Below are positions 1 to 64,000 of a stretch of 64,000 bases of DNA, piece by piece; position 1 is the stretch's first letter; each line of letters opens with the position of its first letter. The DNA is from Siphonodentalium dalli (lineage: Eukaryota; Mollusca; Scaphopoda; Gadilida; Siphonodentaliidae). The stretch spans positions 11,887,729-11,951,728 of the forward strand of contig CP136068.1 in NCBI GenBank assembly GCA_032622095.1, in the 5' to 3' direction. The translations under genes and the position numbers were made by a program. Under the pieces are notes generated by a model. The model had not been told where the DNA came from. It saw only the letters and a program-made list of their open reading frames with translations, and searched no databases.

Positions 1-127
1 ATCTGGGACTATTTCTTTGCGCGGGCAAACAACGCAGCGTTGTGTGAAACGTCATCGCATGCCTTATAGAAGTTGATGTTAGTTTCGCGTCCCATTTGTT
101 GATTTAAGTATGTTTTGTCAAGGTTTT

Positions 128-312
128 GGATCATGTAATAAATAGAATCTACAACTCGTCTCAAGATTATAGCGGAATTTATAAAACTCGTCCAGTAAAT
201 TAGGTCTGGACCGAGCCAAAGGCTCGGTCCAGACCTAATTTACTGGACTCGTTTTGTAAATTCCGCTATAAACTGGGGACTCGTTGTAGATCCTCTATTT
301 ATTACATGATCC
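128..312. mobile_element. Fold-back (palindromic) MITE-like element, copy 1
   Basis: The left arm (128-217) and right arm (221-312) are near-perfect reverse complements of about 90 bases around a 3-base AAA loop at 218-220. The innermost stem reads GGTCTGGACCGAGCC and its complement; the outer end is GGATCATGTAATAAATAGA. Such long hairpins are typical of non-autonomous fold-back elements. No target duplication or transposase is visible. A stem this stable may also hinder sequencing and assembly. Confidence 0.75.
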
Positions 313-667
313 TACCGTTATTCCATTCAATAAACCCATTCTATAAATTGTGATATTAAACGTTCGTTTAATAACAGGAAATAGTGCCAGGTGACCTTTG
401 ACTTCCGGTTTGTGGTTTCGTGACATTTCGTACGCTACGTCTCAAAATACTATGGTTTCCAATTTTTTTGTCAACAAACTATGATGAATGAAGAGTTTGA
501 AAAGTATTGTCATTAAATATACGCCATATAGTCTTTATTTATCTGGGACTATTTCTTTGCGCGGGCAAACAACGCAGCGTTGTGTGAAACGTCATCGCAT
601 GCCTTATAGAAGTTGATGTTAGTTTCGCGTCCCATTTGTTGATTTAAGTATGTTTTGTCAAGGTTTT

Positions 668-852
668 GGATCATGTAATAAATAGAATCTACAACTCGTC
701 TCAAGATTATAGCGGAATTTATAAAACTCGTCCAGTAAATTAGGTCTGGACCGAGCCAAAGGCTCGGTCCAGACCTAATTTACTGGACTCGTTTTGTAAA
801 TTCCGCTATAAACTGGGGACTCGTTGTAGATCCTCTATTTATTACATGATCC
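668..852. mobile_element. Fold-back (palindromic) MITE-like element, copy 2
   Basis: This is the same palindrome as at 128-312, carried in the second 540-base unit exactly 540 bases downstream. It is not an independent insertion. Confidence 0.7.
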
Positions 853-930
853 TACCGTTATTCCATTCAATAAACCCATTCTATAAATTGTGATATTAAA
901 CGTTCGTTTAATAACAGGAAATAGTGCCAG

Positions 931-1030
931 NNNNNNNNNNNNNNNNNNNNNNNNNNNNNNNNNNNNNNNNNNNNNNNNNNNNNNNNNNNNNNNNNNNNNN
1001 NNNNNNNNNNNNNNNNNNNNNNNNNNNNNN
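931..1030. other. Assembly gap (100 Ns)
   Basis: Exactly 100 unknown bases separate the 540-base tandem unit from the 39-base array. A round 100 is the usual placeholder for a gap of unknown size, so the true left edge of the giant array is not seen and any reading frame across this point is meaningless. Confidence 0.98.
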
Positions 1031-2110
1031 AGAAACATACGATTAGTTCCGTTCAACGTGTTCATTAATAGAAACATACGATTAGTTCCGTTCAACTCGT
1101 TCATTAATAGAAACATATGATTAGTTCCGTTAAACGTGTTCATTACTAGAAACATACGATTAGTTCCGTTCAACGTGTCCATTAATATAAACATATGATT
1201 AGTTCCGTTAAACGTGTTCATTAATATAAACATACGATTAGTTCCGTTCAACGTGTTCATTAATATAAACATACGATTAGTTCCGTTCAACGTGTTCATT
1301 ACTATAAACATATGATTAGTTCCGTTCAACGTGTTCATTACTATAAACACATGAGTAGTTCCGTTAAACGTGTTCATTAATATAAACATACGATTAGTTC
1401 CGTTCAACGTGTTCATTACTATAAACACATGAGTAGTTCCGTTAAACGCGTTCATTAATATAAACATACGATTAGTTCCGTTCAACGTGTTCATTACTAG
1501 AAACATACGATTAGTTCCGTTCAACGTGTTCATTACTATAACCATATGATTAGTTCCGTTAAACGCGTTCATTACTAGAAACATACGATTAGTTCCGTTC
1601 AACGTGTTCATTACTATAAACATATGATTAGTTCCGTTCAACGTGTTCATTACTAGAAACATACGATTAGTTCCGTTCAACGTGTTCATTACTATAAACA
1701 TATGATTAGTTCCGTTCAACTTGTTCATTACTATAAACATATGATTAGTTCCGTTAAACGCGTTCATTAATAGAAACACATGAGTAGTTCCGTTCAACGT
1801 GTTCATTACTAGAAACACATGATTAGTTCCGTTTAACGCGTTCATTAATAGAAACATATGATTAGTTCCGTTCAACGTGTTCATTAATAGAAACATATGA
1901 TTAGTTCCGTTCAACGTGTTCATTACTAGAAACACATGATTAGTTCCGTTTAACGCGTTCATTAATAGAAACATATGATTAGTTCCGTTCAGCGTGTTCA
2001 TTAATAGAAACATATGATTAGTTCCGTTCAACGTGTTCATTACCAGAAACACATGATTAGTTCCGTACAATGTGTTCATTAATAGAAACATATGATTAGT
2101 TCCGTTAAAC

Positions 2111-5100
2111 GTGCTATAATTACCAGAAACATACGTTTAGTTCCGTTCAACGTGTTCATTACTAGAAACACATGATTAGTTCCGTACAATGTGTTCATTA
2201 ATAGAAACATATGATTAGTTCCGTTAAACGTGCTATAATTACCAGAAACATACCTTTAGTTCCGTTCAACGTGTTCATTACTAGAAACACATGATTAGTT
2301 CCGTTTAACGCGTTCATTAATAGAAACATATGATTAGTTCCGTTCAGCGTGTTCATTACCAAAAACATACGTTTATTTCCGTTCAACGTGTTCATTACCA
2401 GAAACACATGATTAGTTCCGTACAATGTGTTCATTAATAGAAACATATGATTAGTTCCGTTAAACGTGCTATAATTACCAGAAACATACGTTTAGTTCCG
2501 TTCAACGTGTTCATTACTAGTAACATATGATTAGTTCCGTTCAACGCGTTCATTAATATAAACATATGATTAGTTCTGTTAAACGTGTTCATTAATAGAA
2601 ATATATGATTAGTTCCGTTAAACGCGTTCATTACTATAAACATATGATTAGTTCCGTTAAACGCGTTCATTAATATAAACATGTGATTAGTTCCGTTAAA
2701 CGCGTTCATTACTATAAACATATGATTAGTTCCGTTAAACGCGTTCATTACTATAAACATATGATTAGTTCCGTTAAACGCGTTCATTAATATAAACATG
2801 TGATTAGTTCCGTTAAACGTGTTCATTACTAGAAACACATGATTAGTTCCGTACAATGTGTTCATTAATATAAACACATGATTAGATCCGTTCAACGTGT
2901 TCATTACTAGAAACATACGTTTAGTTCCGTTCAACGTGTTCATTACTAGAAACACATGATTAGTTCAGTTCAACATGTCCATTACCAGAAACATACGTTT
3001 AGTTCCGTTCAACGCGTTCATTACTATAAACATATGATTAGTTCCGTTAAACGCGTTCATTAATAGAAACATATGACTAGTTCCGTTCAACGTGTTCATT
3101 ACTAGAAACATACGATTAGTTCCGTTCAACGTGTTCATTACTATAAACATATGATTAGTTCCGTTAAACGCGTTCATTACTAGAAACATAAGAGTAGTTC
3201 CGTTCAACGTGTTCATTACTAGAAATATAAGATTAGTTCCGTTCAACGTGTTCATTACTAGAATCATACGATTAGTTCCGTCCAACGTGTTCATTACTAT
3301 AAACATATGACTAGTTCCGTTAAACGCGTTCATTACTATAAACATATGATTAGTTCCGTTCAACGTGTTCATGAATATAAACATACGTTTAGTTCCGTTC
3401 AACGTGTTCATTACCAGAAACATACGATTAGTTCCGTTCAACGTGTTCATTACTATTAACATATGATTAGTTCCGTTCAACGCGTTCATTACTATAAACA
3501 TATGATTAGTTCCGTTAAACGCGTTCATTACTAGAAACATACGATTAGTTCCGTTCAACGCGTTCATTAATATAAACATATGATTAGTTCTGTTAAACGT
3601 GTTCATTAATAGAAATATATGATTAGTTCCGTTAAACGCGTTCATTACTATAAACATATGATTAGTTCCGTTAAACGCGTTCATTAATATAAACATGTGA
3701 TTAGTTCCGTTAAACGTGTTCATTACTAGAAACATACGATTAGTTCCGTTCAACGCGTTCATTAATAGAAACATATGATTAGTTCCGTTCAACGTGTTCA
3801 TAAATAGAAACATACGATTAGTTCCGTTCAACGTGTTCATTAATAGAAACATACGATTAGTTCCGTTCAACTCGTTCATTAATAGAAACATATGATTAGT
3901 TCCGTTAAACGTGTTCATTACTAGAAACATACGATTAGTTCCGTTCAACGTGTCCATTAATATAAACATATGATTAGTTCCGTTAAACGTGTTCATTAAT
4001 ATAAACATACGATTAGTTCCGTTCAACGTGTTCATTAATATAAACATACGATTAGTTCCGTTCAACGTGTTCATTACTATAAACATATGATTAGTTCCGT
4101 TCAACGTGTTCATTACTATAAACACATGAGTAGTTCCGTTAAACGTGTTCATTAATATAAACATACGATTAGTTCCGTTCAACGTGTTCATTACTATAAA
4201 CACATGAGTAGTTCCGTTAAACGCGTTCATTAATATAAACATACGATTAGTTCCGTTCAACGTGTTCATTACTAGAAACATACGATTAGTTCCGTTCAAC
4301 GTGTTCATTACTATAACCATATGATTAGTTCCGTTAAACGCGTTCATTACTAGAAACATACGATTAGTTCCGTTCAACGTGTTCATTACTATAAACATAT
4401 GATTAGTTCCGTTCAACGTGTTCATTACTAGAAACATACGATTAGTTCCGTTCAACTTGTTCATTACTAGAAACATATGATTAGTTCCGTTAAACGCGTT
4501 CATTAATAGAAACACATGAGTAGTTCCGTTCAACGTGTTCATTACTAGAAACACATGATTAGTTCCGTTTAACGCGTTCATTAATAGAAACATATGATTA
4601 GTTCCGTTCAACGTGTTCATTAATAGAAACATATGATTAGTTCCGTTCAACGTGTTCATTACTAGAAACACATGATTAGTTCCGTTTAACGCGTTCATTA
4701 ATAGAAACATATGATTAGTTCCGTTCAGCGTGTTCATTAATAGAAACATATGATTAGTTCCGTTCAACGTGTTCATTACCAGAAACACATGATTAGTTCC
4801 GTACAATGTGTTCATTAATAGAAACATATGATTAGTTCCGTTAAACGTGCTATAATTACCAGAAACATACGTTTAGTTCCGTTCAACGTGTTCATTACTA
4901 GAAACACATGATTAGTTCCGTACAATGTGTTCATTAATAGAAACATATGATTAGTTCCGTTAAACGTGCTATAATTACCAGAAACATACCTTTAGTTCCG
5001 TTCAACGTGTTCATTACTAGAAACACATGATTAGTTCCGTTTAACGCGTTCATTAATAGAAACATATGATTAGTTCCGTTCAGCGTGTTCATTACCAAAA

Positions 5101-8100
5101 ACATACGTTTATTTCCGTTCAACGTGTTCATTACCAGAAACACATGATTAGTTCCGTACAATGTGTTCATTAATAGAAACATATGATTAGTTCCGTTAAA
5201 CGTGCTATAATTACCAGAAACATACGTTTAGTTCCGTTCAACGTGTTCATTACTAGTAACATATGATTAGTTCCGTTCAACGCGTTCATTAATATAAACA
5301 TATGATTAGTTCTGTTAAACGTTTTCATTAATAGAAATATATGATTAGTTCCGTTAAACGCGTTCATTACTATAAACATATGATTAGTTCCGTTAAACGC
5401 GTTCATTAATATAAACATGTGATTAGTTCCGTTAAACGCGTTCATTACTATAAACATATGATTAGTTCCGTTAAACGCGTTCATTACTATAAACATATGA
5501 TTAGTTCCGTTAAACGCGTTCATTAATATAAACATGTGATTAGTTCCGTTAAACGTGTTCATTACTAGAAACACATGATTAGTTCCGTACAATGTGTTCA
5601 TTAATATAAACACATGATTAGATCCGTTCAACGTGTTCATTACTAGAAACATACGTTTAGTTCCGTTCAACGTGTTCATTACTAGAAACACATGATTAGT
5701 TCAGTTCAACATGTCCATTACCAGAAACATACGTTTAGTTCCGTTCAACGCGTTCATTACTATAAACATATGATTAGTTCCGTTAAACGCGTTCATTAAT
5801 AGAAACATATGACTAGTTCCGTTCAACGTGTTCATTACTAGAAACATACGATTAGTTCCGTTCAACGTGTTCATTACTATAAACATATGATTAGTTCCGT
5901 TAAACGCGTTCATTACTAGAAACATAAGATTAGTTCCGTTCAACGTGTTCATTACTAGAAATATAAGATTAGTTCCGTTCAACGTGTTCATTACTAGAAT
6001 CATACGATTAGTTCCGTCCAACGTGTTCATTACTATAAACATATGACTAGTTCCGTTAAACGCGTTCATTACTATAAACATATGATTAGTTCCGTTCAAC
6101 GTGTTCATTAATATAAACATACGTTTAGTTCCGTTCAACGTGTTCATTACCAGAAACATACGATTAGTTCCGTTCAACGTGTTCATTACTATTAACATAT
6201 GATTAGTTCCGTTCAACGCGTTCATTACTATAAACATATAATTAGTTCCGTTAAACGCGTTCATTACTAGAAACATACGATTAGTTCCGTTCAACGCGTT
6301 CATTAATATAAACATATGATTAGTTCTGTTAAACGTGTTCATTAATAGAAATATATGATTAGTTCCGTTAAACGCGTTCATTACTATAAACATATGATTA
6401 GTTCCGTTAAACGCGTTCATTAATATAAACATGTGATTAGTTCCGTTAAACGTGTTCATTACTAGAAACATACGATTAGTTCCGTTCAACGCGTTCATTA
6501 ATAGAAACATATGATTAGTTCCGTTCAACGTGTTCATAAATAGAAACATACGATTAGTTCCGTTCAACGTGTTCATTAATAGAAACATACGATTAGTTCC
6601 GTTCAACTCGTTCATTAATAGAAACATATGATTAGTTCCGTTAAACGTGTTCATTACTAGAAACATACGATTAGTTCCGTTCAACGTGTCCATTAATATA
6701 AACATATGATTAGTTCCGTTAAACGTGTTCATTAATATAAACATACGATTAGTTCCGTTCAACGTGTTCATTAATATAAACATACGATTAGTTCCGTTCA
6801 ACGTGTTCATTACTATAAACATATGATTAGTTCCGTTCAACGTGTTCATTACTATAAACACATGAGTAGTTCCGTTAAACGTGTTCATTAATATAAACAT
6901 ACGATTAGTTCCGTTCAACGTGTTCATTACTATAAACACATGAGTAGTTCCGTTAAACGCGTTCATTAATATAAACATACGATTAGTTCCGTTCAACGTG
7001 TTCATTACTAGAAACATACGATTAGTTCCGTTCAACGTGTTCATTACTATAACCATATGATTAGTTCCGTTAAACGCGTTCATTACTAGAAACATACGAT
7101 TAGTTCCGTTCAACGTGTTCATTACTATAAACATATGATTAGTTCCGTTCAACGTGTTCATTACTAGAAACATACGATTAGTTCCGTTCAACGTGTTCAT
7201 TACTATAAACATATGATTAGTTCCGTTCAACTTGTTCATTACTATAAACATATGATTAGTTCCGTTAAACGCGTTCATTAATAGAAACACATGAGTAGTT
7301 CCGTTCAACGTGTTCATTACTAGAAACACATGATTAGTTCCGTTTAACGCGTTCATTAATAGAAACATATGATTAGTTCCGTTCAACGTGTTCATTAATA
7401 GAAACATATGATTAGTTCCGTTCAACGTGTTCATTACTAGAAACACATGATTAGTTCCGTTTAACGCGTTCATTAATAGAAACATATGATTAGTTCCGTT
7501 CAGCGTGTTCATTAATAGAAACATATGATTAGTTCCGTTCAACGTGTTCATTACCAGAAACACATGATTAGTTCCGTACAATGTGTTCATTAATAGAAAC
7601 ATATGATTAGTTCCGTTAAACGTGCTATAATTACCAGAAACATACGTTTAGTTCCGTTCAACGTGTTCATTACTAGAAACACATGATTAGTTCCGTACAA
7701 TGTGTTCATTAATAGAAACATATGATTAGTTCCGTTAAACGTGCTATAATTACCAGAAACATACCTTTAGTTCCGTTCAACGTGTTCATTACTAGAAACA
7801 CATGATTAGTTCCGTTTAACGCGTTCATTAATAGAAACATATGATTAGTTCCGTTCAGCGTGTTCATTACCAAAAACATACGTTTATTTCCGTTCAACGT
7901 GTTCATTACCAGAAACACATGATTAGTTCCGTACAATGTGTTCATTAATAGAAACATATGATTAGTTCCGTTAAACGTGCTATAATTACCAGAAACATAC
8001 GTTTAGTTCCGTTCAACGTGTTCATTACTAGTAACATATGATTAGTTCCGTTCAACGCGTTCATTAATATAAACATATGATTAGTTCTGTTAAACGTGTT

Positions 8101-11100
8101 CATTAATAGAAATATATGATTAGTTCCGTTAAACGCGTTCATTACTATAAACATATGATTAGTTCCGTTAAACGCGTTCATTAATATAAACATGTGATTA
8201 GTTCCGTTAAACGCGTTCATTACTATAAACATATGATTAGTTCCGTTAAACGCGTTCATTACTATAAACATATGATTAGTTCCGTTAAACGCGTTCATTA
8301 ATATAAACATGTGATTAGTTCCGTTAAACGTGTTCATTACTAGAAACACATGATTAGTTCCGTACAATGTGTTCATTAATATAAACACATGATTAGATCC
8401 GTTCAACGTGTTCATTACTAGAAACATACGTTTAGTTCCGTTCAACGTGTTCATTACTAGAAACACATGATTAGTTCAGTTCAACATGTCCATTACCAGA
8501 AACATACGTTTAGTTCCGTTCAACGCGTTCATTACTATAAACATATGATTAGTTCCGTTAAACGCGTTCATTAATAGAAACATATGACTAGTTCCGTTCA
8601 ACGTGTTCATTACTAGAAACATACGATTAGTTCCGTTCAACGTGTTCATTACTATAAACATATGATTAGTTCCGTTAAACGCGTTCATTACTAGAAACAT
8701 AAGAGTAGTTCCGTTCAACGTGTTCATTACTAGAAATATAAGATTAGTTCCGTTCAACGTGTTCATTACTAGAATCATACGATTAGTTCCGTCCAACGTG
8801 TTCATTACTATAAACATATGACTAGTTCCGTTAAACGCGTTCATTACTATAAACATATGATTAGTTCCGTTCAACGTGTTCATGAATATAAACATACGTT
8901 TAGTTCCGTTCAACGTGTTCATTACCAGAAACATACGATTAGTTCCGTTCAACGTGTTCATTACTATTAACATATGATTAGTTCCGTTCAACGCGTTCAT
9001 TACTATAAACATATGATTAGTTCCGTTAAACGCGTTCATTACTAGAAACATACGATTAGTTCCGTTCAACGCGTTCATTAATATAAACATATGATTAGTT
9101 CTGTTAAACGTGTTCATTAATAGAAATATATGATTAGTTCCGTTAAACGCGTTCATTACTATAAACATATGATTAGTTCCGTTAAACGCGTTCATTAATA
9201 TAAACATGTGATTAGTTCCGTTAAACGTGTTCATTACTAGAAACATACGATTAGTTCCGTTCAACGCGTTCATTAATAGAAACATATGATTAGTTCCGTT
9301 CAACGTGTTCATAAATAGAAACATACGATTAGTTCCGTTCAACGTGTTCATTAATAGAAACATACGATTAGTTCCGTTCAACTCGTTCATTAATAGAAAC
9401 ATATGATTAGTTCCGTTAAACGTGTTCATTACTAGAAACATACGATTAGTTCCGTTCAACGTGTCCATTAATATAAACATATGATTAGTTCCGTTAAACG
9501 TGTTCATTAATATAAACATACGATTAGTTCCGTTCAACGTGTTCATTAATATAAACATACGATTAGTTCCGTTCAACGTGTTCATTACTATAAACATATG
9601 ATTAGTTCCGTTCAACGTGTTCATTACTATAAACACATGAGTAGTTCCGTTAAACGTGTTCATTAATATAAACATACGATTAGTTCCGTTCAACGTGTTC
9701 ATTACTATAAACACATGAGTAGTTCCGTTAAACGCGTTCATTAATATAAACATACGATTAGTTCCGTTCAACGTGTTCATTACTAGAAACATACGATTAG
9801 TTCCGTTCAACGTGTTCATTACTATAACCATATGATTAGTTCCGTTAAACGCGTTCATTACTAGAAACATACGATTAGTTCCGTTCAACGTGTTCATTAC
9901 TATAAACATATGATTAGTTCCGTTCAACGTGTTCATTACTAGAAACATACGATTAGTTCCGTTCAACGTGTTCATTACTATAAACATATGATTAGTTCCG
10001 TTCAACTTGTTCATTACTAGAAACATATGATTAGTTCCGTTAAACGCGTTCATTAATAGAAACACATGAGTAGTTCCGTTCAACGTGTTCATTACTAGAA
10101 ACACATGATTAGTTCCGTTTAACGCGTTCATTAATAGAAACATATGATTAGTTCCGTTCAACGTGTTCATTAATATAAACATACGATTAGTTCCGTTCAA
10201 CGTGTTCATTACTAGAAACACATGATTAGTTCCGTTTAACGCGTTCATTAATAGAAACATATGATTAGTTCCGTTCAGCGTGTTCATTAATATAAACATA
10301 CGATTAGTTCCGTTCAACGCGTTCATTAATATAAACATACGATTAGTTCCGTTAAACATGTTCATTAATAGAAACATGATAAGTTCCGTTAAACGTGCTA
10401 TAATTACCAGAAACATACGTTTAGTTCCGTTCAACGTGTTCATTACTAGAAACACATGATTAGTTCCGTTTAACGCGTTCATTAATAGAAACATACGATT
10501 AGTTCCGTTAAACGTGTTCATTAATAGAAACATATGATTAGTTCCGTTAAACGTGTTCATTAATAGAAACATATGATTAGTTCCGTTCAGCGTGTTCATT
10601 ACCAGAAACATACGTTTATTTCCGTTCAACGTGTTCATTACCAGAAACACATGATTAGTTCCGTACAATGTGTTCATTAATATAAACACATGATTAGATC
10701 CGTTCAACGTGTTCATTACTAGAAACATACGTTTAGTTCCGTTCAACGTGTTCATTACTAGAAACACATGATTAGTTCAGTTCAACATGTCCATTACCAG
10801 AAACATACGTTTAGTTCCGTTCAACGCGTTCATTACTATAAACATATGATTAGTTCCGTTAAACGCGTTCATTAATAGAAACATATGACTAGTTCCGTTC
10901 AACGTGTTCATTACTAGAAACATACGATTAGTTCCGTTCAACGTGTTCATTACTATAAACATATGATTAGTTCCGTTAAACGCGTTCATTACTAGAAACA
11001 TAAGATTAGTTCCGTTCAACGTGTTCATTACTAGAAATATAAGATTAGTTCCGTTCAACGTGTTCATTACTAGAATCATACGATTAGTTCCGTCCAACGT

Positions 11101-14100
11101 GTTCATTACTATAAACATATGACTAGTTCCGTTAAACGCGTTCATTACTATAAACATATGATTAGTTCCGTTCAACGTGTTCATTAATATAAACATACGT
11201 TTAGTTTCGTTCAACGTGTTCATTACCAGAAACATACGATTAGTTCCGTTCAACGTGTTCATTACTATTAACATATGATTAGTTCCGTTCAACGCGTTCA
11301 TTACTATAAACATATGATTAGTTCCGTTAAACGCGTTCATTACTAGAAACATACGATTAGTTCCGTTCAACGCGTTCATTAATATAAACATATGATTAGT
11401 TCTGTTAAACGTGTTCATTAATATAAATATATGATTAGTTCAGTTAAACGCGTTCATTACTATAAACATATGATTAGTTCCGTTAAACGCGTTCATTAAT
11501 ATAAACATGTGATTAGTTCCGTTAAACGTGTTCATTACTAGAAACATACGATTAGTTCCGTTCAACGCGTTCATTAATAGAAACATATGATTAGTTCCGT
11601 TCAACGTGTTCATTAATAGAAACATACGATTAGTTCCGTTCAACGTGTTCATTAATAGAAACATACGATTAGTTCCGTTCAACTCGTTCATTAATAGAAA
11701 CATATGATTAGTTCCGTTAAACGTATTCATTACTAGAAACATACGATTAGTTCCGTTCAACGTGTCCATTAATATAAACATATGATTAGTTCCGTTAAAC
11801 GTGTTCATTAATATAAACATACGATTAGTTCCGTTCAACGTGTTCATTAATATAAACATACGATTAGTTCCGTTCAACGTGTTCATTACTATAAACGTAT
11901 GATTAGTTCCGTTCAATGTGTTCATTACTATAAACACATGAGTAGTTCCGTTAAACGTGTTCATTAATATAAACATACGATTAGTTCCGTTCAACGTGTT
12001 CATTAATATAAACATACGATTAGTTCCGTTCAACGTGTTCATTACTATAAACACATGAGTAGTTCCGTTAAACGCGTTCATTAATATAAACATACGATTA
12101 GTTCCGTTCAACGTGTTCATTACTAGAAACATACGATTAGTTCCGTTCAACGTGTTCATTACTATAACCATATGATTAGTTCCGTTAAACGCGTTCATTA
12201 CTAGAAACATACGATTAGTTCCGTTCAACGTGTTCATTACTATAAACATATGATTAGTTCCGTTCAACGTGTTCATTACTAGAAACATACGATTAGTTCC
12301 GTTCAACGTGTTCATTACTATAAACATATGATTAGTTCCGTTCAACTTGTTCATTACTAGAAACATATGATTAGTTCCGTTAAACGCGTTCATTAATAGA
12401 AACACATGAGTAGTTCCGTTCAACGTGTTCATTACTAGAAACACATGATTAGTTCCGTTTAACGCGTTCATTAATAGAAACATATGATTAGTTCCGTTCA
12501 ACGTGTTCATTAATAGAAACATATGATTAGTTCCGTTCAACGTGTTCATTACTAGAAACACATGATTAGTTCCGTTTAACGCGTTCATTAATAGAAACAT
12601 ATGATTAGTTCCGTTCAGCGTGTTCATTAATAGAAACATATGATTAGTTCCGTTCAACGTGTTCATTACCAGAAACACATGATTAGTTCCGTACAATGTG
12701 TTCATTAATATAAACATATGATTAGTTCCGTTAAACGTGCTATAATTACCAGAAACATACGTTTAGTTCCGTTCAACGTGTTCATTACTAGAAACACATG
12801 ATTAGTTCCGTACAATGTGTTCATTAATAGAAACATATGATTAGTTCCGTTAAACGTGCTATAATTACCAGAAACATACCTTTAGTTCCGTTCAACGTGT
12901 TCATTACTAGAAACACATGATTAGTTCCGTTTAACGCGTTCATTAATAGAAACATATGATTAGTTCCGTTCAGCGTGTTCATTACCAAAAACATACGTTT
13001 ATTTCCGTTCAACGTGTTCATTACCAGAAACACATGATTAGTTCCGTACAATGTGTTCATTAATAGAAACATATGATTAGTTCCGTTAAACGTGCTATAA
13101 TTACCAGAAACATACGTTTAGTTCCGTTCAACGTGTTCATTACTATTAACATATGATTAGTTCCGTTCAACGCGTTCATTAATATAAACATGTGATTAGT
13201 TCCGTTAAACGTGTTCATTACTAGAAACACATGATTAGTTCCGTACAATGTGTTCATTAATATAAACACATGATTAGATCCGTTCAACGTGTTCATTACT
13301 AGAAACATACGTTTAGTTCCGTTCAACGTGTTCATTACTAGAAACACATGATTAGTTCAGTTCAACATGTCCATTACCAGAAACATACGTTTAGTTCCGT
13401 TCAACGCGTTCATTACTATAAACATATGATTAGTTCCGTTAAACGCGTTCATTAATAGAAACATATGACTAGTTCCGTTCAAAGTGTTCATTACTAGAAA
13501 CATACGATTAGTTCCGTTCAACGTGTTCATTACTATAAACATATGATTAGTTCCGTTAAACGCGTTCATTACTAGAAACATAAGATTAGTTCCGTTCAAC
13601 GTGTTCATTACTAGAAATATAAGATTAGTTCCGTTCAACGTGTTCATTACTAGAATCATACGATTAGTTCCGTCCAACGTGTTCATTACTATAAACATAT
13701 GACTAGTTCCGTTAAACGCGTTCATTACTATAAACATATGATTAGTTCCGTTCAACGTGTTCATTAATATAAACATACGTTTAGTTCCGTTCAACGTGTT
13801 CATTACCAGAAACATACGATTAGTTCCGTTCAACGTGTTCATTACTATTAACATATGATTAGTTCCGTTCAACGCGTTCATTACTATAAACATATGATTA
13901 ATTCCGTTAAACGCGTTCATTACTAGAAACATACGATTAGTTCCGTTCAACGCGTTCATTAATATAAACATATGATTAGTTCTGTTAAACGTGTTCATTA
14001 ATAGAAATATATGATTAGTTCCGTTAAACGCGTTCATTACTATAAACATATGATTAGTTCCGTTAAACGCGTTCATTAATATAAACATGTGATTAGTTCC

Positions 14101-17100
14101 GTTAAACGTGTTCATTACTAGAAACATACGATTAGTTCCGTTCAACGCGTTCATTAATAGAAACATATGATTAGTTCCGTTCAACGTGTTCATAAATAGA
14201 AACATACGATTAGTTCCGTTCAACGTGTTCATTAATAGAAACATACGATTAGTTCCGTTCAACTCGTTCATTAATAGAAACATATGATTAGTTCCGTTAA
14301 ACGTGTTCATTACTAGAAACATACGATTAGTTCCGTTCAACGTGTCCATTAATATAAACATATGATTAGTTCCGTTAAACGTGTTCATTAATATAAACAT
14401 ACGATTAGTTCCGATCAACGTGTTCATTAATATAAACATACGATTAGTTCCGTTCAACGTGTTCATTACTATAAACATATGATTAGTTCCGTTCAACGTG
14501 TTCATTACTATAAACACATGAGTAGTTCCGTTAAACGTGTTCATTAATATAAACATACGATTAGTTCCGTTCAACGTGTTCATTACTATAAACACATGAG
14601 TAGTTCCGTTAAACGCGTTCATTAATATAAACATACGATTAGTTCCGTTCAACGTGTTCATTACTAGAAACATACGATTAGTTCCGTTCAACGTGTTCAT
14701 TACTATAACCATATGATTAGTTCCGTTAAACGCGTTCATTACTAGAAACATACGATTAGTTCCGTTCAACGTGTTCATTACTATAAACATATGATTAGTT
14801 CCGTTCAACGTGTTCATTACTAGAAACATACGATTAGTTCCGTTCAACGTGTTCATTACTATAAACATATGATTAGTTCCGTTCAACTTGTTCATTACTA
14901 GAAACATATGATTAGTTCCGTTAAACGCGTTCATTAATAGAAACACATGAGTAGTTCCGTTCAACGTGTTCATTACTAGAAACACATGATTAGTTCCGTT
15001 TAACGCGTTCATTAATAGAATCATATGATTAGTTCCGTTCAACGTGTTCATTAATAGAAACATATGATTAGTTCCGTTCAACGTGTTCATTACTAGAAAC
15101 ACATGATTAGTTCCGTTTAACGCGTTCATTAATAGAAACATATGATTAGTTCCGCTCAGCGTGTTCATTAATAGAAACATATGATTAGTTCCGTTCAACG
15201 TGTTCATTACCAGAAACACATGATTAGTTCCGTACAATGTGTTCATTAATAGAAACATATGATTAGTTCCGTTAAACGTGCTATAATTACCAGAAACATA
15301 CGTTTAGTTCCGTTCAACGTGTTCATTACTAGAAACACATGATTAGTTCCGTACAATGTGTTCATTAATAGAAACATATGATTAGTTCCGTTAAACGTGC
15401 TATAATTACCAGAAACATACCTTTAGTTCCGTTCAACGTGTTCATTACTAGAAACACATGATTAGTTCCGTTTAACGCGTTCATTAATAGAAACATATGA
15501 TTAGTTCCGTTCAGCGTGTTCATTACCAAAAACATACGTTTATTTCCGGTCAACGTGTTCATTACCAGAAACACATGATTAGTTCCGTACAATGTGTTCA
15601 TTAATAGAAACATATGATTAGTTCCGTTAAACGTGCTATAATTACCAGAAACATACGTTTAGTTCCGTTCAACGTGTTCATTACTAGTAACATATGATTA
15701 GTTCCGTTCAACGCGTTCATTAATATAAACATATGATTAGTTCTGTTAAACGTGTTCATTAATAGAAATATATGATTAGTTCCGTTAAACGCGTTCATTA
15801 CTATAAACATATGATTAGTTCCGTTAAACGCGTTCATTAATATAAACATGTGATTAGTTCCGTTAAACGCGTTCATTACTATAAACATATGATTAGTTCC
15901 GTTAAACGCGTTCATTACTATAAACATATGATTAGTTCCGTTAAACGCGTTCATTAATATAAACATGTGATTAGTTCCGTTAAACGTGTTCATTACTAGA
16001 AACACATGATTAGTTCCGTACAATGTGTTCATTAATATAAACACATGATTAGATCCGTTCAACGTGTTCATTACTAGAAACATACGTTTAGTTCCGTTCA
16101 ACGTGTTCATTACTAGAAACACATGATTAGTTCAGTTCAACATGTCCATTACCAGAAACATACGTTTAGTTCCGTTCAACGCGTTCATTACTATAAACAT
16201 ATGATTAGTTCCGTTAAACGCGTTCATTAATAGAAACATATGACTAGTTCCGTTCAACGTGTTCATTACTAGAAACATACGATTAGTTCCGTTCAACGTG
16301 TTCATTACTATAAACATATGATTAGTTCCGTTAAACGCGTTCATTACTAGAAACATAAGATTAGTTCCGTTCAACGTGTTCATTACTAGAAATATAAGAT
16401 TAGTTCCGTTCAACGTGTTCATTACTAGAATCATACGATTAGTTCCGTCCAACGTGTTCATTACTATAAACATATGACTAGTTCCGTTAAACGCGTTCAT
16501 TACTATAAACATATGATTAGTTCCGTTCAACGTGTTCATGAATATAAACATACGTTTAGTTCCGTTCAACGTGTTCATTACCAGAAACATACGATTAGTT
16601 CCGTTCAACGTGTTCATTACTATTAACATATGATTAGTTCCGTTCAACGCGTTCATTACTATAAACATATGATTAGTTCCGTTAAACGCGTTCATTACTA
16701 GAAACATACGATTAGTTCCGTTCAACGCGTTCATTAATATAAACATATGATTAGTTCTGTTAAACGTGTTCATTAATAGAAATATATGATTAGTTCCGTT
16801 AAACGCGTTCATTACTATAAACATGTGATTAGTTCCGTTAAACGTGTTCATTACTAGAAACATACGATTAGTTCCATTCAACGCGTTCATTAATAGAAAC
16901 ATATGATTAGTTCCGTTCAACGTGTTCATAAATAGAAACATACGATTAGTTCCGTTCAACGTGTTCATTAATAGAAACATACGATTAGTTCCGTTCAACT
17001 CGTTCATTAATAGAAACATATGATTAGTTCCGTTAAACGTGTTCATTACTAGAAACATACGATTAGTTCCGTTCAACGTGTCCATTAATATAAACATATG

Positions 17101-20100
17101 ATTAGTTCCGTTAAACGTGTTCATTAATATAAACATACGATTAGTTCCGTTCAACGTGTTCATTAATATAAACATACGATTAGTTCCGTTCAACGTGTTC
17201 ATTACTATAAACATATGATTAGTTCCGTTCAACGTGTTCATTACTATAAACACATGAGTAGTTCCGTTAAACGTGTTCATTAATATAAACATACGATTAG
17301 TTCCGTTCAACGTGTTCATTACTATAAACACATGAGTAGTTCCGTTAAACGCGTTCATTAATATAAACATACGATTAGTTCCGTTCAACGTGTTCATTAC
17401 TAGAAACATACGAATAGTTCCGTTCAACGTGTTCATTACTATAACCATATGATTAGTTCCGTTAAACGCGTTCATTACTAGAAACATACGATTAGTTCCG
17501 TTCAACGTGTTCATTACTATAAACATATGATTAGTTCCGTTCAACGTGTTCATTACTAGAAACATACGATTAGTTCCGTTCAACGTGTTCATTACTATAA
17601 ACATATGATTAGTTCCGTTAAACGCGTTCATTAATAGAAACGTACGATTAGTTCCGTTAAACGCGTTCATTAATAGAAACACATGAGTAGTTCCGTTCAA
17701 CGTGTTCATTACTAGAAACACATGATTAGTTCCGTTTAACGCGTTCATTAATAGAAACATATGATTAGTTCCGTTCAACGTGTTCATTAATAGAAACATA
17801 TGATTAGTTCCGTTCAACGTGTTCATTACTAGAAACACATGATTAGTTCCGTTTAACGCGTTCATTAATAGAAACATATGATTAGTTCCGTTCAGCGTGT
17901 TCATTAATAGAAACATATGATTAGTTCCGTTCAACGTGTTCATTACCAGAAACACATGATTAGTTCCGTACAATGTGTTCATTAATAGAAACATATGATT
18001 AGTTCCGTTAAACGTGCTATAATTACCAGAAACATACGTTTAGTTCCGTTCAACGTGTTCATTACTAGAAACACATGATTAGTTCCGTACAATGTGTTCA
18101 TTAATAGAAACATATGATTAGTTCCGTTAAACGTGCTATAATTACCAGAAACATACCTTTAGTTCCGTTCAACGTGTTCATTACTAGAAACACATGATTA
18201 GTTCCGTTTAACGCGTTCATTAATAGAAACATATGATTAGTTCCGTTCAGCGTGTTCATTACCAAAAACATACGTTTATTTCCGTTCAACGTGTTCATTA
18301 CCAGAAACACATGATTAGTTCCGTACAATGTGTTCATTAATAGAAACATATGATTAGTTCCGTTAAACGTGCTATAATTACCAGAAACATACGTTTAGTT
18401 CCGTTCAACGTGTTCATTACTATTAACATATGATTAGTTCCGTTCAACGCGTTCATTAATATAAACATATGATTAGTTCTGTTAAACGTGTTCATTAATA
18501 GAAATATATGATTAGTTCCGTTAAACGCGTTCATTACTATAAACATATGATTAGTTCCGTTAAACGCGTTCATTAATATAAACATGTGATTAGTTCCGTT
18601 AAACGTGTTCATTACTAGAAACATACGATTAGTTCCGTTCAACGCGTTCATTAATAGAAACATATGATTAGTTCCGTTCAACGTGTTCATTAATAGAAAC
18701 ATACGATTAGTTCCGTTCAACGTGTTCATTAATAGAAACATACGATTAGTTCCGTTCAACTCGTTCATTAATAGAAACATATGATTAGTTCCGTTAAACG
18801 TGTTCATTACTAGAAGCATACGATTAGTTCCGTTCAACGTGTCCATTAATATAAACATATGATTAGTTCCGTTAAACGTGTTCATTAATATAAACATACG
18901 ATTAGTTCCGTTCAACGTGTTCATTAATATAAACATACGATTAGTTCCGTTGAACGTGTTCATTACTATAAACATATGATTAGTTCCGTTCAACGTGTTC
19001 ATTACTATAAACACATGAGAAGTTCCGTTAAACGTGTTCATTAATATAAACATACGATTAGTTCCGTTCAACGTGTTCATTAATATAAACATACGATTAG
19101 TTCCGTTCAACGTGTTCATTACTATAAACACATGAGTAGTTCCGTTAAACGCGTTCATTAATATAAACATACGATTAGTTCCGTGCAACGTGTTCATTAC
19201 TAGACACATACGATTAGTTCCGTTCAACGTGTTCATTACTATAACCATATGATTAGTTCCGTTAAACGCGTTCATTACTAGAAACATACGATTAGTTCCG
19301 TTCAACGTGTTCATTACTATAAACATATGATTAGTTCCGTTCAACGTGTTCATTACTAGAAACATACGATTAGTTCCGTTCAACGTGTTCATTACTATAA
19401 ACATATGATTAGTTCCGTTCAACTTGTTCATTACTAGAAACATATGATTAGTTCCGTTAAACGCGTTCATTAATAGAAACACATGAGTAGTTCCGTTCAA
19501 CGTGTTCATTACTAGAAACACATGATTAGTTCTGTTTAACGCGTTCATTAATAGAAACATATGATTAGTTCCGTTCAACGTGTTCATTAATAGAAACATA
19601 TGATTAGTTCCGTTCAACGTGTTCATTACTAGAAACACATGATTAGTTTCGTTTAACGCGTTCATTAATAGAAACATATGATTAGTTCCGTTCAGCGTGT
19701 TCATTAATAGAAACATATGATTAGTTCCGTTCAACGTGTTCATTACCAAAAACACATGATTAGTTCCGTACAATGTGTTCATTAATAGAAACATATGATT
19801 AGTTCCGTTAAACGTGCTATAATTACCAGAAACATACGTTTAGTTCCGTTCAACGTGTTCATTACTAGAAACACATGATTAGTTCCGTACAATGTGTTCA
19901 TTAATAGAAACATATGATTAGTTCCGTTAAACGTGCTATAATTACCAGAAACATACCTTTAGTTCCGTTCAACGTGTTCATTATTAGAAACACATGATTA
20001 GTTCCGTTTAACGCGTTCATTAATAGAAACATATGATTAGTTCCGTTCAGCGTGTTCATTACCAAAAACATACGTTTATTTCCGTTCAACGTGTTCATTA

Positions 20101-23100
20101 CCAGAAACACATGATTAGTTCCGTACAATGTGTTCATTAATAGAAACATATGACTAGTTCCGTTAAACGTGCTATAATCACCAGAAACATACGTTTAGTT
20201 CCGTTCAACGTGTTCATTACTAGAAACACATGATTAGTTCCGTTTAACGCGTTCTTTAATAGAAACATATGATTAGTTCCGTTCAGCGTGTTCATTACCA
20301 GAAACATACGTTTATTTCCGTTCAACGTGTTCATTACCAGAAACACATGATTAGTTCCGTACAATGTGTTCATTAATAAAAACATATGATTAGTTCCGTT
20401 AAACGCGTTCATTAATATAAACACATGATTAGTTCCGTTCAACGTGTTCATTACTAAAAACATACGTTTAGTTCCGTTCAACATGTTCATTACTAGAAAC
20501 ACATGATTAGTTCAGTTCAACATGGTCCATTACCAGAAACATACGTTTAGTTCCGTTCAACGCGTTCATTACTATAAACATATGATTAGTTCCGTTAAAC
20601 GCGTTCATTAATAGAAACATACGATTAGTTCCGTTCAACGTGTTCATTACTAGAAACATACGATTAGTTCCGTTCAACGCGTTCATTACTAGAAACATAC
20701 GATTAGTTCCGTTCAACGTGTTCATTAATAGAAACATATGATTAGTTCCGTCCAACGTGTTCATTACTATAAACATATGACTAGTTCCGTTAAACGCGTT
20801 CATTAATCGAAACATATGATTAGTTCCGTTAAACGCGTTCATTAATAGAAACACATGAGCAGTTCCGTTCAACGTGTTCATTATTAGAAACATATGATTA
20901 GTTCCGTTCAGCGTGTTCATTACCAGAAACATACGTTTATTTCCGTTCAACGTGTTCATTACCAGAAACACATGATTAGTTCCGTACAATGTTTTCATTA
21001 ATAGAAACATATGATTAGTTCCGTTAAACTTGCTATAATTTCCAGAAACATACGTTTAGTTCCGTTCAACGTGTTCATTACTAGAAACACATGATTAGTT
21101 CCGTTTAACGCGTTCATTAATAGAAACATATGATTAGTTCCGTTCAGCGTGTTCATTACCAGAAACATACGTTTATTTCCGTTCAACGTGTTCATTACCA
21201 GAAACAAATGATTAGTTCCGTACAATGTGTTCATTAATATAAACATATGATTAGTTCCGTTAAACGCGTTCATTAATATAAACACATGATTAGTTCCGTT
21301 CAACGTGTTCATTACTAGAAACATACGTTTAGTTCCGTTCAACGTGTTCATTAATAGAAACACATGATTAGTTCAGTTCAAAATGTCCATTACCAGAAAC
21401 ATACGTTTAGTTCCGTTCAACGTGTTCATTACTAGAAACAGATGATTAGTTCCGTTAAACGCGTTCATTACTAGAAACATACGATTAGTTCCGTTCAACG
21501 CGTTCATTAATATAAACATATGATTAGTTCTGTTAAACGTGTTCATTAATAGAAATATATGATTAGTTCCGTTAAACGCGTTCATTACTATAAACATGTG
21601 ATTAGTTCCGTTAAACGTGTTCATTACTAGAAACATACGATTAGTTCCATTCAACGCGTTCATTAATAGAAACATATGATTAGTTCCGTTCAACGTGTTC
21701 ATAAATAGAAACATACGATTAGTTCCGTTCAACGTGTTCATTAATAGAAACATACGATTAGTTCCGTTCAACTCGTTCATTAATAGAAACATATGATTAG
21801 TTCCGTTAAACGTGTTCATTACTAGAAACATACGATTAGTTCCGTTCAACGTGTCCATTAATATAAACATATGATTAGTTCCGTTAAACGTGTTCATTAA
21901 TATAAACATACGATTAGTTCCGTTCAACGTGTTCATTAATATAAACATACGATTAGTTCCGTTCAACGTGTTCATTACTATAAACATATGATTAGTTCCG
22001 TTCAACGTGTTCATTACTATAAACACATGAGTAGTTCCGTTAAACGTGTTCATTAATATAAACATACGATTAGTTCCGTTCAACGTGTTCATTACTATAA
22101 ACACATGAGTAGTTCCGTTAAACGCGTTCATTAATATAAACATACGATTAGTTCCGTTCAACGTGTTCATTACTAGAAACATACGATTAGTTCCGTTCAA
22201 CGTGTTCATTACTATAACCATATGATTAGTTCCGTTAAACGCGTTCATTACTAGAAACATACGATTAGTTCCGTTCAACGTGTTCATTACTATAAACATA
22301 TGATTAGTTCCGTTCAACGTGATCATTACTAGAAACATACGATTAGTTCCGTTCAACGTGTTCATTACTATAAACATATGATTAGTTCCGTTCAACTTGT
22401 TCATTACTAGAAACATATGATTAGTTCCGTTAAACGCGTTCATTAATAGAAACACATGAGTAGTTCCGTTCAACGTGTTCATTACTAGAAACACATGATT
22501 AGTTCCGTTTAACGCGTTCATTAATAGAAACATATGATTAGTTCCGTTCAACGTGTTCATTAATAGAAACATATGATTAGTTCCGTTCAACGTGTTCATT
22601 ACTAGAAACACATGATTAGTTCCGTTTAACGCGTTCATTAATAGAAACATATGATTAGTTCCGTTCAGCGTGTTCATTAATAGAAACATATGATTAGTTC
22701 CGTTCAACGTGTTCATTACCAGAAACACATGATTAGTTCCGTACAATGTGTTCATTAATAGAAACATATGATTAGTTCCGTTAAACGTGCTATAATTACC
22801 AGAAACATACGTTTAGTTCCGTTCAACGTGTTCATTACTAGAAACACATGATTAGTTCCGTACAATGTGTTCATTAATAGAAACATATGATTAGTTCCGT
22901 TAAACGTGCTATAATTACCAGAAACATACCTTTAGTTCCGTTCAACGTGTTCATTACTAGAAACACATGATTAGTTCCGTTTAACGCGTTCATTAATAGA
23001 AACATATGATTAGTTCCGTTCAGCGTGTTCATTACCAAAAACATACGTTTATTTCCGTTCAACGTGTTCATTACCAGAAACACATGATTAGTTCCGTACA

Positions 23101-24700
23101 ATGTGTTCATTAATAGAAACATATGATTAGTTCCGTTAAACGTGCTATAATTACCAGAAACATACGTTTAGTTCCGTTCAACGTGTTCATTACTATTAAC
23201 ATATGATTAGTTCCGTTCAACGCGTTCATTAATATAAACATATGATTAGTTCTGTTAAACGTGTTCATTAATAGAAATATATGGTTAGTTCCGTTAAACG
23301 CGTTCATTACTATAAACATATGATTAGTTCCGTTAAACGCGTTCATTAATATAAACATGTGATTAGTTCCGTTAAACGTGTTCATTACTAGAAACATACG
23401 ATTAGTTCCGTTCAACGCGTTCATTAATAGAAACATATGATTAGTTCCGTTCAACGTGTTCATTAATAGAAACATACGATTAGTTCCGTTCAACGTGTTC
23501 ATTAATAGAAACATACGATTAGTTCCGTTCAACTCGTTCATTAATAGAAACATATGATTAGTTCCGGTAAACGTGTTCATTACTAGAAGCATACGATTAG
23601 TTCCGTTCAACGTGTCCATTAATATAAACATATGATTAGTTCCGTTAAACGTGTTCATTAATATAAACATACGATTAGTTCCGTTCAACGTGTTCATTAA
23701 TATAAACATACGATTAGTTCCGTTGAACGTGTTCATTACTATAAACATATGATTAGTTCCGTTCAACGTGTTCATTACTATAAACACATGAGAAGTTCCG
23801 TTAAACGTGTTCATTAATATAAACATACGATTAGTTCCGTTCAACGTGTTCATTAATATAAACATACGATTAGTTCCGTTCAACGTGTTCATTACTATAA
23901 ACACATGAGTAGTTCCGTTAAACGCGTTCATTAATATAAACATACGATTAGTTCCGTGCAACGTGTTCATTACTAGACACATACGATTAGTTCCGTTCAA
24001 CGTGTTCATTACTATAACCATATGATTAGTTCCGTTAAACGCGTTCATTACTAGAAACATACGATTAGTTCCGTTCAACGTGTTCATTACTATAAACATA
24101 TGATTAGTTCCGTTCAACGTGTTCATTACTTGAAACATACGATTAGTTCCGTTCAACGTGTTCATTACTATAAACATATGATTAGTTCCGTTCAACTTGT
24201 TCATTACTAGAAACATATGATTAGTTCCGTTAAACGCGTTCATTAATAGAAACACATGAGTAGTTCCGTTCAACGTGTTCATTACTAGAAACACATGATT
24301 AGTTCTGTTTAACGCGTTCATTAATAGAAACATATGATTAGTTCCGTTCAACGTGTTCATTAATAGAAACATATGATTAGTTCCGTTCAACGTGTTCATT
24401 ACTAGAAACACATGATTAGTTCCGTTTAACGCGTTCATTAATAGAAACATATGATTAGTTCCGTTCAGCGTGTTCATTAATAGAAACATATGATTAGTTC
24501 CGTTCAACGTGTTCATTACCAGAAACACATGATTAGTTCCGTACAATGTGTTCATTAATAGAAACATATGATTAGTTCCGTTAAACGTGCTATAATTACC
24601 AGAAACATACGTTTAGTTCCGTTCAACGTGTTCATTACTAGAAACACATGATTAGTTCCGTACAATGTGTTCATTAATAGAAACATATGATTAGTTCCGT
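2111..24700. repeat. Higher-order repeat domain of the 39-base array (~2.74/2.78 kb units)
   Basis: Three closely spaced +2 marker monomers near 2111, 2230 and 2467 recur near 4847/4966/5203, 7622/7741/7978, 12737/12856/13092, 15278/15397/15630, 18014/18133/18369, 19814/19933/20170 and 22787/22906/23142. Spacings of 2736 and 2775 equal 70 or 71 monomers plus three 2-base insertions. Other spacings (1800, 2541, 2973) show units shortened or lengthened by whole monomers. Units are almost identical, including rare private substitutions, so amplification was recent and by long blocks. Confidence 0.9.
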
Positions 24701-24730
24701 TAAACGTTAAACGTTAAACGTCCAACGTGT
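24695..24730. repeat. Heptamer triplication at a junction between higher-order repeat types
   Basis: The 39-base register breaks where GTTAAAC is repeated three times (around 24699-24719) before resuming at TCCAACGTG. The left flank matches the 2.7-kb higher-order unit; the right flank matches the block also seen near 20750. This looks like a slippage or end-joining scar where two unit types were joined. Confidence 0.8.
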
Positions 24731-27700
24731 TCATTACTATAAACATACGATTAGTTCCGTTAAACGCGTTCATTAATCGAAACATATGATTAGTTCCGTT
24801 AAACGCGTTCATTAATAGAAACACATGAGCAGTTCCGTTCAACGTGTTCATTATTAGAAACATATGATTAGTTCCGTTCAGCGTGTTCATTACCAGAAAC
24901 ATACGTTTATTTCCGTTCAACGTGTTCATTACCAGAAACACATGATTAGTTCCGTACAATGTGTTCATTAATAGAAACATATGATTAGTTCCGTTAAACT
25001 TGCTATAATTTCCAGAAACATACGTTTAGTTCCGTTCAACGTGTTCATTACTAGAAACACATGATTAGTTCCGTTTAACGCGTTCATTAATAGAAACATA
25101 TGATTAGTTCCGTTCAGCGTGTTCATTACCAGAAACATACGTTTATTTCCGTTCAACGTGTTCATTACCAGAAACAAATGATTAGTTCCGTACAATGTGT
25201 TCATTAATATAAACATATGATTAGTTCCGTTAAACGCGTTCATTAATATAAACACATGATTAGTTCCGTTCAACGTGTTCATTACTAGAAACATACGTTT
25301 AGTTCCGTTCAACGTGTTCATTAATAGAAACACATGATTAGTTCAGTTCAAAATGTCCATTACCAGAAACATACGTTTAGTTCCGTTCAACGTGTTCATT
25401 ACTAGAAACAGATGATTAGTTCCGTTAAACGCGTTCATTACTAGAAACATACGATTAGTTCCGTTCAACGTGTTCATTAATAGATACATATGATTAGTTC
25501 CGTCCAACGTGTTCATTACTATAAACATATGATTAGTTCCGTTAAACGCGTTCATTAATAGAAACATATGATTAGTTCCGTTAAACGCGTTCATTACTAG
25601 AAACATAAGATTAGTTCCGTGCAACGTGTTCATTACTAGAAATATAAGATTAGTTCCGTTCAACGTGTTCATTACTAGAAGCATACGATTAGTTCCGTCC
25701 AACGTGTTCATTACTATAAACATATTACTAGTTCCGTTAAACGCGTTCATTAATAGAAACATACGATTAGTTCCGTTCAACGCGTTCATTACTATAAACA
25801 TATGATTAGTTCCGTTCAACGTGTTCATTAATATAAACATACGTTTAGTTCCGTTCAACGTGTTCATTACTAGAAACATATGATTAGTTCCGTTAAACGC
25901 GTTCATTACTATAAACATATGATTAGTTCCGTTAAACGCGTTCATTAATAGAAACATATGATTAGTTCCGTTAAACGTGATCATTACTAGAAACATACGA
26001 TTAGTTCCGTTCAACGTGTTCATTAATATAAACATACGATTAGTTCCGTTCAACGTGTTCATTAATATAAACATACGATTAGTTCCGTTCAACGTGTTCA
26101 TTAATATAAACATGCGATTAGTTCCGTTCAACGTGTTCATTAATATAAACATACGATTAGTTCTGTTCAACGTGTTCATTACTAGAAACATATGATTAGT
26201 TCCGTTCAACGCGTTCATTACTAGAAACATACGATTAGTTCCGTTCAACGTGATCATTACTATAAACATATGATTAGTTCCGTTAAACGCGTTCATTACT
26301 AGAAACACATGATTAGCTCCGTTTAACGCGTTCATTAATATAAACATACGATTAGTTCCGTTCAACGTGTTCATTACTAGAAACATAAGATTAGTTCCGT
26401 TCAACGTGTTCATTAATAGAAACATATGATTAGTTCCGTTCAACGTGTTCATTACTAGATACACATGATTAGTTCCGTTTAACGCGTTCATTAATAGAAA
26501 CATATGATTAGTTCCGTTCAGCGTGTTCATTAATAGAAACATATGATTAGTTCCGTTCAACGTGTTCATTACCAGAAACATATGATTAGTTCCGAACAAT
26601 GTGTTCATTAATAGAAACATATGATTAGTTCCGTTAAACGCGTTCATTAATATAAACACATGATTAGTTCCGTTCAACGTGTTCATTACTAGAAACATAC
26701 GTTTAGTTCCGTTCAACGTGTTCATTACTAGAAACACATGATTAGTTCAGTTCAACATGTCCATTACCAGAAACATACGTTTAGTTCCGTTCAACGCGTT
26801 CATTACTATAAACATATGATTAGTTCCGTTAAACGCGTTCATTAATAGAAACATATGACTAGTTCCGTTCAACTTGTTCATTACTAGAAACATACGATTA
26901 GTTCCGTTCAACGCGTTCATTACTAGAAACATACGATTAGTTCCGTTCAACGTGTTCATTAATAGAAACATATGATTAGTTCCGTCCAACGTGTTCATTA
27001 CTATAAACATATGACTAGTTCCGTTAAACGCGTTCATTAATAGAAACATATGGTTAGTTCCGTTAAACGTGTTCATTACTATAAACATATGACGAGTTCC
27101 GTTAAACGCGTTCATTAATAGAAACATACGATTAGTTCCGTTAAACGCGTTCATTAATAGAAACACATGAGTAGTTCCGTTCAACGTGTTCATTACTAGA
27201 AACATAAGATTAATTCCGCTCAACGTGTTCATTAATAGAAACATATGATTAGTTCGGTTCAACGTGTTCATTACTAGAACACATGATTAGTTCCGTTTAA
27301 CGCGTTCATTAATATAAACATTTGATTAGTTCCGTTCAACGTGTTCATTAATAGAAACATATGATTAGTTCCGTTCAACGTGTTCATTACTAGAAACACA
27401 TGATTAGTTCCTTTTAACGCGTTCATTAATAGAAACATATGATTAGTTCCGTTAAACGCGTTCATTAATAGAAACATACGATTAGTTCCGTTAAACGCGT
27501 TCATTAATAGAAACACATGAGTAGTTCCGTTCAACGTGTTCATTACTAGAAACACATGATTAGTTCCGTTAAACGCGTTCATTAATAGAAACATATGATT
27601 AGTTCCGTTAAACGCGTTCATTAATAGAAACATATGATTAGTTCCGTTAAACGCGTTCATTAATAGAAACGTACGATTAGTTCCGTTAAACGCGTTCATT

Positions 27701-30470
27701 AATAGAAACACATGAGTAGTTCCGTTCAACGTGTTCATTACTAGAAACACATGATTAGTTCCGTTAAACGCGTTCATTAATAGAAACATATGATTAGTTC
27801 CGTTAAACGCGTTCATTAATAGAAACATACGATTAGTTCCGTTAAACGCGTTCATTAATAGAAACATATGATTAGTTCCGTTAAACGTGCTATAATTACC
27901 AGAAACATATGATTAGTTCCGTTAAACGCGTTCATTAATAGAAACATATGACTAGTTCCGTTCAACGTGTTCATTACTAGAAACATACGATTAGTTCCGT
28001 TAAACGTGTTCATTAATATAAACATACGATTAGTTCCGCTCAACGCGTTCATTACTAGAAACATACGATCAGTTCCGTTCAACGTGTTCATTACTAGAAA
28101 CATGAGATTAGTTCCGTTCAACGCGTTCATTACTAGAAACACATGATCAGTTCCGTTCAACGTGTTCATTAATAGAAACATATGATTAGTCCCGTTCAAC
28201 GTGTTCATTACTAGAAACATACGATTAGTTCCGTTCAACGCGTTCATTACTAGAAACACATGATCAGTTCCGTTCAACGTGTTCATTAATAGAAACATAT
28301 GATTAGTTCCGTTCAACGTGTTCATTAATAGAAACATATGATTAGTTCCGTTCAACGTTTTCGTTACTAGAAACATATGATTAGTTCCGTTCAACGCGTT
28401 CATTACTAGAAACAACCGATTAGTTCCGTTCAACGTGTTCATTAATAGAAACATATGATTAGTTCCGTTCAACGCGTTCATCAACAGAAACATATGATTA
28501 GTTCCGTTAAACGCGTTCATTAATAGAAACATATGATTAGTTCCGTTAAACGCGTTCATTAACAGAAACATACGATTAGTTCCGTTCAACGCGTTCATTA
28601 CTAGAAACATACGAATAGTTCTGTTAAACGCGTTCATTAACAGAAACATATGATTAGTTCCGTTAAACGCGTTCATTAATATAAACATATGATTAGTTCC
28701 GTTAAACGCGTTCATTACTAGAAACATATGATTAGTTCCGTTCAACGCGTTCATTACTAGAAACATACGATTAGTTCCGTTAAACGCGTTCATTAACAGA
28801 AACATATGATTAGTTCCGTTCAACGCGTTCATTACTATAAACATACGATTAGTTCCGTTAAACGCGTTCATTAACAGAAACATATGATTAGTTCCGTTAA
28901 ACGCGTTCATTAACATAAACATATGATTAGTTCCGTTAAACGCGTTCATTAATAGAAACATACGATTAGTTCCGTTAAACGCGTTCATTAACAGAAACAT
29001 ATGATTAGTTCCGTTAAACGCGTTCATTAACAGAAACATATGATTTGTTCCGGTCAACGTGTTCATTACTAGAAACATGCGATTAGTTCCGTTCAACGTG
29101 TTCATAAATATAAACCTATGATTAGTTCCGTTAAACGCGTTCATTAATAGAAACATATGATTAGTTCCGTTAAACGCGTTCATTAACAGAAACATACGAT
29201 TAGTTCCGTTCAACGCGTTCATTACTAGAAACATACGAATAGTTCTGTTAAACGCGTTCATTAACAGAAACATATGATTAGTTCCGTTAAACGCGTTCAT
29301 TAATATAAACATATGATTAGTTCCGTTAAACGCGTTCATTACTAGAAACATATGATTAGTTCCGTTCAACGCGTTCATTACTAGAAACATACGATTAGTT
29401 CCGTTAAACGCGTTCATTAACAGAAACATATGATTAGTTCCGTTCAACGCGTTCATTACTATAAACATACGATTAGTTCCGTTAAACGCGTTCATTAACA
29501 GAAACATATGATTAGTTCCGTTAAACGCGTTCATTAACAGAAACATATGATTAGTTCCGTTAAACGCGTTCATTAACAGAAACATATGAGTAGTTCCGTT
29601 AAACGCGTTCATTAATAGAAACATACGATTAGTTCCGTTAAACGCGTTCATTAACAGAAACATATGAGTAGTTCCGTTAAACGCGTTCATTAACAGAAAC
29701 ATATGATTTGTTCCGGTCAACGTGTTCATTACTAGAAACATGCGATTAGTTCCGTTCAACGTGTTCATAAATATAAACATATGATTAGTTCCGTTAAACG
29801 CGTTCATTAATAGAAACATATGATTAGTTCCGGTCAACGTGTTCATTACTAGAAACATACGATTAGTTCCGTTCAACGTGTTCATTGATATAAACATATG
29901 ATTAGTTCCGTTAAACGTGTTCATTAATATAAACATATGATTAGTTCCGGTCAACGTGTTCATTGATATAAACATACGATTAGTTCCGTTCAACGCGTTC
30001 ATTACTAGAAACATACGATTAGTTCCGTTAAACGCGTTCATTAACAGAAACATATGATTAGTTCCGTTCAACGTGTTCATTAATAGAAACATATGATTAG
30101 TTCCGTTCAACGTGTTCATTACTAGAAACATACGATTAGTTCCGTTCAACGCGTTCATTACTAGAACCACATGATCAGTTCCGTTCAACGTGTTCATTAA
30201 TAGAAACATACGATTAGTTCCGTTCAACGTGTTCATTAATATAAAAATATGATTAGTTCCGTTAAACGTGTTCATTACTAGAAACATACGATTAGTTCCG
30301 TTAAACGTGTTCATTACTAGAAACATATGATTAGTTCCGTTAAACGTGTTCATTAATATAAACATACGATTAGTTCCGTTCAACGTGTTCATTAACAGAA
30401 ACATATGATTAGTTCCGTTAAACGTGTTCATTAATAGAAACATATGATTAGTTCCGGTCAACGTGTTCAT
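24730..30470. repeat. Heterogeneous domain of the 39-base array with a 624-base duplication
   Basis: This part lacks the regular 2.7-kb order. Within it, a segment marked by the rare variant ACGAATAGTTCTG near 28613 recurs near 29237, a step of 624 bases or 16 monomers. AACGCG-type monomers predominate between about 27.3 and 29.8 kb. There are no inserted elements and no unique sequence. Confidence 0.8.
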
Positions 30471-33400
30471 TACTAGAAACATACGATTAGTTCCGTTAAA
30501 CGTCCTATAATTACCAGAAACATATGATTAGTTCCGTTCAACGTATTCATTACTAGAAACATATGATTAGTTCCGTTCAACGCGTTCATTAATAGAAACA
30601 TACGATTAGTTCCGTTCAACGCGTTCATTACTAGAAACATATGATTAGTTCCGTTCAACGCGTTCATTAATATAAACATACGATTAGTTCCGTTCAACGC
30701 GTTCATTACTAGAAACATATGATTAGTTCCGTTCAACGCGTTCATTACTAGAAACATATGATTAGTTCCGTTAAATGCGTTCATTACTAGAAACATATGA
30801 TTAGTTCCGTTCAACGCGTTCATTAATATAAACATACGATTCGATCCGTTCAACGTGTTCATTAACAGAAATATATGATTAGTTCCGTTCAACGCGTTCA
30901 TTACTAGAACCATATGATTAGTTCCGTTCAACGCGTTCATTACTAGAAACATATGATTAGTTCCGTTCAACGCGTTCATTAATATAAACATACGATTAGT
31001 TCCGTTCAACGTGTTCATTAACAGAAACATATGATTAGTTCCGTTAAACGCGTTCATTAATAGAAACACATGATTAGTTCCGGTCAACGTGTTCATTACT
31101 AGAAACATACGATTACTTCCGTTAAACGTGCTATAATTACCAGAAACATATGATTAGTTCCGTTCAACGTGTTCATTACTAGAAACATATGATTAGTTCC
31201 GTTCAACGCGTTCATTACTAGAAACATACGATTAGTTCCGTTAAACGCGTTCATTAATAGAAACATATGATTAGTTCCGTTCAGCGTGTTCATTAATAGA
31301 AACATATGATTATTTCCGTTCAACGTGTTCATTAACAGAAACATATGATTATTTCCGTTAAACGTGCTATAATTACCAGAAACATACGTTTAGTTCCGTT
31401 CAACGTGTTCATTACCAGAAACACATGATTAGTTCCGTACAACGTGTTCATTACTAGAAACATATGATTAGTTCCGTTAAACGCGTTCATTGATTTAAAC
31501 ATACGATTAGTTCCGTTCAACGCGTTCATTACTAGAAACATACGATTAGTTCCGTTAAACGCGTTCATTAACAGAAACATATGATTAGTTCCGTTCAACG
31601 TGTTCATTAATAGAAACATATGATTAGTTCCGTTCAACGTGTTCATTACTAGAAACAAACGATTAGTTCCGTTCAACGCGTTCATTACTAGAAACACATG
31701 ATCAGTTCCGTTCAACGTGTTCATTAATAGAAACATACGATTAGTTCCGTTCAACGTGTTCATTAATATAAAAATATGATTAGTTCCGTTAAACGTGTTC
31801 ATTACTAGAAACATACGATTAGTTCCGTTAAACGTGTTCATTACTAGAAACATATGATTAGTTCCGTTAAACGTGTTCATTAATATAAACATACGATTAG
31901 TTCCGTTCAACGTGTTCATTAACAGAAACATATGATTAGTTCCGTTAAACGTGTTCATTAATAGAAACATATGATTGGTTCCGGTCAACGTGTTCATTAC
32001 TAGAAACATACGATTAGTTCCGTTAAACGTGCTATAATTACCAGAAACATATGATTAGTTCCGTTCAACGTATTCATTACTAGAAACATATGATTAGTTC
32101 CGTTCAACGCGTTCATTAATAGAAACATACGATTAGTTCCGTTCAACGCGTTCATTACTAGAAACATATGATTAGTTCCGTTCAACGCGTTCATTAATAT
32201 AAACATACGATTAGTTCCGTTCAACGCGTTCATTACTAGAAACATATGATTATTTCCGTTCAACGCGTTCATTACTAGAAACATATGATTAGTTCCGTTA
32301 AATGCGTTCATTACTAGAAACATATGATTAGTTCCGTTCAACGCGTTCATTAATATAAACATACGATTCGATCCGTTCAACGTGTTCATTAACAGAAATA
32401 TATGATTAGTTCCGTTCAACGCGTTCATTACTAGAAACATATGATTAGTTCCGTTCAACGCGTTCATTACTAGAAACATATGATTAGTTCCGTTCAACGC
32501 GTTCATTAATATAAACATACGATTAGTTCCGTTCAACGTGTTCATTAACAGAAACATATGATTAGTTCCGTTAAACGTGTTCATTAATAGAAACACATGA
32601 TTAGTTCCGGTCAACGTGTTCATTACTAGAAACATACGATTACTTCCGTTAAACGTGCTATAATTACCAGAAACATATGATTAGTTCCGTTCAACGTGTT
32701 CATTACTAGAAACATATGATTAGTTCCGTTCAACGCGTTCATTACTAGAAACATACGATTAGTTCCGTTAAACGCGTTCATTAATAGAAACATATGATTA
32801 GTTCCGTTCAGTGTGTTCATTAATAGAAACATATGATTATTTCCGTTCAACGTGTTCATTAACAGAAACATATGATTATTTCCGTTAAACGTGCTATAAT
32901 TACCAGAAACATACGTTTAGTTCCGTTCAACGTGTTCATTACCAGAAACACATGATTAGTTCCGTACAACGTGTTCATTAATAGAAACATATGATTAGTT
33001 CCGTTAAACGCGTTCATTAATAGAAACATATGACTAGTTCCGTTCAACGTGTTCATTAATAGAAACATATGATTATTTCCGTTCAACGTGTTTATTAATA
33101 TAAACATACGATTAGTTCCGTTCAACGTGTTCATTACTAGAAACACATGATTAGTTCCGTTCATCGCGTTCATTAATATAAACATATGATTAGTTCCGTT
33201 CAACGTGTTCATTAATAGAAACATATGATTAGTTCCGTTTAACGCGTTCATTACTAGAAACACATGATTAGTTCCGTTCACCGTGTTCATTACTAGAAAC
33301 ATATGATTAGTTCCGTTCAACGTGTTCATTACTAGAAACACATGATTAGTTCCGTTTAACGCGTTCATTACTAGAAACACATGATTAGTTCCGTTTAACG

Positions 33401-34111
33401 CGTTCATTACTAGAAACATATTATTAGTTCCGTTCAACGCGTTCATTAATATAAACATACGATTAGTTCCGTTCAACGCGTTCATTACTAGAAACATATG
33501 ATTAGTTACGTTCAACGCGTTCATTACTAGAAACATATGATTAGTTCCGTTAAACGCGTTCATTACTAGAAGCATATGATTAGTTCCGTTCAACGCGTTC
33601 ATTAATATAAACATACGATTAGATCCGTTCAACGTGTTCATTAACAGAAACATATGATTAGTTCCGTTAAACGCGTTCATTACTAGAACATATGATTAGT
33701 TCCGTTCAACGCGTTTATTACTAGAAACATATGATTAGTTCCGTTCAACGCGTTCATTAATACAAACATACGATTAGTTCCGTTCAACGTGTTCATTAAC
33801 AGAAACATATGTTTAGTTCCGTTAAACGTGTTCATTAATAGAAACATATGATTAGTTCCGGTCAACGTGTTCATTACTAGAAACATACGATTAGTTCCGT
33901 TAAACGTGCTATAATTACCAGAAACATATGATTAGTTCCGTTCAACGTGTTCATTACTAGAAACATATGATTAGTTCCGTTCAACGCGTTCATTACTAGA
34001 AACATACGATTAGTTCCGTTAAACGCGTTCATTAATAGAAACATATGATTAGTTCCGTTCAACGTGTTCATTAACAGAAACATATGATTATTTCCGTTAA
34101 ACGTGCTATAA
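30470..34111. repeat. Second higher-order domain of the 39-base array (1527-base unit)
   Basis: Blocks bounded by +2 marker monomers near 30503, 31127 and 31361 recur near 32028, 32657 and 32891. The step is about 1527 bases (39 monomers plus three 2-base insertions). The domain ends where the TIR element begins, inside a marker monomer. Confidence 0.8.
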
Positions 34112-35872
34112 TTAGAGACTTTTCGCAAAACTCACGTTTACGATTATGGATACGGATAGGGTACTACGTCACCAACCTTTGTGTACTTTCTAATCGTTCT
34201 CGTAGTTTACTATCCGTAATAACGGTTACGATTTCATGGTTTCTGATAAGCTCAAATAACACCTGAAATTTATTTTCTGCAATATATCACTTTACTCCGT
34301 TCGAGACTGTATATGTATATCAGGTAAACCATCCAGTTGTATTGAGCTACGACCTCGATATGCTGTTTAGATTGTCAATCGCTGTACTCGTCGTCTTGAA
34401 TCACGAGCTTCCCGCGAAAGAAGATCGCTATTCACAACGGATAGCCATCGCTGGCTGCGACAGAAAACTTTACAGTAAGAGGAGTGCACTATGAAACCAG
34501 TCGCCAAAAATACAGTATTTAGTGTGCGATGCATGAGGAGTTTTGAGTTATTATTATGTGCAAGATAGTACACAATATATAGTGAAATTCAACAGTTATT
34601 TAATTCAACAACCCATGCATGGTGGTGTCCTGAAGTGTGCAGTTATAGAATGCCACAGGAGAGCCTAAAGAATGGCATAACCCTATTAATGAATAGTGAA
34701 CGCTTTTGTGTTCTCTTTCCCGTTCCCGAATTGAATAGTTCATTCAATTTAATAATATTCGGTAGAAGTTGGGTTTTATATCTTTCTCGTAGAGTCTGTA
34801 ATGCAGGGCATTTAAAATTACATAGAATTCATAACCAATTTTAAAATTACATGTAATTCATAACCGAGTTCTAAGTTACATAAAGTACTCTGTATGAGTA
34901 ATCTGAACCTACCCTGGATCCCGATTCAACTGGTAAGTAGTGATTTCTGGTCCTGAACCGTAACTAAAAGAATATTTGGCATCACAGAGCTCAGCAGTCT
35001 CTGTCAGTTTTGTTCTTTGCATTTATTTTTAATTTAAAAAACACGCACAAATGCGGCATTTGAAGGTACCTAATCCGATTAGATGTCCCCCATATCATCA
35101 GATTCCAACAACAATTTGTTTTAAATGCCGCTTCTGTTATTAGAATCGAGTAATTGCTCAAAATTAATGCTATTTTAAAACTGTATTATAAAATTGCCCA
35201 AAACCCGGCAAAACCTGTTATTTATCAACATTTTGTTCAACGAAATTTTGCCGGTTTGTCAAATATCTGACAAAAAAGCAACTTGATGCACATCGCTTCT
35301 ATCGTGTCGACTTTGTTTCGATTTGGTAGTAACAAATTAGAAGTGATGCACATCAGCGAGCTCACCAACCTTATGTCGGATTTCATGAACCCAAAGAGGT
35401 GAAGCCGAAATCGCATTGAAATCAAATCGCGGACTTGAAGGGGCTTGAACGATGGCGTCGTGGTTGATGTGAGGTCCAAATTCAGGAACCCCTCTTCCCC
35501 ATCAGCATAACGTCTATCTGGTCATCCACACTAACAGTCTAACAACGAACTGAATTTCCACCACATATATGACCTGGCATTTATACCTATATTGCCACAA
35601 TATATCACGAGAATCCCGGGTCGTACGTTGTGACTGGTCGAATTATTGACAATAAACAGGTCATGATGATCGCATTGTTGCAAATGAGACGATAAGTGAA
35701 TTATTAAGGAACTGTAAACCAAAAACACGCTTTGAGTTGTAAAAGTTGTACGAAATAATGATCGTACGTGTTCGTTTTGCGAAAGGACTTTTTGGCCATA
35801 CGGATAGACTTACGACTACGAATAGCTATCCGTATTCGTAATCGTAAACGTGAGGATGCGAAAGGTCTCTAA
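34112..35872. mobile_element. 1.76-kb terminal-inverted-repeat element inserted in the 39-base array (non-autonomous DNA transposon)
   Basis: The left end begins TTAGAGACTTTTCGC and the right end, reverse-complemented, begins TTAGAGACCTTTCGC. Similarity continues for about 46 bases through TCACGTTTACGATTA and ATACGGATAG with a few mismatches and one indel. Both flanks are 39-base repeat, so this is an insertion. The left flank is the marker monomer ending GTGCTATAA and the right flank resumes at TACCAGAAAC. No unambiguous target duplication can be fixed because ends and flanks are both A/T-rich. The interior has only short reading frames with no transposase motif, so the element is probably non-autonomous; its superfamily is not recognised. 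It holds a small direct repeat (ATTCATAACC, near 34829 and 34857). Confidence 0.8.
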
Positions 35873-38610
35873 TACCAGAAACATACGTTTAGTTCCGTTC
35901 AACGTGTTCATTACCAGAAACACATGATTAGTTCCGTACAACGTGTTCATTAATAGAAACATATGATTAGTTCCGTTAAACGCGTTCATTAATAGAAACA
36001 TATGACTAGTTCCGTTCAACGTGTTCATTAATAGAAACATATGATTATTTCCGTTCAACGTGTTTATTAATATAAACATACGATTAGTTCCGTTCAACGT
36101 GTTCATTACTAGAAACACATGATTAGTTCCGTTCATCGCGTTCATTAATATAAACATATGATTAGTTCCGTTCAACGTGTTCATTAATAGAAACATATGA
36201 TTAGTTCCGTTCAACGCGTTCATTACTAGAAACACATGATTAGTTCCGTTTAACGCGTTCATTACTAGAAACACATGATTAGTTCCGTTCACCGTGTTTA
36301 TTAATAGAAACATATGATTAGTTCCGTTCAACGTGTTCATTACTAGAAACACATGATTAGTTCCGTTTAACGCGTTCATTACTAGAAACACATGATTAGT
36401 TCCGTTTAACGCGTTCATTACTAGAAACATATTATTAGTTCCGTTTAACGCGTTCATTACCAGAAACATATGATTAGTTCCGTTTAACGCGTTCATTACC
36501 AGAAACATATGATTAGTTCCGTTTAACGGAACCGTGTTTCATTAATAGAAACATATGATTAGTTCCGTTCAACGTGTTCATTACTAGAAACACATGATTA
36601 GTTCCGTGTAACGCGTTCATTACTAGAAACACACGATTAGTTCCGTTTAACGCGTTCATTACTAGAAACATATTATTAGTTTCGTTCAACGTGCTATAAT
36701 TACCAGAAACATACGTTTAGTTCCGTTCAACGTGTTCATTACCAGAAACACATGATTAGTTCCGTACAATGTGTTCATTAATAGAAACATATGATTAGTT
36801 CCGTTAAACGCGTTCATTAATAGAAACATTTGATTAGTTCCGTTCAACGTGTTCATTAATAGAAACATATGATTAGTTCCGTTCAACGCGTTCATTAATA
36901 GACACACATGATTAGTTCCGTTTAACGCGTTCATTAATAGAAACATATGATTAGTCTCGTTCAGCGTATTCATTAATAGAAACATATGATTAGTTCCGTT
37001 CAACGTGTTCATTAACAGAAACATATGATTATTTCCGTTAAACGTGTTCATTACCAGAAACATACGTTTAGTTCCGTTCAACGTGTTCATTACCAGAAAC
37101 ACATGATTAGTTCCGTACAACGTGTTCATTAATATAAACATATGATTAGTTCCGTTAAACGCGTTCATTAATAGAAACACATGATTAGTTCCGTTCAACG
37201 TGTTCATTACTAGAACATACGTTTAGTTCCGCTCAACGTGTTCATTACTAGAAACACATGATTAGTTCAGTTCAACATGTCCATTACCAGACACATACGT
37301 TTTGTTCCGTTCAACGCGTTCATTACTATAAACATATGATTAGTTCCGTTAAACGCGTTCATTAATAGAAACATATGACTAGTTCCGTTCAACGTGTTCA
37401 TTACTGGAAACACATGATTAGATCCGTTCAACGTGTTCATCCTAGAAACACATGATCAGTTCCGTTCACCGTGTTCATTAATATAAACATATGATTAGTT
37501 CCGTTCAACGTTTTCATTACTAGAAACATACGATTAGTTCCGTTCAACGTGTTCATTAACAGAAACATATGACTAGTTCCGTTCAACGCGTTCATTACTA
37601 TACACATATGATTAGTTCCGTTAAACGCGTTCATTACTATAAACATACGATTAGTTCCGTTAAACGTGTTCATTACTAGAAACACATGATTAGTTCCGTT
37701 CAACGTGTTCATTAACAGAAACATATGACTAGTTCCGTTCAAAGCGTTCATTACTAGAAACATATGATTAGTTCCGTTCAACGCGTTCATTACTATAAAC
37801 ATACGATTAGTTCCGTTCAACGTGTTCATTACAAGAAACATATGATTAGTTCCATTAAATGCGTTCATCCTAGAAACATATGATTAGTTCCGTTAAACGC
37901 GTTCATTACTAGAAACACATGATTAGTTCCATTAAATGCGTTCATCCTAGAAACATATGATCAGTTCCGTTAAACGCGTTCATTACTAGAAACACATGAT
38001 TAGTTCCATTAAATGCGTTCATCCTAGAAACATATGATTAGTTCCGTTTAACGCGTTCATTAATATAAACATATGATTAGTTCCGTTCAACATGTCCATT
38101 ACCAGAAACTTACGTTTAGTTCCGTTCAACGTGTTCATTACTAGAAACACATGATTAGTTCCGTTCAACGTGTGCATTACTAGAGACATATGACTAGTTC
38201 CGTTAAACGTGTTGTTTACTAGAAACGTGATTAGTTCCGTTCAACGTGTTCATTAATAGAAACACATGATTAGTTCCATTAAATGCGTTCATCCTAGAAA
38301 CATATGATTAGTTCCGTTAAACGCGTTCATTACTAGAAACACATGATTAGTTCCATTAAATGCGTTCATCCTAGAAACATATGATTAGTTCCGTTAAACG
38401 CGTTCATTACTAGAACACACATGATTAGTTCCATTAAATGCGTTCATCCTAGAAACATATGATTAGTTCCGTTTAAACGCGTTCATTAATATAAACATAT
38501 GATTAGTTCCGTTCAACATGTCCATTACCAGAAACATACGTTTAGTTCCGTTCAACGCGTTCATTACTAGAAACATATGATTTGTTCCGTTCAACGTGTT
38601 AATACTAGAA
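35873..38610. repeat. 39-base minisatellite array, right block (~70 monomers)
   Basis: This is the continuation of the giant array after the TIR element. The first ~560 bases (35873-36440) closely repeat 32905-33430. Toward the right edge the array is more irregular. A dimeric sub-repeat of about 76 bases marked by ATTAAATGCGTTCATCCTAG recurs near 37856, 37931, 38007, 38279, 38355 and 38434. The register is broken near 36526 (AACGGAACCGTGTTTCATT). The array decays into unique sequence near 38610. Confidence 0.95.
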
Positions 38611-38875
38611 ATAATAAAAGCACGGGTTAATTAAAGTTCGCGGTGTGTATTGCTGTTAAAATAGTGACATCCGTTAAAAGCGCCATAAACAGAAATATTA
38701 TTAAAATATCGACCTATATTGTTATCTATTCCAACCACACATATGAAATAAATAGTATGTTATGTCAAGATCGGACGCTTCGTTTTTTAAATATTTTACA
38801 GAACCTAGCATTCAAAATTATTTTCTAAATAGTCCTTCTTTCCATCAAAGTTTGTCAAAGAACACGAGGAATCAG
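38611..38875. other. Unique A/T-rich spacer
   Basis: This is non-repetitive sequence between the 39-base array and the next minisatellite. Only short frames without recognisable domains are present; nothing else is supported. Confidence 0.6.
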
Positions 38876-39268
38876 TGGTATGCACGTGATTGGGACACTG
38901 ACGATGAACCCGGTGTACATGCGCGTGTGTTTGGGTCACTGATTAGGAACCGGGATTATGCACGTGATTGGTACACTGCATGACGTGGAACCAGGATTAT
39001 GCACGTGATTGGTACACTGCCGATTAACCATGATTATGCATATGATTCGAACAATGCCGACGAACCAGATGTATGCACGTGTTTGGTCACTGACGAGAAA
39101 CCAGATGTATGCACGTGATTTGGTCACTGACGAGGAACCAGGATTATGCACGTGATTGTGTCGCTGGCGATGAACCAGATTTGTGTACGCGATATGTAAA
39201 CTGACGATAAACCAGGATGTGCTTGTCTTTGGTACACTGTCGAGGAATCAGGTGTATGCACGTGACTG
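38876..39268. repeat. Degenerate short tandem repeat (~38-42 base unit)
   Basis: About ten diverged copies are built from GATTATGCACGTGATTGG, a CACTG block and GACGANGAACCAG. Unit length varies through small deletions and copies differ more than in the other arrays, suggesting an older array. Short open frames on both strands are by-products. 39269-39493 to its right is unique, with nothing recognised. Confidence 0.75.
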
Positions 39269-39493
39269 TGAACCTGATACCACTATACACGCTCCATTGC
39301 AGACCCTCTCCTCTTGTTTGTGACATCCATACACAAACCACCAATATTAGGGTGGGTAAATCCATATGAATGTGTTTTAGGCCATTATACGTTTTACTAA
39401 AACCTTCATTGACTAACCAAAGGACAATTTGGGCAACCGTCCAGTGCATTACTTTGTCGTTCTAGTGTAATAGGTGTGGTGTTCGCTTACTTT

Positions 39494-40482
39494 GACAGTC
39501 GTGTTACCTAGTCAGACACCCACCCACAGAGGGCCCCACATTGACTGGAGCAAACGACACTCCGTGACACATGCTTCCATGTGTGTGGGGTTCCATGGGG
39601 GTCGTATTACCCAGACGGACGTGTCACCTGGTCAGATACCCACCCACAGAGGGCCCCACACAGAGTGGAACAGACACTCCGTGGCACATGCTTCCATTTG
39701 TGTGAGGCTCCATGCGGGTCGTATTACCCAGATGGACGTGTCATCTGGTCATATACCCACCCACAGAGGGCCCCACATAGCCTGGAGCAAACGACACACC
39801 GTGGCGCATGCGTCCATTTGTGTGAGGCTCCATGCGGGTCGTATTACCCAGATGGACGTGTCATCTGGTCATATACCCACCCACAGAGGGCCCCACATAG
39901 ACTGGAGCAAACGACACACCGTGGCGCATGCGTCCATTTATGTGAGGATCCATGCGGGTCGTATTACCCAGATGGACGTGTCATCTGGTCATACATCCAC
40001 CCACAGAGGGCCCCACATAGACTGGAGCAAACGACACACCGTGGCGCATGCTTTCGTTTGTGTGAGGATCCATGTGGGTCGTATTACACAGACGGACGTG
40101 TCACCTGGTCAGACACCCACCCATAGAGGGCCCCACAGAGACTGGAGCAAACGACACTCCGTGGCGCATGCTTCCATTTGTGTGGGGCTCCATATGGATC
40201 GTATTACGCAGACAGACGTGTCACCTGGTCAGACAACCACCCGCAGAGGGCCCCACACAGACTGGAGTAAACGACACTCCGTGGCGCATTCTTCCATCTG
40301 TGTGAGGCTCCATGCGGGTCTTATTACACAGACGGACCTGTCACCTGGTCAGACACCAACCAATAGAGGCCCCACATATACTGGAGCAAACGACACTCCG
40401 TGGCGCATGCTTCCAACTGTGTGAGGCTCCATGTGGGTCGTATTACCCAGACGGACGTTTCACCTGGTCAGACACCTACACG
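39494..40482. repeat. 120-base minisatellite (~8 copies)
   Basis: Copies step by exactly 120 bases; GTATTACCCAGATGGACGTG starts at 39721, 39841 and 39961, with variants on either side. The unit is G/C-richer than its surroundings and contains CACCCACAGAGGGCCCCACA. Because 120 is divisible by three, frames without stops stay open through the array (a 316-codon frame from 39474 and others). Two different plus-strand frames are open at once, which argues that this is not a protein gene. Confidence 0.92.
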
Positions 40483-40488
40483 TACTTA

Positions 40489-41030
40489 ACGATGCTGGTT
40501 ACCCATAAACGCGTGATGCTACTCACCCAAGAGAGTCGACCGGGATTTCACGTTTTTATCTGTGACCATGATACAAGAAGTTAGGTTCACGCTATTCACT
40601 CACGGGCATCAATCATGAAGTCACGTTTTCCCCTGTGACGAGGATACAGGACCTCAGGGCGTGATGCTACTCACCGACGAGCGTCGAGCGTGAATTCATG
40701 TTTTTGTCTGTGACCAAGATACAGTAAGTCAGATTCACGCTACTCACCCACGAGCGTCGACTGTTATTTCACGTTTTTCTCTGTGACCATGATACAGCAA
40801 GTCAGATTGACGCTACTCACCAACGAGCGTCGACCGTGATTTCACGTTTTTCTCTGTGACTATGATACAGTAAGTCAGATTCACACTACTCACCCACGAG
40901 CGTCGACCGTGATTTCACAATTTTCTCTGTGACCATGATACAGTAAGTCAGATTGACGCTACTCACCAACGAGCGTCGACCGTGATTTCACGTTTTTCTC
41001 TGTGACCATGATACAGTAAGTGAGGTTCAC
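40489..41030. repeat. 73-base minisatellite (~7 copies) running into the last visible integrin exon
   Basis: The unit contains CGAGCGTCGACCGTGATTTC, ACGTTTTTCTCTGTGACCAT and GATACAGTAAGTCAG. Successive GATACAG blocks near 40864 and 40937 give a 73-base step. The rightmost copy abuts the presumed 5' splice site of the minus-strand integrin exon at 41031 without any spacer. On the gene's sense strand the unit contains GTTGGTGAGTAGC, a strong 5'-splice-site-like motif at the position that aligns with the exon end. Confidence 0.88.
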
Positions 41031-41155
41031 TTCCGCGCGTGACACAGAGAGATGAATCGCATCGGGAGTCGAGTAGATGTTTACGCCGACGTTGATCACG
41101 TTTCTCGATTTCATCATGTGTACCTCGTTGCTTAGATACGACCCGATAGCCACGT
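41031..41155 (-). CDS. Integrin alpha exon: end of FG-GAP blade 7 and start of thigh domain
   Basis: The 3' splice site is TTTGTTGCAG before 41155 (minus strand). The first two bases complete the Asp codon split with the preceding exon. It reads DVAIGSYLSNEV, then HMMKSRNVINVGVNIYS, matching the integrin pattern at the close of blade 7 (D-hydrophobic-hydrophobic-G-A/S-Y/F, then S/A-R-P-V-I-x-V) that leads into the thigh domain. The usual Pro after SR is Asn here. The 3' end is uncertain: a weak donor GTGAAC follows GCGGAA, giving end 41031 in phase 0. Coding could instead continue a short way into the 73-base repeat. The protein would be a type I membrane receptor chain that pairs with an integrin beta chain; this exon lies in the extracellular head-to-leg transition. 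Confidence 0.82.
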
Positions 41156-42766
41156 CTGCAACAAATGGGAGTACACTGTATGCTAGAACTTAGCTTTCAC
41201 ATCTCTTTGTCTACTCAAAATAGATTAAGTGATAACTGGATATGAATAGTCAAATGTGTTAGTACAGTAAGCTCAATTTGCATATACAGTGGGTTGTTAT
41301 TTACATTAGAGAACAAAAACATGTCAAATTGTTTATTCAATATTACATTACGATGTGCAAGACTGTTCACAACATCACAACAATACGATATGTGAAACTG
41401 ACGTTATGTTCACAACACCAACACAACATGAGGTGTTAGGCTGAAATTGTGGAATATGGCATGGACTAATATATTTCAGAATCTAAACAATAAATGCTGC
41501 GTATTATTTATCAGAAAAAGTCTTGATATATTTTCATTAACTTTTTACGTCAAAATATTAATCAAATCCCCACTACCATACGTCCGAACATGTTACCTTA
41601 CTCTCAAGATGTTATCCCACTCTCAGCACTGAATTATGACGTCAATCGTTCCGTCATTCGGCATCCTTGTGCGTTATTCTAACATAAATGTCTGTAGTAT
41701 AATAATATGTAGATCTTAGACATATTAAGATATCACTCGTAGGGTATGCATGATGAATCTTGAATCAATACAACGCAACCTCTTTTATTTAGGCATCCAT
41801 GCAATTATTGTGAACTGGAAATACACACTTAATATTGAAACTTGAGATACTGAGATACACAAAACCTAAGCCAAGATATACATGTAAAAGGTTTTCCTCA
41901 CACTGTTTGGATACAGCTGAAGATGAAACGCATTTCCTTTTAACTGTGAACTCTATGCTGATATAAGAAAAAGGTGAACTATTTCTCAGATTAGTCAATA
42001 AAAAACAATGCATAGACTGTTTTGAACACACCAACCTTTTCATGTGCAAAGCAAGTATGTAGCTTCATAAAAGAAGCTTCGAAAAAACGACAAACCATAC
42101 AATTATCCCTATTCGCTTATGATAAAATTATATTGTGATATAATGGGATCTATGCAAAATCCAGCCTGTTCTCGTGAAAGTAAGCACAACACGTGCTTGT
42201 TTTGAATGTCGCGTTTTAAGCCCATATATAACGTATTTGAGAGTAAAATACGCTTTATATGGGTGTAAAACACGGCGTTAGACTAAGCCCGTATAGTGCT
42301 TATTTCAATATGAAATAAGCTCATATTGGCACTATTCTATCTACTTTTTTTCATCGACACGACTTACCAGACTCACGCTCTTTATAATGTGATTTCACTG
42401 CGGCCCGCGCCATTAATCCTCTATTCTCATCTTGTAAACAAAATTCACAAATTGACAATTCATGCATTAAAATATGTCATTGTGACAAACTACATTTCAA
42501 TCTACCAGTATAACGAAAATGTGGGTATAACATTCAATATGTATAATTATTATATATTGCCATCGTTTAATTCGTCTATATGTTTGTTTATGTTATGGAT
42601 CACGCTTCTTGGCTGTTATCCAATACACAATTGAACCACAGAACGGAAATAAATCTCCTCAGTAATAATTGCATGCATTTCATGTATCTCAGATTGTGAC
42701 ATACTTGAAAAGCTAACTGCGAATGTGATATGTGTATTATGACTATGACCCCGTCAGCTCAAATAC
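41156..42766 (-). other. Integrin intron, 1611 bases
   Basis: This intron lies between the blade-7 exons. The donor is CCAG followed by GTATTT; the acceptor is TTTGTTGCAG. The sequence is A/T-rich and mostly unique. The one structure seen is an imperfect hairpin at about 42212-42275 (GCGTTTTAAGCCCATATATA against TATATGGGTGTAAAACACG), followed by a small palindrome GCTTATTTCAATATGAAATA near 42298. Open frames here, such as one of 102 codons at 42326-42634, have no recognisable domain. Confidence 0.7.
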
Positions 42767-42934
42767 CTGGATACAGGTTGTCGTCGACGTCGATTGGTTT
42801 AGCGATATGGAATCCGAACCCCAGACTGCCTTGCTGTACTATTTTCTGTATCCTCACTGCCTTCGGTCCAACGATGTTAAATATATAAACTGCACCTCTG
42901 TTTTCGTTCTCGTACGGCGCCCCAACCGCTATAT
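42767..42934 (-). CDS. Integrin alpha exon: blade 6 end and blade 7 FG-GAP calcium loop
   Basis: 168 bases encode 55 whole codons plus split codons at each end (2 bases in, 1 base out). The acceptor TTCTTTTCCGACAG precedes 42934; the donor is CCAG then GTATTT. It reads (D)IAVGAPYENENRGAVYIFN, closing blade 6 with the classic IAVGAPY motif. It continues with GFGFHIAKPIDVDDNLYP, in which the DVDDNLYPD loop (last Asp completed by the next exon) is a canonical calcium site, with ligands D, D, N and D at positions 1, 3, 5 and 9. In the family this propeller forms the ligand-binding head with the beta chain. The antisense plus-strand frame here is a shadow. Confidence 0.93.
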
Positions 42935-42989
42935 CTGTCGGAAAAGAACACAATCGTGAATACCTAACCTACAAATTTAAATACATGTG

Positions 42990-43415
42990 CGAAGATTTTG
43001 ACGATGATGACAACGGCGATGATACGACGTTGATGACGACTACAACAAGTAATCTGACGAGGATTAAGATGGTGGCGATGAAGGTGAAGATGGCGATGAT
43101 GAAGACAATGCTTGTAAAAAACGACAATGATGGTGATGATGGTGACGACTATGATGATGATGATGATGATGATGATGACCACGACGATGATGGTGATGGC
43201 GATGACGACGACTATGATGATGATGATGGTGACGACTATTATGATGATGATGGTGACGACTATGATGATGGTGATGGTGATGACGACGACGATGATAATG
43301 ATGATGGTGACGACTATGATGATGATGATGACCACGACGATGATGATGATGGTGATGGTGATGACGACGACTATGATGATGATGACTATGATGATGTTGA
43401 TGATGATGAATAAAG
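42990..43415. repeat. GAT/GAC trinucleotide microsatellite
   Basis: Imperfect runs of GATGATGAT and GACGAC on the plus strand are broken up mainly by GGT and TAT triplets. The frame reads as poly-Asp on the plus strand, or Val/Ile on the minus. It sits in the intron between the 44.6-kb and 42.9-kb integrin exons and has no start context, domain or non-repetitive coding flank, so it is not annotated as a gene. Confidence 0.93.
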
Positions 43416-43442
43416 AGGGTGATGATGACGACGAACCATACT

Positions 43443-43957
43443 TATATAGGATCATGATAACAGCCATGTTATGGGAAATCGATGATACACGCGTCATACA
43501 TATAACAACCTTGTTATGGGAAATCGATTATACACGCGGTATACATATTACAACCTTGTTATGCGAAATCGATTATACACGCGGTATACATATTACAACC
43601 TTGTTATGCGAAATCGATTATACACGCGGTATACATATTACAACCTTGTTATGCGAAATCGATTATACACGCGGTATACATATTACAACCTTGTTATGCG
43701 AAATCGATTATACACGCGGTATACATATTACAACCTTGTTATGCGAAATCGATTATACACGCGGTATACATATTACAACCTTGTTATGCGAAATCGATTA
43801 TACACGCGGTATACATATTACAACCTTGTTATGCGAAATAGATTATGTACACGCGTTATATATATAACAACATTGCACTGGGAAATCGAGTATACATGCA
43901 GTTGGTATACATATAGCAACCATGTTATGGGAAATCGATGATACACGCGGTATACAT
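43443..43957. repeat. 45-base minisatellite (~11 copies)
   Basis: The unit combines ATGCGAAATCGATTATACAC, GCGGTATACATATTACAACC and TTGTT. Central copies from about 43550 to 43820 are identical; those at both edges are diverged (GATGATACACGCGTC at left, GCAGTTGGTATAC at right). That is typical of an array growing from the middle. Since 45 is divisible by three, parallel plus-strand frames stay open. It is intronic in the integrin gene. Confidence 0.93.
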
Positions 43958-44064
43958 GTGGAGTTTTCAAAAACACATGCGCCAATGAGTGTGTATACCT
44001 TTAATTTATTACACTCTTGTTCCTAGAAATACAGTGTCATTGCTGTTTCATATATTTACAAATC

Positions 44065-44088
44065 CGTATGGAACGTACGTTCCATACG
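44065..44088. other. Perfect 24-base palindrome
   Basis: CGTATGGAACGT is followed directly by its reverse complement. It may be an isolated cruciform-prone sequence or the end of a decayed fold-back element; no matching second end was found. Confidence 0.6.
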
Positions 44089-44257
44089 AATCTCGTTGAC
44101 GTAAAATGACGTAGATGACGTTCGCCTCAACCATGAAACTGGAACTATTTTAATAAAAGAATCATCACACATAACAAACACGCCCTGTATGAGCATAAAT
44201 AAACCTTTAATCCTGTATTTGTAATGCACGAATTCTAGGATGCGAAGCGTGTAATAA

Positions 44258-44412
44258 ACACAGAACGACACTATGTGTAAATGTTGTCGATGCGACACTC
44301 GTGCTGTCGCGGAAGGATAGAACTCGAGGCGCAAGCGCCTCTCCCGCTATCATTCCGCGACAGCACGAGTGCCGTATCGACAAACCCATTTACACATCGT
44401 GTCATTCTGTGT
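44258..44412. mobile_element. Fold-back MITE-like element
   Basis: The arms begin ACACAGAACGACACTATGTG on the left and ACACAGAATGACACGATGTG (reverse complement) on the right. They stay complementary through CACTCGTGCTGTCGCGGAA to a short loop near 44332. Arm length is about 75 bases with several mismatches. It has no coding capacity and lies in the intron between the 44.6-kb and 42.9-kb exons. Open frames crossing it on both strands are palindrome artefacts. Confidence 0.75.
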
Positions 44413-44638
44413 ATATATTATATATATACGTTTTCAGCCATTTTTCCAATTCAATTTAAATACATGTACATGTATATAACATTTTCTTATGCGAATCGGC
44501 TCAAAATGCCCGTACTCATTCAATCTCGGGACGGGACGACCCTACTGTAAATATATTATTGAGGAGCATATAGTTACATATACTTGTGTTGCGTGTTAAA
44601 ATATGTTCCCCGACATATATGGACATACATGTAAATAC

Positions 44639-44756
44639 CTTTGACGTCGTCATTATTGATGTCTCCGAGGTTCGTTATAGCTGTTCCGAACCGTGATCCA
44701 TCAACCGGGTCTCCTTCCAATACGTGTGTGTGTGCGGCAAAGGCCACATTCAGACT
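44639..44756 (-). CDS. Integrin alpha exon: FG-GAP blade 6 calcium loop
   Basis: 118 bases: 39 codons plus one base (phase 0 in, phase 1 out). The acceptor is ...TCATTTATAG before 44756; the donor is CAAAG then GTATTT. It reads SLNVAFAAHTHVLEGDPVDG and then SRFGTAITNLGDINNDDVK. RFGTAI plus DINNDDVK(D) is the FG-GAP core with a canonical calcium loop: ligands D, N, D and the Asp completed by the next exon. The upstream part forms the strand linking blades 5 and 6. It joins in frame with the exon at 55827-55976 and with that at 42767-42934. Confidence 0.92.
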
Positions 44757-44774
44757 CTATAAATGATAGAAAAC

Positions 44775-44965
44775 GTGAGATATGTGTGTAAAAGACCACA
44801 CAATACTATATAACGAGAGATAGTTATAAAAGCCCCGGTCATACTATATAAGGAGATGTGTGTAATAAAAACCATCCATCATACTATGTAGCGATATGTG
44901 TGTATAAAAGCCCACCCATCATCTTATATAACGATATGTGTGTATAACAGCCCCCATCATACCAT
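44775..44965. repeat. Short degenerate tandem repeat (~42-base unit, ~4 copies)
   Basis: Copies are built from ATATGTGTGTATAAAAGCCC, CATCATACTATATAACG and related variants. It lies just upstream (gene sense) of the 44.6-kb exon acceptor. 44966-45333 to its right is unique A/T-rich intron with nothing recognised. Confidence 0.7.
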
Positions 44966-45333
44966 TTAGTATAGAAAGGATTAACAGATGAAGACTAGTG
45001 GGCGGGATTTTAACTGGACAGATAACCGTTGGCCAATATTTTGACTATTTCTGAAATTAATTGGCCATTTTTCAGAAAAAGCTCAATCCGAGTAATCCGA
45101 GGTTTAGCTATTGAAATAGAATACATATTTGGAAACAAAATAGTAAATATAGTGAATTAAACGCACATCTAAGAACACAATAGCTGATAAATTTTGAGAT
45201 GAGAATATTGCCATCGATGTGCCATTTTGTTTCGTGCATGTTATATTGAAGCCATAACAGTGTAATATTAGTATTGATTAAGAAACAGTGTGGAACTGCG
45301 GTAATCTCGTTTAATAAGCATTGTTCGGACAAA

Positions 45334-45769
45334 TGTGACCCGCCATATCAAATCCAGTCGTAAGTCGGGATTTTTTTACCCTGTGCCAATGCATTCTCTT
45401 ATATATGCATATATAAGAGAATGCATTGGCCTAACAATTTTATATCATTTTTTTTATATAAATGTTTCTTACAATTTTTAGGACATAAATTAAAAAATAT
45501 CCATTACCCTGCAGGGAGCCCCACACATATATAGAAGCATATAGAAGAGTGTCGTCTGCTCATGTTTGTTTCGGGCTCTGTATGGGTGAAATTATAAAAA
45601 TGTTAAAGCATACAAGAACAAATTATTAAAATTGTAAAAAATTGTTAGGCCAATGCTTTCTCTTATATATGCGAGGCGACCTATGGTCGACTCGCATATA
45701 TAAGAGAATGCACTGGCACAGGGTAAACAAAATCCCGACTTACGAATGGATTTGATATGGCGGGTCACA
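45334..45769. mobile_element. Composite fold-back element with paired internal palindromes, copy A
   Basis: The outer inverted repeat starts TGTGACCCGCCATATCAAAT at 45334 and its complement ends at 45769. It extends about 50 bases to the CCCTGTGCC block. Just inside each end sits a self-complementary module. On the left it is a perfect 46-base palindrome (45385-45430: GCCAATGCATTCTCTTATAT and its mirror). On the right it is a 69-base version (45649-45717) with a GCGAGGCGACCTATGGTCGA centre. The core is A/T-rich and non-coding. The same module pair occurs at 63171-63387 within different outer ends. Confidence 0.8.
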
Positions 45770-45836
45770 AATAAGCACGCGTGACGTTCTCGTATTACAA
45801 AGGTTTCGCAACGGATACGTTTAGGGCGACGATTAG

Positions 45837-48800
45837 GGTAATACGTACACCCGACCGGCTACAGTGAATGTGTATCATTCCTTACTGTATTTATACGTAA
45901 TACGTACACCCGACCGGCTACAGTGAATGTGTATCATTCCTTACTGTATGTATACGTAATAAGTACACCCGACCGGCTACAGTGAATGTGTATCATTCCT
46001 TACTGTATTTATACGTAATACGTACACCCGACTACAGTGAATGTGTATCATTCCTTACTGTATTTATACGTAATACGTACACCCGACCGGCTACAGTGAA
46101 TGTGTATCATTCCTTACTGTATTTATACGTAATACGTACACCCGACCGGCTACAGTGAATGTGTATCATTCCTTATTGTATTTATACGTAATACGTACAC
46201 CCGACCGGCTACAGCGAATGTGTATCATTCCTTACTGTATTTATACGTAATAAGTACACCCGACCGGCTACAGTGAATGTGTATCATTCCTTACTGTATT
46301 TATGCGTAATACGTACACCCGACCGGCTACAGTGAATGTGTATCATTCCTTACTGTATTTATACGTAATACGTACACCCGACCGGCTACAGTGAATGTGT
46401 ATCATTCCTTACTGTATTTATACGTAATACGTACACCCGACCGGCTACAGTGAATGTGTATCATTCCTTACTGTATTTATACGTAATACGTACACCTGAC
46501 CGGCTACAGTGAATGTGTATCATTCCTTACTGTTTTTATACGTAATACGTACACCCGACCGGCTACAGTGAATGTGTATCATTCCTTACTGTATTTATAC
46601 GTAATACGTACACTCGACCGGTTACAGTGAATGTGTATCATTCCTTACTGTATTTATACGTAATACGTACACCCGACCGGCTACAGTGAATGTGTATCAT
46701 TCATTAATGTATTTATACGTAATACGTACACCCGAACGGCTACAGTGTATGTGTATCATTCCTTACTGTATTTATACGTAATACGTACACCCGACCGGCT
46801 ACAGTGAATGTGTATCATTCCTTACTGTATGTATACGTAATATGTACACTCGACCGGCTACAGTGAATGTGTATCATTCCTTACTGTATTTATACGTAAT
46901 ACGTACACCCGACCGGCTACAGTGAATGTGTATCATTCCTTACTGTATTTATACGTAATACGTACACCCGACCGGCTACAGTGAATGTGTATCATTCCTT
47001 ACTGTATTTATACGTAATACGTACACCCGACCGGCTACAGTGAATGTGTATCATTCCTTACTGTATTTATACGTAATACGTACACCCGACCGGCTACAGT
47101 GAATGTGTATCATTCCTTACTGTATTTATACGTAATACGTACACTCGACCGGCTACAGTTAATGTGTATCATTCCTTACTATATTTATACGTAATACGTA
47201 CACTCGACCGGCTACAGTGAATGTGTATCATTCCTTACTGTATTTATACGTAATACGTACACCCGAACGGCTACAGTGAATGTGTATCATTCCTTACTGT
47301 ATTTATACGTAATACGTACACCCGACCGGCTACAGTGAATGTGTATCATTCCTTACTGTATGTATACGTAATATGCACACTCGACCGGCTACAGTGAATG
47401 TGTATCATTCCTTACTGTATTTATACGTAATACGTACACCCGACCGGCTACAGTGAATGTGTATCATTCCTTACTGTATGTATACGTAATACGCACACTC
47501 GACCGGCTACAGTGAATGTGTATCATTCCTTACAGTATTTATACGTAATACGTACACTCGACCGGCTACAGTGAATGTGTATCATTCCTTACTGTATTTA
47601 TACGTAATACGTGCACTCGACCGGCTACAGTGAATGTGTATCATTCCTTACTGTATTTATACGTAATACGTACACTCGACCGGCTACAGTGAATGTGTAT
47701 CATTCCTTACTGTATTTATACGTAATACGTACACTCGACCGGCTACACTGAATGTGCATCATTCCTTACTGTATTTATACGTAATACGTACACCCGACCG
47801 GCTACAGCGAATGTGTATCATTCCTTACTGTATTTATACGTAATACGTACACTCGACCGGCTACAGTGAATGTGTATCATTCCTTACTGTATTTATACGT
47901 AATACGTACACCCGACCGGCTACAGTGAATGTGTATCATTCCTTACTGTATTTATACGTAATACGTACACCCGACCGGCTACAGTGAATGTGTATCATTC
48001 CTTACTGTATTTATACGTAATACGTACACCCGACCGGCTACAGTGAATGTGTATCATTCCTTACTGTATTTATACGTAATACGTACACCCGACCGGCTAC
48101 AGTGAATGTGTATCATTCCTTACTGTATTTATACGTAATACGTACACCTGACCGGCTACAGTGAATGTGTATCATTCCTTACTGTTTTTATACGTAATAC
48201 GTACACCCGACCGGCTACAGTGAATGTGTATCATTCCTTACTGTATTTATACGTAATACGTACACTCGACCAGTTACAGTGAATGTGTATCATTCCTTAC
48301 TGTATTTATACGTAATACGTACACCCGACCGGCTACAGTGAATGTGTATCATTCATTAATGTATTTATACGTAATACGTACACCCGAACGGCTACAGTGA
48401 ATGTGTATCATTCCTTACTGTATTTATACGTAATACGTACACCCGACCGGCTACAGTGAATGTGTATCATTCCTTACTGTATGTATACGTAATATGTACA
48501 CTCGACCGGCTACAGTGAATGTGTATCATTCCTTACTGTATTTATACGTAATACGTACACCCGACCGGCTACAGTGAATGTGTATCATTCCTTACTGTAT
48601 GTATACGTAATACGTACACTCGACCGGCTACAGTGAATGTGTATCATTCCTTACAGTATTTATACGTAATACGTACACTCGACCGGCTACAGTGAATGTG
48701 TATCATTCCTTACTGTATTTATACGTAATACGTGCACTCGACCGGCTACAGTGAATGTGTATCATTCCTTACTGTATTTATACGTAATACGTACACTCGA

Positions 48801-51800
48801 CCGGCTACAGTGAATGTGTATCATTCCTTACTGTATTTATACGTAATACGTACACTCGACCGGCTACACTGAATGTGCATCATTCCTTACTGTATTTATA
48901 CGTAATACGTACACCCGACCGGCTACAGTGAATGTGTATCATTCCTTACTGTATTTATACGTAATACGTACACTCGACCGGCTACAGTGAATGTGTATCA
49001 TTCCTTACTGTATTTATACGTAATACGTACACCCGACCGGCTACAGTGAATGTGTATCATTCCTTACTGTATTTATACGTAATACGTACACCCGACCGGC
49101 TACAGTGAATGTGTATCATTCCTTACTGTATTTATACGTAATACGTACACCCGACCGGCTACAGTGAATGTGTATCATTCCTTACTGTATTTATACGTAA
49201 TACGTACACCCGACCGGCTACAGTGAATGTGTATCATTCCTTACTGTATTTATACGTAATACGTACACCTGACCGGCTACAGTGAATGTGTATCATTCCT
49301 TACTGTATTTACACGTAATACGTACACCCGACCGGCTACAGTGAATGTGTATCATTCCTTACTGTATTTATACGTAATACGTACACTCGACCGGTTACAG
49401 TGAATGTGTATCATTCCTTACTGTATTTATACGTAATACGTACACCCGACCGGCTACAGTGAATGTGTATCATTCATTAATGTATTTATACGTAATACGT
49501 ACACCCGACCGGCTACAGTGAATGTGTATCATTCCATACTGTATTTATACGTAATACGTACACTCGACCGGCTACAGTGAATGTGTATCATTCCTTACTG
49601 TATTTATACGTAATACGTACACTCGACCTGCTACAGTGAATGTGTATCATTCCTTACTGTATTTATACGTAATACGTACACCCGACCGGCTACAGTGAAT
49701 GTGTATCATTCCTTATTGTATTTATACGTAATACGTACACCCGACCGGCTACAGCGAATGTGTATCATTCCTTACTGTATTTATACGTAATAAGTACACC
49801 CGACCGGCTACAGTGAATGTGTATCATTCCTTACTGTATTTATGCGTAATACGTACACCCGACCGGCTACAGTGAATGTGTATCATTCCTTACTGTATTT
49901 ATACGTAATACGTACACCCGACCGGCTACAGTGAATGTGTATCATTCCTTACTGTATTTATACGTAATACGTACACCCGACCGGCTACAGTGAATGTGTA
50001 TCATTCCTTACTGTATTTATACGTAATACGTACACCTGACCGGCTACAGTGAATGTGTATCATTCCTTACTGTTTTTATACGTAATACGTACACCCGACC
50101 GGCTACAGTGAATGTGTATCATTCCTTACTGTATTTATACGTAATACGTACACTCGACCGGTTACAGTGAATGTGTATCATTCCTTACTGTATTTATACG
50201 TAATACGTACACCCGACCGGCTACAGTGAATGTGTATCATTCATTAATGTATTTATACGTAATACGTACACCCGAACGGCTACAGTGTATGTGTATCATT
50301 CCTTACTGTATTTATACGTAATACGTACACCCGACCGGCTACAGTGAATGTGTATCATTCCTTACTGTATGTATACGTAATATGTACACTCGACCGGCTA
50401 CAGTGAATGTGTATCATTCCTTACTGTATTTATACGTAATACGTACACCCGACCGGCTACAGTGAATGTGTATCATTCCTTACTGTATTTATACGTAATA
50501 CGTACACCCGACCGGCTACAGTGAATGTGTATCATTCCTTACTGTATTTATACGTAATACGTACACCCGACCGGCTACAGTGAATGTGTATCATTCCTTA
50601 CTGTATTTATACGTAATACGTACACCCGACCGGCTACAGTGAATGTGTATCATTCCTTACTGTATTTATACGTAATACGTACACTCGACCGGCTACAGTT
50701 AATGTGTATCATTCCTTACTATATTTATACGTAATACGTACACTCGACCGGCTACAGTGAATGTGTATCATTCCTTACTGTATTTATACGTAATACGTAC
50801 ACCCGAACGGCTACAGTGAATGTGTATCATTCCTTACTGTATTTATACGTAATACGTACACCCGACCGGCTACAGTGAATGTGTATCATTCCTTACTGTA
50901 TGTATACGTAATATGCACACTCGACCGGCTACAGTGAATGTGTATCATTCCTTACTGTATTTATACGTAATACGTACACCCGACCGGCTACAGTGAATGT
51001 GTATCATTCCTTACTGTATGTATACGTAATACGCACACTCGACCGGCTACAGTGAATGTGTATCATTCCTTACAGTATTTATACGTAATACGTACACTCG
51101 ACCGGCTACAGTGAATGTGTATCATTCCTTACTGTATTTATACGTAATACGTGCACTCGACCGGCTACAGTGAATGTGTATCATTCCTTACTGTATTTAT
51201 ACGTAATACGTACACTCGACCGGCTACAGTGAATGTGTATCATTCCTTACTGTATTTATACGTAATACGTACACTCGACCGGCTACACTGAATGTGCATC
51301 ATTCCTTACTGTATTTATACGTAATACGTACACCCGACCGGCTACAGCGAATGTGTATCATTCCTTACTGTATTTATACGTAATACGTACACTCGACCGG
51401 CTACAGTGAATGTGTATCATTCCTTACTGTATTTATACGTAATACGTACACCCGACCGGCTACAGTGAATGTGTATCATTCCTTACTGTATTTATACGTA
51501 ATACGTACACCCGACCGGCTACAGTGAATGTGTATCATTCCTTACTGTATTTATACGTAATACGTACACCCGACCGGCTACAGTGAATGTGTATCATTCC
51601 TTACTGTATTTATACGTAATACGTACACCCGACCGGCTACAGTGAATGTGTATCATTCCTTACTGTATTTATACGTAATACGTACACCTGACCGGCTACA
51701 GTGAATGTGTATCATTCCTTACTGTTTTTATACGTAATACGTACACCCGACCGGCTACAGTGAATGTGTATCATTCCTTACTGTATTTATACGTAATACG

Positions 51801-53958
51801 TACACTCGACCAGTTACAGTGAATGTGTATCATTCCTTACTGTATTTATACGTAATACGTACACCCGACCGGCTACAGTGAATGTGTATCATTCATTAAT
51901 GTATTTATACGTAATACGTACACCCGAACGGCTACAGTGAATGTGTATCATTCATTACTGTATTTATACGTAATACGTACACCCGACCGGCTACAGTGAA
52001 TGTGTATCATTCCTTACTGTATGTATACGTAATATGTACACTCGACCGGCTACAGTGAATGTGTATCATTCCTTACTGTATTTATACGTAATACGTACAC
52101 CCGACCGGCTACAGTGAATGTGTATCATTCCTTACTGTATGTATACGTAATACGTACACTCGACCGGCTACAGTGAATGTGTATCATTCCTTACAGTATT
52201 TATACGTAATACGTACACTCGACCGGCTACAGTGAATGTGTATCATTCCTTACTGTATTTATACGTAATACGTGCACTCGACCGGCTACAGTGAATGTGT
52301 ATCATTCCTTACTGTATTTATACGTAATACGTACACTCGACCGGCTACAGTGAATGTGTATCATTCCTTACTGTATTTATACGTAATACGTACACTCGAC
52401 CGGCTACACTGAATGTGCATCATTCCTTACTGTATTTATACGTAATACGTACACCCGACCGGCTACAGTGAATGTGTATCATTCCTTACTGTATTTATAC
52501 GTAATACGTACACTCGACCGGCTACAGTGAATGTGTATCATTCCTTACTGTATTTATACGTAATACGTACACCCGACCGGCTACAGTGAATGTGTATCAT
52601 TCCTTACTGTATTTATACGTAATACGTACACCCGACCGGCTACAGTGAATGTGTATCATTCCTTACTGTATTTATACGTAATACGTACACCCGACCGGCT
52701 ACAGTGAATGTGTATCATTCCTTACTGTATTTATACGTAATACGTACACCCGACCGGCTACAGTGAATGTGTATCATTCCTTACTGTATTTATACGTAAT
52801 ACGTACACCTGACCGGCTACAGTGAATGTGTATCATTCCTTACTGTATTTACACGTAATACGTACACCCGACCGGCTACAGTGAATGTGTATCATTCCTT
52901 ACTGTATTTATACGTAATACGTACACTCGACCGGTTACAGTGAATGTGTATCATTCCTTACTGTATTTATACGTAATACGTACACCCGACCGGCTACAGT
53001 GAATGTGTATCATTCATTAATGTATTTATACGTAATACGTACACCCGACCGGCTACAGTGAATGTGTATCATTCCATACTGTATTTATACGTAATACGTA
53101 CACTCGACCGGCTACAGTGAATGTGTATCATTCCTTACTGTATTTATACGTAATACGTACACTCGACCTGCTACAGTGAATGTGTATCATTCCTTACTGT
53201 ATTTATACGTAATACGTACACCCGACCGGCTACAGTGAATGTGTATCATTCCTTACTGTATTTATACGTGATACGTACACCTGACCGGCTACAGTGAATG
53301 TGTATCATTCCTTACTGTATTTATACGTAATACGTACACCTGACCGGCTACAGTGAATGTGTATCATTCCTTACTGTTTTTATACGTAATACGTACACCC
53401 GACCGGCTACAGTGAATGTGTATCATTCCTTACTGTATTTATACGTAATACGTACACCTGATCGGCTACAGTGAATGTGTATCATTCCTTACTGTATGTA
53501 TACGTAATACGTACACCTGACCGGCTACAGTGAATGTGTATCATTCATTACTGTATTTATACGTAATACGTACACCGGACCGGCTACAGTGAATGTGTAT
53601 CATTCCTTACTGTATTTATACGTAATACGTACACCCGACCGGCTACAGTGAATGTGTATCATTCCTTACTGTATTTATACGTAATACGTACACCCGACCG
53701 GCTACAGTGAATGTGTATCATTCCTTACTGTATTTATACGTAATACGTACACCCGACCGGCTACAGTGAATGTGTATCATTCCTTACTGTATTTATACGT
53801 AATACGTACACCCGACCGGCTACAGTGAATGTGTATCATTCCTTACTGTATTTATACGTAATACGTACACCTGACCGGCTACAGTGAATGTGTATCATTC
53901 CTTACTGTATTTATACGTAATACGTACACCTGACCGGCTACAGTGAATGTGTATCATT
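45837..53958. repeat. 59-base minisatellite (~137 copies) with a 3540-base higher-order repeat
   Basis: The plus-strand unit combines ACGTAATACGTACACCCGAC, CGGCTACAGTGAATGTGTAT and CATTCCTTACTGTATTTAT. Rare variants (CCTTATTGTA, CATTCATTAATG, CTGTTTTTAT) recur exactly 3540 bases apart (46701 and 50241; 48351 and 51891; 46171 and 49711), that is 60 monomers. Segments inside that unit repeat at 1652 bases (28 monomers). The two long copies (about 46.14-49.68 and 49.68-53.22 kb) differ at only isolated sites. One monomer near 46025 lacks CCGG. On the integrin sense strand each unit reads CGGGTGTACGTATTACG then ATACAGTAAGG, resembling the end and 5' splice site of the blade-5 exon (see findings). 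Confidence 0.97.
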
Positions 53959-54081
53959 TCTTATCCCCTCTGTATAATTGTAAGCCTTCTTATGCACCAT
54001 TGTTCTTCTAGGGCCATACCACGCCGTATACCGATGTTCTTGTTCGATATATATGTTAACTAAACATGAAACACTTATTTC

Positions 54082-54893
54082 GTATTACCCCGCAAAAATT
54101 GTCGTCGCTATATAGAGAAGACGGATTTTACACGGGTCATAACAATCACGTATGCCCCTTGTAAAACTGATATTTCCCGGCAAAAATTGTCGTCCCTATA
54201 TAGAGAAGACAGATTTTACACGGGTCATAACAATCTCGTATTCCCCTTGTAAAACTGATATTACCCGGCAAAAATTGTCGTCGCTATATAGAGAAGACAG
54301 ATTTTACACGGGTCATAACAATCTCATATGCCACTTGTAAAACTGAAATTACCCGGCAAAAATTGTCGTCGCTATATAGAGAAGACAGATTTTACAAGGG
54401 TCATAACAATCTCGTATGCCCCGTGTAAAACTGATATTACACCTCAAAAATTGTCGTCGCTATATAAAGAAGACAGATTTTACAAAGGTCATAACAATCT
54501 CGTATGCCCCGTGTAAAACTGATATTACCCCGCAAAAATTTTCGTCGCTATATAATGAAGACAGATTTTACAAAGGTCATAACAATCTCGTATGCCCCGT
54601 GTAAAACTGATATTACCCCACAAAATTTGTCGTCGCTATATAGAGAAGACAGATTTTACACGGGTCATAACAATCTCGTATGCCCCGTGTAAAACTGATA
54701 TTACCCCGCAAAAATTGTCGTCGCTATATAGAGAAGACAGATGTTACAAGGGTCATAACAATCTCGTATGCCCCGTGTAAAACTGATATTACACCGCAAA
54801 AATTGTCGTCGCTATATAGAGAAGACAGATTTAACAAGGGTCATATAATCTCGTATGCCCCTAGTAGAATTTATATGACCCGGCAAAAGTTTG
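54082..54893. repeat. 88-base minisatellite (~9 copies)
   Basis: The unit contains ATTGTCGTCGCTATATAGAG, AAGACAGATTTTACACGGGT, CATAACAATCTCGTATGCCC and CGTGTAAAACTGATATTACC. Each copy carries a potential hairpin, TTTTACACGGG against CCCGTGTAAAA, separated by about 20 bases. In some copies one arm reads TTTTACAAGGG or TTTTACAAAGG, weakening it. Overlapping 62-codon frames step by 88 bases and so shift frame each copy; they are not genes. 53959-54081 on its left is unique. Confidence 0.93.
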
Positions 54894-55212
54894 AAAGTCG
54901 GTTGTACATCTTGCAAAGCCACGTTGATTCCAGGTGTGATGTTATCTTGCTACTCTTGCTTGGTTTATTTAGGTTGTCTGACTCATTTACCATTACTATT
55001 TTTGAAGTGTATTGCTCTCTTTTATATCTTCTAACATATAGATTCCAAAAGTAAGCGAGGCCAGCCAGTATTTATGGACAAATTGTGGAAACCGCTATAT
55101 AAATATATTCATCGTATGAGCCGTCTAATCAAATAGAGTTACTGTTCGTGGCTAGTTTCCGCGCTTTATGTCTGTGTGAATATCTTGTTAATAGAGCCCT
55201 GGGATAAATACA

Positions 55213-55319
55213 TTACACGGCTTGTTGAGGGGGGATACGGTGTGGTATGCCCCGGTCGACTCTCATCTAGCATCTACCGGGGCATACCACACCGTATCTC
55301 CCCTCAACAAGCCGTGTAA
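55213..55319. mobile_element. Small fold-back element (107 bases)
   Basis: The arms of about 45 bases begin TTACACGGCTTGTTGAGGGG and mirror each other with one or two mismatches around a ~20-base loop (GACTCTCATCTAGCATC region). No target duplication is obvious. It is intronic. 54894-55212 to its left is unique with no recognised feature. Confidence 0.75.
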
Positions 55320-55335
55320 CTTATATTACTGTATT

Positions 55336-55826
55336 TCCAATGTTCGTTCGACTAGTTTCAGTGGATTCATAGCAATCCGTATCGGATTTCCCGTGTTCGT
55401 GTAAACGTATACCCTACTGGGTTTAATTGATTTATCATCCTTACCGTATTTCCCGTGTTCACGTAAACGTACACCCCACTAGTTTTAGTGGATTTATATC
55501 AATCCGTATCGTACTTCCCTTGTTCACGTAAACGTACACCCCACTAGTTTTAGTGGATTTATATCAATCCATATCGTACTTCCCTTGTTCTCGTAAACGT
55601 ACACCCGACTAGTTTTAGTGGATTTATATCAATCCGTATCGTACTTCCCTTGTTCACGTAAACGTACACCCGACTAGTTTTAGTGGATTCATATAAATTT
55701 GTATCGGACTTCTTCGTGTAAACGTATAACCTACTGGTTTCAGCAGATTTATATTAATCCATATCGGATTTCCCGTGTACGTGTAAACGTATTCCCTACG
55801 GGTTTCGATTCATTTATCATCCTTAC
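55336..55826 (-). repeat. 65-base minisatellite derived from the adjoining integrin exon end
   Basis: Seven to eight copies of about 60-67 bases lie immediately downstream (gene sense) of the exon at 55827-55976. On the minus strand a typical copy contains GTGTACGTTTACGTGAAC then AAGGGAAGTACGATACGG. The exon end reads GTGTATGTTTACGTGAAC then ACGGGAAGTACG followed by donor GTAAGG. Upstream parts also match (AATCCACTAAAAC against AATCCATTGAAAC). In most copies the donor GT is changed (GATACGG or similar). One copy, with GT at 55444-55443, keeps CGGTAAGG intact. The array therefore appears to be amplified coding sequence plus splice site, now intronic. Confidence 0.9.
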
Positions 55827-55976
55827 CGTACTTCCCGTGTTCACGTAAACATACACACGACCCGTTTCAATGGATTGATCTACGTTGTAGTAGTTCGGCT
55901 CGCCAACGATGATGTCACCCCTTTCGTCACCATTCACGTCCAGAACACAAACGGCTGACCCGAAATATCCTGCAAT
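55827..55976 (-). CDS. Integrin alpha exon: FG-GAP blade 5 with calcium loop
   Basis: 150 bases, 50 codons, phase 0 at both ends. The acceptor is GTGTGTTTACAG before 55976; the donor is AGTACG then GTAAGG. It reads IAGYFGSAVCVLDVNGDERG, DIIVGEPNYYNVDQSIETGR and VYVYVNTGST. GYFGSAV is the FG motif, DVNGDERGD the calcium loop with ligands at positions 1, 3, 5 and 9, and IIVGEP the GAP motif (Ala to Glu). RVYVYV is the strand closing the blade. Known integrin alpha chains have an exon break at the equivalent of the GYQ/IAGYF junction. The last ~60 bases and donor are the apparent source of the neighbouring 65-base repeat. Confidence 0.95.
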
Positions 55977-55991
55977 CTGTAAACACACAGT

Positions 55992-56528
55992 AAGGTACCG
56001 TGGGGTAATATTGACACTATATATGCGGGGATAATATTGACACTATGTGGGGGTAATATTGACACTGTGTGGGTAATATTGAAACTATGTGGGTGTAATA
56101 TAGACATTGTGTGGGGGTAATATTGACATTATGTGGGGATAATATTGACAATATGTGGGGTAATATTGATACTATGTTGGGTAATATTGACACTATGTGG
56201 GGGTAATTTTGACAATATGTGGGGGAATATTGACACTATATATATGTGGGGGTAATATTGACACTATGTTGGGGTAATATTGACACTGTGTTGGGGTAAT
56301 ATTGACATTTATACTATGTGGGGGTAATATTGATACTATGTGGGGGTAATATTTACACTATGTTGGGGTAATATTGACACTATGTGGGGGTACTATTGAC
56401 ATTGATACTATGTGGGGTAATATTGATACTATGTGGGGGTAATATTTCATTGAAACTATGTGGGGGTAATATTGAAACTATGTGGGGGTAATATTGACAC
56501 TATTTAGGGTAATATTGACAATATGTGG
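55992..56528. repeat. Short minisatellite (~21-base unit, ~25 copies)
   Basis: Imperfect copies of TGGGGGTAATATTGACACTA have frequent small indels and ACATTGATACT-type variants. The array starts only ~15 bases beyond the acceptor of the blade-5 exon on the minus strand, so it occupies the usual branch-point zone of that intron. 56529-56947 is unique intron with nothing recognised. Confidence 0.88.
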
Positions 56529-56947
56529 AATACACTGTATTTAATGTAAGATATGCAAGAATTGTGTGTGATATAGACACGACATGTGTATCCAGGTGAT
56601 GTACACGTGCAACACTCGTTCGTTTTTTTTTGGAAAGACAGGGCTGTTCCGGTGTATAATCATGTTAAACGTTTTTGGGGCGATCGATCGTCCGTATTTG
56701 TTGATATCATAATCAACGTGTTATAGGTCTGCACATCGTGACCAAATGCTTATAATGCGGGTTTCCCTTGCTTATATATAAGGTCCATGCAACTATACCA
56801 CAAATTGAATTGTCGAAAGCGAAAATAAAGTCTAAAATCAGAAATGAAAAGACCGTATAATTCAGCCATTGACAAATGTTCATAAAATGTGAATTAACAG
56901 CAACATCGACTCAGCTAAACAAAACCGTTAATCTCAATGCAAATCTG

Positions 56948-57495
56948 ACACAGGAGGTTAGTAAATACTGTTGTAAAATATAGAGATCCTTTACTTCAGA
57001 CTTACACCTACACTTACATTCCACAACTGCTTACTCATGTACATAACTATAAATTTCAAAATTAACCCTTTCGAAAACTCGCGGCCTATGCTTACGTTCC
57101 TAATTTCTAAATTTGTAACACCTAACTATGTACCACGCTCCCATGTTTTACTGAAACTACCGGTATGGGACAATCATGAAACTTAAGAATATTTTAATAC
57201 TCTACGTATAACTAGTTCATTTATGATAGTGCGTGATTCTACGATACTGGTATTCATACTCTGTCATATGTATACCTATATTTTCCAAATTTCAAAACAC
57301 CAGGCATACCTCTATTATGCTCCTGTTTTTAATTTTACTGACTATGGAATTGTCCAAGTGGCGCTTCGGAATGTGTACCTAGATAATGATCACCTTTGTC
57401 CATGTTACCGAAGACAGGTTTACCCTTGTATTCTGTGGTGTTCCCAGCCCCCCAGGATCTCTATATTTTACAACACAGGAGGTTAGTAAATACTG
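56948..57495. mobile_element. 502-base element with 19-base TIRs flanked by 23-base direct repeats
   Basis: Bases 56948-56970 and 57473-57495 are identical 23-base direct repeats (ACACAGGAGGTTAGTAAAT plus ACTG). Between them the sequence starts TTGTAAAATATAGAGATCC (56971-56989) and ends with its exact reverse complement (57454-57472). The interior is non-coding and mostly unique. TIRs inside a direct repeat look like a transposon with its target duplication, but 23 bases is longer than DNA transposons normally make, so a rearrangement origin remains possible. Confidence 0.7.
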
Positions 57496-57790
57496 GTCCT
57501 GTCAAAACATCACGCCATATAGCAGACAATGACCAGCTGTAGTTACAATGACATAATACACAAGCAATACTTGCGGGTGAATCGTTTGATTATGCGTGTG
57601 CATGCATTGTATACAACCATGAGTTTAATACACAAGTTTAATTCGTACACCTCGCCGAATAAAAACATAAATAAACTCGTGATATGACAAGATGATGGTG
57701 GGTCCTGTTGATTTAGCTAGTAGTATGATATTCGTGGGCCAAATTTTTTATTTTTCTCACGTCAGTCTATCGGTGAGATTTAGGGATAGT

Positions 57791-58190
57791 CAGTGTCGCT
57801 AATGGGGTCGTTGTCGTAATGTTTTTTACATAAATGCACACCAGTCTCGCGTAGTATCACGTGGCAGGGTCAATGTCGTAGTGTTTTCTACATAAATGCA
57901 CACGTGTTGATATTTTGTGTAAGTTCATTTTCTTCCGTTCATCGATCAACCAACCATTCTTTCGGTCCCTGTTTAATACCGGTACTAAGATCAATATGCG
58001 ACCGATCGTCATTTTTTTGCAGTTTCGTCATTGTGATAAAAGAATGCCTTTATCAGAACTACGGAAGAAAATATAGTCCGAATTGAAGCAGACGGCAACT
58101 ATTTACGGCACATTTCATTCTCGCCCCGACTGAGACTGGTGTGCATTTATGTACAAAACGTTACGACAACGACCCCATTAGCGTCAGTGT
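57791..58190. mobile_element. MITE-like element with ~55-base TIRs
   Basis: The left end around 57791-57848 contains CGCTAATGGGGTCGTTGTCG then ACATAAATGCACACCAGTCTC. The reverse complement of 58133-58188 repeats this with few mismatches. A second partial direct copy of the subterminal segment (GTAGTGTTTTCTACATAAAT) follows at about 57876. There is no transposase and no clear target duplication. It lies in the intron between the 60.9-kb and 55.9-kb exons. Confidence 0.75.
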
Positions 58191-59067
58191 CTGTATGGAG
58201 CATCCAATAACATATAAATTAGTGGAAATACGATGGCGCAGCTTGTGGCAAAAAGAGTAAATTTGATTACGGTCGGTTTACAACAGCCAACATAGTCTTT
58301 ATTACATTATTAAAATAGATATGTGTTCTTGGATTTGTATAGAAATTTCGAATTTTAATTATTCGGCGTAGCAAAATACCTTTAAATGTTTCGCAAACTA
58401 TTGTGCCAGTATGTCTTTATTTATGTGAATAACACAGCGACACACTCGCTCCTTGTAACAATACACAATTCAATGATCATTTAACTCCTTGTCATGTTCC
58501 ATCGCGATTCTGAATGTTATTTCGCCATGTTTAGTATGACAACGTTTAAATAATGTGTGTGAGTGAAACTCACATTAAACGTATCATTATACACAATGGT
58601 GATATCCATCTTCAACAATTGTCTATACATATAACAAAGCAGGACATGTCTGCATGTCCGGGCGTCTGTCTGTTCGCGAAATTTCTACCAGTCCCCTGGA
58701 ATTATTTCACCCAAATTTGGTGTGGTGACGGGGTAATCTGGCGGATGGTATAACGGCGTTAGTGTGTTTCAAGATGTTGATTTAAAACAAAATTAACATA
58801 ACACATTAGAAAACACATAAATAAATAGTTAAATTGTTAAATTGAAGTTCAATCAATATAAAATAAAATTTTAGTTTTGTTTTTAAATTTAAAAATGTTT
58901 AAACGATAGAGGGGCCGCCGCTGAAGCTGACTAAGATGAGAATGCGAGCTAAGCCCACACATGGACGGCATGCCCCTATATGACGCACAAGTGGGCCACA
59001 TACCCATTTGTGTAGTGGCCGCATACCCCACCGACGCCGAATAAAGGCTTCAATAAGGAACATGTTT
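58191..59067. other. Unique intronic sequence
   Basis: This is A/T-rich sequence between two mobile elements, inside the intron separating the 60.9-kb and 55.9-kb exons. No repeat, conserved domain or RNA feature was recognised. Confidence 0.6.
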
Positions 59068-60198
59068 CTGCTTGTTATTGTTCGGTATTCGACGGATTTC
59101 GGTATTCGAATATTCGGTTCGAATAACGAGCGAATATTCGAATAGTATTCGAATATTCAGATAAATTATAAAATTATGTAGATAATAGATTAGATAACAT
59201 ATTTTGGAACCAATTTATTATTTAATGAAATAGCATATTTATCCATGCACATGTTATACGCAAAAAAAGAGAGAGAGAAAAAAAAGTCTTTTGGCTTAAA
59301 GCCATATTATTTACTTATTCGGGTGCGTGAAACTAGTAAGTTAGTATCCAGACACTATGCCAACTGGAGGAATATAGCATTCTAGTAACATCGCAGAAAA
59401 TTTCAAACAAATCGACCTTACCACTCCATAGAAAACATCGTCTGAACTACGCTCCATTGTAAATATTTACTTCTCCATTCGGGACGCAACTATCTGCGAT
59501 AAGCTAACGAAAACGATTTCGCCATAGAGAATCACTGTATTTAATTAATATATAAGAATGACGGTGTTTGTTGTCAATTTGGACAAATTTGCAAAAATTA
59601 CTACTTTGAAAAAGATTATCCCCATTTCTATTTGATCACCCTATCGGAGTGTTTCACATCACTTTAATAGCAAGAGTTTATCTGTTTATGAAGTTCAAGT
59701 AGTCAATATCCCATGCATGGTTCCACAAGTTGGTCATAGTGCCACAATAACTAAGAACATGATCTGGATTGAGCTTGCAGGTTGCCTTTTTAGTTTTGGC
59801 ATCCAACATTAAGTGAGTCCATATATCTGATTTCTTCGAATTTGACGCCATATTATACACACAAGTGACAAAGCGCAAACGAAACAAAACGATGCCTTAT
59901 ATGGCCGCTTCCTATGACCACAGGCAAGCACGGTCTGGTTTACACCTAGCCAATAAAACTATTTCAACGTCATGACGCCAATCAAATCAGAACGTTACAG
60001 TTACGTCATATTAATTCGTTTATGGCCAGTGGAAAATAGACTATACTTTTAACAGACCCTCAGACTAATAACAAACTAGGAAACAATTACCCGGAGATTA
60101 TTCTCGAATATTCGAATAGTCAAATAATTATTCGAATATTTATTTTTACGAGCGAATATTCGAACATTCGAATATTCGGACCGAACACTACTGCTTGT
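59068..60198 (-). mobile_element. hAT-type DNA transposon remnant with 8-base target duplications
   Basis: The element (59076-60190) begins TATTGTTCGGTATTCG and ends, reverse-complemented, TAGTGTTCGG, the terminal sequence typical of hAT elements. It is flanked on both sides by CTGCTTGT (59068-59075 and 60191-60198), an 8-base target duplication as hAT transposases make. Subterminal regions at both ends are packed with CGAATATTCGAATA-type palindromes. At 1115 bases it is too short for a full hAT transposase, and only a BED-finger relic is recognisable, so it is an internally deleted, non-autonomous copy. Confidence 0.88.
59678..59887 (-). pseudogene. Relic of the BED zinc-finger exon of a hAT transposase
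   Basis: This open frame of 69 codons lies inside the hAT element. Residues about 17-62 resemble a BED finger: SKKSDIWTHLMLDAKTKKAT, then CKLN, then VLSYCGTMTNLWNHAWDID. The aromatic W, first Cys, the TNLWNH block and overall spacing fit. The second Cys of the expected C-x2-C is absent (CKLNPD) and the final His is not evident, so zinc binding is probably lost. No downstream catalytic RNase-H-like domain was found. In the family, the BED finger binds the transposon ends. It lies antisense to nothing and on the integrin strand. Confidence 0.65.
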
Positions 60199-60390
60199 AG
60201 TTAAATATAGCTATATAAAGGTTACATCCAGGATGTGTCAGGTATGGTGACCTGCTGTCGCATTAGTAATGCACTGGCAGTGATAGAACAAGTTTTTGCT
60301 GGTGCCGAGGTCATGACAACCTGCCACTAAAATAAAAGTCAGTATTCATCAAAGTAGGCCATACTGTTTTCCATGTGAAGAAAATATATG

Positions 60391-60602
60391 CAGTAATGCT
60401 CTAATTAATCGACATCTTAACCATAGTAGAATTATGGGTAACTTTTCAGGATTTAGTCGGAAATATGGCTTGTTGCCATTCATCGGAAAGCTCTCTGTGA
60501 GAGCTTTCCGATGAATGGCAACAAGCATATTTCCGACTAAATCCTGAAAAGTTACCCATAATTATGCTGTGGTTAAGAGGTCGATTAATTAGAGCATTAC
60601 TG
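60391..60602. mobile_element. Fold-back MITE-like element with ~105-base arms
   Basis: The arms start CAGTAATGCTCTAATTAATC on both sides (right side reverse-complemented) and remain complementary through TTATGGGTAACTTTTCAGG and GCCATTCATCGGAAAGCTCT to a centre near 60497. Mismatches are few and lie mainly around 60413-60432. The CAGT...TTAATCGA start is reminiscent of Tc1/mariner-pogo-type non-autonomous elements, but no TA duplication is clear. 60603-60937 is unique. Confidence 0.8.
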
Positions 60603-60937
60603 TAGTTGTCGTTGCTCTGAACCGTGAGTAACAAAAATCAGTGCGTGCAATTTTTTTTAATAGTTTCGTGTTATGATAATGCAATGTACCCATTCTGACA
60701 TTCCGTTGAAGACAAATGGCACCATTTTTGTACTGGGTCAGTACATTGTGTTCGCAGTAGTATTTGTATGACCGCAATGCGTCTTTGTCTGACATATAAT
60801 GCTCGTTGGAAGATAGTTCATGTCTTTACCGACCTATTTCGATACCTAAAATCATTCAAAAGCGAATATTATCAAGTCTATTTTGGAGCGCAAACCGGCA
60901 TGTGGATTTAATTGTTTAACTCCATAATAACACAAAC

Positions 60938-60997
60938 CTGATACCCCTTGATGGACCCTATCTGTTTCGGCATTCCGTCTGTACTGAAGATATGCAC
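60938..60997 (-). CDS. Integrin alpha exon: end of blade 4
   Basis: A 60-base exon of 20 codons, phase 0 at both ends. The acceptor is TATATATTAAAG before 60997 (a poor pyrimidine tract); the donor is TATCAG then GTTTGT. It reads VHIFSTDGMPKQIGSIKGYQ. It continues directly from DVGK of the preceding exon to give the VxIF strand that closes blade 4, and runs into IAGYFGSAV of the next exon. The match to the integrin pattern (V-Y-I-F/Y ... I-x-G-x-Q | x-x-Y-F-G) and perfect phase make this short exon convincing despite its weak acceptor. Confidence 0.88.
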
Positions 60998-61154
60998 CTT
61001 TAATATATAAAAACAGTGCATGCGAAATGAATAACGAGACTTGAATAATACAATACACGGCAAATTATTAAATTAGAATAGTGTAATTTCCTACCGCGCC
61101 GCAGCTTGAACCAACCATAATTTTCAAGTTCGCCAAATTCAATTAGCACTTGAG

Positions 61155-61180
61155 CCACCCCCACCCCCCCCCCCCCCCCT
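61155..61180. repeat. Poly-C tract
   Basis: A short CCACCCCCA segment runs into a homopolymer of about 16 C. It is intronic, and its exact length is likely to be unreliable in any assembly. Confidence 0.85.
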
Positions 61181-61429
61181 CCGCCGTGTTGGAATTTCTT
61201 GTTCCATTCTGAGCTTCCCAACGTTTTGGCAATTCCAAACGTGGTGCCCCGCTAAATCATTGCCATTTCAATCCGAAATTAGGAAGATATTAAACTGTTA
61301 GTCCAACATCAATACATTTAACACTAAGTACTGGTTCAAATATATAACTGTCGGAATAAATTTAGCAGATGTTTTAACTGAAATTTGCAACTACCTGTAC
61401 AAATAGTTTGTATTATTATGTAACTTAAA

Positions 61430-61890
61430 GGCCGTGATTGTGTAAACATAGGCTGTAATTTGATACATACGGTTGTAATGCTGTGCACATATACATTGTA
61501 GTCTGTAATTTTGTAAATATAGAATGTAATGTTGTGAAAATATTGGTTGTAATGATGTGTAAATATAGGCTGTAATGTTGTGTTAATATAGGCTGTAATG
61601 TTGTGCAAATATAGACGGTAATGTTTGTAAATAGAGGCTGTGACGGTGTGTACATGTACACTTTACTGTTGTGTAAATATAGGTTGTCATGTTGTAATAT
61701 ATTATGTAATGTTGTAATGTTGGCTGTACCTTTGTGTACACATATATGATGTAATGGTGTGCACGGAAGGCTGTACTATTTTGTAAATATAGGTTGTAAT
61801 GTTGTGTACATATAGATTGTGTTGCTATAATGCAGGTTGTAATGTTTTAACTAATATATGATGTAATGGTGTGTAAATGTAATCTGTAAT
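61430..61890. repeat. Degenerate ~22-base minisatellite (~20 copies)
   Basis: Copies of TGTAATGTTGTGTAAATATA followed by GGC, AGA or GGT show frequent substitutions and small indels. It is intronic between the 63.5-kb and 60.9-kb exons. 61891-63015 to its right is unique intron in which I see no feature. Confidence 0.8.
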
Positions 61891-63015
61891 GTTGTGTCAG
61901 CCATGACACTTCCATCTGTTGTAACATTTGGGCTAACGTTGGTGGTGAGACACCCGCTAGGCCGCTACCCACTATCGTCACGTCCCTGGGTTCATTCGAT
62001 AACAGTGTAATGTAGCATCGTGCTGAGGATATGTACTGGGAATAGTTTTTATTACGCGCGCCGCGTGTATACTGTCCTATATATTCTAGATAGCCATGGT
62101 TCGTTTTATTTATAGATAATGGGAATTTTTGGGAGGATTAAAATTCGAACTGCGAACCGGAGTCCGAGTCCGGTAAAGGGTGTAGTTGGGGATCTCAATA
62201 TCGTTTATCGTCCTTTACATTATTATATCAATGGTGTTGACTTTTGGTTTGTGACAAGCTATGTCAATTACAAACACAAGAAATTAAAAAAGATAATTTG
62301 TAAGTCTTATATTTGAAATTTTATAGACATGTTTCGTTCTGCAGCCCACTGGGAGTTGTGGTCGGAGACGGCAGAGTCGGCGGTCGGTTCGTTGATTAGG
62401 TTCTGGTTGTTATTGTTATTTTAACTGAATTCTGAGTTGGTCATTCGCGAAACCAATATATTTTAAATTCTATATTTACAAACATGGGTATATAATATAT
62501 GATCTTGAACGCTTTACCATTTCTGACATTGGTTTTCTTGTGTGGCTTATGTGTAACAGTGTGATACTGATACTGGGCATCCGGTGCAACTGTTTAGTAC
62601 TGAACCGTGGATATGTAACAACACTGGGTTCAGATGCGTTATGTATCATGATGGTATGTAGACATTCTGAATAGCCCAATCGTCTAGCATTCGCGCCCGT
62701 CATAACGTGCATGTCCTGTCGATTCTAAATACTTGATTTTAAATGACGCTCAGGTCAGTTTTGTTCACATGTGACGTATTGTTGCTAAACCATTTATAAG
62801 CTAAATACTCATTGATCATTAGTTCCTTGGGAAATGTTCAGATAATAAATTCACCAAACGACCATATATATGCCCTTTGTTGAACTTATTATCTTAGCAT
62901 CTCCATGAAATAATATGAATCTTTCAGCACTTTTAATATCTTTTCATTTGTTTGTCATGTGCTTTTATTACCTGAACACCCCTCCAAATGAATACTATAC
63001 CACTTGATGTGTACT

Positions 63016-63418
63016 GTTATAACCCTTTACCCAACAAACCGCCAAAAACGGCCAAATAAAGCTGCAACAGCCTAAATTATCTTGGGTCTGTCTCAATAAA
63101 ACAATACAAATATGGATATCATTGGAACCGGCTCATTGACCACATTGTGATGGTTACAGTTATGCCCTGTGCCAATGCATTCTCTTATATATGCGAGTCG
63201 ACCATAGGTCGCCTCGCATATATAAGAGAATGCATTGGCCTAAACAAAATCTTTTTTTACCACTTTTTGCCATTTTTTCTTACATTCTTTAACAATTTTA
63301 TAATTTTTAATGTGTTAAGCCAATGCATTCTCTTATATATGCGAGGCGACCTATGGTCGACTCGCATATATAAGAGAATGCATTGGCACAGGGCCGTTCT
63401 GTTGGGTAAAGGGATAAC
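63016..63418. mobile_element. Composite fold-back element with paired internal palindromes, copy B
   Basis: The outer ends are GTTATAACCCTTTACCCAAC (from 63017) and, reverse-complemented on the right, GTTATCCCTTTACCCAACAG. Inside lie two 69-base palindromic modules, 63171-63239 and 63319-63387. Both start GCCAATGCATTCTCTTATAT and have a GTCGACCATAGGTCGCC-type centre, in mirror orientation and bounded outwardly by CCCTGTGCC. The ~80-base core between modules is A/T-rich. The modules match those of the element at 45334-45769, but the outer ends do not. Confidence 0.78.
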
Positions 63419-63449
63419 TGAATATTATAGGAATGGTTGATGGACTTAC

Positions 63450-63535
63450 CTTACCCACATCATCCTCCCGAGGCGCACTTAACACTAGATATGTCTTCCC
63501 GTTACCGAAAAAGTCTCCATAGTCTACGGCATACC
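63450..63535 (-). CDS. Integrin alpha exon: FG-GAP blade 4
   Basis: 86 bases: two bases completing a Gly codon plus 28 codons. The acceptor is GCCTTCATCTTCAG before 63535; the donor is GGTAAG then GTAAGT (consensus). It reads (G)YAVDYGDFFGNGKTYLVLSA and PREDDVGK, matching integrin blade 4 (GYSV-x-x-GDF ... F/Y-V-x-G-x-P-R). The loop DFFGNGKTY lacks the acidic residues expected at positions 3, 5 and 9 of a calcium loop, so this blade probably does not bind calcium normally. A start upstream at CACAACCATG is possible but has a poorer acceptor. Earlier exons lie beyond the window. Confidence 0.88.
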
Positions 63536-64000
63536 CTGAAGATGAAGGCATGGTTGTGCTATATAGTTTTCAGAAACATAACGGCATCATTGCGGAAGTA
63601 GGTCTACTAAACGTGTAGACAATGAAGTTCGCACTGATAACTATGGAAGATAGTGGACGTATACACACCCCTGGTCCAGTGGTCCAGCTACATTACTATG
63701 CTATGATGCTGATGGTCCTGCTGAATTGCTATAATGCGGGTATGGCAAACTGATGCCGTTACAAAAAGGTACCCTTATCTTTTCTAAAGTTGTTATTTTC
63801 GCGGTGTTTGGCTAATCCGAGCGATTTGAGAATAAACCAATGAGTCTATGAAACATGCAATAATACATATATATTTAAAAATATCATAATTCCCGCGCTG
63901 GTGATTAAAAAACAACGTGAATTACAGTCGATTTTCAACAACTAATACAACCAGTTTAAAAATATTTCCCAATAGATATGTTTTTGAATCTTTGCTACGG
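63536..64000 (-). other. Integrin intron, partial
   Basis: This is unique A/T-rich sequence upstream of the blade-4 exon. The next upstream exon should end with a single G (phase 1), but none was recognised before the window ends. Confidence 0.6.

Follow-up and report, generated by a model that had tools for sequence, protein, structure and literature searches.

The human gene IFI6 contains a minisatellite whose repeat units supply several splice donors (PMC4526556, PMC2572611). Among the known routes of intron gain is the tandem duplication of a segment that spans a splice boundary, for which ATP2A1 and fission-yeast genes with repeats of 24-bp AGGT segments are cited as cases (PMC4974935). 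In UBC, a tandem array of dual-specific splice sites consists of coding units, in which AGGT is used as donor and acceptor (PMC10809524). The locus presented here resembles UBC, as characterized in that source, in that every unit of a tandem array contains a splice site, and differs from it in that the UBC units are coding and the GT of the 59-bp unit at our locus is preceded by CA rather than AG. Among the literature matches listed, no closer precedent was found than IFI6, splice-boundary duplication and UBC.

Here we describe an 8-kb intronic array of a 59-bp unit in an integrin-alpha-like gene of the scaphopod Siphonodentalium dalli. Very probably, this array is a satellite that originated from an old tandem duplication across the 3' end of an exon of that gene and its 5' splice site.

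Gene structure and repeat content of the window

The analysed stretch of DNA, referred to as the window, is 64,000 nucleotides long and corresponds to C8:11887729-11951728. The genome comprises 2.23 Gb in nine contigs, and introns and U1 genes mark it as eukaryotic. The minus strand of the window contains a gene with six recognisable exons, termed e4, e5a, e5, e6, e7 and e8, all with canonical splice sites and mutually compatible phases (Table 1). The joined translation of the first three exons matched integrin alpha-4 among solved structures (E 1e-17, 98/99 residues) and contained an FG-GAP domain (42.7 bits). The FG-GAP blades and the homology to solved integrin alpha chains identify the product as a member of the integrin alpha subunit beta-propellers. 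The Pfam leg model gave matches at three other places on C8 and none at the locus in the window.

Table 1. Positions of the exons, repeat arrays and other features within the window, listed in the direction of the minus-strand gene; a slash marks a splice boundary.
Feature	Positions	Strand	Description
Exon e4, beta-propeller	63450..63535	-	TTCAG/...AAG/GTAAGT, open frame; integrin alpha-4 match of the joined translation
Exon e5a (VHIFSTDGMPKQIGSIKGYQ)	60938..60997	-	AAAG/...CAG/GTTTGT, phase 0-0
22-bp array, TRF 23.0 copies	56002..56528	-	Ends 25 nt before the e5 acceptor
Exon e5, FG-GAP blade	55827..55976	-	FG-GAP in joined translation; splice sites, phase
65-bp array, TRF 8.0 copies	55351..55856	-	Tandem copies of e5 end and donor; first copy is the exon end itself
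Real 5' splice site of e5	55821..55826	-	ACG/GTAAGG, score 9.18
1.4-kb stretch	53964..55325	.	Not at this position in paralogue B
59-bp array, 137.8 copies	45838..53963	-	Unit spans junction of two old exon-end copies; carries ACA/GTAAGG
Exon e6 (LEGDPVDGSRFGTAITNLGDINND)	44639..44756	-	Splice sites, phase
Exon e7 (DIAVGAPYENENRGAVYIF)	42767..42934	-	First codon common to e6 and e7; splice sites, phase
Exon e8 (DVAIGSYLSNEV...)	40967..41155	-	Last 64 nt and donor TTG/GTGAGT are copy 1 of the 73-bp array
73-bp array, 7 copies	40518..41030	-	Second array of exon end and donor, starts inside e8

Tandem repeats with a period of at least 10 cover 79.4% of the window. Since the mean coverage by such repeats is 9.0% (0-27%) in nine 10-kb pieces sampled at round-number coordinates, and the 10-kb flanks of the window have 0% and 3.6%, the window stands out. 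We compared 11 arrays, other than the ATG-rich run at 43127-43428 and the small TRF rows nested within larger arrays, with the six exons. The 65-, 59- and 73-bp arrays alone surpassed all 300 shuffles, so that at least two separate duplication events took place, at two exons. Units of 39, 37, 120, 45, 40, 88, 22 and 23 bp were rejected as exon-derived, having no clear likeness to the six exons. The smallest chance fractions among these other arrays were 0.02 (40-bp) and 0.027 (39-bp), as obtained from 300 mononucleotide shuffles and uncorrected for the 11 arrays. For the 22-bp array, 63% of 300 shuffles matched the six exons equally well and no similarity was detected.

As a base rate, we inspected 15 fn3 loci, 11 of them from one stretch of C4, out of 150 fn3 matches listed. 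None of the 15 loci contained a TRF array of period 20 or more overlapping the fn3 match (about positions 1500-1780, judged by eye); given the small and biased sample, this shows only that exon-overlapping arrays are not everywhere. A self-similarity scan gave high values in some fn3 loci, and four of these (L032, L034, L041 and L044) were copies of a fold-back element that is present in the window. Another locus (L043) had a 30-bp array that starts about 50 nt behind a donor and is not exon-like, and one (L033) had a self-similarity score of 31 on the antisense strand.

The 59-bp array and its relation to exon e5

The 59-bp array is placed in the intron between e5 and e6 by the consistent splice sites and phases of these flanking exons, and its units start 1.9 kb downstream of e5. 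TRF reported 96% matches among the copies at a period of 59, and a wrap-around alignment resolved 137 complete units and a partial unit at each end, with a deletion in one unit. On the minus strand, which is that of the gene, GTAAGG is intact at 125 of the 137 complete unit junctions, and 119 of those 125 read ACAGTAAGG; the 12 broken junctions read TTAATG (6), GTAATG (2), GTATGG (2) and ATAAGG (2). These counts refer to complete units and exclude the partial first junction (TAAGAA). TRF, the alignment and the exons on both sides thus agree with the initial annotation, which had described about 137 sense-strand 5' splice-site-like motifs in a single intron. It had also stated that nearly all 59-bp copies keep GTAAGG, unlike those of the 65-bp array, and this holds, since the hexamer is present in just one of the intronic 65-bp copies (donor at 55444). 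The approximately 137 copies represent one ancestral motif that was multiplied, not 137 independent events, so that any comparison with chance must use a single unit. Units that are 19 apart were 95.8% identical, compared to 94.3-95.3% for most other lags above two.

Alignment of the copies identified the last ~53 nt of e5 as the source of both the 65- and the 59-bp units, and the exon end with donor that the initial annotation had quoted was located at 55862-55813. Derivation of the 59-bp unit from this segment, as proposed there, was upheld by formal alignment: 3 of 2000 and 1 of 2000 shuffles were equally good under two scoring schemes. This direct alignment is modest, and at least once under each scheme a shuffle outscored it. 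None of 2000 shuffles was equally good in each of three other comparisons, namely the unit with a single unit in a paralogue (C, see below), the unit with the 65-mer, and the region of paralogue C with the exon end. The strong case for an exonic origin rests on these intermediates and not on the direct alignment of unit and exon.

Between e5 and the array, the 1.4-kb stretch holds a fold-back palindrome (55319-55213) and an 88-bp array (54083-54888), and it lies between a left half-unit (GGAAATACAGTAA, 55338-55326) and the right half-unit with which the 59-bp array begins.

Distribution among paralogues

Copies of the 65-bp type are located 3' of the exon in paralogue A, which is the gene in the window, as well as in paralogues B, C and E, the last of which is on C5. 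No such copies were found behind the exon in paralogue D, at the main integrin locus or in two control scans of the window. In paralogue C (C3:35875884), where the exon is 84% identical in protein, the donor positions read ATACGG at the exon itself and then ATACGG, GTAAGG and ATACGG at exon-end copies. These are followed by a single unit with ACA/GTAAGG, by CCG/GTAAGT and finally by ACG/GTAAGA. A single-copy 59-bp unit is located behind the homologous exon in both C (C3:35875590) and F (C3:36078032), and the unit consists of the end of one exon-end copy joined to the start of the next. In a phylogenetic tree, the 59-bp consensus grouped with copy 6 of C and F, which is the second of the two joined copies, with support values of only 82/89. 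The first donor itself has been lost in C (ACG/ATACGG) and in D, where a 94-bp satellite begins at the last bases of the exon.

Paralogue B (C8:12975648) is located about 1 Mb from A in the opposite orientation and has the same exons and donor. The five longest matches that lie outside the large 39-bp array were 94.8-99.5% identical to A, and identity was 88% for the piece 43957-42415. B keeps the 65-bp copies and shares the right flank with A, and the 59-bp array is absent from it, with 34 bp of the unit remaining, joined at an ACATT repeat. A genome search with the 59-bp unit yielded, besides the array, three places among the matches listed, each beside or in a paralogue of the gene in the window; the search scored best candidates only, so that absence elsewhere is not proven by it. 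As judged from the distribution across A-F, the duplication of the exon end appears to be old, and only one of the paralogues read has the satellite.

One variant of this history is that the array predates the duplication that gave rise to A and B and was then lost from B, in which case it might once have had a role. This would be compatible with an origin of the satellite from the exon end, and the 34-bp unit end of array-type sequence and the right flank retained in B are in its favour. We nevertheless consider it rather unlikely, since C and F have a single unit and the ACATT-repeat junction in B is equally well accounted for by the loss of 25 bp from one such unit.

Donor strength, U1 pairing and variation within the array

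All donor scores were calculated with a 5' splice-site matrix of human frequencies rather than one built for this species. While the real e5 donor, ACG/GTAAGG, scored 9.18, the ACA/GTAAGG of the 59-bp unit scored 5.84, and comparison of the two shows that the exonic G at position -1 has been lost. When the unit was treated as circular and its dinucleotides were shuffled, 42.6% of 5000 shuffles contained a site with a score at least as high. The estimated energy of the duplex with U1 was -5.0 kcal/mol at the GTAAGG of the unit, which forms just five contiguous pairs, as compared to -8.7 kcal/mol at the real e5 donor. The most stable duplex with U1 at any position of the unit (-7.2) was located away from GTAAGG and was reached by 41% of 400 shuffles; the 59-bp unit thus showed no U1 complementarity above background.

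The array contained 136 sites with a score of at least 5, of which 125 were GTAAGG and 11 were CCG/GTCAGG. No donor site scored 6 or more anywhere in the array, and none on its opposite strand scored 5 or more. Sites with a score of at least 5 thus numbered 17 per kb in the array (8,126 nt), as compared to 3.9 per kb across 10,015 nt of intron outside arrays. Repetition alone suffices to explain this approximately 4-fold excess of weak donor-like sites, although their density might matter for a density-dependent effect.

The mean divergence from the majority base was 2.30% at the six donor positions, 1.85% at the other 53 positions and 1.76% at those of the latter that are outside CpG. The donor hexamer ranked 46th of 59 six-base windows, counted from the most conserved, and had five kinds of variants where the average would be 2.7; the G at +1 was altered in 8 of 137 units. 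With a hexamer more variable than the remaining positions, there was no sign of selective maintenance of the donor motif, and the retention of GTAAGG looks like recency rather than constraint. Variation within the array is, by its nature, blind to selection for the presence of the array.

These results bear on the suggestion, made in the initial annotation, that the array provides decoys or recruits U1. Spelled out, this would mean that U1 snRNP is bound by the 125 GUAAGG motifs as the transcript is being made, with less premature polyadenylation or an altered use of the real donor as the outcome. U1 telescripting is the framework into which a U1-recruiting role would fall, and the 59-bp array gave no support for such a role. 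The transcribed sense of the motif at 125 of 137 junctions, the lack of a score-5 site on the other strand, the 4-fold higher density and the canonical 5' end of U1, seen in three loci read among 42 matches listed in the genome, are all consistent with the suggestion. It did not withstand the shuffling of the unit, the check that the initial annotation itself had set, and the lost G at -1, the short pairing with U1, the higher variability of the motif and the existence of a paralogue (B) without the array also speak against it, as does the absence of both AATAAA and ATTAAA within the array. We therefore consider it very improbable. A splicing or U1-recruitment function is not indicated for the 59-bp array, and on the present evidence the splice-site-like motif is a passenger of the amplified copy of the exon end.

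It is extremely unlikely that the units serve as donors of alternative or cryptic exons with TGTAG as the candidate acceptor: each consensus unit does have a donor-like GT that is preceded, 32 nt upstream, by a TAG, but the donor is weak, 59 is not a multiple of 3 and the continuation of e5 soon meets a stop. That the array belongs to a mobile element or is a satellite of unrelated origin, with a coincidental likeness to the exon, as the modest direct alignment and the many other arrays in the window (79% versus a mean of 9%) could suggest, is strongly disfavoured and was rejected because the single-copy intermediates in the paralogues run on from recognisable copies of the exon end, and each of the three further genome matches listed, best candidates only, is tied to a paralogue of the gene.

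A second array behind exon e8

The 73-bp unit corresponds to the last 64 nt of e8 and 9 nt of its donor, with 70/73 bases identical in the alignment. Its intronic donors are located at 40893, 40820, 40747, 40674, 40603 (weak) and 40526, and five of these six score 8.45-8.55, as compared to 8.55 for the real e8 donor and 5.58 for the remaining one. Seven copies are present in both A and B, where copy 1 is the exon itself, and the two paralogues are identical at 558/560 bases over the array. Paralogue E has the e8-type exon and the donor, and the 73-bp array is absent from it. In 8 of 70 windows the conservation was at least equal to that of the donor, which is not decisive.

A model for array birth and comparison with known systems

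An origin of the 59-bp satellite from the end of exon e5 would involve four steps. In the first, repeated duplication of about 65 bp comprising the exon end and the donor gave rise to the intronic copies seen in A, B, C and E; if the order that we infer is correct, this probably predates the separation of the C5 paralogue. The additional copies would have been free of cost, presumably because splicing keeps to the first donor. Read-through into the intron meets a stop after 25 codons at e5 and after two codons at e8, so that use of later donors would give truncated products. The copies would thus be sheltered only as intron behind the first donor, which provides a simple reason why duplications that span a donor survive. 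The copies then decayed, most of the 65-bp copies losing the GT, and the junction of two copies became the 59-bp unit with a change from G to A at -1, a state seen as a single unit in C and F. Finally, the unit was amplified to about 138 copies, among the paralogues read, in the gene of the window alone. The persistence of GTAAGG in most copies would reflect a fairly recent and homogeneous amplification, not use.

We tentatively suggest, as a possibility somewhat short of even, that exon-end duplications spanning the donor are a recurrent mode of intron growth in this gene family, with at least two events in one gene. The first donor would provide shelter while copies accumulate, decay and seed satellites, and leaky use of the downstream 73-bp donors may give truncated products. 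With the paralogues as stepping stones, the birth of a satellite from an exon and its splice site can be followed, and shelter by the first splice site is a suggested reason why such arrays may adjoin the 3' side of exons. Even when a motif resembling a splice site occurs a hundred times, it need not have a function; the choice that a cell makes between equally strong donors in tandem is better studied at the 73-bp array. The remaining interest of the locus lies in the near-equal donors of that array and in the sheltering idea, for which a single gene offers two cases.

The likeness to IFI6, as far as the cited accounts describe it, consists in a tandem repeat that carries 5' splice sites at an exon, and the 73-bp array is its nearest counterpart. 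The units of both the 65- and the 73-bp arrays are directly homologous to an exon end including its 5' splice site; for the 59-bp array, this homology is direct but modest and is also established through the intermediates. The donors of the 73-bp array are comparable to the real one, unlike those of the 59-bp array (5.84 versus 9.18), which have decayed to weak sites and are set apart from the exon by 1.9 kb. A further difference is that use of the repeat units as donors is reported for IFI6, whereas those in the window are candidate donors. With the intron gains described in PMC4974935, the locus shares a tandem duplication that spans a splice boundary and makes former exon sequence intronic. 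It differs from the gains described there in that growth took place at the 5' end of an intron already present and no new intron was formed, and in that the duplicated segment carries an existing donor rather than a cryptic one. Within the scope of these descriptions, the arrays in the window belong with minisatellites of the IFI6 kind and with splice-boundary duplications.

Repeat arrays in the integrin-alpha-like paralogues

In paralogue D, on contig C3, the place of the exon 5 donor is taken by a 94-bp satellite that begins at the last bases of the exon. The same satellite recurs about 35 kb away, where it adjoins the remainder of the intron, as read from the stretches on either side of the intervening 28 kb.

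Five of the six intronic donors in the 73-bp array at exon 8 equal the real exon 8 donor in strength, and the array likewise has 7 copies in paralogue B, located on the same contig as the window's gene (A). The 45-bp array, by comparison of the same two genes, has 10.9 copies in A versus 37 in B, and there are therefore large differences in array length between these paralogues. The 39-bp array is also present in B, with at least 293 copies in the sequence covered, which stops within the array.

The FG-GAP loop encoded by exon 5 (window 55976-55827) reads DVNGDERGD in A and DVNGDGRGD in B, the glycine at the differing position being altered in A.

Other repeated elements

The fold-back family has further copies in the fn3-exon loci on contig C4 (L034, L041 and L044). 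Among the 42 U1 matches listed, we observed a tandem run on contig C1.

Coordinates of arrays, palindromes and U1 genes
Feature	Location	Details
94-bp satellite, D	L012 from about 4237; L016 1-1857 (pieces of C3, 36.08-36.11 Mb)	
73-bp array	window 40518-41030	7 copies; exon 8 end and GTGAGT donor
45-bp array	A: window 43460-43957; B: 12013-13693 (L006-L008 joined)	
39-bp-unit array	window 1031-38611	37.6 kb, 960 copies; behind exon 8
U1 snRNA genes, tandem run	G000:C1:103842444-103879156	spacing mostly about 2,150 bp
Fold-back (palindromic) family around AATGCATTCTCTTATATATGCGAG	window 45649-45723, 63164-63394	
Other palindromes	window 55319-55213 and about 60440-60610
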